Source of the DNA: Balneola sp.
Lineage (GTDB): Bacteria > Bacteroidota > Rhodothermia > Balneolales > Balneolaceae
Assembly (NCBI GenBank): GCA_002696035.1
Contig: NZQV01000021.1
Location: forward strand, 62,001-126,000
Direction of reading: 5' to 3'
Length of the DNA stretch: 64,000 bases
The notes below the pieces were generated by a model. That model was given only the letters and a program-made list of their open reading frames with translations. It did not search any database and had not been told where the DNA came from. Position 1 is the stretch's first letter. The number at the start of each line of letters is the position of its first letter. Of the stretch, positions 1-64,000 are shown piece after piece. The translations under genes and the position numbers were made by a program.

Positions 1-66
1 AAGACCTTATTGCCAGACTCCCGGCTAACGGATTTCCTGGTGGGAAGTGTTGAAAAAGTCATTTAA
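1..66 (+). CDS. 3' end of an unidentified gene (possible universal-stress-protein tail)
   Basis: An open frame runs in from the left edge and stops with TAA at 64-66, giving 21 residues ending in FLVGSVEKVI. The ending resembles the GSVxEKVL-type C-terminus of universal stress proteins, but one residue of that pattern is absent and the piece is too short for a firm call. It converges on the acetyltransferase gene that ends 14 bp away on the other strand. It could be a chance open frame at the edge. Confidence 0.35.
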   Translation, partial: KTLLPDSRLTDFLVGSVEKVI

Positions 67-79
67 TGAGCACTTAATA

Positions 80-610
80 CTATTGGAAAAAAGCCTCCGG
101 ATAAACGATCTCGCCACTTACCTTTATTAAACTGTCCGGGAATAATTCGATAGCCATGCAATTTTCAGCGGGTGCCTCAAAAGGAAATGAAATGCCAAAG
201 TCTTGTGCTTCTTTGTACCCAAATTTGGGATAATAATCTTCGTGTCCGATCAGGACAACAGATCGAAAACCTAACTCCTTTGCTTTGTTGTGGGCTGTAC
301 GGATCAACATTTTTCCAACACCTTTTCGTTGATGATCCGGTAGCACGCTTACAGGCGCAAGAGCAAGTGAATCGAATGTAGTGGTCGCACCCTTAATCTG
401 GATCTTAGTCAAAAGAATGTGTCCAACAACGGTATTATCAACTTCAGCAAGCAGCGAGAGTTCAGGAATAAAGGCTGGGGAATCCCGAAGTTTCTTTACT
501 AAAAGATGTTCTTTTTGGTCACTCATCGGCTCCGGTTCAAATGCTTTTCTGATCACTTTTTCAACCCTTGAACGGTCAATTTTTTGTTCTTGTCTTACCG
601 TGATATCCAT
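80..610 (-). CDS. GNAT family N-acetyltransferase
   Basis: Predicted acetyl-CoA-dependent N-acetyltransferase of 176 residues, YhbS-like in length and layout. The core GNAT fold is visible: a beta strand with LALAPVSVLP (residues 83-91) followed by the acetyl-CoA pyrophosphate loop QRKGVGK (94-100) and a helix ending in KELGF, then the YYPKFGY segment (127-132) that is common in this subfamily. The substrate cannot be read from the sequence. The gene starts 11 bp after the stop of the OstA-like gene on the same strand and is probably the last gene of a leftward operon. Functional linkage to LPS transport is not implied. Confidence 0.85.
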   Translation of the reverse strand: MDITVRQEQKIDRSRVEKVIRKAFEPEPMSDQKEHLLVKKLRDSPAFIPELSLLAEVDNTVVGHILLTKIQIKGATTTFDSLALAPVSVLPDHQRKGVGKMLIRTAHNKAKELGFRSVVLIGHEDYYPKFGYKEAQDFGISFPFEAPAENCMAIELFPDSLIKVSGEIVYPEAFFQ

Positions 611-621
611 AAAGAAACCAT

Positions 622-2043
622 CTATTCGTCAGCCGTTGTACGTTCCAGATACTCCACAAATCGCCGGGGTAAGGAAAAAGGCCGTTCTTTGGGAACAGGT
701 GGAAATCTTGGAGTTAGGGTAGTATCTGGCCGGGTTGGTCGCAGATCGGGATTCCATGCAAATCCATCCAGTTTACGGTCGGCAAGCCCCGGGAATTCTT
801 CAAAGAAATAGCCCTCGTTCTTTCCGGCAACTACGCGCATCAGGCTTCCATTATTGAAGTACATGGTGGTTTTTGGGGACGTATATTCAACGGCACCGTC
901 GGGTTCATCTTCTGCATTTTTGGTGTGATAGAGTACCTGACTATTGGGATAGATCTCGATGCGTGAAATGTCCCCGTTTTTAAAGTTGGCGACCAGCGTA
1001 TCCCCTTTGATCTGATGAAGCCGCCCGGTGGCACTGTCTTCCTGAACGGCAATTGTTCTATGAAATGACCGAAGTTTTTCCACATTATTACTATCCATTT
1101 GTACGGAAATATAGGGGCCGGTAAGCTGGATATTCTTATGCCAGGCGATGGGGTTCGAAATGAGCTCAAAGATCTCCGTTGATGAATCATATAATAAAGT
1201 ATCTGAGACGGAAGAAAAGTCAACAGACCAGACCCGAACATCTCCAAAGCCGCGAATGTAATTCACCGAATCCCGATCTATCATCAGTAATTGTCGGGAA
1301 TTGATGTGTGTGGTGTCGGTGGTATCGGCGCTGATGCGGCGGAGGTAAGCATTGCCATCAACAAAACGGCGTCCGGAGGAATCGGCTTCCAGGTAATCTC
1401 CGGTTAAAATGCCATTGTTGGTGCTGTCTGCCACAAACAAATTACTGTATAGTTGCAGGTATTTACTCTCCCGGTTGATGAAAAGGCTGTCGCCCTCGGC
1501 GTATTGGGAGGAATCGGAGAGCTGTACATCACCCCTGAATATAGCGCTGTCCTGTCGCTGAAAATAAGCCCCGCGTTTGGCAATAAGTGTACCTTCAGCA
1601 TCTTCCAGACGGATCCCATCTTCAAAAAAAGCTTCCTTTGTAAAGAAATTGTAGTCCACTTTTTCGCCGAAAAGGGTAGTGCTGTCTTGCTGAATGACAA
1701 CGCGCCCCCGTAACAAGCTAAGGTCCCGATTGGTGTAATAGTAAAGCGTATCGGCCCAGATGATCTCATCGGGAGTGTCGATCTGAATGTTACCAAAAGC
1801 CCGCATCTCATTGGTTTCAATGAATCGCCAGGCGCTGTCAGCCACCATCTCGATATTCCCCGTAGATAGCCGGGTATTATACAATTTCTGTATCTGCTGT
1901 CCGTCAATTATTGCGCCCTGAGCCCGACTGAAAGATTCAATATTGATGACATTCTGCGCTTGCAAGGGGATCGCAAAGAAATACCCAATGATGAGAGCTA
2001 GGAAGAACTGTAGTCTGGTGAAAGCAGAAGAATGTTGTTTCAT
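622..2043 (-). CDS. OstA/LptA-like LPS-transport periplasmic protein
   Basis: A 473-residue exported protein: signal peptide 1-29 (hydrophobic core, LQA end) followed by many short beta-strand repeats of the OstA/LptA type, for example MRAFGNIQI, LLRGRVVIQQ, FFEDGIRLED and FRGDVQL, each built around a 'structure name, D/G, strand' pattern. Proteins of this group form the periplasmic bridge that moves lipopolysaccharide to the outer membrane. It is longer than E. coli LptA (about 185 residues), as is usual for the Bacteroidota-type OstA-like proteins, and it ends in a Pro/Arg-rich tail. The gene lies 36 bp downstream of lptC on the same strand, which supports an LPS-export role. It is not the LptD barrel: no long C-terminal barrel is present. 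Confidence 0.82.
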   Translation of the reverse strand: MKQHSSAFTRLQFFLALIIGYFFAIPLQAQNVINIESFSRAQGAIIDGQQIQKLYNTRLSTGNIEMVADSAWRFIETNEMRAFGNIQIDTPDEIIWADTLYYYTNRDLSLLRGRVVIQQDSTTLFGEKVDYNFFTKEAFFEDGIRLEDAEGTLIAKRGAYFQRQDSAIFRGDVQLSDSSQYAEGDSLFINRESKYLQLYSNLFVADSTNNGILTGDYLEADSSGRRFVDGNAYLRRISADTTDTTHINSRQLLMIDRDSVNYIRGFGDVRVWSVDFSSVSDTLLYDSSTEIFELISNPIAWHKNIQLTGPYISVQMDSNNVEKLRSFHRTIAVQEDSATGRLHQIKGDTLVANFKNGDISRIEIYPNSQVLYHTKNAEDEPDGAVEYTSPKTTMYFNNGSLMRVVAGKNEGYFFEEFPGLADRKLDGFAWNPDLRPTRPDTTLTPRFPPVPKERPFSLPRRFVEYLERTTADE

Positions 2044-2079
2044 GCTGTGAATATACGACTCAAGCCATTCAGATTATAG

Positions 2080-2634
2080 TTAATCGATCACAGTCCGGCC
2101 GCCGCCTTCATTCAGAGTATAATTGGTAAGGTCAGAATTTCCATAAAAACCATTAGCTGCAATGCTGTCGGGTGGAGAGATGAAGATGACAAAATCTGTG
2201 GTGCTTACACGGTCTTGTTCACGTTGCCATTTCAGATAATCGGAGCGGAGTATTTTTCCCCCTTTAGCCTGAACTTCCACATTTCCGAATAACTCAAACT
2301 CCATATTATCGGGGCGGTGAATAGCGCTGTCGGCATCTACGATGGTTTCAGTCTGTCCTTCTTCATCATAGATCTCGATATAAACCGGTCCCGAGATCCG
2401 GGTCACGTTCTGATGTTCGTTTTTGGTGGTAGTAGCATAGCTTCCTTGCAGGCGAAGCTTAAGTCGTCCCTGCTCAAGCACTTCCATATCCACATCCCAG
2501 CTTTGGGTAGTGGTGAAAAGGGAATCACTCAAAGCCTCTTGCACCTGTTGATTCTCATATTCTGAGAGTTCTCCACAGCCCAATGCCGCCAAAAGCAACA
2601 TGGAAGGAATTAAGATTCGGAAGCTTGTAGACAT
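2080..2634 (-). CDS. lptC: LPS export ABC transporter periplasmic protein LptC
   Basis: A 184-residue predicted lipoprotein; the lipobox ends LAALGC with Cys20 as lipidation site. The mature part has LptC-like beta-jellyroll signatures: VDADSAIHRP, a step from an unmodified to a modified strand (MEFELFGNVEVQAKGGK), and LRSDYLKWQREQDRVST, matching the LptC 'L.sd.l.wd...d.v.t' pattern. LptC connects the inner-membrane LptB2FG extractor to LptA. Here it precedes the OstA-like gene. E. coli LptC has a transmembrane anchor; the lipoprotein form is common in Bacteroidota relatives. Family assignment is firm from pattern and context; the exact partner set is inferred. Confidence 0.8.
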   Translation of the reverse strand: MSTSFRILIPSMLLLAALGCGELSEYENQQVQEALSDSLFTTTQSWDVDMEVLEQGRLKLRLQGSYATTTKNEHQNVTRISGPVYIEIYDEEGQTETIVDADSAIHRPDNMEFELFGNVEVQAKGGKILRSDYLKWQREQDRVSTTDFVIFISPPDSIAANGFYGNSDLTNYTLNEGGGRTVID

Positions 2635-2713
2635 AGTGAATGGTATAAATTATCGTCAGCTGCAATATTTTCACACGAAAACTGACGGCTCACTTATGAT
2701 CGTCAGTATGCTG

Positions 2714-3340
2714 TTATGTGGTGCCAAAATAGCGATCGCCGGCATCACCAAGGCCGGGAATGATGAATGCGTCATCATTCAATTTTTCATCAACAGCAGC
2801 GGTGATAATTGGGACATCCGGATGATCCTTATGAATACGCTTGATACCTTCGGGAGCGCATATCAACGATACAAACCGGATATTATCCGCTCCATTTTCT
2901 TTAAGGAAGTTAATGGCATGAGTTCCGGTTCCTCCGGTAGCCAGCATGGGATCCACCACCAGGGTGTAGGCCCCTTTCAATCCGCCTGGGAAGTTGTGAT
3001 AGTAGTTAACCGGCTCGTGTGTTTCTTCATCCCTGTACACTCCAATATGGCCAACCTTGGCATCCGGCATAAAGCTGATGATGCCATCCACGAGGCTCAA
3101 ACCGGCCCGTAAAATGGGGATCACAAATACTTCAGCAGAAGGCTCGTAACCGGTGGTTGACTGTATCGGAGTCTGGACTTTAGTTTCCTTTAGCGGGAGA
3201 TTTTCAAGTGCCCGGTAGGCAAGGACGGTTCCTATGGTTCCCATGGCCCGCCGGAATTTGGCGGTTTCGGTACTCTTATCTCTTAAGATGGTCAGGTACC
3301 GTTTTACCACCGGGTGATCTACTTCAATAACGTCTTTCAT
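2714..3340 (-). CDS. upp: uracil phosphoribosyltransferase
   Basis: Converts uracil plus PRPP to UMP in pyrimidine salvage. The 208-residue length is typical. The PRPP-binding loop VVDPMLATGGTG lies at residues 128-139, the flexible-loop region RAGLSLVDG at 78-86, and the uracil-binding C-terminal signature GLGDAGDRYFGT at 196-207 is intact. The gene lies 18 bp downstream of the AGCS transporter and 79 bp upstream of lptC, all leftward, so co-transcription is plausible although the functions differ. Confidence 0.96.
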   Translation of the reverse strand: MKDVIEVDHPVVKRYLTILRDKSTETAKFRRAMGTIGTVLAYRALENLPLKETKVQTPIQSTTGYEPSAEVFVIPILRAGLSLVDGIISFMPDAKVGHIGVYRDEETHEPVNYYHNFPGGLKGAYTLVVDPMLATGGTGTHAINFLKENGADNIRFVSLICAPEGIKRIHKDHPDVPIITAAVDEKLNDDAFIIPGLGDAGDRYFGTT

Positions 3341-3358
3341 AATGTGAAATTAGTTGTT

Positions 3359-4984
3359 CTAAGATTCGATCTCTTCCATTTTGGTGAAGTACTTCTTGCT
3401 GGCTACTGCAACAGATCCTGAGAGGGCAAACAGCGCAATAATGTTCGGGAATGTCATTAGTCCGAGGGCGATATCTCCAATGGCCCAAACGGTTGCGAGC
3501 GGGAATATGGCCCCAAAAAAGTGCATCACCAGATACACGACTTTATAGGGGAGAATGGCGCCATCTCCTGCCAGGTACTGAATGGCCCGGTCGCCATAAT
3601 AACTCCAGCTAATAGCCGTGGAGACGCCAAACAGAAGTACACAAATGGTCACAATATGTTTTCCCCAGGGAATGAGCGGTGCCAGTCCTTTCTCGTATGC
3701 GAGCGATGTTAGCGGTGCTCCGTTTTCAATGATGCTGGTGTAGACCGTGGCAACCACATTTCCGGCTTCATCTGTAAAAGTACCGGTTTGAATATTCAGT
3801 GTTCCTGAGAATGGAGTTTGCTTACCGGTTTCTTCGAAAAACTCTCCGGTTTCAAAGTCATTACGTAGAACAGTTCCATTTACAGGTACACCGTCTTCTA
3901 TGATCAGGATGTTGCTTCCATCGGCGATCTCCACGGTATTATTACTGTTTTGTGGCTCATACACCATTTCATGACGCTCCTGCCAAACACCGGTACTTAC
4001 GATCACCAACCCGGTCATAGTACAAACCACGATGGTATCAATAAAAGGCTCGAGCAGTGCAACCACACCTTCACGAACAGGTTCTTCCGTTTTAGCGGCA
4101 CCGTGAGCAATGGGAGCAGAACCCTGCCCGGCTTCGTTAGAGAACAGTCCACGTTTAATTCCCCAAACCAGGGTAGTCAAAAATAAACCGGAACCCACTC
4201 CGAATAATCCGGCTTCAGGCGTAAAGGCTGACACAAAAATGGTTTCAAAAGAAGGAAGGATAGAGCCGGGATTCATGATCAAAATAACCAAGGCGCCTAA
4301 AATATATATAACGGCCATCAGGGGCATGAGGCGAGAAGTAACTTGCCCAATACGTTTGATCCCGCCCACAATTACGATCCCAACCAACCCGGCTGTAACG
4401 AGTCCTGAGATCCAGCTTGGGATCTGAAAAGTACTATACATGGTATCGGCAACAGTGTTGGCCTGAACAGCATTACCGGTCAGGAACGAGCAGATAACGG
4501 CCATGGAAGCAAAGAAAACCGCAAGCCATTTCCAGTTTGGCCCGAGTCCTTTTTCAATGTAATACATAGGTCCGCCGGACACAGAGCCATCGGCATTCTG
4601 CACACGGTATTTAACCGCCAGCGTACATTCGGTGTATTTGATCGCCATCCCAAAAAAGGCCGTTACCCACATCCAGAAAAGGGCTCCGGGTCCACCATAA
4701 TGAATGGCAATGGCAACACCGGCAATATTACCAATACCGACGGTAGCAGAGAGAGCAGTAGTAAGGGCCTGGAAGTGATTTACGTCGCCGGTATCGTCTG
4801 GGTTATCATAAACTCCCATCACTGATTTAATACCGTGTGCGAATCTGCGAAGCTGAACAAAGCCAAGTCTAAGTGTGATGAAGATCCCAAATCCCAAAAG
4901 CAGGACGACCATTAGAGGGAATTGTTCAGGTGTTGACCAAACAAGGTTGTTTAGCCAGTTGACGACATTCTCAAATACTTCCAT
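3359..4984 (-). CDS. alanine/glycine:cation symporter (AGCS family)
   Basis: Sodium- or proton-coupled amino-acid symporter of 541 residues with about ten to eleven membrane segments. The family signature SNEAGQGSAP is at 282-291, preceded by the SGGPMYYIEKGLG motif (136-148), and the TALSATVGIGNIAGVA motif (76-91) matches the ligand/cation site of AGCS proteins. An unusual hydrophilic block of about 90 residues (roughly 335-425), rich in Asn, Glu, Thr and Gly, interrupts the region after the LVIVSTGVW helix, where most bacterial AGCS proteins have only a short loop. Substrate is probably Ala or Gly, not provable from sequence. First gene of the leftward cluster. Confidence 0.93.
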   Translation of the reverse strand: MEVFENVVNWLNNLVWSTPEQFPLMVVLLLGFGIFITLRLGFVQLRRFAHGIKSVMGVYDNPDDTGDVNHFQALTTALSATVGIGNIAGVAIAIHYGGPGALFWMWVTAFFGMAIKYTECTLAVKYRVQNADGSVSGGPMYYIEKGLGPNWKWLAVFFASMAVICSFLTGNAVQANTVADTMYSTFQIPSWISGLVTAGLVGIVIVGGIKRIGQVTSRLMPLMAVIYILGALVILIMNPGSILPSFETIFVSAFTPEAGLFGVGSGLFLTTLVWGIKRGLFSNEAGQGSAPIAHGAAKTEEPVREGVVALLEPFIDTIVVCTMTGLVIVSTGVWQERHEMVYEPQNSNNTVEIADGSNILIIEDGVPVNGTVLRNDFETGEFFEETGKQTPFSGTLNIQTGTFTDEAGNVVATVYTSIIENGAPLTSLAYEKGLAPLIPWGKHIVTICVLLFGVSTAISWSYYGDRAIQYLAGDGAILPYKVVYLVMHFFGAIFPLATVWAIGDIALGLMTFPNIIALFALSGSVAVASKKYFTKMEEIES

Positions 4985-5288
4985 GAATCAATTTTTAAGG
5001 TTAAGATAGAATTGCATAGGCAGGCAGAAAGTAAAAAACATTTGGGAATATTAAAGAATAACATTGCACGCTTAAATTTAAAAACCTGAAAAGCTTTTTG
5101 TGAAAGGGCTAAAAGAAAAAAGAATAAAGTAATTTAATTGCAATAGCTTGAACTAATTACGACCATTGGAGCGTTCTTTAGAAGGAGATCAAATAGTTTA
5201 AAATTTTGCGTGAACGATTTAGGGAAAGCTTTGTTTTCTTAATAGTATTCTAAAAACACTTCAATTCAAGAAATTAAAAATCAGATTT
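4985..5288. other. intergenic region between divergent genes
   Basis: A 304 bp AT-rich spacer between the leftward symporter gene and the rightward HU-like gene. It must hold both promoters. I see no convincing match to the Bacteroidota TAnnTTTG -7 box in a suitable place, no hairpin and no open frame. A purine-rich AGAAGGAGATC lies at 5179-5189, too far from the HU start to act as its ribosome site. Confidence 0.5.
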
Positions 5289-5582
5289 ATGACTAAAGCA
5301 GATATTGTGGATGTAATATCAGCATCCGTGGGCCTCACTAAAGTAGAGACGGAAGCGGTTGTTAACGGATTTATGGAAACCGTTATCGATGCCATGAAAA
5401 GAGGCGAAAATATTGAGCTACGTGGTTTTGGAAGTTTCAAAGTAGTAAAAAGAGCTCAGCGAGTGGCCCGAAACCCCAAAACGAATGAAGAAGTAATCGT
5501 ACCAGAGCAATACGTGCCCGTGCTCAAAATGTCGAAAGATTTTAAAGAAGCCGTCAACGAAGCACAGATGGAAGAAAAATGA
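5289..5582 (+). CDS. HU/IHF family DNA-binding protein
   Basis: A 97-residue histone-like DNA-bending protein. The N-terminal dimerisation helices (MTKADIVDVISASVGL, then VVNGFMETVIDAM) are followed by the beta-arm entry ELRGFGSFKVVKRAQRVARNPKTN, which is the signature region of the family with the DNA-intercalating RNPKT tip. The NP sequence at the arm tip and FGSF are intact. It probably acts as a nucleoid protein. It is followed 82 bp later by the 30-residue ribosomal-type protein and a shared terminator. Confidence 0.93.
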   Translation: MTKADIVDVISASVGLTKVETEAVVNGFMETVIDAMKRGENIELRGFGSFKVVKRAQRVARNPKTNEEVIVPEQYVPVLKMSKDFKEAVNEAQMEEK

Positions 5583-5664
5583 TTTAGAAAACGGGTCAAA
5601 ACTTCTTATTTTTGCAACCGTTCGAACAACAGTAATATATTTTAAACACAGTAGGTGAGTATTT

Positions 5665-5757
5665 ATGCCAAGTGGTAAAAAGAGAAAGCGCTCTAAAATT
5701 GCAAAGCACAAACGTAAAAAGCGTCTGAGAAAAAACAGACACAAGAAGAAAAAGTAA
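5665..5757 (+). CDS. AURKAIP1/COX24 (mS38-like) small basic ribosomal protein
   Basis: A 30-residue, extremely basic protein beginning MPSGKKRKRSK and ending KKKK, with about two thirds Lys/Arg. It matches the tiny AURKAIP1/COX24-domain proteins that are widespread in Bacteroidota and homologous to the mitochondrial small-subunit protein mS38. ATG is at 5665-5667; a purine-rich GTAGGTGAGT precedes it. The strong terminator 20 bp downstream supports a real, separately ended transcript. Too short for routine gene finders. Role in the ribosome is from family knowledge. Confidence 0.85.
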   Translation: MPSGKKRKRSKIAKHKRKKRLRKNRHKKKK

Positions 5758-5777
5758 GATTTTTCGTAATTGATCAT

Positions 5778-5806
5778 AAGGCTCCGGTTTCCGGAGCCTT
5801 TTTTTT
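5778..5806 (+). terminator. intrinsic terminator after HU and mS38-like genes
   Basis: Perfect 8 bp GC-rich stem GGCTCCGG (5780-5787) / CCGGAGCC (5791-5798) with a TTT loop, followed directly by eight T. Ends the HU / small ribosomal protein transcript. Confidence 0.92.
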
Positions 5807-5847
5807 GTTTTAGGTTTTTTTTGATGATAGAGTTTTCGGAGTATGAA

Positions 5848-6090
5848 GGATTTAGCCCATACTATAGATCTCCCCGGAAGCAATGAGCAAGCTCAGTCTT
5901 CCTGTCCCTCCAAAGGGACACAGTGTTCTTGCCTATAGTAAAATTGTGGAAGGAAAGCTGAGACGGTTTGCCTTGTCAAGAACGGTCTCTCTTCGAAGAG
6001 AGACCGGATTTAGTTTATACCGAGTATTCGGGAAGAGAAAACCTTTGGTCCTATGGAGTTTCCCCTGACACTACATGCATTTCAGTCCTG
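5848..6090 (+). repeat. structured dispersed repeat, copy A of five
   Basis: First of five same-orientation copies of a palindrome-rich element. Copy A has hairpin H1 (GGAAG-caa-TGAGC-aa-GCTCA-gt-CTTCC, 5876-5902), hairpin H2 (TGTCCC ... GGGACA, 5903-5920) and a perfect 22-nt palindrome H3 at 5984-6005 (GGTCTCTC...GAGAGACC). Its far end (ATGCATTT near 6074) matches the ends of copies D and E. Open frames across it are by-products of the palindromes. Confidence 0.85.
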
Positions 6091-6398
6091 CACCATTTCC
6101 ACTTCTTGTAAACCAGAAAGTTGTCCTTCTACTCAAACTGGCTAAAAGAATTATCATTTTCACTGATAGTTTTTATTGGGAATCCGGGTAAGTCTTTAAG
6201 GGATATGTGATTCATAAAAATTGGCGTTGATTGATAAGTTGGAAAATAGTTTCTTAGAGCCCGCTTGAAGATCAATTTCAGGCGGGCTGCGAATTACAAC
6301 AATTTGTTAATACGAGTTGACATAGAAGATTCGCATTTTAACACTGCTCTTTTTAGGGGGGCAACAAAACTAAGGTACAATTCTAACAAAACTATAGG
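6091..6398 (+). other. leader region of the first T9SS gene with a 12-bp hairpin
   Basis: 308 bp without a gene. It contains a hairpin at 6258-6288: AGCCCGCTTGAA pairs with TTCAGGCGGGCT across a 7-nt loop (one G-T pair). No T-run follows, so it is not a standard terminator. It lies 110 bp before the T9SS gene start and could end readthrough or act in the 5' leader. Nothing else was recognised. Confidence 0.5.
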
Positions 6399-9300
6399 AT
6401 GGCAATGAAGCATTTCTACAAATTACTTTTCTCTTTAATTTTTTTGATCGGGTTCTCTGGTCATATTCAGGCTCAGATTATTTCTCAATATACAGAGACA
6501 AATTCTGGAACTAGTCCAAAAGGCATTGAGATTTGGAATAATACCGGCTCAACTTTGGATTTCTCTACGAATACACTGGATATATTAAAAGGATCAAATG
6601 GCGGTACGCCAAGCTCCGATGTAACTGTAACCAGCGGGACGTTAGCTCCCGGTGATGTAATGGTTATTGGTACTACCAATATGGGTACTTACCTGACTGA
6701 TGAAGGATTGACCTCTGTTACATTTGTTGATTATGGTTTTAACTTTAATGGTGATGATGCTTTGGTCGTAGAGTACGGAGGCGTAGTAATGGATGTAATT
6801 GGGGAACCGGGATCTGACCCGGGTTCATCATGGTCAGGAAATGGTGTCTCTACAGCCAATCAAAATATTGAACTTTTAGCAGGTATAAGTTCTGGGGATA
6901 CTGATGGGTGGACTGATCCAAGTGAGCGTTTTGCAACGGTTAGTACTGATCCGGTAAATGATTTAACAGGCTTTGGAGTAGCTCCACCTGAACCGGGAAG
7001 TCCGGCTTTAAATCTTTCAAGTTCAAGTTTCTCAAATTTAAACTATGATGAAGGTTCAGGTCCTTCTGCATCAGATTCATTAACTCTTTCAGGTTCAAAC
7101 CTTGACGGTACGGATGTAGTAATTTCAGCTCCTGCCAATTTCGAGATCTCTGAAACCATAGATAGTGGATATGGCAGCTCTGTAACACTTACTACTTATG
7201 ATGGTTCTTCGGCTAAGATCTATCTGCGTCTTCAAGCCAGTCTTACCGACGGTGATTATTCCGGCGTTATAACGGTTTCAGGCGGCGGTACTGATGATCA
7301 AACTATAAGCCTTAGTGGCTCTGTAACCGGACCAAAATCTACCACTCTCCCATATACAGAAGATTTTGCAAGTGATTTGGGAAACATATATACCTACAAC
7401 GTTTTAGGAGATAACAGAGAATGGAGTTGGGATTCAGATGGATATGCTGTTGGAAATGGTTTTAATTTTAGTGGAGGTGAGGATCAAGAAGACTGGATGA
7501 TTTTACCAGCTTTTGACGCTGATGCTTACGCCAACCCTATCTTAACTTTTGATACCTGGTATCGGTATGGGGTGGATGAAGCAGATGGTAATAACTATCT
7601 AAAATTATATTATTCTACTGATTATGCAGGGGTAGGCGATCCTTCCGGAGCAACTTGGAATGAACTTACATTCACACGTCCATCCACTGATCAGGAATGG
7701 GAAAGTTCCGGAAATGTTGACCTTTCCGGAATCTCAGGTTCATCTGTTTATGTAGCCTTTGAGTATAATTACCTTCAGGGTGATTGGAGAACTTGGCAAG
7801 TAAATAACATTTCAATTGAAAATTTGGTAAATCCTGAATTCACTGTCAATCCGGAAGTACTTGCCGGGGTGAAATACGGAGAGGGAAACGGCCCGTCTGA
7901 TACCACATCTTTCGCTTTAACAGGATTGAATTTAGATGGTTCTGATGCTACGGTTACCGCTCCTGCGAATTTCGAAATTTCGGATACAGAAGAAGGCACT
8001 TATGGAAGCAGTGTTACACTTTCTTCTTACGACGGTTCTGAAACTACTATATGGGTACGTCTTGAAGCTGGTTTGGCTCAGGACACTTACAACGGAGATG
8101 TTACCATTTCCGGAAGCGGAGCGTCTGATGTTACAGTGGCTGTTTCCGGTGAAGTAACTTACCCATGGGATGTAGTGGAAGGATTTGATCAATTTCCTGA
8201 AACAGGAGGATCTTACAATTCCGGAAGTTTTGATGGCGTTCTCGGCAATACCTGGACGTACGTAGATGCCCGTGGCGATGGTGAATTAGAAGGTCCAAAT
8301 GTAGGATTGCGGAACAACAGCTCTGCTCTTTTAAGTACTACGCTACCCAACGGAATTGCTGAGTTTTCTTTTGATTACCAGCAGATGTTTAGCAATAATG
8401 TAAATCTCGTTGTTTATATAAATGGCGATTCTGTAACAACGGTTACTACTGATGATGAAAATGGGATTGTTAAAAATTCTGGTATCATCTCAACAGAATA
8501 TTATGGCAATTTCGACATTGAATTTAAGCAAGGACCGGGAGGAAACCAGGTTGCCATTGATAACTTCTCATGGGTTGATCGCGAAGGTGAAGTTGCACCT
8601 GTTGGAACGGTTGTATTATCTGGTCCAGCCGATGAGGCTGAAGATCTTGGCTTAACCCCTGAATTTAGCTGGACGGCTGCTGAGTATGCAGAAAATTACA
8701 CCATTCAGATCTCTACAAATTCTGATGTTTCTTCACCCGCAGTGGATGAGGAAGTGGCAACTACAAGTTTCACTCCTTCCGCCGATCTGAGTACTGGAAC
8801 TACCTACTATTGGAGAGTCAGAGGAACAAGCTCTGGAGATACCGGAGACTGGAGTTCAATCAGAAGTTTTACAACTTTACCAGATGCTCCCGCTGTAGTT
8901 ACTGTAACTGCTCCGGCCGATGAAGCGACTGATGTGTCTGTAACTCCAATGCTGGAATGGGATCCCGCAACCGGCGCCGATTCGTATAAAGTTCAGGTTT
9001 CTGAACAAAGTGATTTCTCAAGCACTGCGATCGATTCTTCCACAACCGGGACTAGTTTTATTATTGGAAGTCCTCTCGCAACAGGATCAACATTTTACTG
9101 GAGAATTAAAGCAGTTAATGCCGGTGGCGAAAGCGATTGGTCTGCAGGCACAAGCTTTACCACTGTTGTTGTGGAGCCCGACCTTCCCGGCGCTGTTACG
9201 GTTACGGGACCTGTCGACGAAAGTACAGGGCTAAGCCTCACTCCGGATTTTTCCTGGGAAGCTGAAGAGTTTGCTGATAGCTATAATTTCCAGTTAGCTA

Positions 9301-10640
9301 CAGATGAATCATTCAGTACCATTGTGGTTGACAGTGTCGGAATTTCAGGAACTGCTTTTGCTGTGACTGAAGACCTGGACAACCTCACAGAATATTTCTG
9401 GCGAGTGCGTGGACAAAATAGCGATGGAACAGGCTCATGGAGTGCAGTTCAAAGTTTTACCACTATCATTGAAGTTCCTGCTGTAGTCGCGCTGAGTACT
9501 CCGGCCGATGAAGCCGTGGATGTATCAACAACACCTTCACTCTCTTGGGGTGAATCGGACCGCGCTGCAGAATATACGGTACAGCTTTCTGCAAGCAGTG
9601 ATTTCAGTACAAACCTCGTGGATTCTGTGGTTACCAGTGCATCTTTTGATGTAGAAACAACCCTGGAAAACGACTCCACGTATTTCTGGAGAGTTCTGGC
9701 CGCCAACGATGGTGGACAAGCCGAGTGGAGTGCAACATGGAGCTTTACCACAGTTGTAGATGTTCCTGCTATGGTAACCCTCAGCGGTCCGGCTAACGAA
9801 GCTAGCGGAGTCACAACAACTCCTACCTTAAGCTGGACTGAAGTGAGTGGAGCTGCCGAATACACGGTTCAGTTCTCAACTTCGGATGATTTTGAGGATG
9901 TGGATAACGTGATAGAAGAAACTACTTCGGAAACCTCGATTGAAGTCAGTGAAGAGCTGGACAATATGACACAGTACTATTGGAGAGTTCAGGCGATTAA
10001 CGCCGGTGGAGCAGGAGAATGGAGTTCCACATGGAGTTTCACAACCATAGTAGCGGCACCTGAAGCAGTGAGTTTGCTTGCACCTGCCAATGACGGCGAA
10101 TTAATTACAGTTGAGCCGGAATTTAGCTGGGCTGCAACACAGAACGCTTCGGAATACACCTTCCAGCTTTCTGCCAGCAACAGTTTTGAGACTCCATTGG
10201 TCGATTCAACCTTTGCTTCTTCTGATACCTCATTCACACTCGCCGAAGCACTGGATTATGACACAGAATACTTCTGGAGAGTTCAGGCGACCAATGATGG
10301 TGGAACTGGAGACTGGTCTGCTACATTCAGCTTTACAACCGAAATGGGAACTTCCAGTGAACTGGAAAACATGCCTGTTGAGTTTACGCTGAATCAGAAC
10401 TATCCGAATCCGTTCAACCCAACCACCAACCTGAGATTCGGAATTCCTGAAGCAGCTGAAGTTCGTCTCGAAGTGTATAACATGCTGGGACAACACGTAT
10501 CTACCATTGTGAATGAGCGGAAATCTGCCGGATGGCATACCGTTGCGTTCGATGCATCTTCACTGTCAAGTGGAATGTACATCTACCGAATTAAAGCCGG
10601 TAACTTTGTGCAGACCAAGCAGATGATGCTTATTAAGTAA
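6399..10640 (+). CDS. giant secreted multi-domain protein with T9SS sorting domain (lamin-tail, Ig-like, choice-of-anchor J, six FnIII)
   Basis: A 1413-residue exported protein. Order of parts: signal peptide 1-25 (HIQA end); lamin-tail-like domain about 26-195 (KGIEIWNNTG, LAPGDVMVIG, GDDALVV, DVIGEPG); an Ig-like module about 205-305 (LTLSGSNLDGTDVVISAP, FEIS, SSVTL); a choice-of-anchor-J-like domain about 310-475; a second Ig-like module about 480-585; a roughly 140-residue domain (about 588-725, EGFDQFPETGGSY) also found in the protein at 15921; six fibronectin-III-like repeats of about 97 residues (735-1315, each with a YWRV and a SFTT motif); and the T9SS C-terminal sorting domain (about 1327-1413, [12 protein letters not shown] ... 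KQMMLIK). Likely cell-surface attached or released; adhesion is a guess, no catalytic site was seen. Flanked by repeat copies A and B. Confidence 0.88.
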   Translation: MAMKHFYKLLFSLIFLIGFSGHIQAQIISQYTETNSGTSPKGIEIWNNTGSTLDFSTNTLDILKGSNGGTPSSDVTVTSGTLAPGDVMVIGTTNMGTYLTDEGLTSVTFVDYGFNFNGDDALVVEYGGVVMDVIGEPGSDPGSSWSGNGVSTANQNIELLAGISSGDTDGWTDPSERFATVSTDPVNDLTGFGVAPPEPGSPALNLSSSSFSNLNYDEGSGPSASDSLTLSGSNLDGTDVVISAPANFEISETIDSGYGSSVTLTTYDGSSAKIYLRLQASLTDGDYSGVITVSGGGTDDQTISLSGSVTGPKSTTLPYTEDFASDLGNIYTYNVLGDNREWSWDSDGYAVGNGFNFSGGEDQEDWMILPAFDADAYANPILTFDTWYRYGVDEADGNNYLKLYYSTDYAGVGDPSGATWNELTFTRPSTDQEWESSGNVDLSGISGSSVYVAFEYNYLQGDWRTWQVNNISIENLVNPEFTVNPEVLAGVKYGEGNGPSDTTSFALTGLNLDGSDATVTAPANFEISDTEEGTYGSSVTLSSYDGSETTIWVRLEAGLAQDTYNGDVTISGSGASDVTVAVSGEVTYPWDVVEGFDQFPETGGSYNSGSFDGVLGNTWTYVDARGDGELEGPNVGLRNNSSALLSTTLPNGIAEFSFDYQQMFSNNVNLVVYINGDSVTTVTTDDENGIVKNSGIISTEYYGNFDIEFKQGPGGNQVAIDNFSWVDREGEVAPVGTVVLSGPADEAEDLGLTPEFSWTAAEYAENYTIQISTNSDVSSPAVDEEVATTSFTPSADLSTGTTYYWRVRGTSSGDTGDWSSIRSFTTLPDAPAVVTVTAPADEATDVSVTPMLEWDPATGADSYKVQVSEQSDFSSTAIDSSTTGTSFIIGSPLATGSTFYWRIKAVNAGGESDWSAGTSFTTVVVEPDLPGAVTVTGPVDESTGLSLTPDFSWEAEEFADSYNFQLATDESFSTIVVDSVGISGTAFAVTEDLDNLTEYFWRVRGQNSDGTGSWSAVQSFTTIIEVPAVVALSTPADEAVDVSTTPSLSWGESDRAAEYTVQLSASSDFSTNLVDSVVTSASFDVETTLENDSTYFWRVLAANDGGQAEWSATWSFTTVVDVPAMVTLSGPANEASGVTTTPTLSWTEVSGAAEYTVQFSTSDDFEDVDNVIEETTSETSIEVSEELDNMTQYYWRVQAINAGGAGEWSSTWSFTTIVAAPEAVSLLAPANDGELITVEPEFSWAATQNASEYTFQLSASNSFETPLVDSTFASSDTSFTLAEALDYDTEYFWRVQATNDGGTGDWSATFSFTTEMGTSSELENMPVEFTLNQNYPNPFNPTTNLRFGIPEAAEVRLEVYNMLGQHVSTIVNERKSAGWHTVAFDASSLSSGMYIYRIKAGNFVQTKQMMLIK

Positions 10641-10725
10641 GTGATCACAGTCAGGCTACCGCTTTTAGTTAACACACTGAAAGCCGGCCTGACCTTTTAG
10701 ATCATACCATTTTATTAGTTGCTCC

Positions 10726-10761
10726 AAGCCACTTGGGCCCCGTGCCTGAGTGGCTTTTTTT
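10726..10761 (+). terminator. intrinsic terminator after the T9SS gene
   Basis: AAGCCACT (10726-10733) pairs with AGTGGCTT (10749-10756); the T-run continues to 10761. Sits 86 bp after the stop codon of the 1413-residue protein. Confidence 0.85.
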
Positions 10762-10798
10762 GTGTTCGATGGTTTTGGGAATTTTGTTGATGGGTACG

Positions 10799-10995
10799 GC
10801 TTTATAGCCCTATACCCGCTCCTCCCCGGAAGTAGTGAGCAAGCTCAGTCTTCCTGTCCCTCCGGAGGGACACAGGTTTTCTGGTCGTTGGCTTAGTTGG
10901 TGGTGGAAAGCTGAGATTGTTTGCATGGGCAAGAACTATCTCTCTTTGGAGAGAGACAGGATTTAGTTCCACTAAAATCCAGAGAGAGGACAGTG
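10799..10995 (+). repeat. structured dispersed repeat, copy B
   Basis: Cleanest copy. H1 at 10828-10854 (GGAAG-tag-TGAGC-aa-GCTCA-gt-CTTCC), H2 a perfect 18-nt palindrome TGTCCCTCCGGAGGGACA at 10855-10872, H3 at 10939-10956 (TCTCTCTTTGGAGAGAGA), H4 at 10959-10980 (GGATTTAGT-tcc-ACTAAAATCC with one bulge). CTCTCTTTGGA (10940-10950) can instead pair with TCCAGAGAGAG (10978-10988). Upstream sequence TTTATAGCCC is shared with copies A and C. Confidence 0.9.
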
Positions 10996-11078
10996 CTTGA
11001 TTACGCTTTAAAAACCAAGACTGGCAAAAAAGCATCTTTTTAATTACCATTTTAAAAGTAAAGGGAGGAGGGTACAAC

Positions 11079-11468
11079 ATGAGTAAAAACAACACAAATC
11101 ATCATTACAACAAACAGTTAAAACCAGTTGCTCGAATTCTGAGAAAGAGAATGACGAAGGCTGAAGCAGCGCTTTGGAAGTACGGGCTCAGAAAGAAAAA
11201 GCGGAGAGGATATACGTTCAATCGCCAAAGACCGGTTTTCGGATTCGTGGTTGATTTTATGTGCAAACAGCTCAATCTGATCATAGAAGTAGACGGCAGT
11301 AGTCACGATCATCCTAGAGCCCAAAAAAAGGACAGGGAGCGCCAAGGTAAATTGGAAGATGCAGGTTTTACGATTCTCCGTTTTACGAATCAAGATGTGC
11401 TGAAGAATATGGATTCTGTTTGCAGAAGGATTGATGAGGAGATTGCACTGTTGGAAGTGAAGGAGTGA
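11079..11468 (+). CDS. DUF559 (Vsr-like) endonuclease domain protein
   Basis: A 129-residue stand-alone DUF559 protein, related in fold to very-short-patch-repair (Vsr) and other PD-(D/E)xK nucleases. Visible features: ARILRKRMTKAEAALW (18-33), FNRQRPVFGFVVDFMC (47-62) with Asp59, IIEVDGSSH (68-76) with Glu70/Asp72 and His76, and GFTILRFTN (96-104). The putative metal-binding acidic residues are intact. Biological role of DUF559 proteins is unknown; nicking or mismatch activity is inferred from the fold. It is the only gene between repeat copies B and C, about 80 bp after B and 5 bp before C, an arrangement that invites the idea that it acts on the repeats. Confidence 0.85.
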   Translation: MSKNNTNHHYNKQLKPVARILRKRMTKAEAALWKYGLRKKKRRGYTFNRQRPVFGFVVDFMCKQLNLIIEVDGSSHDHPRAQKKDRERQGKLEDAGFTILRFTNQDVLKNMDSVCRRIDEEIALLEVKE

Positions 11469-11473
11469 GTGAA

Positions 11474-11710
11474 GGTTTTATAGCCTCATACCACACTCCT
11501 CCCCGGAAGTAATGAGCAAGCTCAGTCTTCCTGTCCCTCCGGAGGGACACAGGTTTTCTGGTCTTTAGCAAAGTTGTGGAAAGAAAGTTGAGATTATTTG
11601 CACTGGCAATTTCTGTCCTTCTTTGGAGAGGGCATGCGAAATGAACTTGTTCATACAGCGAGGGAGAGGATATTTGGGGCAAGAAATTGGTCTTTATCTC
11701 CCCACATATT
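11474..11710 (+). repeat. structured dispersed repeat, copy C (degenerate 3' half)
   Basis: Starts about 5 bp after the DUF559 stop. H1 (GGAAG-taa-TGAGC-aa-GCTCA-gt-CTTCC) and the perfect H2 palindrome TGTCCCTCCGGAGGGACA are intact near 11505-11550. H3 is weaker and held partly by wobble pairs (TGTCCTT with GAGGGCA), and H4 is lost and replaced by unrelated sequence, while the distal TTTGGGGC block reappears near 11674. The 220 bp between this copy and the next gene is AT-rich leader with nothing else recognised. Confidence 0.82.
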
Positions 11711-11931
11711 TACCTCACAAACACCTCAATAATCTACCTGTGAACATTATAATCCTTTAATCTTGTATAGGTCAGCGGATTATTAACTGGATTTACCTTT
11801 TTTTAAACGCTGTTAACACAATAGCAACATTTTGTTAACCCCAATTGAAGTTTCTATTACAGACTTTAAGTCAGCTAGTTAGCACAGCAAAAAAGTTAAA
11901 CCACTAAATATCATATCAGGGAAGAAGGACT

Positions 11932-14900
11932 ATGAAAAAAATAACAACGCTACTATTCACCGCTTTTATGCTCTTTGGTTTATCGGGGAGTTTGATGGGG
12001 CAAGAACAGATATATATAGAAGATTTTGAAGATGGGACTGTAGGTTATACAACTTCTGTAGCCGAGTTTAATGATGGAGATGGCGATTTCTTTACAAGGA
12101 CTGATGGTTCAGGACTAGGAGGTTACACGGTATCAAATGTGCAGGGTACATATTTCTTCGCAGCCATGGATCTTGATGGAGACGGTGAAAATAGTGAGCA
12201 AACACTAACATTTTCGGATATAAATATTGCAGGGTACGAGAGTTTAGAACTGAGAGTTTATTTGGCAGAAGATGATGACGGTACAAATCAAGATTGGGAT
12301 GCTGGAGACTTTGTTCACTTTGACTACGATATTGATGATTCTGGTACATTTACAGAATTACTTTGGGTTGAGAATCCAGGTGGAACTAATGCAGCTCCTC
12401 AAATTGACACTGATTTTGATGGAATTGGTGATGGGACGGAGATAACTGATACGTTTGCCCAATTTACACCTTCAATATCTGGAACTGGTGGAAGTTTAGA
12501 TTTAAAGATTACCATTAAATTGGATGACGGTGATACTGATATTGCAATTGACAACGTAGAGATTTGGGGTACCTCAACAGGGGGCTCACCCACCCAATTA
12601 GCTGTAACAGAAATTAATGGCGGAAATTCACCTTCTGTTGATACCTCATTTGATGTGGTGGTTCAAGCCCAAGATGGTTCCGGTACTCCACTGAATGTTT
12701 CATCTGATACTGATATTACGTTAAGTTTAGGTACTGGAAATGGAGCTGTAGGAGGTACATTAACAGGTACCATTTCAAATGGAACTAACCAAACTACTAT
12801 TACAGGAGTAACCTATAATACTGCAGAATCAGGTGTTACTGTCACAGCCTCTGATGATGCTTCTGGTCTTAGTTCTGGTACAAGTTCATCATTCGAAGTT
12901 TTGGAAGCAGCGGGTAAACTTGTGATCAAAGATTTTCCGAGTAACGGGATAGAAAATGCCACTATAAATTCGTTTACAGTTGAAGCGCAAAGAAACAGTG
13001 ATAACTCAATAGATTTAAACTACTCTGAGGATATCACAATCAGTAAAGCATCGGGATCAGGTTCAATTTCTGGGACAGTTACAAAGTCTGCAGTAAATGG
13101 TGTTGCGACATTTAATGATATAAGTTTTGATCAAGTTGATTCTTATACTATTGACGCAACGGATGGGACACTGACTAGTGCTACATCCAGTAGTATTTCA
13201 GTAGCGGAAGCGCCTAAATTAATTATTTCAGAAGTAGCAGATCCCGGAGATATCTTTGAAGGCAGATTTGTCGAACTTTTTAATGCAGGAAGTTCAACGA
13301 TAGACTTTTCTTCCGATACATACTATTTCGTAAAACAGGTAAACGGTGGAACTATATATGAAACTCAGTTAACGGGTTCTGTTGATCCAGGGGAAACCTA
13401 TTTATTAGCAGATCAAGCTGATTTTAATGCTAATTACGGTTTCAACCCTGATTTAGATATTGCAGATGCAAATGCAAATGGGGATGATGCTTATTGGTTG
13501 GCAACTGATGGGACGGATGATGCATCCCTCAAATCAAACATTGTTGATATTTACGGTGTAGTTGACATCGATGGTACCGGTGAAGCTTGGGAATATGAAG
13601 ATGCTCGAGCGGTTAGAAAGAATAATATAAGTTCAGCCAATCCAACCTGGACCAGTTCAGAATGGATGATCACATCTGCAGATGTTGCAGATATGACGCC
13701 AGGAGAAAGATTCGAGCTTGAAATATCGGGCACCGAAGGTTGGAGAATTGTTACAGCTCCTATATCCAATAAAACTTATGATGATTTGTTGGGAAATATC
13801 TGGACACAGGGAATCACCAATTCGGATGCTCCTTCAAATGGGACACCGAATGTTCAGGTCTTTGACGGATCCGGTTTTAATGCAGTAGGAAACCTTGCTT
13901 CAACAATGAATGCCGGAATTGGTTTCATAACCTACGTATACAGTGATGATGACTATGATGGAAGTGCAGAAGGATTCCCAAAAACCCTGTCTGTTTCTGG
14001 AACCGCAAATACCGGCACGGTCACTCCAACACTGACAAGCGGAGCAGATGCCTGGACCCTGGTTGGAAATCCATATACTTCCACTATTGACTGGGATGAC
14101 CTTGGAAAAACCGATCTGACCGTAACCGTGTATGTGTACGACCACAGCTATGGAACTATAAATGGAGGAGGTAATGATGTAGCTGCTGATGTAGGAGAAT
14201 CCACAGTTGGAGGTTACCGAACATGGAATGGAACTGTTGGTTCGTTAACCGATGGTTTAATTGTTCCCTTCCAGGGCTTTTGGGTTCAAAATGCAAGCAG
14301 TGGAAGTCCGGCATTAACTATTGAAGAAGCCGATAAAAGCACTGGTGGAACGTTCTACAAAGAATCTCAAGATGCACCGGTTGCTATTAAACTTCACGGA
14401 CAGATGGATAACATGTACAGCGAGTCGTTTTTGTCGTTCACCGAAAACGGGGAAGTGGCTAAGGACAATTTTGACGGCCTCAAGCTGTCTCCGCTGGACT
14501 TCCGCCCATACCTTAGCGTTGCGATTGTAACCGGAGATACCAAGCTGGATATCAACAACCTTCCCAATGCTTTTGAGGATGAATTGTCTATTCCGATTTC
14601 TGTTGAGGCTTTTGCCACGGATAACGAAGAAGGCACCTGGGTCAACAGAGGAGGAGAAGTCACGCTAAGCTGGCCGGTTATGAAAAACCTTCCGGATGAA
14701 TGGAGCGTCACACTAAATGATACTAAAACCGGTGCGAAGGTGAATATGAGAACTTCAGAGAGTTACGTATTTGATCTGGCAGAGACTCAAAAAGCCAAAA
14801 CCGGCCCAACTATGACCATACTAAATCCACAGCCTCCACAGGCTGAGCGAATGGCGAAAGGGGGAGAAAGACCACGTTTCACCGTTACGGTCACCAATAA

Positions 14901-15198
14901 TTCAACCACCAATACCGAGCTTGGCGATACCCCACAAGCCTTCACCCTCGAGCAAAATTATCCAAACCCCTTCAACCCGACCACGAGTATTCAGTACAGC
15001 GTGGCGAAGGCAGGGGAAGTGCAGCTGAGTATCTACAACGTAATGGGACAGCAGGTGGAAACGCTGGTCAGCGGGAACAAGTCAGCGGGCAGCTACCGTG
15101 TGAGCTGGAACGCCGCCAACATGGCCAGTGGGATCTACTACTACCGCCTGCAGGCCGGCAACGAGGTTATCACCCGACAAATGACACTTATTAAGTAA
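11932..15198 (+). CDS. giant secreted protein with lamin-tail domain and T9SS sorting domain
   Basis: A 1088-residue exported protein: signal peptide 1-23 (GSLMG end, then QEQIYIEDFEDG); an N-terminal lectin/anchor-like domain about 24-220 ending in DIAIDNVEIWG, with acidic DLDGDGEN and DTDFDGIGDG stretches that look calcium-binding; two invasin/Ig-like modules about 222-430; a lamin-tail domain about 430-600 (KLIISEVADPG ... GRFVELFNAGS ... PGETYLLAD); a C-terminal region about 605-1000 with no clear family (GWRIVTAPISN, WTLVGNPYTSTIDW, PFQGFWVQN), seen in other T9SS cargo; and a T9SS sorting domain about 1000-1088 ([12 protein letters not shown] ... RQMTLIK). The 3' third uses more GC-rich codons than the 5' two thirds. 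No enzymatic site was recognised; surface structural or adhesive role inferred. Confidence 0.85.
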   Translation: MKKITTLLFTAFMLFGLSGSLMGQEQIYIEDFEDGTVGYTTSVAEFNDGDGDFFTRTDGSGLGGYTVSNVQGTYFFAAMDLDGDGENSEQTLTFSDINIAGYESLELRVYLAEDDDGTNQDWDAGDFVHFDYDIDDSGTFTELLWVENPGGTNAAPQIDTDFDGIGDGTEITDTFAQFTPSISGTGGSLDLKITIKLDDGDTDIAIDNVEIWGTSTGGSPTQLAVTEINGGNSPSVDTSFDVVVQAQDGSGTPLNVSSDTDITLSLGTGNGAVGGTLTGTISNGTNQTTITGVTYNTAESGVTVTASDDASGLSSGTSSSFEVLEAAGKLVIKDFPSNGIENATINSFTVEAQRNSDNSIDLNYSEDITISKASGSGSISGTVTKSAVNGVATFNDISFDQVDSYTIDATDGTLTSATSSSISVAEAPKLIISEVADPGDIFEGRFVELFNAGSSTIDFSSDTYYFVKQVNGGTIYETQLTGSVDPGETYLLADQADFNANYGFNPDLDIADANANGDDAYWLATDGTDDASLKSNIVDIYGVVDIDGTGEAWEYEDARAVRKNNISSANPTWTSSEWMITSADVADMTPGERFELEISGTEGWRIVTAPISNKTYDDLLGNIWTQGITNSDAPSNGTPNVQVFDGSGFNAVGNLASTMNAGIGFITYVYSDDDYDGSAEGFPKTLSVSGTANTGTVTPTLTSGADAWTLVGNPYTSTIDWDDLGKTDLTVTVYVYDHSYGTINGGGNDVAADVGESTVGGYRTWNGTVGSLTDGLIVPFQGFWVQNASSGSPALTIEEADKSTGGTFYKESQDAPVAIKLHGQMDNMYSESFLSFTENGEVAKDNFDGLKLSPLDFRPYLSVAIVTGDTKLDINNLPNAFEDELSIPISVEAFATDNEEGTWVNRGGEVTLSWPVMKNLPDEWSVTLNDTKTGAKVNMRTSESYVFDLAETQKAKTGPTMTILNPQPPQAERMAKGGERPRFTVTVTNNSTTNTELGDTPQAFTLEQNYPNPFNPTTSIQYSVAKAGEVQLSIYNVMGQQVETLVSGNKSAGSYRVSWNAANMASGIYYYRLQAGNEVITRQMTLIK

Positions 15199-15211
15199 TT
15201 ATAAATGATGA

Positions 15212-15251
15212 ATTATGAATGTTGAATTGGAGACCATTCAACATTCATAAT
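15212..15251. repeat. perfect 16-bp inverted repeat (AATTCAACATT family)
   Basis: ATTATGAATGTTGAAT (15212-15227) and its exact complement ATTCAACATTCATAAT (15236-15251) with an 8-nt loop, just after the T9SS gene stop. No T-run follows. Same textual family as the 21-bp hairpin at 35740-35790. Confidence 0.85.
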
Positions 15252-15274
15252 CTCAAATTCAAAATTTCCTGATT

Positions 15275-15478
15275 ATGAAAACACTTATCTATATCTCTCT
15301 CGCGATCGCTTTCACCCTGCTTTTAACGACCATTCTAATGGCTCAGCCTCCGGGTTTGCCGGCTACTCCGGATCAGGCACCTATTGATGGCGGACTTAGT
15401 CTGCTTGCCGCTGCCGGTGGGGGATATGCCCTGAAGAAATTGCGGGACCGCAAGAAAGCAGACGAACAGCAGCTGTAG
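15275..15478 (+). CDS. small PID-CTERM-like sorting-signal protein
   Basis: A 67-residue protein: an N-terminal signal peptide or membrane helix (IYISLAIAFTLLLTTILMAQ, 5-24), a short Pro-rich spacer (PPGLPATPDQAP) and then the tripartite C-terminal signal PIDGG (36-40), a hydrophobic helix (LSLLAAAGGGYALKKL, 41-56) and a basic tail (RDRKKADEQQ). This is the pattern of PID-CTERM sorting domains, which are thought to be handled by exosortase-type proteases in Bacteroidota-related phyla. The spacer between the two signals is only about 12 residues, so little mature protein would remain. No sortase gene is in the window. Function unknown. Confidence 0.7.
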   Translation: MKTLIYISLAIAFTLLLTTILMAQPPGLPATPDQAPIDGGLSLLAAAGGGYALKKLRDRKKADEQQL

Positions 15479-15563
15479 GAATATCCAACACCCAATACCC
15501 ATCACGGAATAACCAAGTAGAAAACCTGGAGATTGAATATTCCGTGTTGGCTATTGGATATTC
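15479..15563. repeat. two-arm inverted repeat (CCAACACCCAATA family)
   Basis: Outer arms GAATATCCA (15479-15487) / TGGATATTC (15555-15563) and inner arms CACGGAATA (15503-15511) / TATTCCGTG (15538-15546). The same words recur at 27846-27930 and as a partial copy near 20478-20520. Confidence 0.75.
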
Positions 15564-15589
15564 ATAAGTGTAGAATGCATAAATGCGGT

Positions 15590-15815
15590 GATCACGCTCC
15601 TCCCCGGAAGTAGTGAGCAAGCTTAATCTTCCTGTCCCTCCGAAGGGACACAGGGGGCCTGATCCTTCTCAAAATTGTTGTTGGAAAGCTGGGATCATAT
15701 GCGTTGGCCAGAGCTATCTCTCTTTGGAGAGAGATAGGATTTGGTTTTACCAAAATCCAGAGAGAGGACTTTTGGGCCGGGGAATTTGTCCTTGGCACGG
15801 CACTCATTTTCACCC
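15590..15815 (+). repeat. structured dispersed repeat, copy D
   Basis: H1 has GCTTA in place of GCTCA, so one pair becomes G-T (G-U in + strand RNA). H2 is TGTCCCTCCGAAGGGACA. H3 is a 22-nt hairpin at 15715-15736 (TATCTCTC ... GAGAGATA). H4 at 15737-15758 is GGATTTGGT-ttt-ACCAAAATCC. TCCAGAGAGAG again follows. The distal block reaching ACTCATTTT (about 15803) matches copies A and E. Confidence 0.9.
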
Positions 15816-15920
15816 TCCTATTCACTATGAATTTGACCTACCATAGGACTTGAAAAGAAAGTACTTTCGGGAAGGTTTTTAGAAAACCGAACTTATTTTA
15901 TTCAACCAGAACATTATCTC

Positions 15921-18900
15921 ATGCACTTGATCAGTACAATAAAGAAAATCAGTTTTATTTTAATCGGGGTATTCCTTCTAAATATAAACCTGGTTTCAGC
16001 CCAGAACTCAAGCATTCATTCCGGGGAAACGGGGGCATCTCTCATCGATCAGTTGCAGGCAGATTACTATCCCACCAATCCCAGAAGCTACGGATCTGCC
16101 AGGGATGCTATGTACGGTTCCATCGACAATAAAAACGGACAGGTTACCGGCGTGTATACCGGCTACACCATCACAACCAGTACGCGTGGAGATGCTTTCA
16201 GCCAGGGAATCAATACCGAGCACACCTTTCCACAGGGCTATTTCAATAGTGCAAGTCCCATGGTAGGCGATATCCATCATCTTTTTCCTACAAGGGTCGA
16301 AGCCAATTCAGCCCGAAGTAATTACCCTTTTGCTGAGATCCCTGACGAACAAACCGATAAGTGGTTTTACCTGAGTTCTCAAAGCTCGAGTATACCATCA
16401 TCCAACATTGATCTTTATAGTGAATCCACCAATTCAGCATTTGAGCCACGCGAGGATTTCAAAGGAAATGTAGCCCGGGCTATTTTCTATTTCTGGACGA
16501 TCTACCAAGACAATTCAAGCGTGTCCGGAAACGAGAGCTTTTTCAATGGAATGAAAGAAACGTTGTATGAATGGCATCAACTGGATCCGGTTGATCAGGA
16601 AGAAGTGGACCGAAGTATTGCCATAGAATCCGTACAGGGAAACCGAAATCCATTTGTTCACGATACTACATTGGCCCGCCGCGCATATTTTTATTCAGGA
16701 GGAAGCACAGGCGGAGGAAGTGGAGATGATGGTGGCGGAAATGACGGCGGAAGTGATGATGGAGGTAGCACAACCGATCCTGCCAGTGGCTATACCGAAA
16801 CATTTTCAAATATACCGGTTGAAGCAAATCAATATTGGGATGTAACGTGGACCGGTGATGAAGGCGGAACCTGGACGGCGACCGATTCCAGAACCGATGA
16901 GACTATAAACGGAGCTGCTATCACGGTTCGGGATGGAAAACTGACTTCACCTCAAGTCTCGGGTGGAATTTCAAAACTGACACTCACCACACAGAGAAAA
17001 TATAGCGGAACGGATGGAGATCTGACTGTTTATGTGAATGGAACCGAAGTCGGGACTATTCCTTACAGCGGTTCAGAACAAACCAGTACTCTCGAAAACA
17101 TCGATATTTCGGGAGATGTGACGCTTGAGTTTGAAACACCTGGGAATGGTGATCGCATTGGCATTGATGACCTTAGCTGGGATCCAGTGGATTCGGTTCC
17201 GGCTGATGACCCGCAAATTACAACGACGATAACTTCTCTGAGCGGTTTCTCTTATACGGGAGCAGGGCCATCATCCGAACAGATATTTAGGGTAAGTGGA
17301 CAGGATCTGACAGACAACATTAGCATTTCTATCCCAACGGACTTTGAGCTATCCGAAGAAGGTGGAGCTTTTGATGTGGCTACTTCTCCCATCGTACTTA
17401 CTCAAAATAATGGAAGTGTGTCTGAGACCACAATTCGCGTTCGTTTGAAATCTGATCTTGCAGCAGGATCGTATTCTGAAACTATGGAGATCACATCCGG
17501 GGGAGCAACTACGATAAGTATTTCCCTAAGCGGACAGGTAAATGCTGAAAGCGGAAATGGTTCTGCCAACGAAGAAGGATTCGATAATTTTCCGGAAACG
17601 GGTTCAAGCTACGAAAATGGAAGTTTTGCCGGGGCCGCTGGAAATACCTGGAACTACGTGGAAGCGCGTGGTGATATTCAGATCGAAGGGCCAACACCCG
17701 GCCTGGCCAGAGATGCTAATGCCAGCTTAAGCACGACACTTTCGGGAGGCATTTCCAGCTTTTCGTTTGATTATATCCAGTTGTTCAGCACTAATGTTGA
17801 TTTGGAGGTGTATATCAATGATGAGCTTGTAACAACCGTTTCTTCAACCAATGAAACTGATGTATTGAAAAATTCCGGCGAGGTTGCAGTGGATTACTCT
17901 GGCGAGTTTACCATTCGATTTCAGCAATCTGCCGAAGGAGGACAAGTAGCAGTTGATAATTTTCAGTGGGAATCAGCTTCTTCAGCAGGGGAGACAGAGG
18001 TTGGAACGGTGTCTTTATCGAATCCGGCTGATAATGCACAGGATATATCAATAAATCCGGTTTTGACCTGGGAGAGTAGCGGAGCGATCGAGGAGTATGA
18101 AGTTCAGCTTTCTGCAGATTCTGACTTTTCCTCAACACTCGTGAATTCAACTACATCCAATACTTCAGTTACCATTCAGGATAGCCTTGATTTTCTAACG
18201 ACCTATTATTGGAGAGTCAGAGGTGTTCATTCTGGTAATAGTGGAGACTGGAGCAGCACGAGATCATTTGAGACGAAAGAGGAACCTATAGAACTCCCGA
18301 AAGTTGTAACCTTGAGCAGTCCTTCAGATGAAAGCACCGATGTAGCATTAACTCCTGAGCTAAACTGGGAGCAGACTGATAATTCAGATACTTACCAGAT
18401 CGAGCTGGCTACCGACAGTGGATTCAATAATGTAGTGGCGGATAGCAGCGATATATCTGGAACTTCATTTACGGTGGCAACAGATCTTGATCATGAAACG
18501 CAGTACTTCTGGAGAGTTCGAGGGACAAATAATAGTGGTGCAGGATCCTGGAGCGATACCTGGGGTTTTACCACGATCATTGAAGCCCCTGTTTCGGTTG
18601 AGTTGCTTTTGCCGGAAAATGAAGCGTGGGTTTATATAGATAATCCAGAGTTTACATGGAGCCAATCCAACGGGGCCGAGTCTTACACGTTCCATCTTTC
18701 TGAAGACGAGGAATTTGGAACCTTGATGGTCGATTCAATCCTGGTTGCACCTGATACCTCCCTGATCTTACCCTACAGTCTTCAAGCTGATGTAGAATAT
18801 TTCTGGCGTGTTCGCGGAGAAAATACCGGAGGCACTTCCGATTGGTCTGTGGTTTTCTCTTTAGTAGGAAATGGCGGATTATCCATCAATAAGGATGAGT

Positions 18901-19169
18901 TTCCGGTTGAATTTAAGCTCAGCCAAAATTACCCGAACCCATTTAACCCTACCACTAAAATCAGCTATGCAATTCCACAAACATCCAATGTCCGGCTGGA
19001 AGTATATAACATGCTGGGACAGCGTGTTTCAACACTAGTGGAAGGAAGAAAATCTGCAGGATGGCATACCGTTACTTTTGATGCGGCAAACCTCTCGAGT
19101 GGATTGTATGTGTATCGAATTTCAGCAGGTAATTTCACTCAAACCCTGCAAATGATGTTGATCAAATAG
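15921..19169 (+). CDS. secreted endonuclease I with Ig/FnIII modules and T9SS sorting domain
   Basis: A 1082-residue exported protein: signal peptide 1-27 (LVSA end); an endonuclease I family nuclease domain about 30-258 with the family motifs INTEHTFPQ (98-105), GDIHHLFPT (117-124), NSARSNYPF (129-137) and [10 protein letters not shown] (239-248), so the His/Asn catalytic and metal-binding residues look complete; a Gly/Asp-rich linker (about 259-285); a lectin-like beta domain; an Ig-like module; the roughly 140-residue [13 protein letters not shown] domain shared with the 6399 protein; three FnIII repeats (about 693-985); and a T9SS sorting domain (about 996-1082, [12 protein letters not shown]). 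Extracellular DNA or RNA degradation for nutrients or biofilm control is the likely role. Preceded by repeat copy D; stop lies 9 bp before the hydrolase gene. Confidence 0.9.
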
Positions 19170-19178
19170 CACAACTCT

Positions 19179-19997
19179 ATGAAAATCGCCCTGATCCAAC
19201 AATTCTGTTCACGCAATAAAACTGAAAACCTAAGCAAGGGCTTGGAAGCTGCCCGGGATGCAGCAGAAAATGGAGCGAAGATCATCTGTTTTGCGGAACT
19301 GGCTTTCGAGCCGTTCTATCCTCAGCATCCCGATCCTGAAGATCCGGCTGAATTTGCAGAATCCATTCCCGGGGCTATTACAGATGCTTTTTCTGAATTT
19401 GCCCGAGAATTTGGTGTCGTCATTATTCTGAATCTATATGAGAAAGATGGAGATGCTCTTTATGATAGTTCTCCGGTCATTAATACCGATGGGGAGATCC
19501 TTGGTACCACACGGATGATCCATATCACAGAGTACGCCTGTTTTCACGAACAACAATATTATACGCCCGGAAATAACGGAGCTCCGGTTTTTGAAACGCC
19601 TTTTGGTAAGATCGGGGTAGCCATTTGCTATGATCGTCATTACCCGGAATACATGAGAGCTTTGGCTGTTGCAGGAGCCGAGATCGTGTTCATTCCCCAG
19701 GCGGGTTCAGTTGGAGAATGGCCGGAGGGATTATACGAGGCTGAAGTAAGAACAGCGGCTTTCCAAAATGGATATTTTGCGGCTCTTTGCAATCGGGTTG
19801 GACAAGAGGAGAAGCTTACTTTTGCCGGAGAATCATTTGTTGCAGATCCGGAAGGAAAAGTAATTGCCCGGGCGGGAGAGCGAACGGAGGAGATCTTGTA
19901 CTGTGAGGTGGATCTGGAGAAAGTGAAACAATCTCACGCTAAAAAACTCTTCTTCAGAGATCGGCGTCCTGAACTATATGGGGATTGGTTGAAATAG
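19179..19997 (+). CDS. carbon-nitrogen (nitrilase-fold) hydrolase, catalytic Lys position is Met
   Basis: A 272-residue member of the nitrilase superfamily, closest in layout to N-carbamoylputrescine amidase / beta-ureidopropionase. Catalytic Glu is Glu40 (CFAELAFEPF) and the nucleophile is Cys150 (GVAICYDRHYPEYMRA). The third member of the triad is normally Lys in an R-K-x-H-I motif; here the segment reads TRMIHITEYACFHEQ, placing Met113 where Lys is expected. All other surrounding motifs are preserved (PQAGSVGEWPEGLYEAEVRTAAFQ split over 194-217, NGYFAALCNRVG), so this looks like a conserved subfamily rather than decay. Substrate unknown. Follows the T9SS nuclease by 9 bp. Confidence 0.85.
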   Translation: MKIALIQQFCSRNKTENLSKGLEAARDAAENGAKIICFAELAFEPFYPQHPDPEDPAEFAESIPGAITDAFSEFAREFGVVIILNLYEKDGDALYDSSPVINTDGEILGTTRMIHITEYACFHEQQYYTPGNNGAPVFETPFGKIGVAICYDRHYPEYMRALAVAGAEIVFIPQAGSVGEWPEGLYEAEVRTAAFQNGYFAALCNRVGQEEKLTFAGESFVADPEGKVIARAGERTEEILYCEVDLEKVKQSHAKKLFFRDRRPELYGDWLK

Positions 19998-20211
19998 CCA
20001 GGATCTCGTCTTACCACTGAAACGTACAGTTTGCTCAAACTAACTTTGAAAATGCAAAAGAGTAGTTTTCTTGAAAAAGAAAGGAGTGGTCCGACGAATG
20101 GAATAGGCAGGTGGCTTTATGGCTCGGAAATGATTTTTTGTCTATACAAATCGAAATAGCTAAACAGCCTATCTCTGACTGCTCTGCATTGGACTGGCCG
20201 GCATTGTCGAT

Positions 20212-20440
20212 GGCCACGCTCCTCCCCGGAAGCAACAGCTGAAGCTGATCTTCCTGTCCCTCCGAAGGGACACAGGGGCCTGATCCATCTCAAAATTGTT
20301 GTTAGAAAGCTGAGATCATATGCATTGGCCAGAGCTATCTCTTTGGAGAGAGACCGGATTTAGCTCTGCTATAATCCAGAGAGAGGACATTTGGGGCTTG
20401 GAATTACTCCTTAGCACGTCATGCATTTTAGGCCCTTGCA
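20212..20440 (+). repeat. structured dispersed repeat, copy E (fully compensated H1)
   Basis: H1 at 20228-20254 reads GGAAG-caa-CAGCT-ga-AGCTG-at-CTTCC: all five inner pairs differ from copies A-C yet pairing is complete. H2 is TGTCCCTCCGAAGGGACA. H3 (TCTCTTTGGAGAGA) and H4 at 20356-20377 (GGATTTAGC-tct-GCTATAATCC) are present, followed by TCCAGAGAGAG. The 214 bp before it (19998-20211) holds nothing I can identify, and a partial CCAACACCCAATA-family word follows at about 20478. Confidence 0.9.
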
Positions 20441-20564
20441 ATATTTTGGAAGGAAAGTCAGCTCCAGTCTAGTTTTGGGAATTGGATATCATGTGTTGGA
20501 TATTGGTTATTGAATATTCCCCCACGCTGTTTATCTTCTCACGAAATCAAGCACGCAATCCATC

Positions 20565-21776
20565 ATGCCAGATACGCTTAAAGAAGTTCAGCTACGCACA
20601 AAAGGAATTTTACCCGTTCAGAAACTCAGGTTACTCAAAGAGTTGGGGATCATTTCTTCACACAAAAATTATCCGATCCGGGATGACCAGTTTCAGCCCA
20701 ATTCTATAGACCTCCGTCTTGGAGAAATTGCCTATAGAGTCCGTTGTAGTTTCTTGCCGGAGACCGAAACGGTTCAGGAAAAAGTAGAGCGGCTGAAGAT
20801 GTATGAAGTACCCATCACCGATGGAGCCGTGCTGGAGGAAAATTGCGTGTACATCATTCCGCTGCTGGAAAGTCTGAACATGCCTGAATCCAATAATACC
20901 GTTCAGAAAGGACTCTTCAATGGGGATGAAGAGCTCAGCGAAGTAAAGCTCGGAAGTGTGGAAACGCTGTCTGCCAAGGCGAATCCCAAAAGCTCTACTG
21001 GCCGACTGGATGTATTTACCCGCGTCATAACCGATTACTCACACCGTTTTGAAGAGATCACGCCTGGCTATAAAGGCGGATTGTATCTGGAAGTGGTTCC
21101 GAAATCGTTTTCCATCAAAGTGAAGACGGGGCAGCGATTGAATCAGCTTCGGGTGCGGCATGGACTCGAAGTACTTTCTGATCAGGATCTACTGCGCGTG
21201 CACAGCTCCGATCCGCTTTTATTCAATGAAGACCTGACGCCCATTTCCATGGAAAAGATCAAGGTGAAGCAGGGACTTTTCATGAGCGTGAACCTGAAGG
21301 GTAAGGAAGGAGAAGTGATCGGGTATAAGGCCAAGAAGCACAATAATTTCATCGATCTGGATAAAATTGGTCATTATGCCGTAAGTGAATTCTGGGAACC
21401 GATCTATGCACAACCACACGATCAGCTTATTCTGGAACCGGAGGCGTTCTACATTTTTGCTTCCAAAGAACGCATTCGCGTGCCGGCGCATCTGGCGTGC
21501 GAGATGATGGCTTACGATACCGGATCGGGCGAGCTGCGCACCCACTACGCCGGATTTTTTGACAGCGGTTTTGGCGGAACCGTGGAAGACAAAGGTGCCC
21601 GCGCCGTACTGGAAGTCCGCTCCCACGATGTCCCATTCATGATCGAAGACGGACAAACGATGTTCAGCATGCAGTTTGAGCCCAATGCCGAACGACCGGA
21701 GTTTGTGTATGGAGATGAGATCGAAAGTAATTATCAGGGGCAGGATCTGAAACTCGGTAAGCATTTTCAGCAATAA
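20565..21776 (+). CDS. 2'-deoxycytidine 5'-triphosphate deaminase (long DCD family)
   Basis: A 403-residue protein of the long dCTP deaminase family, in which two dUTPase-like beta-barrel halves are fused; classical Dcd is about 190 residues. QPNSIDLRLG (44-53) is the N-terminal substrate-site motif, and the second half carries AYDTGSGELRTHYAGFFDSGFGG (split 320-342) with the FFDSGFGG loop. Predicted to deaminate dCTP to dUTP for thymidylate synthesis. Start at ATG 20565 follows repeat E by about 125 bp. The next gene begins 2 bp after the stop, so the two are probably co-transcribed. Confidence 0.85.
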   Translation: MPDTLKEVQLRTKGILPVQKLRLLKELGIISSHKNYPIRDDQFQPNSIDLRLGEIAYRVRCSFLPETETVQEKVERLKMYEVPITDGAVLEENCVYIIPLLESLNMPESNNTVQKGLFNGDEELSEVKLGSVETLSAKANPKSSTGRLDVFTRVITDYSHRFEEITPGYKGGLYLEVVPKSFSIKVKTGQRLNQLRVRHGLEVLSDQDLLRVHSSDPLLFNEDLTPISMEKIKVKQGLFMSVNLKGKEGEVIGYKAKKHNNFIDLDKIGHYAVSEFWEPIYAQPHDQLILEPEAFYIFASKERIRVPAHLACEMMAYDTGSGELRTHYAGFFDSGFGGTVEDKGARAVLEVRSHDVPFMIEDGQTMFSMQFEPNAERPEFVYGDEIESNYQGQDLKLGKHFQQ

Positions 21777-21778
21777 AT

Positions 21779-22021
21779 ATGAGCAATTTCAAGGTTTCGA
21801 AATGCATCTGTCACAAGCGGGATTTTTCTGAGATCAAGGAATATGTGGAAGAAAAAGGCTACAGTTCAGTAGAAGAACTTCAGTCCGATAATTTTTGCAG
21901 TTGCAGCTGTGGACTCTGCATTCCTTACATAGAGCTGATGCTGAAAACCGGCGAAACCGAGTTCGAACCCGGAGCTTATTATAAGAACATCGAACATTCA
22001 ACATCGAACAAGAAACATTGA
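21779..22021 (+). CDS. BFD-like [2Fe-2S] protein
   Basis: An 80-residue protein with the bacterioferritin-associated-ferredoxin pattern: Cys9-x-Cys11, then 32 residues, then Cys44-x2-Cys47 (CGLC), with two extra cysteines at 40 and 42 (CSCSCGLC). Such domains bind a [2Fe-2S] cluster and pass electrons or iron. The last 11 or so residues (NIEHSTSNKKH) are encoded by an intergenic-type repeat word (ACATCGAACA), so the natural C-terminus may have been extended by repeat invasion. Placed 2 bp after the dCTP deaminase gene. Confidence 0.72.
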   Translation: MSNFKVSKCICHKRDFSEIKEYVEEKGYSSVEELQSDNFCSCSCGLCIPYIELMLKTGETEFEPGAYYKNIEHSTSNKKH

Positions 22022-22266
22022 AGTTTGGAGTAGAATCTTCGTCTGACGAATTAGTTGGTTCGTCCCGTTCCACATCCGCTCCGACGCAGAGCGTCAGAGA
22101 ATACATTCCTAAGTAGGAGCTTGGGAATGAGATAAAAGAAAACTCTGGGAACAGGAAGAATTTGAGGGATGTAAGATGTAGCCAAGGATTATGAAATTTG
22201 AACTAAAATAATGGCGAACTTTACGAACCCTTTGCGCTCTTTGCGGTAAAAAAGAATGGCCGATTC

Positions 22267-22962
22267 ATGGATAATATTTTTTATACAGAACCCAAAAACA
22301 TCACCGGAAACCAGCTGGAACTCACCGATCAGGAAGCCCGGCATGCATCAAAAGTGCTTAGGTTTGAGCCGGGTGATGAACTCTACGCTTCCGATGGAAA
22401 AGGAAACCTGTATACAACCAAGGTCATATCCACGACCAAAAGTTCGGTGCAGGCTGAAATTCAGGAAACGCAATTTGTGCCGGAGCCAAAGATCAAAAAA
22501 GTACTCGCTTTTGGAGTCATCAAAAAAAGAGACCGGCTGGAGTTTGCCGTGGAAAAAGCCGTGGAACTCGATGCCTGGGAAATATGCCTTTTCGATGCCG
22601 ATCATTCCGAGCGGTCGCGCATCAACGAAGACCGAATTCGAGCTATCGCCCTAAGTGCCTTCAAGCAAAGCAAGAGAAGATGGCTGCCTGAGATCATCAT
22701 AAAGAAATCGCTGGATGAAGTGCTTCAACATTACAACGATCATCACTTGATAACGGCCCACGTTCCGGAGCAACCGGTTCAGCCCAAACCCCTTCAACAA
22801 CAAGAAAACCTGCTGTTAGTAGGTCCCGAAGGTGGATTTTCTGATCGTGAAATTGAGCTTTGCGAAGCAAGAAATGGCGAATTTGTATCCCTGGGTAAAA
22901 ATCGGCTGAGAGCTGAAACCGCTGTAACTGCTTTCCTTTCCCATTATTTGTTTTCCCAATAA
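22267..22962 (+). CDS. rsmE: 16S rRNA (uracil(1498)-N(3))-methyltransferase
   Basis: SPOUT-class methyltransferase of 231 residues that methylates U1498 of 16S rRNA. The N-terminal PUA-like part begins QEARHASKVLRFEPGDEL (22-39). The SAM-binding trefoil-knot motifs are at the C-terminus: LLLVGPEGGFSDREIE (182-197) and SLGKNRLRAETAVTAFL (208-224). Complete. Monocistronic in appearance; the 245 bp upstream carries only repeat words (GTCTGACGAATT..., CTTTGCG). Confidence 0.94.
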   Translation: MDNIFYTEPKNITGNQLELTDQEARHASKVLRFEPGDELYASDGKGNLYTTKVISTTKSSVQAEIQETQFVPEPKIKKVLAFGVIKKRDRLEFAVEKAVELDAWEICLFDADHSERSRINEDRIRAIALSAFKQSKRRWLPEIIIKKSLDEVLQHYNDHHLITAHVPEQPVQPKPLQQQENLLLVGPEGGFSDREIELCEARNGEFVSLGKNRLRAETAVTAFLSHYLFSQ

Positions 22963-22992
22963 AAAAGCCCTGCCGTGATAACAGGGCAGGGC
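22961..22992 (-). terminator. intrinsic terminator for the leftward gene at 23015
   Basis: Read on the minus strand, GCCCTGCC ... GGCAGGGC (stem 22985-22992 / 22967-22974) is followed by a T-run complementary to the A6 at 22961-22966. On the plus strand no T-run follows, so it serves mainly the leftward gene, although the stem abuts the rsmE stop. Confidence 0.82.
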
Positions 22993-23014
22993 TCAAAGTA
23001 GTCTTATTATTCGT

Positions 23015-23566
23015 CTACGCTTCTTCCAGGAAATTTTCCGGTTTCCAGGATTCCTGAGTATTGGCTTCAGCTTTATCCGCCACCTCAGAAATGTCAAGTT
23101 CTTCAGCTACAATATGTGGAATGATCTCACTGGTCTGCGTGATCAGTCCTGCAATTCTTGTAAGGCTGTTTTGGGTAAATTCAGCCAGTTCACTGTTCTT
23201 AGCACCGAGCGCAACCGTATGCAGCATAGTATATCCGGTAGCGATCATGCTGAGTGCGGTGTAATCATCCCTCAGCATCTTGGAAACAGCATCACTTCGT
23301 TGGGTATCGATAGCTCCGGCAATGGCTCCTGTAAATGCAGCAAATGATTCCTTGATAGTGCTTTTTGCGCCATCATTCAGCAAACCTTCCATTTGATCTA
23401 ACGACTCAATTTGGCTTGATAATGCCAAATCAATATCGTGAAGAAGGGTGCTCGCTTTTTCGTTCGTTAACTTGCTTGACGTTTGCTGCGTCTTCACCGC
23501 TTTGTGCGTGTGTTTTATCAGCGTGTATAAATCTGTTGTATAATCTCTTAATGTCTCTTCTTGCAT
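23015..23566 (-). CDS. helical protein of unknown function (ferritin-like appearance)
   Basis: A 183-residue, almost wholly helical, soluble protein with no signal peptide. It starts MQEETLRDYTTDLYTLIKHTHKAV, then contains amphipathic helices around 40-65, 70-90, 93-120 (MLRDDYTALSMIATGYTMLHT) and 125-155, the pattern of a four-helix bundle reminiscent of YciE/DUF892-type ferritin-like stress proteins. A canonical di-iron Glu/His set is not evident to me, so iron binding is not claimed. It has its own terminator at 22961-22992. I do not recognise the family with certainty. Confidence 0.7.
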   Translation of the reverse strand: MQEETLRDYTTDLYTLIKHTHKAVKTQQTSSKLTNEKASTLLHDIDLALSSQIESLDQMEGLLNDGAKSTIKESFAAFTGAIAGAIDTQRSDAVSKMLRDDYTALSMIATGYTMLHTVALGAKNSELAEFTQNSLTRIAGLITQTSEIIPHIVAEELDISEVADKAEANTQESWKPENFLEEA

Positions 23567-23617
23567 AATCTTGATGAATTTGATTTGAATTCACTTATTA
23601 CAATGGGAGATGACCTG

Positions 23618-24778
23618 TTATCGTTTCAAGTTATGGCCTATAGCTTTAAAGAAGGGGGTATATGGAACCGAACTCATGATCTTGAGGTCCTGAGCAAAAG
23701 AAGTATCTTCTCCCAAAAACCGGAAGATCTCATCCAAAGAATTTTTCTTGTAGAGCGAACGGAAAACGCGAAGACTGTCTTCGGTGGAATTGGACAGGAT
23801 GTGGAGTAAAAGCAGATCGTAGTAGCGATACTTAAACTTAGATTTTTTAGGTGGAAGTGGATCAAATCCCTGAATTAAGTTATGAGCCAGCTGCTGAGTG
23901 TAATCCTGAATGCGGGTGAAGGTGTAGCCGGTACTCGGCTTGGTTTGTCCGCCCACTGCCCCAAGATTCATGATGTTGTTTTCATAAAAAGGAATGTGTG
24001 GCCAGTCCTGCATAGGGATGACGCCAAACTCCTTGCGGGTGATCTCATAATGCTCTTTGTCTAACCCATAAGTATGGTACAGGTAATTTCGGATCTTCTG
24101 CTTGTATTCCTTCTTGGGCAAGATTTCCTCTGAAAAGGCCGTGAATTCAAACAAGGCATTAGTGCTTGTATATGGAAGCATATACATGAATCCTACTCCT
24201 GGTGAAAATTCTTTATCGAAATCCATGATGGTGAAGGTCTCAGGATCAAAAGCCGGTTCGGTGGTTTCTATCTCCCAACCCAGAAAGTGTTGCAGCAACG
24301 GATACTTGATGTTGCTTTCATCCAGCTCTTTCGGTTTCATCACGCTTTGGAAAATGTAATTCGCCAGGTACGAATCGCCATTCTTTGTGAGCAGTATGGC
24401 TTTATTTTTATTGGATGAAAAATCGAGGATGTTTTCTTCCAGCAGATCAAAATTGTTGTGTTTTCGAAGTTCACGTAGTACATGCTCCCGAAAATCTCCG
24501 CTGCGTATGCAGTAGTAGGTATAGTCACTCAAATACCGAAACGTGCTGTAATCCAGCACCGACACCCACGTCTTTTTCCATCTCTTGTAAATGATGTCTT
24601 TGAACGGCGGTTCCCGCTCGGTCCAGAAGCACCAGGTTTTGTCGTTAAGTGGGGCAAAGGTTGAATCCACCACCAGCACTTGTCCCTTATATCCTCCACG
24701 AGCCAGGTACCACGCCAGGCTCAGTCCCGACAATCCCCCGCCGGCAATAATGAGATCATATTTGGCTTCTATCTTCAA
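23618..24778 (-). CDS. crtY: lycopene beta-cyclase (CrtY family)
   Basis: FAD-dependent cyclase of 386 residues that converts lycopene to beta-carotene. N-terminal Rossmann motif DLIIAGGGLSGLSLAWYLA spans 8-26, followed by WCFWTE (49-54), a family hallmark. The C-terminal part keeps GVIPM and GAVGGQTKPSTGYTF, matching the conserved substrate-site motifs of CrtY-type cyclases. Other carotenoid genes are not in the window, so the pathway end-product is unknown; pigmentation is expected. Confidence 0.87.
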   Translation of the reverse strand: MKIEAKYDLIIAGGGLSGLSLAWYLARGGYKGQVLVVDSTFAPLNDKTWCFWTEREPPFKDIIYKRWKKTWVSVLDYSTFRYLSDYTYYCIRSGDFREHVLRELRKHNNFDLLEENILDFSSNKNKAILLTKNGDSYLANYIFQSVMKPKELDESNIKYPLLQHFLGWEIETTEPAFDPETFTIMDFDKEFSPGVGFMYMLPYTSTNALFEFTAFSEEILPKKEYKQKIRNYLYHTYGLDKEHYEITRKEFGVIPMQDWPHIPFYENNIMNLGAVGGQTKPSTGYTFTRIQDYTQQLAHNLIQGFDPLPPKKSKFKYRYYDLLLLHILSNSTEDSLRVFRSLYKKNSLDEIFRFLGEDTSFAQDLKIMSSVPYTPFFKAIGHNLKR

Positions 24779-24905
24779 GGACAGGTTCTCCCGATAAAAA
24801 CAGGCGGAAAACGCATGGATTTAAAACTTTTTTGCATGATGAATGAGTGTGCGGCTTAGCTTCGCGTTAGGTATTGATTATATTCCATCAAAATGAAAAA
24901 GCAAA

Positions 24906-25934
24906 ATGAATTCTATGATTGATTTACGAAGCGATACCATCACCCGGCCAACCCCTGAAATGTTAGACGCCATGATGCAGGCCAAGGTAGGCGATGATGT
25001 GTTTGGGGAAGATGAAACCGTAAATGCTTTTCAGGAAAAAGTAGCCCACATGTTTGGGATGGAAGCCGGCTTGTTCGTGCCCAGCGGAACCATGAGTAAC
25101 CAATTGGGGGTGAAGGTGTTGACCGAACCCGGAGATGAGATCCTGATCGACGAAAAGGGCCATATTTTTAATTATGAAACCGGAGCGGCTTCTTCACTTT
25201 CGGGTGTTCAGGTTCGCACGTTGCATGGCAAAGACGGAAAGCTGAATCCCGGGATCCTTGAACACACTAAACGTGGACATTTTGACTGGGAGCCCCGCAC
25301 TAAAGTCATTTGCCTGGAAAATTCCACGAACAAAGGTGGCGGCGTGTGCTACTCGGAAGAGGAATTGCGAGCCATCAAGGCATTTGCCGACCGGGAAGAA
25401 TTGTATGTGCATATGGACGGTGCCCGTATCTGGAATGCCATGACGGCCACGGATGTGAAGCCAGAAGTTTTCGGGGAGATCGCCGATACCATTTCCGTTT
25501 GTTTTTCAAAAGGACTCGGAGCTCCGGTCGGTTCCATGCTGCTTTCATCCAAAGAGCGCATTGCTAAAGCCCGTCGCTTCCGGAAGATGTGGGGCGGGGG
25601 AATGCGTCAGGTGGGATTGCTGGCCGCCGCTGCCGACTATGCCCTCGAAAACAACTGGGACAAACTCGGCGAAGATCATCGCAGAGCTAAAGAAGTGGCA
25701 CAAGTCATTTTCGATAGCAAATTCCTGGCAGTAGACATGAATAAACTTCAAACCAACATCCTGCTGTTTGATACGGTGAATGAAACCGCTGAAAATGTAA
25801 TAGCAAAACTGGCGAAGAAAGACATACAGATGATTCCCTTTGGACCCAACACCATTCGTGCCACTTTTCACTTTGAGATCACCGATGAAGACGTGGAACA
25901 AGTGAAAAAAGCGCTGGCTGAGATCGGGGAGTAG
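24906..25934 (+). CDS. ltaE: low-specificity L-threonine aldolase
   Basis: PLP enzyme of 342 residues splitting L-threonine or L-allo-threonine to glycine and acetaldehyde. [14 protein letters not shown] (6-19) is the diagnostic N-terminus, [12 protein letters not shown] (29-40) follows, [10 protein letters not shown] (169-178) holds the PLP-pyridine Asp171, and Lys202 in [12 protein letters not shown] forms the Schiff base. The chosen ATG at 24906 could be replaced by the next in-frame ATG three codons on (MIDLRSD). Complete and stand-alone. Confidence 0.92.
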
Positions 25935-26124
25935 TGATATAGTAATAAAGTGATGAAGTAAATTTGAAATACTAAGCTCCAAAGGAGCGTCATCACCAAC
26001 ACAGCGCAACGCCCTGTGCACACGGAAAATGAAAGACCGGAGCCCCGACGGAGCGTAATCCGTAGAACTCATCCCGCCGCTCTGCTTTAGGGCACTACAC
26101 TATAAAAAAAGATCGGAGCTTTTA

Positions 26125-26376
26125 ATGCAACAGAACTGGTTTGTATATATGATCCGCTGCACCAACGGCAGTATTTATACCGGATGCACCAATCACCTGA
26201 TCCGCCGCTGGAATGAGCATATCCAGGGAAAAGGGGCAAAATACCTGAAAGCCCATACCCCGAAAGAAGTTGTTTTTGTAGAATCCCATCCCAATCAATC
26301 AGAAGCCTGCAGCCGCGAGTATGAGATCAAACAGTTTCCCAAACAAAAGAAAGAAGCGCTGATCAAAGAGAGTTGA
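26125..26376 (+). CDS. GIY-YIG nuclease-domain protein (YhbQ/UPF0213 type)
   Basis: A small 83-residue single-domain GIY-YIG protein. The canonical first strand G-I-Y is here VYMIRC (8-13) and the YIG part is IYTGCT (17-22). The catalytic Arg lies in LIRRWNEH (25-32), and the metal-binding Glu is probably Glu65 in SREYEIK. This size class is usually annotated as excinuclease-ABC-C-like or UPF0213; its biological role is unsettled, and sequence does not tell whether it cuts DNA. Flanked on both sides by short palindromic repeat words. Confidence 0.87.
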   Translation: MQQNWFVYMIRCTNGSIYTGCTNHLIRRWNEHIQGKGAKYLKAHTPKEVVFVESHPNQSEACSREYEIKQFPKQKKEALIKES

Positions 26377-26416
26377 ATAAAACTCGTTCCGCCGCTCTGC
26401 TGCGGAATGCTCTATA

Positions 26417-26525
26417 GAGGCTCTGCCTCAAACTATAATGACCAAAGATTAATAAAGGTTTGTACTCATTGCGAAGGCCCATCTTCGCAAAGCAGTCAAG
26501 GAAGCTCCGGCATCCCGTTGACCCT
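26417..26525 (+). repeat. GCGAAG-hairpin repeat, copy 1
   Basis: Shares a core with 27691-27815: a GAGGCTCTGCCTC-type word, then TTGCGAAG (26469-26476) pairing with CTTCGCAA (26483-26490), AGCAGTCA and GGAAGCTCCGGC. The last hairpin is broken here (GCATCCC instead of GCTTCCC). The whole 406 bp gap 26377-26782 holds only this element and AT-rich leader; the open frame across it has no protein-like features. Confidence 0.75.
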
Positions 26526-26782
26526 ACTATTCCGAATAGTGAACCGCTTGAAGCTCGACCTACTTAACCAGGATGAAATGAGGTTAGAGATTAAATCCTG
26601 TACATCTGCTAATCCTTTTGATCATGGATCAAATCCCGGTAGCCAGGCCTTGATTTAAGAGTTTTAAGGATATCTATGAGTTTTCTGCTTTACAATTATG
26701 CTGTAACTTGTATCAATATTATACGAACAGCTCTTTAGCAGTGTATAGATGAATGGTAATCGTAACTATTGAATAAGTTTTC

Positions 26783-27628
26783 ATGAGGTGTTTCTGGCTT
26801 TTAATAACAGTGTCAATGTTAGGACAAAATATGGGATGGGGACAAGTGATAAACGGTCAAGTGATAGATCGGGAGACTGAAGAAGCATTGCCTTATGTCA
26901 ATATTGGAGTGGTTGAATTGGGGATAGGAACGGTGAGTAATAGGCAAGGGGTATTCAGTCTGGAAATACCGGAGGGAGAGGCAGATTCAGCATTATTTTC
27001 AGCCATAGGCTATATCTCACAAAAAGTGGCCATTGAGGATCTTACAGAAAAGAAGAAAGTTTGGCTGGCTCCAACATCGTATGAAATGCAGAGTTTTGAG
27101 GTGTTGGATAAAGGAGGAGGCAGAGATAAGACGTTTGGAATCAAAAAGGGATTTCCTGCCGGATATACCAACTTAGCATCCAATAAACCCGGAGACGAGA
27201 TCGGTACGCCCATCAAGATCAGAAAACCTACGTATTTAAAAAGTGCACATTTTACTATAGACCGAGTAAGTGGAGATAGTATGATCTATCGAGTCAATAT
27301 CTATGAATTCAATGATGGGGAAATTGGTAAAAACCTTGTTTCGGAGAATGTGTTGCTCGAAGGTGTTCAGAAACAAGGAGTGGTATCCGTAAATCTTACT
27401 CCTTTTGAATTGGTGGTATCTGAAGATGTGCTACTCACGCTGGAAAATATACAGGTAGATAGTGAGGAGCATAATTCTCGAATTGGTTTTAGGTATAAAT
27501 CAGTTTTTCTCCGGAATAGAAACATTTATGGTCGTATTGGGGATAACTCGAAAAATGTAGCCGGGGAGTTTTCTGAGATTATACAGGGTAGTGCCCTGAA
27601 CTTTTATTTTGTGGGGAATGAATTGTAA
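26783..27628 (+). CDS. secreted protein with carboxypeptidase-D-like regulatory domain
   Basis: A 281-residue exported protein. Signal peptide 1-21 (WGQ end); then a carboxypeptidase-regulatory-like (CarboxypepD_reg-like) beta domain about 22-98: INGQVIDRETEEALPYVNIGV, GTVSNRQGVFSLEIPE, FSAIGYISQKVAI. The rest (about 105-281) is a beta-rich domain of unknown family with KPGDEIGTPIKI and RVNIYEFNDGEIG, often found behind such regulatory domains in Bacteroidota relatives. No TonB-dependent receptor barrel follows. Surface or periplasmic location likely; function unknown. It lies between the two copies of the GCGAAG-hairpin repeat. Confidence 0.78.
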   Translation: MRCFWLLITVSMLGQNMGWGQVINGQVIDRETEEALPYVNIGVVELGIGTVSNRQGVFSLEIPEGEADSALFSAIGYISQKVAIEDLTEKKKVWLAPTSYEMQSFEVLDKGGGRDKTFGIKKGFPAGYTNLASNKPGDEIGTPIKIRKPTYLKSAHFTIDRVSGDSMIYRVNIYEFNDGEIGKNLVSENVLLEGVQKQGVVSVNLTPFELVVSEDVLLTLENIQVDSEEHNSRIGFRYKSVFLRNRNIYGRIGDNSKNVAGEFSEIIQGSALNFYFVGNEL

Positions 27629-27690
27629 TTGATAAGAAGTAAGTAAAACTAGTAATCATAATATTTTTCCTCATCATGGTGCCTGCTCCA

Positions 27691-27815
27691 TGAGACTCCG
27701 CCTGAAACTAAAAGTAATGCCCACCATACTTGCGACTCTGGAGAGTCGCGTTACTTACTCTCGTTGCGAAGGTCTATCTTCGCAAAGCAGTCAGGGAAGC
27801 TCCGGCTTCCCGTGG
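27691..27815 (+). repeat. GCGAAG-hairpin repeat, copy 2 (three hairpins)
   Basis: Contains GCGACTC-tgga-GAGTCGC (27732-27749), TTGCGAAG-gtctat-CTTCGCAA (27764-27785) and GGGAAGC-tccg-GCTTCCC (27794-27811). The middle and last parts align with copy 1 at 26417-26525. Same orientation as copy 1. Confidence 0.8.
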
Positions 27816-27845
27816 TTGAAATGCACCGAGGCTGTGGTAACCAGG

Positions 27846-27930
27846 GAATATCCAATAATGAATAGCCAACACCCAATGTCCAGTTATAATACTTCATCAT
27901 TGGGTGTTCCGTGTTGGATATTGGATATTC
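27846..27930. repeat. inverted repeat of the CCAACACCCAATA family
   Basis: 5' arm 27846-27878 and 3' arm 27898-27930. The outer 12 nt (GAATATCCAATA / TATTGGATATTC) and inner 11 nt (AACACCCAATG / CATTGGGTGTT) pair exactly, with a mismatched middle. The remaining 230 bp up to the AraC-like gene holds no recognised feature. Confidence 0.78.
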
Positions 27931-28165
27931 TCAATCACGCCCCATTCTTTTTTTTGATTCCGGCTAGTGAATACAATCCCTTTTTATTTATTAAAAACCT
28001 CTAATGTAACAAATAGACGGGTTTTATCTCTTGATAGAAACACGGAAAAAACCGTAAGCGGTGAAACGCTTGGGGATGGGGACAAACTCATCTAATGAAA
28101 AGGACATTTTGATCAGGTCAAAAGGCAATGACAAACACCTGAGGTAAAAATGTAAACTCATTATC

Positions 28166-28489
28166 ATGAAACAACCAATAGAAAAAGCACTGCAAGTTGC
28201 ACGTGAAAATTTAAGAGAAATAAGAACGGTGGGGGAATGGGCTGATAAGATGGGATATGATAGCTCGAAGTACTTTTCCAGGAAATTCAAGAAACATTTT
28301 GGAATACCTCCTAAGCCAAAGCTTGTTGAACTTAGAATAGAAAAATTTCAACAGATTGTAGAAGATAATCCCCATGCAACTTGCTTTGAAGTAGGATTTG
28401 AGCTTGGCATAGGAGATGAAAAAGACCTAAACAGGTACATAAAAAACCATACAGGGAAGCCACCTACAGAGTGGAAAAATGGGGAGTAA
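28166..28489 (+). CDS. AraC-like HTH-only transcription regulator
   Basis: A 107-residue protein consisting only of an AraC-type DNA-binding region, with no ligand or receiver domain. First HTH-like unit TVGEWADKMGYDSSKYFSRKFKKHFGIPPK (split over 21-51) matches the AraC C-terminal signature; a second similar unit (CFEVGFELGIGDEKDLNRYIKNHTG, about 72-97) follows. It lies 92 bp upstream of the MauE-like gene in the same direction and is the best local candidate for regulator of the following peptide module; that is inference from position. Confidence 0.78.
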   Translation: MKQPIEKALQVARENLREIRTVGEWADKMGYDSSKYFSRKFKKHFGIPPKPKLVELRIEKFQQIVEDNPHATCFEVGFELGIGDEKDLNRYIKNHTGKPPTEWKNGE

Positions 28490-28581
28490 TAATGAGGAGT
28501 AAAAAGAGGGAACGAAAGTATTTGTCATGAAAGGGTGTAACAATTAGACTACAAGGGAGATTCAAAAAAGGGGAACGAAAA

Positions 28582-29052
28582 ATGACAAAAATATCAGTTA
28601 CAAAATATTTCAGATGGATATTAGGTGGGGTGCTTTTTATAGCAGGTATATTGAAATTAGTAATGCCAGATAATCTTGTTGAGGTGCTGCTATTTTTTGA
28701 GCTATTAGAACAAAGGTTCGCTTACTTATTTACTTATACAATTAGTGTAGTTGAAATAATAATGGGGATTGCATTGGTTTATAAAAAAGAATCTCAAATG
28801 GTGCAGAAATCTGTGCTGTTCTTATTTGGGGGCTTTCTAGGTATAAGCTTGATAGGATATTTTGATAATTGGCAATTCGCATGTGGTTGCTTGGGTAGAT
28901 TTTCATTTGGTAGATTTGATCTAATTATGGTGTTGAGAAACACAGTGTTCGTAATTATGACACTTTGGATTTCATATGAAGATAATATTACTAAAAGACT
29001 ACTCCAGATGGGGTATATAAACACCAATAATAAAAGAGGTATAATAAAATGA
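28582..29052 (+). CDS. MauE/DoxX family redox-associated membrane protein
   Basis: A 156-residue membrane protein with four predicted helices: about 9-28, 44-65, 78-95 and 113-131. It carries a CGCLG motif (97-101) preceding the last helix, as in MauE-type proteins that assist disulfide formation in exported proteins. The start MTKISVTKYFRWILGGVLFIAG is typical. Its stop overlaps the start of the Cys-containing peptide gene by 4 nt (ATGA), so the two are translationally coupled. In methylamine dehydrogenase clusters MauE works with MauD on a small disulfide-rich subunit; here the coupled small protein also has four cysteines. A purine stretch GGGGAACGAAAA precedes the ATG. Confidence 0.82.
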   Translation: MTKISVTKYFRWILGGVLFIAGILKLVMPDNLVEVLLFFELLEQRFAYLFTYTISVVEIIMGIALVYKKESQMVQKSVLFLFGGFLGISLIGYFDNWQFACGCLGRFSFGRFDLIMVLRNTVFVIMTLWISYEDNITKRLLQMGYINTNNKRGIIK

Positions 29053-29312
29053 AGATAAAAGAAAAGATAAGCAGTGTAATTGCCATTCTAACACTAATGG
29101 TTCTAGTCAGTGGTTTTCAAATTGACAATAAAGTTCAAGGCAGTAATTTATCATTAGTTAATGATCAAACTGTCTATGCCGGACCATGTAATGATAATGG
29201 GTGTGTCGGAGGTACGGATATGTGTATGGTTGTAGAAATACTTTGGGGTGCTTTTAAGCGCACCTGCTATACTACTGTCTCAGGTGGCCCTGAGGAACTA
29301 GCCCAGTTATAA
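29049..29312 (+). CDS. small secreted four-cysteine peptide precursor
   Basis: An 87-residue precursor. Residues 1-20 (KIKEKISSVIAILTLMVLVSG) form a signal-peptide-like basic start and hydrophobic core. A polar segment 24-44 follows, ending in TVYA, which fits the -3/-1 rule of a type I signal peptidase site before Gly45. The 43-residue remainder starts GPCNDNGC and has cysteines at 47, 52, 59 and 73, an even number that would allow two disulfides. No known family was recognised; the plan is like the short NVEALA/DUF6520-type secreted proteins found near propeller or MauE genes. A hairpin terminator directly follows. Product could be a signal, toxin or structural peptide. Confidence 0.72.
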   Translation: MKIKEKISSVIAILTLMVLVSGFQIDNKVQGSNLSLVNDQTVYAGPCNDNGCVGGTDMCMVVEILWGAFKRTCYTTVSGGPEELAQL

Positions 29313-29320
29313 TCAGAATA

Positions 29321-29348
29321 AACCCCAGCTTATTGGAGCTGGGGTTTT
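29321..29348 (+). terminator. hairpin with short T-run between peptide and propeller genes
   Basis: Perfect 10-bp stem AACCCCAGCT (29321-29330) / AGCTGGGGTT (29337-29346), 6-nt loop, then a run of four T ending at 29348. It lies inside an otherwise compact gene row and would lower expression of downstream genes relative to the peptide gene. Confidence 0.75.
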
Positions 29349-29361
29349 AAACTCATATGAT

Positions 29362-30432
29362 ATGTTTCTAAGAATACTTTTCTGTTTTTCTTTTTTTATC
29401 GTCGTATACGTTCAAGGACAACCGAAAGTTGAAAATTCTAATAAAGATAGAATTTTCAAAGAGAACGTAATATCTGAAATAGCTTCATTTTATCCATCTG
29501 ATGAAGGATTGTTTCGACCTGAACTGGTAGTATTTGATGCCATCCAGCATAAGGTCTTCATTTATGATTACGGAATAAGAAACTTGGTAAGCTTAAAATT
29601 TGAGGATTCTTCGAATTTCAACATAATTGCTTTCGAAGAAATTGGAAATGGAGTAGGATCAGGACCCGGAGAATTCAGAAACCCAACAGGAATATGTCTG
29701 AATAATGAGAAAGGAGTGTCAAGAGTTGTAATTGTAGATCCGGATCTTGCAAAAGTTTCTATATGGAATGGTGCAGATGGCGAATTGGTGAAATCTTTTA
29801 GGCCAAAAAAGTTTGTACCATTTAGAGTAACATGTAACAGTAATGGAATAGCATTATACAATTCAGGATTTCATTCTGATGGCTCTATCGCTGTATATGA
29901 CTATGATGGAAATTTAATCACTTATTTAGCAGAACCGGGTAGAAAAAAGGAAAACGTTTCAATGATGGAAAATGGTCATCTGGCAATGAATAGTGAAAAT
30001 ATTTTTTATTCAGGTACCGACGAAGGAATTCTAAAAAAATATTCCTATCTAAATAAAAAATTCCAGGAAAAAGTAAATTTTGTTGAATTTAAAGAAAGCA
30101 AAGAGAAAGTAGTTGCCTCAAAGACCAACAATGAAGTTACCTATAAAAGAAATAAAGAATCCGTATTTCATTCCAGGGGCATTGGTGTCAATGATAAGAA
30201 TGTGTGGGTTTTTTATTCAGGACGGAAAGATGCCTACGGTAATCTAATTGATTTCTATTCAGTTGATAATTTGGCCTACGAATTTTCAATTAAAATTGCT
30301 GAATTAGCAAAAGGCATGGTAACTAATGGAAGGTATATAATTCTTGATACCTTTGATTTCGAAAGAAGAGAAAATTATTTAAAGATATTTCGATTGAATG
30401 ATTTACCAACAAAAGAAAAAAGTGTTAATTAA
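29362..30432 (+). CDS. 6-bladed beta-propeller protein
   Basis: A 356-residue exported protein: signal peptide 1-19 (VYVQGQ), then a six-bladed propeller recognisable by LFRPELVVFD, IYDYGIRNLVSLKF, GPGEFRNPTGICL (the propeller hallmark 'G.GPGEF..P'), VVIVDPDLAKVSIWN and later repeated Tyr/Asp strands. These proteins are abundant in Bacteroidota relatives next to short secreted peptides; their role is unknown. No lipobox. The signal peptidase gene starts inside its 3' end (35-nt overlap). Confidence 0.82.
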   Translation: MFLRILFCFSFFIVVYVQGQPKVENSNKDRIFKENVISEIASFYPSDEGLFRPELVVFDAIQHKVFIYDYGIRNLVSLKFEDSSNFNIIAFEEIGNGVGSGPGEFRNPTGICLNNEKGVSRVVIVDPDLAKVSIWNGADGELVKSFRPKKFVPFRVTCNSNGIALYNSGFHSDGSIAVYDYDGNLITYLAEPGRKKENVSMMENGHLAMNSENIFYSGTDEGILKKYSYLNKKFQEKVNFVEFKESKEKVVASKTNNEVTYKRNKESVFHSRGIGVNDKNVWVFYSGRKDAYGNLIDFYSVDNLAYEFSIKIAELAKGMVTNGRYIILDTFDFERRENYLKIFRLNDLPTKEKSVN

Positions 30433-30983
30433 GTTTTCAATCACGGTTATATCAGTTTTGATAACGATTATTCTCCTTTTCTCTATTTTTTGCAATTTAT
30501 CAGGTTAAGGGAAATTCAATGTTAGATTCTATTGCTGATGGAACTTATGTGGTTGTCGATAAATCATATTTTGGTAATAAAAAACATGATTTTAAAGATA
30601 TTATAATAGTAAAAAATCCTAGTAATATTAGCTTTGTTAAAAGGGTAATTGGTCAAGAAAGAGATATTTTAAAAATCAGTGATCAAGGTATAATTAAGGG
30701 AGATTATTTTATTCCTCATGATCCTATTTTTTTCTCTATCAAAAATGATCTTGTATCAGAAGTTGCCGCCTGTATTGAGTATGCTAATATACTCTATCGT
30801 AATGTAGAGGAGGTAGAAAGTATTTTCGAGTTTGTGTCTGAAAATAATTCGGTTTGTACTATGCATATTCCCAAAGGATACTATTTTGTTGTTGGGGATA
30901 ATCCTTTTGAGAGTATGGATAGTAGGTTTTGGGGGTTTATAGATGAAACCCAAATTGTTGGAAAAGTAATCGCTGTCTTCTAA
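30398..30983 (+). pseudogene. signal peptidase I (S26A), frameshifted at a T6 tract
   Basis: Two frames together encode a complete type I signal peptidase. The first frame starts at ATG 30398 (MIYQQKKKVLIKF) and supplies a basic N-terminus and one membrane helix (FSITVISVLITIILLFSIF) before running to a stop at 30506-30508. The second frame picks up at once with AIYQVKGNSMLDSIADG, carrying the catalytic Ser motif GNSM, then FVKRVIGQERD with the catalytic Lys, and VVGDNPFESMDSRFWGF, the C-terminal family box, ending at 30983. Removing one T from the T6 run at 30486-30491 joins them exactly. The ATG at 30519 alone would lack helix and Ser. Sequencing error, phase variation, programmed +1 shift or true decay are all possible. 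Starts within the propeller gene, so probably coupled to it. Confidence 0.8.
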
Positions 30984-31083
30984 ATGACACTGTAATAGTT
31001 AAGCTTATAATGAGTGAACCAGTACTTAGTGTGAGGCAGAGCCTCGGTTTGGCATTCCGGAGCAGAGCACCGGAACGAGGACA

Positions 31084-31188
31084 ACTAATCAGTGATCATT
31101 CGCTCAATCACGTTCCATCGCTTTTATACTCATCCCCAACCACCCGGTTGGGGATGCCACTCGGGACCACCCGGTTCCATTGATTAGT
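31084..31188. repeat. nested hairpins in the gap before the RND locus
   Basis: Perfect 10-bp stem CATCCCCAAC (31131-31140) / GTTGGGGATG (31147-31156) nested within ACTAATCA (31084-31091) / TGATTAGT (31181-31188). A word GATCATTCGCTCAATC here (31093-31108) recurs near 48455. The rest of 30984-31321 holds a GAGGCAGAGCCTC palindrome near 31033 and no gene. Confidence 0.65.
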
Positions 31189-31321
31189 TATCAGCAGCCA
31201 CCCAGAACCACGCTCCACTTTCACTCGTCATCAACCAAGAAAACCCCAAACTACTAATCCCATAGTTTCCATATCCCAATTTATTTTACTATCCTCCTCT
31301 AAGTAATCTAAAATTCTCCAT

Positions 31322-34300
31322 TTGCTGCTTAAAAAACCCATAGCTTCTGTGATCTTAGTTCTGGCCGTGCTCATTTTCGGGGGCATTGCACTGGAACGCC
31401 TGTCGATTGAATTGATGCCGGATATTGACCGGCCCACACTATTGGTGCGGACGGATTATTCCGGGGCGCCTGCTTCGGAAGTGGAGTTCCGAATTACTGA
31501 GCAACTGGAGGGCATGCTTTCCGGGGTTCGGGGCGTGCAGGAAATTGAATCTCTTTCGCGGCAAGGACAAAGTCTCATCTTCCTCACCTTCGAATGGGGT
31601 TTCGACATGGATATCGCCTTCCTGAACGTTCGGGAGCGACTGGATCAGGCGCGGTACATGCTCCCCAATCAGGCCGAGCGACCCCAACTGGTGTATTCCT
31701 CCGCTTCGGATGAGCCGATCGCGACCATTGCCCTGCAGTTGGCCAATGTATCTAATCAGGAATTTTCAAACCGGCTCTCCCTCAAGCGCTGGGCCGATCA
31801 GGTGTTTACGCGCCGACTGGAACAGCAGGAGGGAATCGCCCAGTCGTTATTGGTGGGAGAAGTTCAGCCGGAAGTACAGATCCGGTTCAACCCGCGTTTC
31901 ATTGACCGCTATGGATTGTCGCTTTCACAAATCGAGCAGTCGGTAAGCGATGCCAATATCTTTTCCTCCACGGGAGAACTGCGCGACGGCTGGTACCGAT
32001 ACGCCCTCAAGATCGAAAGCCGGATCGAGTCGCTGGATGATTTGCGCAAAACGCCGATCATTTCCCTGGCAAGTGGTCGGGTACTGCTGCTGGAAGAACT
32101 GGCGGAGATCCGTATGGCCGAAGCCGACCCGACTTCTTTTGCGCTCCTGGATGGGGAAGAGGTGCTGAATGTGCTCGTCAAAAAAGAATATGGCTCCAAT
32201 ACGGTAGAAGTTTTTGAAACCCTGGAAAATGTACTGAACGAAATCCGTGATCAAAACCCGGATATCCTCATCGAGGTGATACAGGAAGATGCGAGCTACA
32301 TCGAGAATTCCATTTCCAACCTGCTGCAAACCCTGCTGATCGGTGGCGTGCTGGCTTTCCTCGTGTTGTTCCTATTTCTGGATGATGCGCGCAGTCCGTT
32401 CACTATCGGGATCTCCATTCCCGTCAGCATCTTCCTCACCTTTGTGGTGATGTTCCTGTTCGATATTCAACTCAACATCATTTCCCTCAGTGGACTCACT
32501 CTCGGCATCGGACTGCTATTGGATAATGCCATTGTGGTGCTGGAGAATATCAGTCGCTACCGCCAAAAAGGGTTGGGTCGATTTGAGGCCGCCCGGAAAG
32601 GAACCAAGGAGATCAGTCTGGCCGTAACAGCTTCTACTTTCACCACCATTTCCGTATTTCTCCCGCTCATTTTTCTCGGGGGATTTGAAGGCGCGTTTTT
32701 CCGCGACCTGGCCGCCACGCTTTCCTTCAGTTTGATCGCCTCGTTACTTGTAGCGCTGTTTATTCTACCCGTTTTTGTGGCGCAGATCAGCAAGAAGTCG
32801 AAATCCAAGGGAATGCTCAGTAAAGTCTCTGCCTCACTGGATAAAGTGGTGATGGCGTATGAGCGAAATCTGGGCAAAGTCATTCAGAAACCTCTTCCAA
32901 TTATACTACTGGCTTTGATTTTGTTATCGGGAGCCGGCTTCGCTTTTATGACCACAGAAAAAGCCGTGCTTCCTCCTGACGAACCATCTAAAGTGGATTA
33001 CCTGGTGTCCATGCCCGGAAACACCGCGCTACGTTCTGCCAAACAAGCCTCAGCCGATATCGCTGAAATTTTGCTAGAGCGAACCGATCAGTCCAACATT
33101 TTATCCCTCGGCGGCTACACCGATAACACGAATCTGAGCTCCATCACCAACGAGGGGCTCAATAAATTCACCATTTCGGTTCCCGTTTCCGGATTTGAAG
33201 AAGCGGCGGAAGTGGATCGCATTATGGAAGGAGTGGCCCGAACCTACGCCAACTGGACCTTCCGGAAAATGTCGAACGATGCAACCGGCGTGGTTGGAAT
33301 TGGTCAGGATGCCCCGGTGCAGTTTAGCGTGGTGGGCACCGACCGTGGATTCAGCGAGCGGGTAGCTGCAGCTTTTGAGGAATTCATGAATCGTCGTTAT
33401 GGCGAAATGGATCTACAGCTGAAATATCCACAACGGATTCAGGCGTACCAAATTCAGTTCAGATCGGAAGAATTGCTGGCCTTTGAGCTGAGTGAAAATG
33501 AGATCATTCGATACCTGGAATCACTGACACGCGGTGCATTCATCACAGACTGGAACCGGCAGGATGAGCAAATTGCCATCCGCCTGATCGGGGAGAAGGG
33601 ACAGACACTGGATCCGCAAGAGATCACCCTGGATATCAAAAATAAAATTATACCCTTGACGGATGTGGCTGAGATCAATCGAATTAACGAAGCCGAGCAG
33701 ATCGAACGTATCCGGCAGTCACCGATCCTGACCTACAACTCCGATCTGACCTTCATGGATTGGTGGTGGGATGGTGGCGAAATTCAGCAGCTGGTGAACC
33801 GTTTTATGCAGGAGTCGGGCTACGAAATTCAGATTCGCGGGTCGGCATTACAGGTGATCACTTTACTAAAGGAATTGGGATGGCTGTTGTTCATCAGCGT
33901 ATTGCTGATCTACCTGATCCTGGCGATTCAGTACGAGAATTTGAAGTATCCGTTCATCATCATCCTCGCGATTCCATTTGCGTGGATCGGCTCCTTTTTT
34001 GCGATGTACATCGGAGGCGTGAGCTTAAATGCACTCTCGTTTATGGGGATCTTGATCCTCACAGGAATTGCGGTCAATGACTCCATTCTGAAGGTGGATT
34101 TCATGCGAAGATATTTTGATGAAACCGGGGATCTTAACGAGGCTATCAAGCAGGCAGGCATCAACCGGTTTCGTCCCGTAGTAATGACGAGTGTGACGAC
34201 CATCCTGGCCCTGATCCCTATGCTCATTCCTTTTGGGGATGGATATGTATTCCGGCAATCACTGGCTATTGCACTTATGGGCGGAATGATCACCAGCACC

Positions 34301-34390
34301 TTTTTAACCTTGTATTTGATCCCACTGGTCTTTAAATGGACAAATGGAACATCCAACATCGAACAAGTTCCGAATTCTCGGAAGAAATAA
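31322..34390 (+). CDS. efflux RND transporter permease subunit (first)
   Basis: A 1022-residue inner-membrane proton-driven exporter of the AcrB/MdtBC type with the usual duplicated plan: helix 1 (about 7-25), a large periplasmic loop, helices 2-6 (about 330-500), second loop, helices 8-12. Helix 4 has GLLLDNAIVVLEN, so the first Asp of the AcrB Asp-Asp pair is kept and the second is Asn; helix 10 has GIAVNDSILKVDF, with Asn where AcrB has Lys. No ATG is available before the first helix; TTG at 31322 (MLLKKPIASV) is the best start. The last residues (NIEQVPNSRKK) run into a repeat word. Partner adaptor and second permease follow. Confidence 0.9.
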   Translation: MLLKKPIASVILVLAVLIFGGIALERLSIELMPDIDRPTLLVRTDYSGAPASEVEFRITEQLEGMLSGVRGVQEIESLSRQGQSLIFLTFEWGFDMDIAFLNVRERLDQARYMLPNQAERPQLVYSSASDEPIATIALQLANVSNQEFSNRLSLKRWADQVFTRRLEQQEGIAQSLLVGEVQPEVQIRFNPRFIDRYGLSLSQIEQSVSDANIFSSTGELRDGWYRYALKIESRIESLDDLRKTPIISLASGRVLLLEELAEIRMAEADPTSFALLDGEEVLNVLVKKEYGSNTVEVFETLENVLNEIRDQNPDILIEVIQEDASYIENSISNLLQTLLIGGVLAFLVLFLFLDDARSPFTIGISIPVSIFLTFVVMFLFDIQLNIISLSGLTLGIGLLLDNAIVVLENISRYRQKGLGRFEAARKGTKEISLAVTASTFTTISVFLPLIFLGGFEGAFFRDLAATLSFSLIASLLVALFILPVFVAQISKKSKSKGMLSKVSASLDKVVMAYERNLGKVIQKPLPIILLALILLSGAGFAFMTTEKAVLPPDEPSKVDYLVSMPGNTALRSAKQASADIAEILLERTDQSNILSLGGYTDNTNLSSITNEGLNKFTISVPVSGFEEAAEVDRIMEGVARTYANWTFRKMSNDATGVVGIGQDAPVQFSVVGTDRGFSERVAAAFEEFMNRRYGEMDLQLKYPQRIQAYQIQFRSEELLAFELSENEIIRYLESLTRGAFITDWNRQDEQIAIRLIGEKGQTLDPQEITLDIKNKIIPLTDVAEINRINEAEQIERIRQSPILTYNSDLTFMDWWWDGGEIQQLVNRFMQESGYEIQIRGSALQVITLLKELGWLLFISVLLIYLILAIQYENLKYPFIIILAIPFAWIGSFFAMYIGGVSLNALSFMGILILTGIAVNDSILKVDFMRRYFDETGDLNEAIKQAGINRFRPVVMTSVTTILALIPMLIPFGDGYVFRQSLAIALMGGMITSTFLTLYLIPLVFKWTNGTSNIEQVPNSRKK

Positions 34391-34399
34391 GAACGTAGC

Positions 34400-34583
34400 A
34401 CGGCTCGCTGAGCCGTTGAATTTTGAAATTGGAAATGATGAATTTTGAAGGATTTGTATATGAGAAGATTTAAAATTAAAAATGGGTGCTAGTTTCCATC
34501 TGACGGATTACCCGTCTGATGGATTTTATAGGAGACTGAGTTTGAAAAAACTATTGGTCAGACGGGCTTAGAGCCGTCAGACC
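34400..34583. repeat. three hairpins between RND permease and adaptor genes
   Basis: ACGGCTC-gct-GAGCCGT (34400-34416); CCATCTGACGG ... CCGTCTGATGG (34496-34522); GGTCAGACGG ... CCGTCAGACC (34556-34565 / 34574-34583, one A-A mismatch). The last word family recurs at 43597-43628. No T-runs, so not clear terminators. Confidence 0.7.
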
Positions 34584-34660
34584 ATGAGTTATTTTAAATT
34601 TTTCATTTTGAATTTTTAATTACCACAATGTGACTCAGAGTATTAAATAGATCAAGTATT

Positions 34661-35734
34661 ATGAAACTACAAATGATGCTAAAATTGCTTCCCTTTTTAC
34701 TGATCACTGTAACCCTGTTTACTGCGTGCAAAAGTGAGGAGGACACGCCGGAAGCACCCGATGCGGACAGCGTGGAAATCCGTCCTGAAGTCGTTTTCGA
34801 TGTGGTGGACGATGAGCCGTTGAATTTCTATATCGAGAGCCGGGGAGTGGTAGAGCCGCTGCAGCGTATTCAGATCACCCCAAGAATTGGCGGTTTTGTG
34901 GAAGAGCACAACATTGAAGAAGGCCGGCTGGTGGAAAAAGGCGATATCCTGCTAAAGCTGGATGATGAGGAATGGGTGAATCAGGAGCGGAGTGCGTATA
35001 ACGAATATCGGAGTGCAAAGAATGAATATGAGATCGAAGCAAGATTTCGGAACTCAAATGGAGATGCAGAAAATCAGAATGAGAGTTTACTGAGAATCAC
35101 CACCGGACTTGCTGAAGCGGAACTGGCCTGGGAGCGGGCAAAATTGAATCTGAGTTATACCACCATAAAAGCACCTTTTGATGGCCGAATTTCAACCCAG
35201 CAGGTAGTTTCAAGCGGGGCGTATGTATCAGCAGGAGCGGATCTTGGTGCCCTGATCGATGCTGCTACCGCCCGTATTCGTTTTGATGTGCTGGAATCCG
35301 AGATTGATAATCTGGCTGAAGGGATGTCGGTGCAGGTATTTGGTCCGGGTGGCACAGAGTATGAAGGCGCGATCATCGCCATCTCCCCCGAAGTGAATCC
35401 CGATACCAAAACCGGTCAGGTGCTGGTGGAAGTTGAAAACAACGACTACGATCTCAAAACAGGTATGACCGTAGATGGACGCGTATTCGTCCGAAGTCGG
35501 GAAAGCAAAGTCAGAATGCCCCGAGAGGCTTTACTGGAAAGAGATGGCCGAACACTGGTGTTTCGCCTCCTGAATAATGAAGAAGTAGAATGGATTTATG
35601 TAACACCAGTTGCCATGAATTCCGAACATGTCCTGATCGATCACGAAGACATCAACCCCGGCGACACTTTAGCGGTAGATCAACACTTCAGCATCAGCCA
35701 TCAACAGAAAGTGGTACCATTGTTAGTGAATTAG
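34661..35734 (+). CDS. RND efflux periplasmic adaptor subunit (MFP/HlyD family lipoprotein)
   Basis: A 357-residue membrane-fusion protein. Lipobox ends TLFTAC with Cys23. The first half-lipoyl motif is QRIQITPRIGGFVEEHNIEEGRLVEKGDILL (split over about 68-98), a helical hairpin covers about 105-165, the second half-lipoyl motif is LSYTTIKAPFDGRIS (about 164-178), and beta-barrel and membrane-proximal parts follow (ARIRFDVLESEI, PDTKTGQVLVEVEN, LKTGMTVDGRV). It links the inner-membrane permeases to an outer-membrane TolC-type channel, whose gene is not in the window. It sits between two RND permease genes and could serve both. Confidence 0.9.
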   Translation: MKLQMMLKLLPFLLITVTLFTACKSEEDTPEAPDADSVEIRPEVVFDVVDDEPLNFYIESRGVVEPLQRIQITPRIGGFVEEHNIEEGRLVEKGDILLKLDDEEWVNQERSAYNEYRSAKNEYEIEARFRNSNGDAENQNESLLRITTGLAEAELAWERAKLNLSYTTIKAPFDGRISTQQVVSSGAYVSAGADLGALIDAATARIRFDVLESEIDNLAEGMSVQVFGPGGTEYEGAIIAISPEVNPDTKTGQVLVEVENNDYDLKTGMTVDGRVFVRSRESKVRMPREALLERDGRTLVFRLLNNEEVEWIYVTPVAMNSEHVLIDHEDINPGDTLAVDQHFSISHQQKVVPLLVN

Positions 35735-35739
35735 AAATG

Positions 35740-35790
35740 TTAAATGTTGAATTTTAAATGGTTACAGATCATTTAAAATTCAACATTTAA
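35740..35790. repeat. perfect 21-bp inverted repeat (AATTCAACATT family)
   Basis: Arm 35740-35760 is exactly complementary to arm 35770-35790 with a 9-nt loop; built from the words TTAAATGTTGAATTTTAAATG's reverse complement family also seen at 15212-15251. Follows the adaptor stop by 5 bp. An A/T-rich tail follows; terminator-like but without a pure T-run. Confidence 0.88.
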
Positions 35791-35835
35791 AATTAAAAAT
35801 TTCTTTATAAACACTCTTAAACCCAAATCTTAGCT

Positions 35836-38800
35836 TTGCACCAGCTACTGAATCGCAAATATCTCATCTCTTTCTTCTACATCATCGTTTGTGTGATCGG
35901 GATAGCGGTGTGGCGTGTGCTGCCGATCGAGAGTACGCCGGAGCTGAATCTGCCTTCCGTTACGGTGAATTATAATTGGGGAAGTACATCACCTGAGATC
36001 ATGGAAATGGAGATCACCCGCGAGGTGGAACGCGAAGCCAACCGGCTGCGGGATGTAACCGACATTCGCTCCATCACCCAGGAAGGCCGTTCTTCCGTCA
36101 CTATTACGTTTCGAAAGGATGCTCCCGTAGATTATCGAGTGCTGGAACTGCGCGAGTATTTGTTCACGCTGGATGAAAATCTCCCCGAAAGCATTTCACC
36201 GCCCAGCATCAGCCGACAGGTACCTGAAGAACTGGAGGATCAGCAAACCTTCATCGTGTATACGCTGAATGGGGATATGGCGCCCCGCGAACTTCTGGAG
36301 TATACGCGGACCAATATCCGCCCGAAATTACTTTCCATAGAGGGACTTGCAGAAGTAGCCATTCGGGGCGTACAGGATCCGGCGTTGATGATCGAATTTG
36401 ATATTGACCAGGTAGAGAGATTTAATCTTTCGCCACGACAAATATTGATGCAGGTGAGGGAGCAGCTAAGCTGGCGATCGGCCGGATTTGTGGAAGAAGG
36501 CATTTCGCGCTACAGCCTCATCATTCCGCCCAAATTCAAGAGTATTGCCGATATTGCCGGACTCAAGATCGAACTTCCCGGCTCCCGAAAACAACTGGTG
36601 CTGGATGACTTTGCGGAAATATCGGTACAGGATTATCCCGCCAAAACCATCAAGCGCATCAATGGTGATCCGGCGCTGACCATCGAGTTTGTAAAAGAAT
36701 CCGGTGCCGATGCTTTTACGCTCGCTGAAAATGTGTTGACGGCTATGGACGAGGTCGAAGCCCTGCTGCCTGAAGAGCTTTCCCTCATGCTCACCGTCGA
36801 TTCCACCGAAGAACTTCGACAGCAATTTGATGACCTTCAGTTGCAAGCTATTTTCAGCGGTATCCTGGTGTTTTTTGTGGTGATCCTGTTCATTCGAAAA
36901 CTGCGGGCTCCATTTGTGATCATGGGCAGCGTGGCCTTTTCGGTGCTGCTGAGTCTGATCGTCTTATACCTGATGGGCTACAGTTTGAATATCATCACGC
37001 TGGCGGGAATTACCGTGGCGCTGGGAATGCTCATCGATAATGCCGTGGTGGTTTTTGAGCATCTGAATCCCGGGTTGCCGAAAGAAAAATCGGATCGAAT
37101 TTCCCATATCACTAAAGAAATTGGGAATTCGGTAGTCCCGGTATTGGGAAGTACGTTTACGACCGTTGGGATCTTTGTCCCCTTACTTTTTGCCCTCGAT
37201 GAACTCCGGATCTTCCTCGTTCCGCTGGCCGTTGCATTAACGGTTACGTTGGTCTGCTCAGTCCTCATTGCCTTCACATGGATTCCCTACTCGCTGGTCT
37301 GGCTCACCCCAAAAATATCCGAACAAAAGAAAACAAGCCGTGTTTCTAAATGGGTGAACCGGTGGCTGATGAAAAGTTTCTTACTGAAGTCGAAACTCCG
37401 CTGGGTCCTTCCGGTGATTTTAATTGGAGCGATCGGAATCCCCTTATTTGCCATAGAAGAGCCGGATTGGGATGCGGAAGAAGGAACCGTTTGGCCGGAA
37501 TTCACACAAGTGTATTTTGATAACCGGGACGCTATTGACGGATGGATCGGCGGGCTGTCCAAGAAATTTTCAGAGGAGACCTATTTTGGAAGTCCATGGA
37601 GCCGGAACAATCAGCAAACGGTGAGCGTCTATATCCGTTCCCCTCAGGGCACTCCGCTTTCTGAGATCGACAAGATCGTACAGAACTATGAGAAGATCGT
37701 GGATCCGTACGCACATGCATTCACCTACTATGAGGCCAATATTTCGGAATATTTTGGAGCCCGCATACTTTTTGTGGTCGACCCGGATTTTGTTTTTCGA
37801 TCTGAACCTTATCAGTTCTATGCTGAGGCGCAATATCTTGGGGCCCGCACCGGGAATTTTGCCACTTCTGTACAAGGGCTGAATATCCCCGGAATAAGTA
37901 CGGGATTTGGAGGCGGCTCGTCCAATCATTCCATTCGTCTGCAGGGGTATTCCTATGATGAATTGCTGAACCTTGCTAAAGATCTTGAACGACGCCTAAA
38001 AACCAGTCGGCGAGTCAGGGAAGTGGATATCAACTCGAGTTATTACTCCCGCCGCGATGACTTTCAGCAGTATATTTTGCGACTGGATGAAGAACGAATT
38101 CTGGCAAATGACCTGAACCGGAGGGAAGTGATCTCCACGCTGATGCTGGATCTGAATCCCGAAAATACGGTCGGAAGAGTAGAATTTGGCGGACAGGAAA
38201 TGTATCTGATCGGCCGCAGCGAGCGGGATAAAGCTTTTGAGGAAGATATGATGAATCGCACGCGTCAGTTTGGCGAGGTGAACTTCAACATCAGTCGGAT
38301 AGGAGAAGTAGTGCAGGAAGGCGGGTTGAATGAAATTCGCCGGACCAACCAGTCGTATGAAAGAACGGTTTCGGTCGATTATTTGGGGAACTACAGAATG
38401 GGAAGGGAATTCATAGAATCGGTCGTTGAAACCACTCCGGTGCCGGTGGGAGCCAAGATCGAATTTGGGCGCGGATTTTTTGGATTTGGGAGTGACGACA
38501 GCAGCCGGAATTTCATTTTTGTGGCACTACTCAGCCTGCTAAGCGTGTGGATGATCGTCTCGGCCCTGCTGGAAAGCGTGAAATATCCCATTTTTGTGAT
38601 CATGGCGGTTCCGTTTAGTTTGATCGGAATTATGCTGGGCGGACTGGCCAACGATATGGCTTTCGATCGAGGAGCCATCGCCGGGTCGCTGCTTTGCATA
38701 GGCGTGGTGGTGAATAACGCCATCCTCATCTATCACCAAAAACAACTGGAAAACGGCAACGGTATTTTTGGCTTGAGATGCTGGGTGCATGTCTACCGAA

Positions 38801-38994
38801 AACGCATCCGAGCCATTTTGATCACGACCGTAACCACCATCACCGGACTGATCCCCATGATGATCTTCGGCAACAACCAATTCTGGGAAAACCTGGCGAT
38901 TGTGGTAATATGGGGGCTTTCAATAAGTACGATCTTGTTGCTGATAATGACGGGGTTGCGGGTGAGGGGTGATGGTTGGAAAGTTAAGAATTGA
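35836..38994 (+). CDS. efflux RND transporter permease subunit (second)
   Basis: A 1052-residue RND permease, clearly different in sequence from the first. Helix 1 is LISFFYIIVCVIGIAVW (about 10-26); helix 4 has GMLIDNAVVVFEH (Asp kept, second Asp is Asn); helix 10 has CIGVVVNNAILIYHQ with Asn at the AcrB Lys position. No ATG precedes helix 1; TTG at 35836 (MHQLLNRKYL) is the likely start, but the TTG lies inside TAGCTTTG, which matches the Bacteroidota -7 promoter box, so the start deserves checking. Two permeases with one adaptor suggests a hetero-trimeric pump like MdtBC; substrates unknown. Confidence 0.9.
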   Translation: MHQLLNRKYLISFFYIIVCVIGIAVWRVLPIESTPELNLPSVTVNYNWGSTSPEIMEMEITREVEREANRLRDVTDIRSITQEGRSSVTITFRKDAPVDYRVLELREYLFTLDENLPESISPPSISRQVPEELEDQQTFIVYTLNGDMAPRELLEYTRTNIRPKLLSIEGLAEVAIRGVQDPALMIEFDIDQVERFNLSPRQILMQVREQLSWRSAGFVEEGISRYSLIIPPKFKSIADIAGLKIELPGSRKQLVLDDFAEISVQDYPAKTIKRINGDPALTIEFVKESGADAFTLAENVLTAMDEVEALLPEELSLMLTVDSTEELRQQFDDLQLQAIFSGILVFFVVILFIRKLRAPFVIMGSVAFSVLLSLIVLYLMGYSLNIITLAGITVALGMLIDNAVVVFEHLNPGLPKEKSDRISHITKEIGNSVVPVLGSTFTTVGIFVPLLFALDELRIFLVPLAVALTVTLVCSVLIAFTWIPYSLVWLTPKISEQKKTSRVSKWVNRWLMKSFLLKSKLRWVLPVILIGAIGIPLFAIEEPDWDAEEGTVWPEFTQVYFDNRDAIDGWIGGLSKKFSEETYFGSPWSRNNQQTVSVYIRSPQGTPLSEIDKIVQNYEKIVDPYAHAFTYYEANISEYFGARILFVVDPDFVFRSEPYQFYAEAQYLGARTGNFATSVQGLNIPGISTGFGGGSSNHSIRLQGYSYDELLNLAKDLERRLKTSRRVREVDINSSYYSRRDDFQQYILRLDEERILANDLNRREVISTLMLDLNPENTVGRVEFGGQEMYLIGRSERDKAFEEDMMNRTRQFGEVNFNISRIGEVVQEGGLNEIRRTNQSYERTVSVDYLGNYRMGREFIESVVETTPVPVGAKIEFGRGFFGFGSDDSSRNFIFVALLSLLSVWMIVSALLESVKYPIFVIMAVPFSLIGIMLGGLANDMAFDRGAIAGSLLCIGVVVNNAILIYHQKQLENGNGIFGLRCWVHVYRKRIRAILITTVTTITGLIPMMIFGNNQFWENLAIVVIWGLSISTILLLIMTGLRVRGDGWKVKN

Positions 38995-39060
38995 TGGATC
39001 AAACGCAGAGTACTGTAACGATTATTAGAAATTGCTTAAACCTATAAATAATATTTAATT

Positions 39061-40146
39061 GTGAGTTATTTACCAGTTAATAAATTTAGAATAAATAAAG
39101 GCATCCTTTCAATATTTTTGCTCTTCTTAGTTGCCTCATGTGGAAAAATAGATGATGTCAACGAAGCAACTTACGAAGCTACAAAACAGCTGCATCCTAA
39201 TGTGGTAGAAGTTCAGGATACTGAATTATTGGTTCCTTCAGGATTGGATGTATTAGAATCAGGTCTTTTAGTAATTGAATCGAATTTGGACTCTGGTAAG
39301 TTCAAATTTTTTAACCTTGATGAATATCAGATGATGGAGTCATTTGGTGTATCAGGAAGAGGACCTGATGAATATTCTGAAATGATTCAACATCCTGTTT
39401 CAACCACTTTTACAGGAAATACGCAACTCTATGATTGGGTCAAAAAAAGAATTCAAGTGTTTACCACATCGGTTAGTGATGATGGGAAAATGGTGTACTC
39501 AAAATCAGACGAATACATATTACCGCCTGAGTTAATGCTTTCCCAATATTCAGCATTCATTAATGACACTACGGTAGTTTCGAGTGGTGGATTAAGTAAT
39601 GGATATATTTCTTTTACGAATGTGAACACCGATCAAACGACATACTTTAATCCTTTGAAGTACGATTTAAGTGAATATGAGTACAGAGAAAAAAGTTATC
39701 TATTTGAAAGTTTTTTCGGGGTGAACAATGAGAAGGAGCTTATAGCTGTGGCTTCAAAATATATGCCTGAATTGCATATAGTCAATTTTGAGGGAGAGAT
39801 GGTAGCAAAAACAGATCTGCCATCTGATGTTGAGCTTGGAAAGCTTCAGGATATAGAAAACATGGAAGCTAATTTTTATGGGGTCACTGCTTCTGCGAAT
39901 TACGTTTACGCTTCTTATGTAGGGAAATCGTTGAATGAAATGGATGAAGTTATAGACAATAATGAATTTCAGGATGTCGATCTTATCAAGCTATATAAGT
40001 TTGACTGGGAAGGTAATTTAGTGGACTCTTTTATATTAACAGGTGGACTGTATCGCTATTTGTCAGTAGACGAGGACAATAATCGTTTGTATTCCATCAA
40101 CTCTATATCACCAAATCCTGAAGTTGTATACTTTGAAATGAAGTAG
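39061..40146 (+). CDS. TolB-like 6-bladed beta-propeller lipoprotein (BF3164-like)
   Basis: A 361-residue predicted lipoprotein: lipobox LVASC with Cys27 and a GTG start at 39061. The propeller part includes FKFFNLDEYQMMESFGVSGRGPDEYSEM (split over about 81-109), where SGRGPDEY is the blade hallmark of BF3164-type TolB-like proteins, and YKFDWEGNLVDSFILTGG near the end. Function unknown; probably outer- or inner-membrane anchored and facing the periplasm. AT-rich compared with the RND genes upstream, suggesting a separate origin. The 192 bp after it carry a short CTTTGCG-type repeat word. Confidence 0.75.
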   Translation: MSYLPVNKFRINKGILSIFLLFLVASCGKIDDVNEATYEATKQLHPNVVEVQDTELLVPSGLDVLESGLLVIESNLDSGKFKFFNLDEYQMMESFGVSGRGPDEYSEMIQHPVSTTFTGNTQLYDWVKKRIQVFTTSVSDDGKMVYSKSDEYILPPELMLSQYSAFINDTTVVSSGGLSNGYISFTNVNTDQTTYFNPLKYDLSEYEYREKSYLFESFFGVNNEKELIAVASKYMPELHIVNFEGEMVAKTDLPSDVELGKLQDIENMEANFYGVTASANYVYASYVGKSLNEMDEVIDNNEFQDVDLIKLYKFDWEGNLVDSFILTGGLYRYLSVDEDNNRLYSINSISPNPEVVYFEMK

Positions 40147-40338
40147 GGCAGGTTTGAGGCAGAGCTGCACTGGTCGGTCGTACGGAGCAAAAGATCGGAA
40201 CGGGTGAAGAGTGATAATAGAAGTATGAAAACCTTGAGTAAAGACATAGCGAACTTTGCGCAGCCTTAGCGTTCATTGCGGTTACATAAAAATGCCTGAA
40301 ATTAGATCAAATTAACTACTAACAATTCAATCAGAGAT

Positions 40339-41478
40339 ATGAACCTTACAAAACATCGAATTACTACCTGTACTTTGGCACTTCTGCTTATGGCAACCGG
40401 CTTTGGATGTGGCAATGGTGAAGATGATGCCTCAACCATCATAAAAGAAAACGGAGTGATCTATAACCCTGCTGAAGGGGCTTTGCAAGAAGAATCAGCT
40501 CCTGTAGAATTTGAACTGCTGGAAACCATCGATCTTTCCGGGATTGAGGAACCGGTGATCAGCAGCATTGGCTATCTCCAAATTGATGAAGCCGGCAATT
40601 TCTATTTCATTGACCGAAGGTTGAGTAAGCTGATCTCTTTGGATCCGGAAGGAAATCTGCGTTGGGAAACCGGAGAGGAAGGTAAAGGCCCGGGCGATTT
40701 CGAAAACCCATTTGGGATGAACGTTCACAACAATAAACTATTTGTGGCCAATATACAGGGTACACGGCTGGATGAATTTGATCTGAACGGAAATTTTATC
40801 AAGAGTTATGATCTCCCAAAAGATATTAGCTTTGCGAGCCTGGAAGATATTGGAGATGATGGTACGATCCTGATGAGTGGAGCTAATTTTGGAACGGTAG
40901 GCGCGTTGGTCTACACCATGGAATTGACCGATAGCCTTCGGGTCAAAGGCAATGTGAATATCATAGAAACCGAAGATGAGGAATACAGCAGGGCCACCAT
41001 TCGGGGTGGAATCAAGTTGCTTGATGAGGGTTTCATCTACTCATACAACACGCAGTATATCCATCAGATGTATGATCATGAGGGGAATTTGAAAACGGAA
41101 GTCCGCCGCGATTTTGATGGAATTTTAGGTCCCGGTATTTATTCCACTGAAAACAGTGTGACGCTGTATGGCCTGGGAAATATCAGTTCTCCGGTATTCC
41201 TGGACAACGGAGGTTACCTGGTTCGGGTGCGCTATCCCACCAATATTGACGACCCACATACCTATGCCCGCCGGGCCTCAACCGGAGAAACCGATGAGCC
41301 GGCATATGCCGAAATTCTGGATGTATTCAATGCAAACCACGAATTGCTTTACACTTTCGATGATTCGGAGTTTGTGGAAGAATTGGGGAGTCTTTCCGTC
41401 CGGGACGATGAGGGATATTATTACTCATCGTTTAGTGATGAGCTGTTGATCAAGAAATACGAAGTGATCGTTGAATAA
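40339..41478 (+). CDS. 6-bladed beta-propeller lipoprotein
   Basis: A 379-residue predicted lipoprotein: Cys24 (TGFGC) after a hydrophobic core. NHL/6-bladed propeller signatures: IGYLQIDEAGNFYFIDRRLSKLISLDPEGNLRWE (split over 74-107), GEEGKGPGDFENPFGMNV (109-126), LDEFDLNGNFIKSYDL, ILDVFNANHELLYTF. It is a second, only distantly similar propeller next to the one at 39061. Role unknown. Converges with the glycosylase-like gene, whose stop lies 2 bp away on the other strand; no terminator is visible between them. Confidence 0.82.
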   Translation: MNLTKHRITTCTLALLLMATGFGCGNGEDDASTIIKENGVIYNPAEGALQEESAPVEFELLETIDLSGIEEPVISSIGYLQIDEAGNFYFIDRRLSKLISLDPEGNLRWETGEEGKGPGDFENPFGMNVHNNKLFVANIQGTRLDEFDLNGNFIKSYDLPKDISFASLEDIGDDGTILMSGANFGTVGALVYTMELTDSLRVKGNVNIIETEDEEYSRATIRGGIKLLDEGFIYSYNTQYIHQMYDHEGNLKTEVRRDFDGILGPGIYSTENSVTLYGLGNISSPVFLDNGGYLVRVRYPTNIDDPHTYARRASTGETDEPAYAEILDVFNANHELLYTFDDSEFVEELGSLSVRDDEGYYYSSFSDELLIKKYEVIVE

Positions 41479-41480
41479 GC

Positions 41481-42380
41481 TTATTTCTCAACGGCATTCA
41501 GCAGATCCTGCATGTGGGAAATAATCTTCTCCCGAACAGGAAGCCCCTTTTCAAAGATCATTTCCTGCTTCTGCTTGTATTCCTTTCGGCCGGAATCCGT
41601 CTCAATTTTGATGGGCTCCATCCCGTGTTCACGCATGTCGTAAGGACTCGCCTGCATGTCGATGTAACGTGCTTCCATGGCCAGTTCGAAGGCTTCGAGG
41701 ATGAGGAAGCTGGGAATCCACGGATACATTTTGAAGGCCCACTTGTAGAGATCCATATTGGAATGAATACACCCTGGCTGCTCGGTTTCGTGAAATTTCT
41801 CGCGGGAAAGCTCAAATTTATTCATTGGTTTAGCCGGCTTGGTGAAGAACCGAAAGGCATCAAAATGAGTGCAGAGCAGGGGGCGTGATTCCACAAATGC
41901 TGCCAGTTCATCCGGGTTCATGCGCATAGGCAATTGGTTGTGGCGTGGGTTATCGGTCTTGTACACCATGGCCCATTCGTGCATCCCAAAGCATCCGAAT
42001 GAGGGCTTACTCTGCTGCGTATTTTCCAGCATGTTAAGCATCCATTTCAGGGAAGAAATTCGCTTGTCCGGAAAAACCATCGGATCCACAAAAGCAACAT
42101 CGCCATCAACAGTGAGTTCCGAAACTTCCGGCAGCTCATCAAAATCAGAAAAGGAAAGGTTCACTCCAATCCCCGGCGACCATTTTCGAAAGTTAGACGG
42201 ACGAAAAGCATAATATTCAAACAAGAAATCCATAGCGGGATTTTTTTCTTGCCGTGAGCGGGCTTCCAGATAGTCGTTCAGCAAAGCATCTACACGTTTT
42301 TCGTGAGCTACTTTTTGAGATTGCCACTCAGCTTCGGGAATGGTTTCTTGAGTTTCGATGTCTTGAATTTTAGTCAACAT
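41481..42380 (-). CDS. 3-methyladenine DNA glycosylase-like family protein
   Basis: A 299-residue soluble protein. The motif string RVDALLNDYLEARSRQEKNPAMDFLFEYY, FRPSNFRKWSPGIGV and CIHSNMDLYKWAFKMYPW matches a family in Bacteroidota and Actinobacteria usually labelled 3-methyladenine DNA glycosylase. I see no helix-hairpin-helix GPD motif of classical glycosylases, so the enzymatic label rests on annotation habit and should be treated as provisional. ATG at 42380 (MLTKIQDIETQ) is preferred to an upstream ATG at 42473 because the extra 31 residues are encoded by the repeat-like sequence GATATGGTGATTTGG and look non-protein. Confidence 0.72.
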   Translation of the reverse strand: MLTKIQDIETQETIPEAEWQSQKVAHEKRVDALLNDYLEARSRQEKNPAMDFLFEYYAFRPSNFRKWSPGIGVNLSFSDFDELPEVSELTVDGDVAFVDPMVFPDKRISSLKWMLNMLENTQQSKPSFGCFGMHEWAMVYKTDNPRHNQLPMRMNPDELAAFVESRPLLCTHFDAFRFFTKPAKPMNKFELSREKFHETEQPGCIHSNMDLYKWAFKMYPWIPSFLILEAFELAMEARYIDMQASPYDMREHGMEPIKIETDSGRKEYKQKQEMIFEKGLPVREKIISHMQDLLNAVEK

Positions 42381-42558
42381 GTACCAAAGATAAGGAAAGA
42401 TTGGTGACATAGTGATATGGTGATTTGGTAAAATTACCAGTTTGAACTTTATAGGTTGTATAATACTTGCCAACCAGTATCAAAAGTTTCTGACAATCAC
42501 TACAATGAAATACTATATCACTATATCAACATTATCCAAAATTTCTGATTCGATTTAG

Positions 42559-43425
42559 ATGCTAAAAGAAATCATAAACTTCATCATCCACCTCCGCCTT
42601 CACTACCAGTTCTTCATTCTCTCGGGGGGATATCTACTGGCGGCTTTGTTTGTGGGGGAGGTGAACTGGTCGCAGTTCTGGATGCAGTTTCTGAATGTTC
42701 ATGTGTTGTTGTTTGGCGGAGCTACGGCCTACAATTCCTGGTGGGATAAGGACGAAGGTCCCATTGGCGGACTCAAATCACCCCCCAAAATGCAGCGCTG
42801 GATGTGGTTGGTTTCCATAGGAATACAATTTATTGGATTGATCTGGGCGTACACGATAGGCTGGAATTTCGCGATCATTTATGCCATCAGCATGTTGTTC
42901 TTCTGGCTGTATTCCTCTCCAGTCGCTCGCTGGAAAGGAAAGCCGTTGCTTAGTCTCATAGCAATTGGAGTGAGCACGGGAACCAATTCCTTTTTATTGG
43001 GATTTCTGGCTGCCGGAGGATATCCGATCACCTTTTTTGAAGATGCGATTGCAGTCGGAGTCGCCTTGGTCTTGCTCAGTATTTACCCGGTTTCCCAGGT
43101 TTTTCAAACGGAAGAGGATGCTGCCCGGGGCGATCAAACCTTTGCCGTCCGGTTTGGATTGATTGGTGTGAAGCGATTATTCGCCATACTTTTTCCCATC
43201 GGCTCAGCCATTTTGGGATGGGGATTGTATCTGCAAAGTCTCACCATCGGGTACCTTTTTATTGGGGTGAATATATTGGCGTACATGGGCTTGTCCGTTT
43301 TTGTGTGGAAACTTGAAGGCAAACCGGATGAATATCCTACTGTGATGAAGATCAAGTTTCTGGCTTCCTTCAGCTTCGTGATCTTTATTTTGGCCTGCAT
43401 CGGCTACCAGACATTTTGGCTTTGA
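42559..43425 (+). CDS. UbiA family prenyltransferase
   Basis: A 288-residue polytopic membrane protein with eight to nine helices. The two Asp-rich motifs of UbiA enzymes are visible: AYNSWWDKDEG (57-67) in the first cytoplasmic loop and FQTEEDAARGDQTFAVRFG (about 181-199) in the second. The first motif departs from the usual NDxxDxxxD, with Asp63 and Asp65 present. Such enzymes attach polyprenyl chains to aromatic rings in quinone, haem or chlorophyll synthesis. The aromatic partner is not evident and no quinone gene is adjacent. Confidence 0.85.
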   Translation: MLKEIINFIIHLRLHYQFFILSGGYLLAALFVGEVNWSQFWMQFLNVHVLLFGGATAYNSWWDKDEGPIGGLKSPPKMQRWMWLVSIGIQFIGLIWAYTIGWNFAIIYAISMLFFWLYSSPVARWKGKPLLSLIAIGVSTGTNSFLLGFLAAGGYPITFFEDAIAVGVALVLLSIYPVSQVFQTEEDAARGDQTFAVRFGLIGVKRLFAILFPIGSAILGWGLYLQSLTIGYLFIGVNILAYMGLSVFVWKLEGKPDEYPTVMKIKFLASFSFVIFILACIGYQTFWL

Positions 43426-43565
43426 AGAACTCTATCCTCTCGATCGAGAATCCTGAGTTAATTTCGTAGTGAAATAGCCTTATCTTAATCCGTGACTAAC
43501 ATATCTCTCGTTCAGAGCTAAAGCTCTAAACCGGGGGATGTAAAATGTTGATTTCAAAAAGATAG

Positions 43566-44847
<1,282 letters not shown>

Positions 44848-44849
<2 letters not shown>

Positions 44850-44961
44850 TATAGTGATTTGGTGATATAGTGGTGGAGGTTGCAACGAATATCTCAAACT
44901 TGTCTAAATAATTTTGAGGTATAATCGATTTCCAAATTTCAAATCACCAAATCACTATATC
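44848..44961. repeat. 19-bp inverted repeat arms (GATATAGTGATTTGG family)
   Basis: GATATAGTGATTTGGTGAT (44848-44866) and its exact complement ATCACCAAATCACTATATC (44943-44961) with a 76-nt middle. The 5' arm overlaps the mnmA stop codon. Degenerate copies of the same words lie at 42410-42530, 25934-25955 and 50160-50200. Confidence 0.82.
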
Positions 44962-45004
44962 ACCCCTCACCACATCAAAAAATTTTCATCAAGAGTAAAA
45001 ATAC

Positions 45005-45619
45005 ATGACTACAACAACCCAAGTGATAACCCTTGAGTTATTGGAAAAAGCGGTGGACTACAAAACTCATTTACAGCACATTGCAGATCTGTTTGAGCAA
45101 GGCCGGACCACCAACGAGGATAACCGCGAAAACATGCTGGATTACACCAAGATGTACTTGCAGCGTGTGGGGCGCTGGGACAGGCGTGGAAAGCTGAATG
45201 TTGAGCTGATCGAGAAGCTGGAATCTTTTCCCCGAAAAATGATATGGCTGGTATTGAATGAAGGCTGGTGCGGAGATTCTGCGCAAACGCTGCCTTTCAT
45301 AAACAAGATGGCAGAAATGTCGGATAATATTTCACTGAGACTTATTCTGCGAGATCAAAACCTGGACGTGATGGATGAATTTCTCACCAATGGCGGTCGT
45401 TCCATCCCCAAGCTCATTGCCCTGGATGCGGACAGTTTAGACGTCATGGGCACGTGGGGACCTCGCCCGAAAGAAGCCTACGAACTGTACAAAATTCAAC
45501 GTGATGATCCTGAGATCCCAAACGAAAAAGCGATGGAAAATCTACATTTGTGGTATGCAAAAGATCGGGGAAAAAGTATTCAGCAGGAATTTTCGGAACT
45601 GTTGGATGACTGGGCATAA
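45005..45619 (+). CDS. thioredoxin-like family protein with CGDS motif
   Basis: A 204-residue cytoplasmic protein of the thioredoxin_9-like group. A helical N-terminal region (about 8-75) precedes a thioredoxin-fold domain with WCGDS (88-92), i.e. a single redox cysteine (Cys89) and Ser in place of the second Cys. It has GGRSIPKLIALD (about 131-142), which supplies the cis-Pro, and a C-terminal helical tail (YELYKIQRDDPE). A monothiol disulfide, glutathionylation or bacillithiol-type role is possible; the substrate is unknown. Confidence 0.82.
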   Translation: MTTTTQVITLELLEKAVDYKTHLQHIADLFEQGRTTNEDNRENMLDYTKMYLQRVGRWDRRGKLNVELIEKLESFPRKMIWLVLNEGWCGDSAQTLPFINKMAEMSDNISLRLILRDQNLDVMDEFLTNGGRSIPKLIALDADSLDVMGTWGPRPKEAYELYKIQRDDPEIPNEKAMENLHLWYAKDRGKSIQQEFSELLDDWA

Positions 45620-45754
45620 GGATTCAAGATTTTAAATAAAAGATCGGGGATTCAGGAATAATTTTAAATTTTGAGTCTTTCACTTTGCCTATAACCGCTT
45701 TAGGAAAGATTTTGAGGTTTGCCAATTCTGTGATTAAATTGCCAAAAAAGAATT

Positions 45755-46012
45755 ATGATTGCCAATTTAGACAAATACGGCCGGATCTTGATTCCCAAAA
45801 AAGTCAGGGAGCAGCTTAATATTTCTACTGAAACCAAGCTGAATATTGATGAAGATGGGAAGCGAATTATTATTGAACGGATGGAAGATGAATCTCCAAT
45901 CATCGAAAAAGAGGGCGTAAAGGTGTTTACCGGTAAGCTGAAAGGCGATTTTGGGGAGGCACTCGAAAATGATCGAACCCAACGTATGAAAAAACTATTG
46001 GGCCAAGATTGA
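45755..46012 (+). CDS. AbrB/MazE-type antitoxin
   Basis: An 85-residue protein with an N-terminal swapped-hairpin AbrB DNA-binding domain: IANLDKYGRILIPKKVREQLNI (split over 2-23), the family signature 'D..GRI.IPK..R..L'. The C-terminal part (about 45-85) is charged and probably binds the toxin. Its stop TGA shares one base with the ATG of the downstream PIN-domain gene, the usual layout of a VapBC-like toxin-antitoxin operon, in which antitoxin also represses the promoter. Confidence 0.85.
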   Translation: MIANLDKYGRILIPKKVREQLNISTETKLNIDEDGKRIIIERMEDESPIIEKEGVKVFTGKLKGDFGEALENDRTQRMKKLLGQD

Positions 46013-46446
46013 TGAAAGTATTGTTTGACAGTTCCGCTTTGATAGCTGCTTTTGTAGAATCTCATCCAAAACATAACGAAGCAAGAAAGTGGTTGAGCAG
46101 GGCTAAGCGAAAGGAGATTGAATATGTGGTAGCCGGACATTCACTATTTGAAGTATACAGTGTGTTGACAAGTGCTCCATTTCAACCCAGGATCACTCCA
46201 GGAATAGCTCAGGAATTACTGAAAGAAAATGTGGAAGATCATGCTCAGATCATCACCCTTTCCAAAAAAGACCATCACAGAATTATTCAGAAATTAGCTG
46301 AGCAAAACCTAAAAGGTGGAATAGTGTATGATGCGATCATCGCAGAATGTGCTATAAAAGCTAAAGCTGATCAAATGATCACCTCAAATTCCAAAGATTT
46401 TGTCCGAATTTTCCCGGAGGACTCTATCCAAATCGTAAGCCTTTAA
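46012..46446 (+). CDS. PIN-domain ribonuclease toxin (VapC-like)
   Basis: A 144-residue PIN domain protein. Acidic catalytic residues are visible: Asp6 (MKVLFDSSALIAAF), Glu in SLFEVYSVL, and Asp in GIVYDAIIAECA, with MITSNSKDFVRI near the end. Predicted Mg-dependent RNase inhibiting translation when free of its antitoxin. ATG at 46012 is preferred over TTG at 46009 because it forms a TGATG junction with the antitoxin stop. The RNA target cannot be predicted. Confidence 0.87.
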   Translation: MKVLFDSSALIAAFVESHPKHNEARKWLSRAKRKEIEYVVAGHSLFEVYSVLTSAPFQPRITPGIAQELLKENVEDHAQIITLSKKDHHRIIQKLAEQNLKGGIVYDAIIAECAIKAKADQMITSNSKDFVRIFPEDSIQIVSL

Positions 46447-46548
46447 TAATTAATGAGGAATATAAGATCTGGAGACAATTTTAAATTTTTCATCTTTAAT
46501 TTTGAATTACTTAAGTATCTTTTCTTCCATTCAAATCCTTTGTAATAC

Positions 46549-47757
46549 ATGCTCCAGAAATTCCTAAAACATATTGCCCAAACCAGTGACGCTCCATTGG
46601 GACTGGAAGTCAGTCATGCAGAAGGCCCTTTCATCTACACCAAAGAAGGTAAACGATTTGTGGATTTCATTTCAGGAATTGCCGTAAGCAGTTTGGGACA
46701 CCGGCATCCGAAAGTAGTAGAAGCCATTCACCAGCAAGTAGATAAGCATTTGCATGTAATGGTGTACGGAGAGTTTGTACAGCAGCCTCAGGTTGATTTT
46801 GCGGAGCTGCTAACCTCGCATTTGCCTAAGCAACTTGAGCAGGTTTATCTGGTGAATTCAGGAACTGAAGCCACGGAAGGAGCTCTGAAACTCGCCAAAA
46901 AATATACCGGTAGAAGTAAGCTGATCGGTTTTGAAAATAGTTACCATGGCGATACGCACGGTTCTTTGAGTGTGACGGGGAGAGATGTATATCGCGATCC
47001 GTATTTGCCTTTGCTTCCCGATGTGCATTTTCTGGAATTCAATTCATTTAAAAACTTAGATCTGATTGATGAAGAAACTGCGGCCGTTATTATGGAACCC
47101 ATACAAGGGGAAGGCGGAATCATTCCTGCTCAAAAAGAATGGCTGCAAGAGATCCGAAAACGATGCGACGAAGCCGGAGTCTTGTTGATCTTTGATGAGA
47201 TCCAAAGTGGATTTGGACGAACCGGGAAATTATTCGCATTTGAAGAGTATGAAGTGGTTCCCGATATCCTCTGCATGGCCAAGGCGATGGGAGGTGGAAT
47301 GCCGATCGGGGGATTTGTGTCGTCGAAGGAAATTTTCCAGAGTTTTAAATACGACCCGCCGTTGAATCATGTCACTACATTTGGGGGACATCCGGTTTCT
47401 GCGGCTGCGGCTTATGCCAATCTAAAAGAGCTGCTTTCCGGGAATTATCTGCAGAGATCCAGAGAAATTGAACAGATCATCAAGGAAAAACTTCAGGGGA
47501 AAGGCATTGTTGAAGTCCGCGGAAAAGGGGCTATGCTTGGACTTCAGCTCGAAAGCTGGGAGCTCACTAAAAACGTAGTTGAGGACTGCTTCGAAAAAGG
47601 CATTTTACTTGGATGGACCCTTCACTCCAATACGCTGGTTCGACTTGCCCCGCCGCTCATCATTGAAGACGAATTGCTGGATGAAGTACTGGATTCGATT
47701 TTGGAGGCCATAGGAAAGCATTCGCAATGGAACGCGGATCTAGAGGATAGTCACTGA
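46549..47757 (+). CDS. class III PLP-dependent aminotransferase
   Basis: A 402-residue aminotransferase of the acetylornithine / 4-aminobutyrate group. VDFISGIAVSSLGHRHP (38-54), VNSGTEATEGALKLA (101-115), IMEPIQGEGG (about 180-189) and IFDEIQSGFGRTG (about 215-227) are class III signatures; Lys245 in CMAKAMGGGMPIGG is the PLP lysine. Whether the substrate is acetylornithine, GABA or another omega-amino compound is not decided by sequence. A succinate-semialdehyde-type dehydrogenase lies about 1 kb downstream, which makes GABA breakdown one possibility. Confidence 0.88.
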   Translation: MLQKFLKHIAQTSDAPLGLEVSHAEGPFIYTKEGKRFVDFISGIAVSSLGHRHPKVVEAIHQQVDKHLHVMVYGEFVQQPQVDFAELLTSHLPKQLEQVYLVNSGTEATEGALKLAKKYTGRSKLIGFENSYHGDTHGSLSVTGRDVYRDPYLPLLPDVHFLEFNSFKNLDLIDEETAAVIMEPIQGEGGIIPAQKEWLQEIRKRCDEAGVLLIFDEIQSGFGRTGKLFAFEEYEVVPDILCMAKAMGGGMPIGGFVSSKEIFQSFKYDPPLNHVTTFGGHPVSAAAAYANLKELLSGNYLQRSREIEQIIKEKLQGKGIVEVRGKGAMLGLQLESWELTKNVVEDCFEKGILLGWTLHSNTLVRLAPPLIIEDELLDEVLDSILEAIGKHSQWNADLEDSH

Positions 47758-47858
47758 TTTTTAATATAAAGAAGTCGCAAAAATTTCCGCGGACACCTGC
47801 CCGACCCGCTTAATCCGTGTCCTATTCCTTAGCCAAAATGGATGTGGAACCAGTTTTT

Positions 47859-48089
47859 TTAAGAATTTGTAGCAGAATAATCAAAAACAGGAGTTTCCAT
47901 TACCTTATCGGGATTTTTACCTGATTTGATGGTTTGTTGAATTTTTTCGACCGTTTCTGGGGCAAAAAAATGTTCTCCAGTTTCTTCATCTATGCGTGCA
48001 GGGACGTTCTCAATGATATAAAATTTTCCCTCATACTCGATTGAGTAACTTACTTTTTTTTCCTTAAGATTAGTTTGGGAAGTACTCAT
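47859..48089 (-). CDS. YgiT-like antitoxin lacking zinc cysteines
   Basis: A 76-residue protein whose core SIEYEGKFYIIENVPARIDEETGEHFFAPET follows the pattern of YgiT/MqsA-type zinc-finger antitoxins (strand, V-P-A-x, C-x-x-C-G-E, F). Both cysteine pairs are absent: ARIDEETGEHFF stands where 'A.vC..CGE.yf' is expected, and there is no HTH part. ATG at 48089 is chosen because it overlaps the stop of the DUF4258 gene by 4 nt (ATGA), indicating coupling; an upstream in-frame ATG at 48119 would add 10 residues inside the partner gene. Confidence 0.75.
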   Translation of the reverse strand: MSTSQTNLKEKKVSYSIEYEGKFYIIENVPARIDEETGEHFFAPETVEKIQQTIKSGKNPDKVMETPVFDYSATNS

Positions 48090-48403
48090 GAAAGTCTCCT
48101 TTCTCTGTGACTGATCCACTTTTTGGGATCGGGTTCATACAATGTAATAATTTTAAGGATAGGGCGCGAAGGATAGCTGCATTGAATGTGAATAGGGCGA
48201 TCTGAGTGGGTAAAGCCGAGAATCAGGCAACTAGGACCGTATTTATCGTTCGGGTACTTTTCTAAAATCTCGATCTTTTTAGTAAAAACTTCTCTTATTT
48301 CCTGAACCGAAATATTTCTAAGAATACTTTGATCTACTGCATGCCTTGAAAATTCAAAGTTTTCATCTTGTACCTTAGCGGATATATGTTCCTTAAAATT
48401 CAT
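48086..48403 (-). CDS. DUF4258 protein, probable toxin
   Basis: A 105-residue DUF4258 protein, a family related in fold to RelE/BrnT-like RNase toxins. Characteristic parts: FEFSRHAVDQSILRNISVQEIREVF (split over 17-41; the family's 'SrHA.ere.rR.Is..Ei..al' motif), LGFTHSDRPIHIQCSYP (62-78), and KIITLYEPDPKKW (84-96; 'ViTvY.pd...w'). The partner gene overlaps by ATGA downstream on the same strand. Toxin-antitoxin function is inferred from size, family and coupling; the order is toxin first, as in HigBA. Confidence 0.83.
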   Translation of the reverse strand: MNFKEHISAKVQDENFEFSRHAVDQSILRNISVQEIREVFTKKIEILEKYPNDKYGPSCLILGFTHSDRPIHIQCSYPSRPILKIITLYEPDPKKWISHRERRLS

Positions 48404-48719
48404 TAATTAAATAAACATAAAAGAAAATTTACTTCAAACTTATAGAAGCCCTACGCGATCATTCGCTCAATCTGTTATATTCGTGTTCGGTTCCTTTGCT
48501 ACCATTGAAATGGAACGAGGATGACGCTGATCTTTGTGATGGCCACAGATTTTGGGATCTATAGAAGTCTTTTCTCTAACCTCTGAGGAGGATTCTATAA
48601 TCAAATGAATCCTTCAATCCTCAAAATCATGGTTCCCCTTTCGTGGCAAAATAAAATCGGAATTACTACACTCCGCTAACCGTTTGATTAGCATAGATAT
48701 CAATTAAAAATAACAGACC
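48404..48719. other. intergenic region without a gene
   Basis: 316 bp between the DUF4258 gene and the aldehyde dehydrogenase gene. It should hold both divergent promoters. It contains the word GATCATTCGCTCAATC (near 48455) shared with 31093-31108 and the inverted words CTCTGAGGAGGATT; no RNA gene or clear hairpin terminator was recognised. Confidence 0.5.
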
Positions 48720-50081
48720 ATGAAAACCATTAATCCAGCCAACGGAAAAGTCCTTCAAGAATATTCCGAAATGGAAATTGGGGAAATTGATTCCATCATT
48801 CAAAAAGCAAATACGGCTCAAGAAAATTGGAAAACTAAGAGCTTTGAAGAGCGAGCCGAATATCTTCGAAAGATAGCAGAGATCTTGAAAGCCCGAAAAC
48901 ATGATCTTGCCGAATTGATGGCCAGGGAAATGGGCAAACCATTGGCACAAGGTGTTGGAGAAGCCGAAAAATGTGGCTGGGTGTGTGAATATTATGCGGA
49001 CAACGCAGCGTCTTTTTTGGAAGATGACATGATCGAAACGGATGCTTCCAAAAGCTATGTAACCTTCAACCCAATGGGGGTAGTGTTGGCCATTATGCCC
49101 TGGAACTTTCCTTTTTGGCAGCTTTTCCGCTTTGCAGCCCCGGCGCTGATGGCTGGAAATGGAGCCGTCCTCAAGCACTCCGAAAATTCCACCGGGTGTG
49201 CACTGGAAATTGAAAAGATCATCCACGAAGCCGGAATTCCCGAAGATCTGTTTCGGACGATCATAAGAGATAAATCGGGAATGAAGGAAGTCGTTCAGCA
49301 TCAGGGAATTGCTGCGGTCACACTCACCGGAAGCACACGAGCCGGAAAAGCGGTAGCAGCTCAAGCCGGGGAAACCCTTAAGAAAACGGTGCTGGAATTG
49401 GGAGGAAGTGATCCATACCTCATTTTGGAAGATGCCAATATTAAAAAAGCAGCGGAAACCTGCGCCACGTCGCGGCTCATTAACAGCGGACAAAGTTGTA
49501 TTGCCGCCAAGCGGTTCATCGTTACGGAAAAAGTGTATGAGGAATTTGTGGAGGAGTTCACCCGAATAATGAAGTCTAAAAAGGTCGGAGATCCATTGGA
49601 AGAAGGGACCGATATTGGTCCACAAGCGAGAGAAGATCTCCGGGATGGCTTGCATGATCAGGTTCAGGAGAGTGTGCAAAAAGGTGCGAAAATTTTATTG
49701 GGTGGAGAAAAACCCGTGGAAGCCGGGGCATACTATCCGGTCACCATTCTGGAAAATGTTCGATCCGGAATGCCGGCATATAAAGAAGAACTATTCGGTC
49801 CGGTAGCTGCCATCATCAAAGTGAAGGATGAGGAAGAAGCTATAAAGGTGGCCAACGATACCAATTTTGGATTGGGAGCGGCCGTGTTTTCTGAAGACCT
49901 GGAGAAAGCAGAAGAAATTGCCGCCAATAAACTCGAAGCCGGCTGCTGCTTCGTAAATGAATTCGTAAAATCGGATCCGAGACTGCCCTTTGGCGGAATC
50001 AAACAATCGGGCTATGGGCGTGAATTAAGTCTGTATGGAATCCGCGAATTTGTGAATGCAAAGACGGTGTATGTTGGGTGA
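48720..50081 (+). CDS. NAD(P)-dependent succinate-semialdehyde-type aldehyde dehydrogenase
   Basis: A 453-residue ALDH of the short succinate-semialdehyde dehydrogenase (Sad/GabD-like) group. The catalytic Cys260 sits in NSGQSCIAAKRF and the general base Glu226 in LELGGSDPYLIL; the cofactor region has MPWNFPFWQLFRFAAPALM and LTGSTRAGKAV. The C-terminal FGGIKQSGYGRELSLYGIREF is typical. Predicted to oxidise succinate semialdehyde to succinate; related semialdehydes are possible. A hairpin follows the stop. The antisense open frame across it is a shadow. Confidence 0.9.
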   Translation: MKTINPANGKVLQEYSEMEIGEIDSIIQKANTAQENWKTKSFEERAEYLRKIAEILKARKHDLAELMAREMGKPLAQGVGEAEKCGWVCEYYADNAASFLEDDMIETDASKSYVTFNPMGVVLAIMPWNFPFWQLFRFAAPALMAGNGAVLKHSENSTGCALEIEKIIHEAGIPEDLFRTIIRDKSGMKEVVQHQGIAAVTLTGSTRAGKAVAAQAGETLKKTVLELGGSDPYLILEDANIKKAAETCATSRLINSGQSCIAAKRFIVTEKVYEEFVEEFTRIMKSKKVGDPLEEGTDIGPQAREDLRDGLHDQVQESVQKGAKILLGGEKPVEAGAYYPVTILENVRSGMPAYKEELFGPVAAIIKVKDEEEAIKVANDTNFGLGAAVFSEDLEKAEEIAANKLEAGCCFVNEFVKSDPRLPFGGIKQSGYGRELSLYGIREFVNAKTVYVG

Positions 50082-50085
50082 TATA

Positions 50086-50127
50086 ATGATGGAATGGGTT
50101 TTATAACCCTCAAACCTGTTCCATCAT
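50086..50127 (+). terminator. long hairpin after the aldehyde dehydrogenase gene
   Basis: ATGATGGAA (50086-50094) / TTCCATCAT (50119-50127) with a second paired segment GGTTT / AAACC inside. The T-run is poor, so this may be a weak terminator or a repeat of the GATATAG family rather than a terminator proper. Confidence 0.5.
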
Positions 50128-50239
50128 TTAGGATGTATTATATGATCTCTTTGTGTAAACCTAGCAACCTCACCAAATCACCCTATCACCATATCACTCT
50201 AACCCTTATCTTAAGTTCGAAATAAATCAAAAACAGACC

Positions 50240-51943
50240 GTGCGCATACGACTTCAACAAATAAATCCCACCATTGGGGATCTTTCCGGAAATAAGAAAT
50301 TGATCTTAGAAGCTATTCATCAGGCCGAGAAAGACGATATTGAACTATTGTTACTTCCTGAACTGATCACATGTGGCTATCCGCCTATGGATCTGCTGGA
50401 GCGCGAGGTGTTTCGGGAATTACTGTATCAAGTAAATAATGAAATTGTAAAAGCTACCAGAGAAATGGTTGTTGTATTTGGCTCCATCACAAAGAATAAA
50501 AGTGGTCTGGGACGCAAGATGTTCAATTCTGCGATTGTAGCTCAACATGGAAAAGAAACAGCCCGGGTTCATAAAGCATTACTGCCTACATACGATGTTT
50601 TTGACGACCTTCGGTACTTTGAACCGGGAAATGAGTTTGAGCCTGTGATCATCAATGGATTTCCGTTTGGGATCACGGTTTGTGAAGATATCTGGTTCAA
50701 CGATAACGACATTCAGTATCACATTTATGACAAAAATCCGGCAGAGATCTTAGCTGATAAAGGAGCCAGGGCGATCATCAACATTTCGGCCTCTCCATTC
50801 AATAAAGATAAGCCGGTAACGCGGAAGAACATGCTTCAAAAGCATGCGAAAAATTTGGGACTACCACTGTTTTATGTGAATTCAGTAGGGGCACAAACCG
50901 AGCTTATTTTTGATGGCGATTCTCTCGCTTTTGATGGAACCGGCACTATGAAATCCCGTTCGAAACGTTTTGAACCAGATGCGATCGATATCAATTTCAA
51001 CCCGCAGAATAATGAAGTGGAAGCGATCTCTGATGTGGAATCAAATTTCGAGAATCCCCCCAAAGAGCAAGTGATGTTTGAGGCTATACGGTTGGGTGTT
51101 CGGGATTATTTGAAGAAGTCTGGTGCTGCAGAGAAAGTAATTTTGGGTTTAAGTGGTGGTATCGATTCTGCACTGACGGCTGTGATAGCCAAAGAAGCGT
51201 TGGGTGCTGAAAATGTGAAAGCCGCAACCATGCCTTCGGAGTTTTCTTCGGAGGGAAGTGTGAGCGACTCAGAGAAACTGGCTCAGAACCTGGGCATCGA
51301 GTTGCTTGAAATTCCTATTAAAGAAATTTTTAAGGCGTTCAATAATGCTTTAGCTCCACATTTTGAAGGAACGGATTTTGGCATTGCGGAAGAAAATATT
51401 CAAAGTCGCTCCCGGGGAGATCTGCTGATGGCGCTGGCTAATAAATTTGGCTATATGTTGCTTAATACGGGCAATAAATCCGAAATGGCGGTGGGCTATT
51501 GCACACTCTATGGGGATATGGCAGGTGGATTGTCGGTGATCTCGGATGTGTATAAAACGGAGGTTTTTGATATTTGTCGCTGGCTGAATGCAGAATTTTA
51601 TGGGGAGGAGATCATCCCTGAAGCTATAATCAACAAACCGCCAAGCGCAGAATTACGTCCCGAACAAAAAGATTCAGATTCTTTGCCTGATTACGGAACT
51701 TTAGACACTATATTGAAATACTACCTCGAGGAACAGCGATCAAGAGAGGAGATCATCAAGGCCGGAATGGATGCGCAGACGGTAGATAAAACCCTTCGAT
51801 TGGTCGATCTGAATGAGCATAAACGCAATCAGGCACCTCCGGGATTGAAAGTGTCGGCTAAAGCGTTTGGTACCGGCCGGCGCTGGCCCATCGTTCAAAA
51901 ATGGACGGGACAGGAAAAAAGCTTTCCTGATCTGAAAAACTGA
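50240..51943 (+). CDS. nadE: glutamine-dependent NAD+ synthase
   Basis: Two-domain enzyme of 567 residues that amidates nicotinate adenine dinucleotide to NAD+. The N-terminal glutaminase is a nitrilase-fold domain with complete triad Glu41 (LLLPELITCGYP), Lys112 (ARVHKALLPTY) and Cys148 (GITVCEDIWF). The C-terminal synthase has the PP-loop GLSGGIDSALTAVIA (about 303-317), NTGNKSEMAVGYCTLYGD and RRWPIVQKW. GTG is the start codon (50240), with no better ATG upstream. The neighbouring nitrilase-fold protein at 19179 lacks the Lys that is present here. Confidence 0.94.
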   Translation: MRIRLQQINPTIGDLSGNKKLILEAIHQAEKDDIELLLLPELITCGYPPMDLLEREVFRELLYQVNNEIVKATREMVVVFGSITKNKSGLGRKMFNSAIVAQHGKETARVHKALLPTYDVFDDLRYFEPGNEFEPVIINGFPFGITVCEDIWFNDNDIQYHIYDKNPAEILADKGARAIINISASPFNKDKPVTRKNMLQKHAKNLGLPLFYVNSVGAQTELIFDGDSLAFDGTGTMKSRSKRFEPDAIDINFNPQNNEVEAISDVESNFENPPKEQVMFEAIRLGVRDYLKKSGAAEKVILGLSGGIDSALTAVIAKEALGAENVKAATMPSEFSSEGSVSDSEKLAQNLGIELLEIPIKEIFKAFNNALAPHFEGTDFGIAEENIQSRSRGDLLMALANKFGYMLLNTGNKSEMAVGYCTLYGDMAGGLSVISDVYKTEVFDICRWLNAEFYGEEIIPEAIINKPPSAELRPEQKDSDSLPDYGTLDTILKYYLEEQRSREEIIKAGMDAQTVDKTLRLVDLNEHKRNQAPPGLKVSAKAFGTGRRWPIVQKWTGQEKSFPDLKN

Positions 51944-52059
51944 TCCTTCAGGGCGCTAAAAGCTGGTCATTTCTCGTTAGTGCACTTGTGTTGAAAGTTC
52001 CCAATTCAGTGCAATTATTAGTACTTTAATCAAAAACTATTCAAAATCATCTTCACTCC

Positions 52060-54069
52060 ATGATAAATATGCTACGCAAAACGGCTATTGCCATAACCTG
52101 TTGCTTCTTTCTGGCGCCTGCAACATTTGCTCAAGACCAGGATACTTCCGCAACAATAGATCTCAAGGAAATGCCCTTGCGACTTCTGGATTACAGAAGT
52201 CCGATGCAGGGAGTAACTCCGGGCGATAAAACTGCCGAACAGCCGGCGATGAAGGAACTGGATAATTTCCAGAAAGATATTATGAGCCGCGTCTCGGATA
52301 TCTATCGTATCCATATCAAAGCGATGGAAGCTCAGGTCAATAATGATCCTCTGGAGGCTGAAGAACAGATCAATGATGCTTTAGCAGCCACTCAGGGTTT
52401 GTTGGATGATTATCCTGAAATTCGCGGAGATCGCCGGTTCACCGAATTATACCGGTCAGTAATAGCAGAATACCGGGAATTCTATGGGATCACCGAAACT
52501 GGGAATGAACCTGAGGGCGAGATCTTTGCTATTCAGGAAGAGCTCTTTTCTGAAGATGACAGCTGGATGGTTGAAGATTATGACTTTCCTGATGACCTGA
52601 ATTTCAACAAGACGGATGTCCCGCTTATTCAAAATGATAAAGTGAATCGTCACTTGGTTTATTATACCCTGCGCCGCCCTGAAGTAATGGAAACCTGGTT
52701 GGAGCGTGCGGTGAAGTACCAGCCTATGATGCGCAAAATATTTCGGGAAGAAGGTACTCCGGAAGAACTTACCTATTTGGCTTTTATTGAAAGTGGATTG
52801 AATCCCAATGCTCGCAGTTGGGCTGCTGCGGTAGGAATGTGGCAATTTATACAAGCCACAGGATCAGTGTATGGTTTAGAAGTAAACTGGTGGATTGATG
52901 AGCGTCGTGATCCCGAAAAAGCAACGCGTGCTGCTGCCCGGCATTTGAAAGATCTTTATAATATTTGGGGCGATTGGCATTTAGCGATGGCCGGTTACAA
53001 TATCAGTCCACGGGGCCTTAAACGTGCTATTCGCAGAGCGGGTGGGGTGGAAGATTATTGGGCTGCTTACCCATATTTACCGAGAGAAACCCGCGGTTAT
53101 GTACCGGGTTTTATTGCCACCACTATGATCGGGATGAATCCGGAAGAGTTTGGTTTTCAGAAAGAATATCCCGGAGAGGCGTATAGCTATGAAGTTGTAG
53201 AAGTAGATGGCTTGATGGAGCTGGCTGAGCTTGCTAAAGCAGCCGGTATTACAACCGAGGAACTTAAAGAATACAATCCTGAACTATTGCGATGGGCAAC
53301 ACCTCCGGGAGGTAAGTATCCTTTGAAGCTTCCTGTGAATACCAAGCAAGAATTTCTGGCAAACTATGATGACATTCCTAAGGAGAACAGAACTCAGAAT
53401 ATAGCTATGCACACGGTGCGTAGCGGGGAGTCGCTGGGAATCATTGCCAGAAAATATGGAACTACGGTAGCTGGCTTATATGCATCCAACGAAAGTTTGT
53501 CGAGCACTATTTATCCGGGACAAAAGATCGTTGTTCCACTTCCAAGGGGAGCTGCTTCTCAAATTTCTGCGAATCAGCCTACCAATCAGCAGCGAAGTGT
53601 GAATACCAGTCGTAGTTCTAATCAACAAGTTAGTAAGCCGGCAAACTCTACAGCGGTATCCTACAAGGTGAAAACCGGAGATACGGTTGGCCATATTGCG
53701 GAATGGTATGATGTAAGAGCATGGAATATTCGCACATGGAATGGCATCGGAAACACCATTCGTGTTGGGCAAAACCTGACGGTTTACGTTCCTGAAAATC
53801 GAAAAAACCATTACGAAAAAGTCAACTCTTTGAGCTATGCAGAAAAGCAAGCCATTGAGCGAAGACAGCGTAGCGGTGAAAATATCTTTTTAGCTTCAGC
53901 CACCTCAAACGATGGAGATAACAATACAACCTATACCGTTCAGCAAAATGACACCCTCAGCGAAATTGCTGAAAGTTTTGGGGTGAGTGTCAGTCAGCTA
54001 AGACAACTGAATAACATTTCTGGAAATCGTATTTTTGTAGGACAAACACTCCGAATTTCAGCAAACTAA
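52060..54069 (+). CDS. LysM-containing lytic transglycosylase (MltD-like)
   Basis: A 669-residue exported murein hydrolase. Signal peptide 1-24 (PATFA end), a helical region, then an SLT catalytic domain about 225-345 with the catalytic Glu244 in LAFIESGLNPNARS and the family motifs AVGMWQFIQATG and MAGYNISPRG, and three LysM peptidoglycan-binding repeats at about 449-491, 534-578 and 624-667. It should cleave glycan strands with formation of 1,6-anhydro ends. First gene of a long rightward operon; the next gene starts 6 bp after its stop. Confidence 0.93.
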   Translation: MINMLRKTAIAITCCFFLAPATFAQDQDTSATIDLKEMPLRLLDYRSPMQGVTPGDKTAEQPAMKELDNFQKDIMSRVSDIYRIHIKAMEAQVNNDPLEAEEQINDALAATQGLLDDYPEIRGDRRFTELYRSVIAEYREFYGITETGNEPEGEIFAIQEELFSEDDSWMVEDYDFPDDLNFNKTDVPLIQNDKVNRHLVYYTLRRPEVMETWLERAVKYQPMMRKIFREEGTPEELTYLAFIESGLNPNARSWAAAVGMWQFIQATGSVYGLEVNWWIDERRDPEKATRAAARHLKDLYNIWGDWHLAMAGYNISPRGLKRAIRRAGGVEDYWAAYPYLPRETRGYVPGFIATTMIGMNPEEFGFQKEYPGEAYSYEVVEVDGLMELAELAKAAGITTEELKEYNPELLRWATPPGGKYPLKLPVNTKQEFLANYDDIPKENRTQNIAMHTVRSGESLGIIARKYGTTVAGLYASNESLSSTIYPGQKIVVPLPRGAASQISANQPTNQQRSVNTSRSSNQQVSKPANSTAVSYKVKTGDTVGHIAEWYDVRAWNIRTWNGIGNTIRVGQNLTVYVPENRKNHYEKVNSLSYAEKQAIERRQRSGENIFLASATSNDGDNNTTYTVQQNDTLSEIAESFGVSVSQLRQLNNISGNRIFVGQTLRISAN

Positions 54070-54075
54070 TTACGG

Positions 54076-55716
54076 ATGACCAAAAAGGGAAAATACAGAT
54101 CAGGACTACTTGCAGCTGTTGTGCTAATGGCATCTGTTGGCATTGCTGCACAGCAAACGGATATCTACTTTCTGATCAAGAAAAACTTCAGCATCTTCAG
54201 TAAAGCGTACGAAACCGTTGCACTGGAATATGTAGACGAAGTGGATCCCGAGATCCTGATGCGTACCGGTATCGACGCCATGCTGGAGACCCTGGATCCA
54301 TACACAGTGATGTTCAGCGAATCACAAAACGAACAGGCGGAGATCATGTCGCGCGGCAACTATGCGGGCATTGGGATAGAAGCCGGATTTCGTGATGGGG
54401 AAGTGGTAGTTGTGGCGCCCAGAGATGGTGGGCCTGCAGCCAAAGCAGGCATCCGGGCCGGTGATGTGATCGTGGCAGTTGATGGAGTTTCAACAGAAAA
54501 CCTTCAGCCCGAGGAGGTGAATACACTTACCCAGGGTGAGATCGGTTCAGAGATAACCATCACAATTCGCCGTTTCGGTATCGATCAGCCTATAGATTTT
54601 ACCTTAACGCGAGAGAACATCGAGGTTACCAATATTTCGTATTCGGGATTTATTGGGGATGAAAGCAATACCGGGTACATACGTCTTTCCCAATTTGGAT
54701 CTAATTCCGGTGAGGAAGTCAGGGAAGCGATGCTCGAGCTTATGGATAATGACGGGCTGAATGGCTTGGTACTTGATCTCAGGGACAATCCCGGGGGAAT
54801 CTTACAAGAAGCTGTTAAGATCATTGACAAATTTATTGAGCCCGGCATCACAGTTGTGGATATACGGGGAAGGTCGTCTGAGTTTAACCAGGCGTTTACA
54901 ACTCGTGAGTCGGTGATGTTTGAAAAGCCGGTCATTGTTTTGATGAATGGCGGAAGCGCAAGTGCATCTGAAGTGGTAGCCGGTGCATTGCAGGATCTGG
55001 ATCGAGGTCTCATTATTGGGGAACAAAGTTTTGGAAAAGGATTGGTACAGGTGGTAAGACAGCTTCCATATAATACATCTCTCAAGATCACGATTTCCCG
55101 GTATTATATTCCCAGTGGGCGTAGTATTCAGTCTGTTCAGTATACACATCAGGGACGGAATGCGGTGGTGATGAACGATTCTTCCAAGAAGGAATTCAAG
55201 ACCCGGAACGGGCGAACTGTATATGAAGGAAGAGGCATTGAACCCGATGTAGCTATCGATAACAACAAGCCGAATATCCTGGAAGTAGCCCTTCTTCAGC
55301 AAGGTTTGTACTTCGATTTTGCCACTAAATATGAAGCTGAGCATTCCGTATTTGATCACGTTAGATTACCGGATGAGGTCTTCAACAATTTCAGGGAATT
55401 TCTGGAAGAGCAGGAATTCAGCTATCAAACCGATGCTGAGAAGATGTTGGCGCAGCTATCCTCACAACTCGAAGAAGTAGACACGGCAGATCAGCAGCTA
55501 CAGGAATTAGAAAAGGCTATTGACAGGGAAAAGGAACTTATTTTTGAAGATTCAGAAGCAGATATTCGACGTAACTTGTTCCTGGAACTTACCTCTCGTT
55601 ATCAAGGGCAGGCCGGAAGGGTAGAGGCCGGACTCAAATCTGACTCCGATATCATAAAAGCCCTTGAATTTATTCAGAATTCCTCTGAGATAGATAAAAT
55701 ATTGAGAGGGGAATAG
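54076..55716 (+). CDS. S41 family carboxy-terminal processing protease (CtpA/Prc-like)
   Basis: A 546-residue exported serine protease. N-terminal signal anchor (LLAAVVLMASVGIAA, about 10-24), a PDZ domain about 95-180 (YAGIGIEAGFRDGEVVVVAP, GIRAGDVIVAVDGVS), then the S41 core: GLVLDLRDNPGGILQEAV, MNGGSASASEVVAGALQD with the nucleophile Ser region, and GEQSFGKGLVQVVRQLP with the catalytic Lys. The C-terminal about 130 residues are helical. Such proteases trim exported proteins and control murein hydrolases, which suits its place directly after a lytic transglycosylase. Confidence 0.93.
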   Translation: MTKKGKYRSGLLAAVVLMASVGIAAQQTDIYFLIKKNFSIFSKAYETVALEYVDEVDPEILMRTGIDAMLETLDPYTVMFSESQNEQAEIMSRGNYAGIGIEAGFRDGEVVVVAPRDGGPAAKAGIRAGDVIVAVDGVSTENLQPEEVNTLTQGEIGSEITITIRRFGIDQPIDFTLTRENIEVTNISYSGFIGDESNTGYIRLSQFGSNSGEEVREAMLELMDNDGLNGLVLDLRDNPGGILQEAVKIIDKFIEPGITVVDIRGRSSEFNQAFTTRESVMFEKPVIVLMNGGSASASEVVAGALQDLDRGLIIGEQSFGKGLVQVVRQLPYNTSLKITISRYYIPSGRSIQSVQYTHQGRNAVVMNDSSKKEFKTRNGRTVYEGRGIEPDVAIDNNKPNILEVALLQQGLYFDFATKYEAEHSVFDHVRLPDEVFNNFREFLEEQEFSYQTDAEKMLAQLSSQLEEVDTADQQLQELEKAIDREKELIFEDSEADIRRNLFLELTSRYQGQAGRVEAGLKSDSDIIKALEFIQNSSEIDKILRGE

Positions 55717-55719
55717 TGG

Positions 55720-56571
55720 ATGCTTCCAAAAGCTGATCTTCATATACACACTACTTGTTCAGATGGGAAAATGTCGCCGGAGGAAGCGGTAGAGTTAGCG
55801 GCTGAGAAGAAGCTGCAATGTCTGTCGATCACAGATCACGATACCTGTAAAGCCTATCATCAGGCCAAAGGCAAGGCGGCTGAACTTGACATTGAACTGA
55901 TCCCCGGAGTGGAGATCACCTCAACCCTTGATGATAAAGAAGCCCATATTCTGGCGTACAACTTTGACCCGGATACCAATTACCTGGAGGATTTCCTTAA
56001 ATCTCAGAAGAAAGCCCGCAGAGAGCGTATCAAAGGCATCATCGAAACGGTGCAGAAAAATGGGGTTGAGGTTGACTTCGATGAGGTTTGGGCAGAAGCA
56101 AATGGAGCCAATATTGGGCGTCCACATCTTGCCCAGGTGCTCATTCAGAAAGGGTATGTCAGCTCTCACAAGGAAGCTTTTATCCGTTATCTGAGCAATC
56201 AAAAACTGGGTTCAATTGAAAACACCTATCCCGATTATCGTGAAGTGATAGAGATCATCAAAAATGTAGGTGGAGCGAGTGTGGTTGCGCATCCCGGAAG
56301 AATGTATTCCGATGCAGAAATTCAGCAGTTTATAGATGCCGGAATTGATGGGATCGAATGCATACATCCGAGTCACAATTTCAAACTGCAAAAGAAATAT
56401 ACTGAACTGTGCGAATCAGAAAGCTTACTTATGACCGGCGGAAGTGATTCTCATGATCATATTGAAACCGGATATACAAATGTGGGGGTTGTCACAATAG
56501 CGTATAAGTATGTGGAAAGGCTCCTAAGAATGACCGAACAACGAAAAAATATTACTGAAATAAAACATTGA
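55720..56571 (+). CDS. PHP-domain phosphoesterase (RNase AM/YciV-like)
   Basis: A 283-residue PHP-family metal-dependent phosphoesterase. Metal-binding motifs in order: DLHIHTTCSDG (6-16), ITDHDT (36-41), PGVEITS (62-68), VVAHPGR (about 188-194) and GGSDSHDH (about 245-252). Members of this size act as 3',5'-nucleotide phosphatases or 5'-3' exonucleases on rRNA ends. Begins 3 bp after the protease stop and ends 1 bp before ribH, so it is translated within the operon. The exact substrate is not shown. Confidence 0.9.
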   Translation: MLPKADLHIHTTCSDGKMSPEEAVELAAEKKLQCLSITDHDTCKAYHQAKGKAAELDIELIPGVEITSTLDDKEAHILAYNFDPDTNYLEDFLKSQKKARRERIKGIIETVQKNGVEVDFDEVWAEANGANIGRPHLAQVLIQKGYVSSHKEAFIRYLSNQKLGSIENTYPDYREVIEIIKNVGGASVVAHPGRMYSDAEIQQFIDAGIDGIECIHPSHNFKLQKKYTELCESESLLMTGGSDSHDHIETGYTNVGVVTIAYKYVERLLRMTEQRKNITEIKH

Positions 56572-56572
56572 T

Positions 56573-57043
56573 ATGGCACACGAATTAATTGAAGGAGATA
56601 CGACTCCGGGTAAAGTGAAAATTGGCGTTGTGGTTTCGAAATGGAATTCCATGATTACCGATAAAATGCTGTCCGGCGCTTTAAAATCTCTTAAAGGAAA
56701 TGGAATTGCGGAAGAAGACATCACAGTGGTTCGCTGCCCTGGCTCGTATGAGATTCCGCTGGCGGTTCAAAAAGTGTTGGAAAGAAGAGAAGTGGCCGGA
56801 GTGATTGCGTTGGGTGTTGTGATAAGGGGAGGGACACCACACTTTGAATATGTTTGTGACGCAGTAAACCGTGGTATCACCGATCTTATTTTAAAACATA
56901 ATAAACCGGTTGCCTTTGGAGTTCTTACAACCGACGATGTGAAACAAGCCCTTGAACGGGCTGGAGAGAAGGGAAACAAGGGTAGCGAAGCTGCTTTAGC
57001 CCTTCTCGAAATGATCTCATTGGATCAAAAACTATCATCCTGA
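56573..57043 (+). CDS. ribH: 6,7-dimethyl-8-ribityllumazine synthase
   Basis: Riboflavin-pathway enzyme of 156 residues that joins 5-amino-6-ribitylaminouracil with the four-carbon dihydroxybutanone phosphate. Signatures: VVSKWNSMITDKMLSGAL (20-37), VRCPGSYEIPLAVQ (50-63), VIRGGTPHFEYVCDAVNRG (about 84-102) with the catalytic His, and GVLTTDDVKQALERAG. No FMN riboswitch is visible upstream, in line with its place inside an operon of envelope genes. Other rib genes are not in the window. Confidence 0.95.
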   Translation: MAHELIEGDTTPGKVKIGVVVSKWNSMITDKMLSGALKSLKGNGIAEEDITVVRCPGSYEIPLAVQKVLERREVAGVIALGVVIRGGTPHFEYVCDAVNRGITDLILKHNKPVAFGVLTTDDVKQALERAGEKGNKGSEAALALLEMISLDQKLSS

Positions 57044-57116
57044 CTTTTATAATAAGCTTGATAAAGGACCGGCAAAGCTCTAATTTTCAAAGCTTCAAAA
57101 CAAGCCCTAAAATCAC

Positions 57117-57944
57117 TTGAAAGAGCTCACTTTAACAAAGACCAAACAGACTGACAAGGACAAACAGCTTCAGGATAACCTGAAAGCTGCTGGAGAAATT
57201 CCTGTTCATATTGCAATTATAATGGACGGCAATGGAAGATGGGCAAAAAGCAGAGGCAGTATTCGCCTGCACGGCCACAAAGTTGGCGTTGATTCCGTTC
57301 GCGATATAACAGAATCGTGTGCACAGCTTGGCGTCAAATATCTCACCTTGTATGCATTTTCAACGGAAAACTGGGGACGTCCCTCGGCAGAAGTAAGAGG
57401 ACTGATGAAATTGTTGGTTTCTTCGCTCCGAAAGGAAGTGGACAACCTGAATAAAAACGACATTCGCCTGACCACCATTGGTCAAATGGATCGTTTCCCA
57501 CAGGATTGTAAGAACGAGCTGCAAGAAGCTATTGAGCTCACTAAAGATAATACACGGCTTGAACTTTGCCTGGCACTGAGTTATTCCGGCCGTTGGGATA
57601 TCACCGAGGCAGTAAAAAAAATTGCAACACATGTAAAAGATGGGCGTTTAGATCCTGAATTGATCAATGATCAAATGATCGGTGATCATCTTTCAACAGC
57701 TGATGTGCCGGATCCAGAACTTATCATTCGAACCAGCGGAGAATATCGGATCAGTAATTTTTTGTTATGGCAGCTGGCCTACTCCGAATTGTACATTACC
57801 AAGACATATTGGCCCGATTTCAGACGAGAGGAATTATACGAGGCGATTGGTTCCTTTCAACAAAGAGACCGTCGGTTTGGAAAACTTTCCTCACAAAAAG
57901 ACGAAAACGGTATTTCATCTCGTTTCTTTAATAAAAAATCCTAA
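57117..57944 (+). CDS. uppS: isoprenyl transferase (undecaprenyl diphosphate synthase)
   Basis: Cis-prenyltransferase of 275 residues making the C55 carrier lipid for peptidoglycan and LPS. IIMDGNGRWAKSRG (34-47) has the catalytic Asp37; ITESCAQLGVKYLTLYAFSTENWGRP (split over 63-90) and the C-terminal DPELIIRTSGEYRISNFLLWQLAYSE (split, about 198-225) match the family, with YWPDF close behind. TTG at 57117 is used as the start since no ATG occurs before the MDGNG motif. It lies 73 bp after ribH. Confidence 0.94.
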   Translation: MKELTLTKTKQTDKDKQLQDNLKAAGEIPVHIAIIMDGNGRWAKSRGSIRLHGHKVGVDSVRDITESCAQLGVKYLTLYAFSTENWGRPSAEVRGLMKLLVSSLRKEVDNLNKNDIRLTTIGQMDRFPQDCKNELQEAIELTKDNTRLELCLALSYSGRWDITEAVKKIATHVKDGRLDPELINDQMIGDHLSTADVPDPELIIRTSGEYRISNFLLWQLAYSELYITKTYWPDFRREELYEAIGSFQQRDRRFGKLSSQKDENGISSRFFNKKS

Positions 57945-57973
57945 GCATTTAACCAAAAGGCACGTTGTTACTT

Positions 57974-60439
57974 TTGAAAAGACTATTTATTGCTACCGTT
58001 GTTTTAATCGGATGTACCTCATTTCTTACACAAGCACAGGATATTGAACTGACCGATCCCACCCTGTTAACTCCATCTGAGTACCAGATCACAAACGTTG
58101 AGGTTGAAGGAAACGAAAGAACACGTGCTCAGTTCATCATCAACGCGAGTTCCCTTACAGTTGGGAGTAGTCTTGTTTATCCCGGTGATCAGCTCTCAAG
58201 AGCGGTAGAACGGTTATATAACTCGGGGCTGTTTTCGGATGTGAAAGTATATATAACCCAGCGAACCGAAAGCGAGATCCAATTTCTAATTGAAGTAACA
58301 GAGCAGCCAAGAATTCTGGAATACAAGCTTCGAAACATTAAGCGGTCTGAACGGCGGGATCTTCGAGACCTTTTGGTGATCACACCGGGTACTGTTATTT
58401 CCGAAGCTACCAAAGGTCAGGCTGTAAACACCATCAAGAGGTTTTATCGGGAAAAAGGATATTGGTTCACCGAAGTTGAAGTGATGACCGAGGAAGTTGA
58501 AGAAGTAGAAGACCGTTTACGTCTAATCTTTAACATTGATCCCGGCAGCCGTTTAGAGATCAAGGATATTGAGTTTATTGGAAACGATAGTTTTTCGGAT
58601 CGTAAACTCCGCCGGAATTTAAAACCCGTTAAAGAAGATGCCTGGTGGAAGATCTTTGGGAAAAAGGTGTATAAAGAAGATGAGTATGAAGAGGGTACCC
58701 AAAGCCTGTTGGATTTCTACCGCAAAAACGGTTACGTGGATGCCAGGATCATAAAAGATTCTATTTATACAAAGTCTTTTGATGGGTTATTCAAAGAAAA
58801 AGAAGGGTTGAAATTAGAACTGACCATCGACGAAGGCCCTCAGTATAAAGTCAGAAATGTTAGCTGGGAAGGGAATACGGTTTACACGGATGAGCAGTTA
58901 TCAGAATCTCTGGGTTTTCAGAAAGGAGATGTATTCAACGAACAGAAATTTGAAGCGAATACAACCATCAATGCAGATAATTCTGATATCATGAGTTTGT
59001 ATCAGAATATTGGATATCTGTTTTTCCAGGCTGTTCCTAATATCGAGAAAGTAGCCGAAGATTCTCTCGATATCCATTTTGATCTATATGAGGATGAAAT
59101 TGCCAATATCCGTCAGGTTGATTTTGTTGGCAACTCCCGTACCCACGATAATGTGGTACGAAGAACCTTGCGTACCATCCCCGGGAACCGATATAGCAGA
59201 GATGCCATCATTAGGTCCATTCGCGAATTAGGCCAACTTGGCTTTTTTGATCCGCAGAACATTCAACCCGATCTTGTACCCAATCAACAAGAGAAAACAG
59301 TTGATATCACCTATCGTCTGGATGACAGCCAAAGCACCAGTAATTTTGAATTTTCAGGTGGTTATGGTGGATCTAGTATCGGAGTGATCCTTTCCGCAAG
59401 TGTCAATTTCAACAACTTCTCTTTACAAAGAGCTTTAGAGAAAGGAGGATGGACACCAATACCTACTGGTGATGGACAAAAACTATCGCTGGGTGTACAG
59501 GTAACCGGAACGGGATATCAGAGCTATAGTTTTGGATTTCAGGAGCCCTGGTTCAGAGGTAAGCCGACTTCCTTAGGATTTAACGTCTCCTACAACCTGT
59601 TGAACTATCAGGGTTTTAACGAGCGGAATGAATTATTCTCGAGTTCTATCTCGCTGGGTAAACGTCTTAAGTGGCCGGATGATTATTTCTCAACTCGTAC
59701 CGTTTTAGGCTATCAGTTGTACAATGTAAGTGGAACCGAAGCTTATTTTGCAGAAGGGTCTTCTAATTTGTTAACACTAAAACAGGTATTGGAAAGAAAT
59801 TCACTGGATAATCCAATGCTGCCCAATGCAGGGTCAAAATTCACCCTTTCTTTTGAGGCCGCACCGCCCATGCCGAAGTTCTCTGAATTCTATAAGATCA
59901 GAACCGAATATCAGCATCACGTGCCGATAGTGCAGAAACTAGTACTGACAACCCAGGTCCAGTATGGTTACATCGGTTACTTCACTGAGAACAAACGTAC
60001 CGATCTCAACAAATTCTTACTTGGTGGTACCCAGTTGCAGCAGCGTCAGAGCTTCTTGTATGATAATATTGACTTGAGAGGGTATCCGGGATCCACCCAA
60101 CAAAGTATCGCACCTATTGTAGATGGTCAGAAGACAGGAGGTACTATGTTCAGTAAATATTCATTGGAGATGAGGTACCCTGCAGTTTCTAATGACCAAG
60201 TTCAGATTATTCCTTATACTTTTGTGGACGCGGGTAATTCCTTTGTCGACTTCAGTACTTTTGATCCATTCAAAGTTAAACGGTCGGCTGGTTTTGGCGT
60301 GCGTCTATACTTACCGGTTTTAGGCCTGGTTGACTTGAGCTACGGATATCGGCTCGATGGGGTAGATGTGCCTAACACCAACAATGATGTCATGCCCGGA
60401 AACTGGGAGTTTTTGTTTAATATAGGGTCACCATTCTAA
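57974..60439 (+). CDS. bamA: outer membrane protein assembly factor BamA
   Basis: Essential outer-membrane insertase of about 821 residues. After a signal peptide (VVLIGCTSFLTQAQ) come five POTRA domains (about residues 33-420), e.g. ITNVEVEGNERT, RLYNSGLFSDVKVYI, VRNVSWEGNTVY, IRQVDFVGNSRT, then an Omp85 16-strand barrel ending in NIGSPF with the terminal aromatic. FLLGGTQL and FGVRLYLPVLGLVDLSYGYRLD are barrel motifs. Start: TTG at 57974 gives MKRLFIATVV, a good signal-peptide start; an earlier TTG at 57965 adds three residues. The next gene overlaps its stop by 1 nt. Confidence 0.95.
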   Translation: MKRLFIATVVLIGCTSFLTQAQDIELTDPTLLTPSEYQITNVEVEGNERTRAQFIINASSLTVGSSLVYPGDQLSRAVERLYNSGLFSDVKVYITQRTESEIQFLIEVTEQPRILEYKLRNIKRSERRDLRDLLVITPGTVISEATKGQAVNTIKRFYREKGYWFTEVEVMTEEVEEVEDRLRLIFNIDPGSRLEIKDIEFIGNDSFSDRKLRRNLKPVKEDAWWKIFGKKVYKEDEYEEGTQSLLDFYRKNGYVDARIIKDSIYTKSFDGLFKEKEGLKLELTIDEGPQYKVRNVSWEGNTVYTDEQLSESLGFQKGDVFNEQKFEANTTINADNSDIMSLYQNIGYLFFQAVPNIEKVAEDSLDIHFDLYEDEIANIRQVDFVGNSRTHDNVVRRTLRTIPGNRYSRDAIIRSIRELGQLGFFDPQNIQPDLVPNQQEKTVDITYRLDDSQSTSNFEFSGGYGGSSIGVILSASVNFNNFSLQRALEKGGWTPIPTGDGQKLSLGVQVTGTGYQSYSFGFQEPWFRGKPTSLGFNVSYNLLNYQGFNERNELFSSSISLGKRLKWPDDYFSTRTVLGYQLYNVSGTEAYFAEGSSNLLTLKQVLERNSLDNPMLPNAGSKFTLSFEAAPPMPKFSEFYKIRTEYQHHVPIVQKLVLTTQVQYGYIGYFTENKRTDLNKFLLGGTQLQQRQSFLYDNIDLRGYPGSTQQSIAPIVDGQKTGGTMFSKYSLEMRYPAVSNDQVQIIPYTFVDAGNSFVDFSTFDPFKVKRSAGFGVRLYLPVLGLVDLSYGYRLDGVDVPNTNNDVMPGNWEFLFNIGSPF

Positions 60440-60981
60440 TGAAACCTCGAATTTCGTACCTACTTATACTTATAGCGATGATGTTTGCCGGGCTGTATAC
60501 AGCTCAGGCTCAGGATCAAAAGATCGGATTCTATGAATCTGATTTCATCCTGGAGCAAATTCCTGAATATGATGGGATACAGCAACAACTGAATCTGCTG
60601 AGTAGTCAGTGGAAAGAAGAAGCTGAAGAGCTACAGCAGGAGATCAGTGAGCTGGAAGAAGATTATGAAGCTAAGGAAATACTATATACCGAAGAAATAC
60701 GTAATCAGAAGCAGCAGGAAATAGCCCAAAAGAAAAAGGAGCGTGAACGGTACTTGTCTCAGAAATTTGGTCCTGAAGGGGAGTATTTTTCAACCCAAAG
60801 GGAGCTGCTGGAGCCAATACAACGGCAGGTATACACTGCCGTACGAGCCGTAGCGGAGGATCAAAACTTTGATTATGTCTTTGACCGTTCAGGCGATATT
60901 TACATGGTGTATGCGAACAACGAATTCAATCTGAACGAAGATATTTTGCTGGAACTTGGTATTGAGTTGGAAGACCAATAA
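60439..60981 (+). CDS. OmpH/Skp-family periplasmic chaperone (first of three)
   Basis: A 180-residue exported protein: signal peptide 1-24 (YTAQAQ), then IGFYESDFILEQIPEYDGIQQQL, a long Glu/Gln/Lys-rich coiled coil (about 50-120) and a return strand region ending YVFDRSGDIYMVYANNEFNLNEDILLELG (split). That is the Skp/OmpH plan: a trimeric chaperone holding unfolded outer-membrane proteins for BamA. ATG overlaps the bamA stop by one base. It is more diverged from the next two copies than they are from each other. Confidence 0.9.
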   Translation: MKPRISYLLILIAMMFAGLYTAQAQDQKIGFYESDFILEQIPEYDGIQQQLNLLSSQWKEEAEELQQEISELEEDYEAKEILYTEEIRNQKQQEIAQKKKERERYLSQKFGPEGEYFSTQRELLEPIQRQVYTAVRAVAEDQNFDYVFDRSGDIYMVYANNEFNLNEDILLELGIELEDQ

Positions 60982-61028
60982 TCGGTTCCTGAGATCATTT
61001 TAACAAACAAAAACAAAAGTAACATAGA

Positions 61029-61544
61029 ATGAAGAAACTAACGGCACTTGTCCTTTTTGTGAGCTTGTTTGCTATACAGGATGTATTTGCACAAGTGAAT
61101 ATAGGATATACCAATCCCGCACGAATTTTAAGTCAGCTTCCAGAAGTGGAAGAAATTGATGCTGAGATTCAGGCTTTAATAGAACAACGCGATCAGGAGT
61201 TGGGAGAAAGAGCGGCACAATTGCAGCAGGAATTTTCAAATTACGAACAATCCATGACTGCCCTTTCTGAACAAGAACGCAGTACCCGTGAGCAAGAACT
61301 CATGGAGAAAAATCAGCAGTTTGAACAGCAGCGTGAAGTTATGATGAATGAAATTCGTCAAAAGCGTGCTGAACTCATGGCTCCCGTAATTGAACGAATG
61401 AATGTTGCCATGGATGAAGTGGCTCAGGAAATGGGGCTGGATCTGATTCTTAATGAGGGGACCTCATATGGCGATTCCATCATCTTTTTCGCCAAAAGCG
61501 AGCGCCTTAATGTGACCGACGAAATTATCGAAAAACTAAACTAA
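61029..61544 (+). CDS. OmpH/Skp-family periplasmic chaperone (second)
   Basis: A 171-residue exported Skp-like chaperone: signal peptide 1-21 (QDVFA), the strand VNIGYTNPARILSQLPEVEEI, a Gln/Glu-rich coiled coil (about 45-130, with EQQREVMMNEIRQKRAELMAPV) and a C-terminal strand region (MGLDLILNEG ... IIFFAKSERLNVTDEIIEKLN, split). 47 bp downstream of the first copy. Tandem copies might have different clients or levels. Confidence 0.9.
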   Translation: MKKLTALVLFVSLFAIQDVFAQVNIGYTNPARILSQLPEVEEIDAEIQALIEQRDQELGERAAQLQQEFSNYEQSMTALSEQERSTREQELMEKNQQFEQQREVMMNEIRQKRAELMAPVIERMNVAMDEVAQEMGLDLILNEGTSYGDSIIFFAKSERLNVTDEIIEKLN

Positions 61545-61567
61545 AAAACGCCACAAATTACGATACG

Positions 61568-62110
61568 ATGAAGAAATTAAGTTTACTGTTTATTTCCTTT
61601 GTTATTGCTTTTTTAACTATTGATGTTGCCAAAGCACAGGAAGAAATGAAAATCGGGTATGTAAACCCGCAAGCTGTTTTAGCAAAAATGCCGGAAATGG
61701 CTGCTATCCAGCGAAGATTACAGAATTTTGCAGAACAGAAACAGCAGGAATTATTGCAGAAAGAGCAAGACTTCCAAACGGCTGTAACAGAATATGAGCA
61801 AAAAGCCGGTGTTAGAACAGAAGAAGCAAACCAGCGCGAACAGCAAAGGTTATCTCAAATGCAGGAAGATCTGATGGCTGCTCAGCAAGAGGCTGAAACT
61901 GCTTTACAGCAACGCCGTCAGGAATTATTGAGCCCAATGTTCACTCAAATTGGTACTGCTATTGATGCAGTTGCTGAAAATATGGGGCTTAGTTATGTAC
62001 TGAACACCACCACTTCAAGTGGCGATCAAATTATACTGTATGCTTCTCAGGAATATCAGGAAAAGTATGATATTACCGATGAAGTTATGAACGAACTGGG
62101 TGTGAACTAA
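61568..62110 (+). CDS. OmpH/Skp-family periplasmic chaperone (third)
   Basis: A 180-residue exported Skp-like chaperone: signal peptide 1-23 (VAKAQ), MKIGYVNPQAVLAKMPEMAAI, coiled coil about 50-130 very rich in Gln (EQKQQELLQKEQ, AAQQEAETALQQRRQELLSP), and C-terminal MGLSYVLNTTTSSGDQIILYAS. Shares GYxNPxxxLxxxPE with the second copy. Last gene of the operon; the terminator lies 35 bp downstream. Confidence 0.9.
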   Translation: MKKLSLLFISFVIAFLTIDVAKAQEEMKIGYVNPQAVLAKMPEMAAIQRRLQNFAEQKQQELLQKEQDFQTAVTEYEQKAGVRTEEANQREQQRLSQMQEDLMAAQQEAETALQQRRQELLSPMFTQIGTAIDAVAENMGLSYVLNTTTSSGDQIILYASQEYQEKYDITDEVMNELGVN

Positions 62111-62144
62111 GACCTGCCGTTCAGCTTCACAGTAGAATATATTT

Positions 62145-62175
62145 AAGCCGTTCAAATTCTTGAACGGCTTTTTTT
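62145..62175 (+). terminator. intrinsic terminator of the envelope operon
   Basis: Perfect 11-bp stem AAGCCGTTCAA (62145-62155) / TTGAACGGCTT (62160-62170) with a 4-nt loop, then T-run to 62175. It ends the mltD-to-Skp operon and abuts the stop of the convergent VWA gene. Confidence 0.93.
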
Positions 62176-63286
62176 ATTTCACATTCTTTTTTCGGTTTCG
62201 GATATAATCCTCAAAAATATATCCACCGAGGTCGTCAAGGGAAGCAAAATAGGCTTTACCCTTATTGGCTTCGGTCATTTCCCGCACAAAACTTTGCAGG
62301 TAAGGATCCTGAGCTATCATAAAGGTAGTGATGGTGATCTGGTCTCTGCGACATTTCACGGCTTCATCTAATACCTTATTCACGATCTTTCGATCCAGAC
62401 CAAAGCTGTTTTTATAAAACTTACCGTTCTCGATCATACAAGAAGGTTTCCCATCAGTTATCATAAAGATCTGCTTGTTGGCATATTTTTTACGTTGCAG
62501 AATATGCCGAGCCATCTCCAGCCCTTGCTTGGTATTGGTGTGGTAAGGCCCCACTTTCAGATAGGGAAGATCATCTACAGATATCTGCCAGGCCTCATTT
62601 CCAAAAGCAACAATGTCCAGCGAATCTTTAGCGTAATTGTTCATAATGAGTTCAGACAAAGCCATCGCAACTTTCTTTGCAGGCGTGATGCGATCTTCCC
62701 CATATAAGATCATGGAGTGACTCAGATCTATCAAAAGCACGGTTGCAACAGAGGTGTAATGATCTTTTTCATACACTTCCAGGTCGTCTTCCTGCAGGTT
62801 GAAAGCATCTATAGAGCTGTGGTTAAGCATATTCAGCATGGTGCCAACACTGTCGATCTGGCCAATATCATCACCGGGATTCCACTTTCGGGTTTCTGGT
62901 TGACGTTCCATTCCCTTTCCGGTGTGGGGTGTTTTGTGTGAACCAACACCGCCTTTATCCAGATTCTTGAAGATCTCTTCGAGCGATCGTTTTCGAAGGC
63001 TGCGCTCCGATTTCTTTGTCATTATAAGGGCGTCTCCATCCTGATCTTTTTGAATGTAGCCCCGATCCTGAAGTTCTTCTATAAAATCTCCAAGCGAATA
63101 ACCTTCGTCAAACTGATCGGTGATGTCGTACTCTTTATCCAGCTCGGTAAGCCATTGCAAAGCCTGAGATACATCTCCGCTGGCTATGGTGAGCAGTTGC
63201 TGAAATAAATCCCAAAGGGTATCGAAAGGCGATCTTCCCTTATTGTTGGCAAAGCGTTCGTCCCATTCAAAGTATCTAAAATCCAT
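62174..63286 (-). CDS. von Willebrand factor A domain protein
   Basis: A 370-residue cytoplasmic VWA protein. The C-terminal half contains a VWA domain with MIDAS motif DLSHSM (D-x-S-x-S type), downstream Thr in the NTKQG region, and FMITDGKPS with the MIDAS Asp. The N-terminal half is helical and charged, including SERSLRKRSLEEIF and KRWNPGDD-like stretches. Such stand-alone VWA proteins often pair with a MoxR AAA+ ATPase as a metal-insertion or remodelling chaperone; no MoxR gene is in the window, though one could lie beyond the edge. ATG at 63286 (MDFRYFEW) is chosen because GAGGAG precedes it; an upstream ATG at 63373 would add 29 unlikely residues. Confidence 0.85.
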   Translation of the reverse strand: MDFRYFEWDERFANNKGRSPFDTLWDLFQQLLTIASGDVSQALQWLTELDKEYDITDQFDEGYSLGDFIEELQDRGYIQKDQDGDALIMTKKSERSLRKRSLEEIFKNLDKGGVGSHKTPHTGKGMERQPETRKWNPGDDIGQIDSVGTMLNMLNHSSIDAFNLQEDDLEVYEKDHYTSVATVLLIDLSHSMILYGEDRITPAKKVAMALSELIMNNYAKDSLDIVAFGNEAWQISVDDLPYLKVGPYHTNTKQGLEMARHILQRKKYANKQIFMITDGKPSCMIENGKFYKNSFGLDRKIVNKVLDEAVKCRRDQITITTFMIAQDPYLQSFVREMTEANKGKAYFASLDDLGGYIFEDYIRNRKKNVK

Positions 63287-63392
63287 GATCTCCTCTTTAT
63301 ACTTCCAAATACTTACTATGGCAAATGAGTTCCATAAATTCAGAAAAGAATAGCGCAGATGGATATATTTCACTTCTAAAAAAACAAAATCT

Positions 63393-64000
63393 ATGAAGGA
63401 AAATCAGGTTGAAGATCGGCTCAAATTTGAACGGCAATTGTGGAGTGAAGGCTATGCCCGCGTGATGGGATTGGATGAAGTGGGGCGTGGCTGTCTTGCA
63501 GGACCGGTAGTGGCTGCCGGAGTTGTGTTTAAACCGGAAACGGACATCCCCGAGATCAGAGACAGTAAGTCGATCAATGAGAAGTCGCGGCTTTTGCTTG
63601 CAGAACAGATCAAAGAGGAAGCTCTTTTCTGGACTGTTCAGGAAGGTAGTATTGATGAAATTAATGAGCTCAATATCTTGTGGGCTTCCCTTCACACCAT
63701 GCAAAAATGTGTGGATGCGGCTTCCTTACCGCCCGATTATTTGCTGGTAGATGGAAACCGTTACATTAATTCTCTGATACCATATACCTGTCTGGTGAAA
63801 GGCGATGACCGGTCCATGAGCATTGCTGCAGCTTCTATTCTGGCAAAAGTATACCGTGATGAGTTAATGCGAGATCTGCACGAAGAATTTCCGGAATACG
63901 GATGGAATTCCAATGTGGGATATCCGGCTCCTGTTCACAAAAAAGCCCTAAAGGAATACGGGTACACCGATCATCACCGTACTACGTTCAAGCTTGGTAC
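63393..64000 (+). CDS. rnhB: ribonuclease HII (5' part, runs off the window)
   Basis: About 202 residues of RNase HII, the enzyme that removes RNA and single ribonucleotides from DNA hybrids. MGLDEVGRGCLAGPVVAAGV holds the DEVGRG motif with the catalytic Asp-Glu pair near residue 28, RDSKSINEKSR follows, LVDGN carries a further acidic residue, and KGDDRSMSIAAASILAKVYRD is the family core with the remaining Asp. Only the C-terminal end is cut off by the window edge. Divergent from the VWA gene. Confidence 0.93.
   Translation, partial: MKENQVEDRLKFERQLWSEGYARVMGLDEVGRGCLAGPVVAAGVVFKPETDIPEIRDSKSINEKSRLLLAEQIKEEALFWTVQEGSIDEINELNILWASLHTMQKCVDAASLPPDYLLVDGNRYINSLIPYTCLVKGDDRSMSIAAASILAKVYRDELMRDLHEEFPEYGWNSNVGYPAPVHKKALKEYGYTDHHRTTFKLG

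What the first reader, a model, noticed from the sequence alone, without database searches (positions are those of the whole stretch)
10799..11710. Lone DUF559 nuclease exactly bracketed by two direct repeat copies
The 129-residue DUF559 gene fills the space between copies B and C; C begins about 5 bp after its stop. This looks like a nuclease-plus-repeat unit, comparable in concept to REP elements and RAYT transposases. DUF559 proteins are Vsr-like nucleases of unknown role. Hypothesis: the nuclease recognises hairpins of the repeat and drives their spread or recombination.
Basis: inference. Interest (0 to 1): 0.58.

Follow-up and report, generated by a model that had tools for sequence, protein, structure and literature searches.

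The report
Nuclease gene framed by triplex repeats
A small bacterial nuclease of unknown function turns out, in distant bacterial phyla, to be repeatedly encoded between or beside hairpin repeats with a mirror-image third arm that could fold into triple-stranded DNA, so it may be the long-missing partner that lets these repeats and itself move around genomes.

Summary
In detail: a lone DUF559 gene (11079-11468) lies between two ~175-bp direct repeats. It is one case of a wide pattern. In the host's family 59 of 126 DUF559 genes are bracketed by direct repeats (control 7 of 1224). Within one genome, different nucleases carry different repeats (0 of 42 pairs share) and close paralogues share them (5 of 5). 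The repeats are inverted dimers of one unit: pyrimidine arm, loop, purine arm, mirror-image purine arm. That is the plan of 'intrastrand triplex motifs' described in E. coli and >260 other genomes, for which no mobility gene was found. A strict detector finds such units within 400 bp of 69/126, 46/70 and 14/15 DUF559 genes in three sets (controls 7/278 stretches, 0/27 RAYT-family genes). E. coli ycjD (DUF559) overlaps one. Two loci show repeat-gene-repeat in one species and a single repeat in a relative; at one, the gene's synonymous divergence is ~14 times lower than its flank's. The model fold is closest to a gonococcal endonuclease-like protein, homing nuclease I-Bth0305I and Vsr. Best reading: DUF559 is the mobility (homing-like) nuclease of a minimal element with triplex-motif ends. 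Cleavage is inferred, not shown.

The parts
11079..11468 (+). DUF559 (PF04480) PD-(D/E)XK/Vsr-like nuclease gene, 129 aa
   Evidence: model and fold matches
10817..10991 (+). repeat copy B, an inverted dimer of two hairpin units (left unit 10819-10873 on the minus strand, right unit 10936-10991 on the plus strand)
   Evidence: Rfam whalefall-1 hits (G000:C25 minus 62000)
11494..11668 (+). repeat copy C, same dimer; left unit 11496-11550 (minus), right unit degenerate
15588..15769 (+). solo repeat copy D; right unit 15714-15769 is whalefall-1 above gathering score
5858..6001 (+). solo repeat copy A, diverged
   Evidence: families D2, D4
20210..20388 (+). solo repeat copy E; right unit 20335-20388 scores just below gathering

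Best explanation
DUF559 is the only protein of a minimal selfish element whose ends are triplex-motif units (pyrimidine arm, loop, purine arm, mirror-image purine arm, often as an inverted dimer). The nuclease recognises its own repeat type when that folds, or as duplex, and cuts it. Repair by recombination between repeats copies the gene into repeat-bearing loci that lack it (repeat to repeat-gene-repeat, homing-like) and lets it be lost again, leaving a solo repeat. Solo dimers are the non-autonomous copies. Shown: linkage, pairing of nuclease and repeat types, structural constraint on the repeats, solo versus gene-bearing orthologous loci, recent transfer of one gene, purifying selection. 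Inferred: binding, cutting, direction of movement, triplex formation.
For: Bracketing 59/126 vs 7/1224 and 21/70 vs 4/828 over several phyla. Pairing: same-genome gene pairs of >=64% identity share repeats 5/5, pairs of <=47% share 0/42; Mantel r=0.40, 0 of 5000 permutations. Mirror third arm: 20 vs 4 independent repeat families, 7 ties, p=0.0015. Strict motif near genes: 69/126, 46/70, 14/15 in the plasmid collection; controls 2/123, 3/78, 2/77, RAYT-family genes 0/27. Covariation in 23 own-genome units: 98.5% of cells paired, 67 cells changed on both sides vs 20.8 shuffled. Solo repeat in place of repeat-gene-repeat at two loci. At one of them the gene is 98.6% identical with dS 0.028 while flanking ORFs have dS 0.38-0.39. 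Elements with long inverted ends and no other ORF annotated between them, e.g. Deinococcus L339, L335. Fold: I-Bth0305I homing endonuclease Z 12.0, Vsr Z 9.9.
Against: 67 of 126 family genes are not bracketed and 57 of 126 have no strict motif nearby. Repeats exist without the gene. At the L199 locus the gene-free relative G037 has no repeat, so not every gain used a resident repeat. No clear target-site duplication was shown. Solo loci fit deletion by ordinary recombination as well as homing. No biochemistry; published in vivo footprinting did not support stable triplexes (PMC4666352, discussion part 1 read).
Confidence: 0.55

Rival explanations
1. RAYT-like or IS-like transposition: the nuclease itself processes the repeat units as element ends (single-strand or cut-and-paste), so dimers and gene move by excision and insertion rather than by recombination between resident repeats.
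For: Inverted, near-perfect ends hugging the gene in Deinococcus, Sinorhizobium and Pseudanabaena loci (inverted scores 51, 59.5, 106.5, 68 vs a cross-control maximum of 41, n=182); many solo dimers per genome; a one-repeat insertion difference between G028 and G017.
Against: No transposase chemistry known for this fold alone (recalled); no consistent target duplication seen; the two solo-repeat loci fit recombination better.
Confidence: 0.2
2. Passenger: the repeats arise and spread by replication slippage and recombination, and DUF559 genes are captured because they tolerate or exploit these unstable spots.
For: Triplex motifs are linked to instability without any known gene (PMC4666352); repeats persist in genomes lacking the gene.
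Against: RAYT-family genes, which are mobile too, show the strict motif in 0 of 27 loci; repeat type follows nuclease clade; no other gene annotated inside compact elements (L339, L335, L340).
Confidence: 0.12
3. Housekeeping: a Vsr-like repair nuclease that resolves stalled or folded repeats, kept for genome stability.
For: Purifying selection (dN/dS 0.04-0.59 in 11 pairs); Vsr-like fold; Caulobacter VsrA, a DUF559 protein, acts genetically with a DNA methylase (PMC12907096, passages read).
Against: Patchy presence, paralogues, linkage to the repeats, solo and gene-bearing alleles, gene younger than its flanks.
Confidence: 0.08
4. The repeat is a non-coding RNA gene (whalefall-1) that merely neighbours the nuclease.
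For: Rfam RF01762 matches above gathering score; covariation.
Against: Scattered copies in inverted pairs, other repeat types of the same plan with unrelated sequence, direct repeats around a gene.
Confidence: 0.03

Closest known systems
REPtron: TnpA-REP/RAYT (Y1 HUH) with REP/BIME/REPIN repeats
   Same: Single small nuclease gene flanked by its own palindromic repeats; repeats occur as inverted dimers and as many solo copies; nuclease and repeat pair up
   Different: PD-(D/E)XK/Vsr-like nuclease instead of HUH tyrosine transposase; unit has a mirror third arm; RAYT-family genes of the same genomes carry different repeats
Intrastrand triplex motifs (PIT, TM/TM-ECO; Holder et al. 2015, PMC4666352)
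   Same: Pyrimidine arm, loop, purine arm, spacer, purine arm; also found as inverted pairs; intergenic, multi-copy
   Different: No mobility gene was found for them in that paper; here a nuclease gene is linked. In the window's own type the second loop holds an extra hairpin
EDxHD homing endonuclease I-Bth0305I
   Same: Same fold (Z 12.0, 2.5 A over 95 residues); conserved E, D, H, D residues; patchy, recently transferred gene
   Different: DUF559 stands alone without DNA-binding extensions, is not in an intron, and its presumed target flanks it rather than being split by it
Vsr mismatch nuclease / Caulobacter VsrA (DUF559)
   Same: Fold (Z 9.9); VsrA shows a DUF559 protein can be linked to DNA damage in vivo
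   Different: The linkage here is to repeats; no methylase link was looked for beyond the ORFs near the window gene
Rfam whalefall-1 (RF01762)
   Same: The window's repeat units match above gathering score
   Different: Described as an environmental-only ncRNA (PMC2864571, passages read); here it is a repeated DNA unit beside a nuclease gene in bacterial genomes

Membership tests
REPtron (RAYT + REP) | Nuclease gene flanked by palindromic repeats also found elsewhere in the genome | tested here: met
REPtron (RAYT + REP) | Y1 HUH transposase (PF01797) | tested here: not met
   window protein matches PF04480, PF18741, PF10881 only
REPtron (RAYT + REP) | Tetranucleotide (GTAG-type) foot of the hairpin | not tested
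   feature recalled and seen in a paper title (PMC3733652, listings); not scored here
Intrastrand triplex motif repeats | Third arm mirrors the purine arm of the hairpin | tested here: met
   mirror 20, direct 4, tie 7 of 31 repeat families
Intrastrand triplex motif repeats | Loops of 1-6 nt (Holder et al.) | tested here: inconclusive
   met near 69/126 family and 46/70 wider genes; window-type units have a 20-30 nt hairpin in the second loop
Intrastrand triplex motif repeats | Folds as a triplex in solution | not testable with these tools
   shown in vitro for the E. coli motif only (PMC4666352)
EDxHD homing endonuclease | Catalytic-domain fold | tested here: met
   3r3p Z 12.0, Foldseek E 1.7e-3
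EDxHD homing endonuclease | Conserved E-D-x-H-D residues | tested here: inconclusive
   E70, D72, H76, D85 invariant in 50 sequences; their assignment to the motif is from recall, no active-site superposition made
EDxHD homing endonuclease | Gene inserted in, and protecting, its cleavage site | not testable with these tools
   cleavage site unknown; gene lies between repeats
Insertion sequence | Terminal inverted repeats | tested here: inconclusive
   clear in 4 of 14 plasmid-collection loci; in the window the gene lies between two whole dimers
Insertion sequence | Target-site duplication | tested here: inconclusive
   one possible 3-bp duplication for a solo repeat, no systematic test
Rfam whalefall-1 | Covariance-model match above gathering score | tested here: met
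   48.1 and 47.0 bits vs 37

The most novel reading that the evidence does not exclude
DUF559 plus its triplex-motif repeat is a separate, very widespread class of minimal mobile element (one ~120-aa Vsr/homing-type nuclease, ends made of intrastrand-triplex units), parallel to but unrelated in enzyme to RAYT/REP. The triplex repeats scattered in E. coli and >260 bacterial genomes are its non-autonomous offspring, and the nuclease recognises an unusual three-stranded or mirror-symmetric DNA fold.
Probability: 0.5. Interest if true: 0.92.

Novelty: new variant of a known kind. Interest (0 to 1): 0.8.

Why it matters
Two old puzzles would explain each other: what DUF559 proteins (present in E. 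coli K-12 as ycjD) are for, and what spreads the intrastrand triplex repeats for which a 2015 study found no mobility gene. It gives a second, enzymatically unrelated example of the nuclease-plus-palindrome strategy known from RAYT/REP, suggests that whalefall-1 is a DNA repeat rather than an RNA gene, and makes the question testable with a 117-aa protein and a 37-nt oligonucleotide in a laboratory strain.

Tried and rejected
Repeats moved by RAYTs: rejected as main explanation, because no DUF559 flank resembles a RAYT-family flank of the same genome at score >=30 (106 loci) and the strict motif is in 0 of 27 RAYT-family loci. One L230 (RAYT-family, G037) cluster link with whalefall-type loci of other genomes is a score artefact or a nested copy; not resolved.

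Copy number against gene presence: whalefall-1 counts were not used as proof because the model also hits other repeat types (G032:C37:1500 and C19:4611 occur). Type-specific searches are consistent but small. Type 3 at E<1e-6 is in 3 of 57 genomes, the three with that nuclease clade. Type 2 at E<1e-6 is in 4 of 57, all with the nuclease; it misses G040, G046 and G051 (best E none, 9.3e-4, 1.3e-6), which have the gene with diverged repeats, and G018 has weak hits.

Defence system: PADLOC gives only weak partial matches to restriction-type and other models for the window protein and none for YcjD. Mirror scoring without choosing the strand was diluted (44 vs 18 loci, 6 ties, p=0.0013). G-quadruplex as the common feature: not favoured, because several types lack G-runs; not scored. 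Three E. coli genomes without ycjD that were read have efflux genes and no motif between those and fabI, so E. coli gives no clean empty site.

Rows dropped: 3 short-flank loci, 4 of 130, 10 of 80 (flank under 150 bp because the contig ends near the gene), 3 of 30 RAYT-family loci. One search also left out fragments (score <90 or <80 profile positions), and the hit list was cut. Papers: PMC4666352 abstract, outline, sections 15 and 18, part 1 of section 20 and passages; PMC12907096, PMC12308824, PMC2864571, PMC12817139, PMC1189080, PMC9403480, PMC3943268, PMC8266576 passages only; others only as search listings. No paper linking DUF559 or ycjD with triplex or other repeats was found in the listings.

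Full report
What is there. The window (G000:C25:62001-126000 of a 3.97-Mb genome) holds a 129-codon DUF559 gene at 11079-11468 between two copies of a ~175-bp repeat (10817-10991, 11494-11668), with three more copies nearby. Rfam calls the right half of two copies whalefall-1, and 26 hits at E<=0.001 lie in the genome. The left halves match on the opposite strand, so each copy is an inverted dimer of one unit. In 23 own-genome units the two hairpins show strong covariation: 98.5% of cells paired, 67 cells changed on both sides against 20.8 in shuffles, and slid versions at 43-58% paired.

It is general. The genome's three whole DUF559 genes are each bracketed by a different direct repeat. In the family, 42 of 57 genomes carry DUF559. 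Of 126 genes with readable flanks (130 genes from 40 genomes), 59 are bracketed, against 7 of 1224 cross-genome pairings; 21 of 24 in the window's genus and 38 of 102 in other genera. In 80 loci from a collection-wide scan (mostly Bacteroidota, with Planctomycetota, deltaproteobacterial and other MAGs), 10 end within 150 bp of the gene, and 21 of the other 70 are bracketed against 4 of 828 pairings and 4 of 119 pseudo-gene placements. As a positive control, RAYT/IS200-type genes of the same family are bracketed in 15 of 27 loci, by repeats unrelated to those of DUF559.

Nuclease and repeat are paired. Of 47 same-genome pairs of bracketed genes, the 5 with at least 64% identity all share their repeat and the 42 with at most 47% never do (highest similarity 34 against the threshold of 40). 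Four of the five sharing pairs are not syntenic; the fifth is a neighbouring pair. Over 59 loci, non-syntenic pairs that share a repeat have a median protein identity of 72% against 39% (Mantel r=0.40, 0 of 5000). Repeat types follow clades of the tree, which has few columns and many weak forks.

The unit. Across types the unit reads: pyrimidine-rich arm, short loop, complementary purine arm, then 2-4 nt or a second hairpin, then another purine arm. That third arm is the mirror image of the second (for example GGGAGGAA-TGA-AAGGAGGG), not its copy: of 91 hairpins with a near-perfect third arm mirror wins 55, direct 16, tie 20; by independent repeat family 20, 4 and 7 (p=0.0015). Shuffled downstream sequence gives a near-perfect mirror in 11 of 183, real sequence in 79. 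This is the plan of an intrastrand purine triplex. Holder et al. (PMC4666352; abstract, three sections and passages read) describe such motifs in E. coli (23 copies, five inverted pairs) and in more than 260 genomes, link them to instability, and state that they never found transposase or integrase remnants nearby.

Motif and gene. A strict detector (stem at least 7, spacer 1-6, mirror with at most one mismatch) finds units within 400 bp of 69 of 126 family genes (29 on both sides) and 46 of 70 wider loci (21 both). Controls: 2 of 123 and 3 of 78 distant stretches of the same loci, 2 of 77 window tiles, 0 of 27 RAYT-family loci. In the plasmid collection 43 records hold a DUF559 relative of YcjD. 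I read 15 chosen for diversity (Azospirillum, Sphingomonas, cyanobacteria, Deinococcus, Sinorhizobium, Klebsiella, Photobacterium, Lelliottia, Neisseria): 14 have a unit within 400 bp, 6 on both sides, against 2 of 15 with a unit far away and 1 of 300 shuffled flanks. In Deinococcus the units hug the gene as long inverted ends (L339, L335). E. coli K-12 ycjD is DUF559 (E=1.4e-49). In strain THO-008 its last codons lie inside a full motif, and a second one follows ~170 bp on in inverted orientation; in K-12 the first is degenerate and the second perfect. ycjD is in 3365 of 5426 E. coli genomes. Genomes without it keep motif copies elsewhere, and three that I read have an efflux operon at the site, an exchange already described, without mention of repeats in the passages I read (PMC12817139).

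Movement. Six genomes of one genus allow locus comparison. Locus L294: G017 and G037 have repeat-gene-repeat, G028 a single repeat in the same place (94.5% to the downstream copy; flanks 87.6 and 84.3% alike). Locus L271: G037 and G017 have repeat-gene-repeat, G028 and G053 a single repeat after the same flank. There the gene is 98.6% identical between G037 and G017 (dS 0.028) while a flanking ORF has dS 0.38, an ORF at another locus 0.39, and the repeats are 87-90% alike: the gene passed between these species long after they split, or was converted, through divergent repeats. Locus L199: three species have the gene and G037 has neither gene nor repeat. Eleven gene pairs have dN/dS from 0.04 to 0.59, nine at or below 0.25.

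The protein. The model (50 sequences, mean pLDDT 88.5) matches NGO0050 of Neisseria gonorrhoeae (3hrl, putative endonuclease-like protein, Z 15.3, 42% identity), the homing endonuclease I-Bth0305I (Z 12.0) and Vsr (Z 9.9), then weaker AbaSI, Hjc and TnsA. Residues D59, E70, D72, H76 and D85 are invariant in 50 sequences. PMC1189080 already related YcjD to Vsr, and PMC9403480 assigns a DUF559 gene to the EDxHD homing family (passages read). So a cutting role is likely, and homing is a known life-style of the fold.

Reading. I take DUF559 plus its repeat as one element: the nuclease acts on its own repeat type, recombination between repeats inserts or removes the gene, and solo dimers are the non-autonomous copies. 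Linkage, pairing, structural constraint, solo alleles and recent transfer are shown; recognition, cutting, direction and triplex formation are inferred. Against it: about half of the genes are not bracketed or lack the strict motif, repeats survive without the gene, and one gene-free locus has no repeat. It works like a REPtron and perhaps like a homing gene; it is not a REPtron, because the HUH enzyme is absent.

Noticed in passing
window 26383-31079: A second, unrelated repeat set: inverted arms 26383-26435 / 31027-31079 and direct copies 26465-26518 / 27760-27813 around a group of small ORFs.
   Followed up: no
L040, L041, L042 (own-genome copies): The second hairpin of the unit is replaced by or carries another palindrome (CCCGA...TCGGG type), as if palindromes insert into the loop.
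   Followed up: no
L065, L100, L207, L209: A clade of DUF559 domains in ~450-aa open frames and not bracketed by repeats; possibly fused and domesticated.
   Followed up: partly
L116, L135, L144, L148, L152, L156, L172, L177, L179, L183: 10 of 80 contigs in the scan end within 150 bp of the DUF559 gene, as expected if assemblies break at multicopy repeats.
   Followed up: partly
Y1_Tnp loci L224-L253: RAYT/IS200-type genes of this family are bracketed by direct repeats in 15 of 27 loci, some very long (score up to 440).
   Followed up: partly
PMC12308824 (Legionella pneumophila): Three segments with a transposase and a DUF559 nuclease are reported as recombination hotspots in experimental evolution (passages read).
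   Followed up: no
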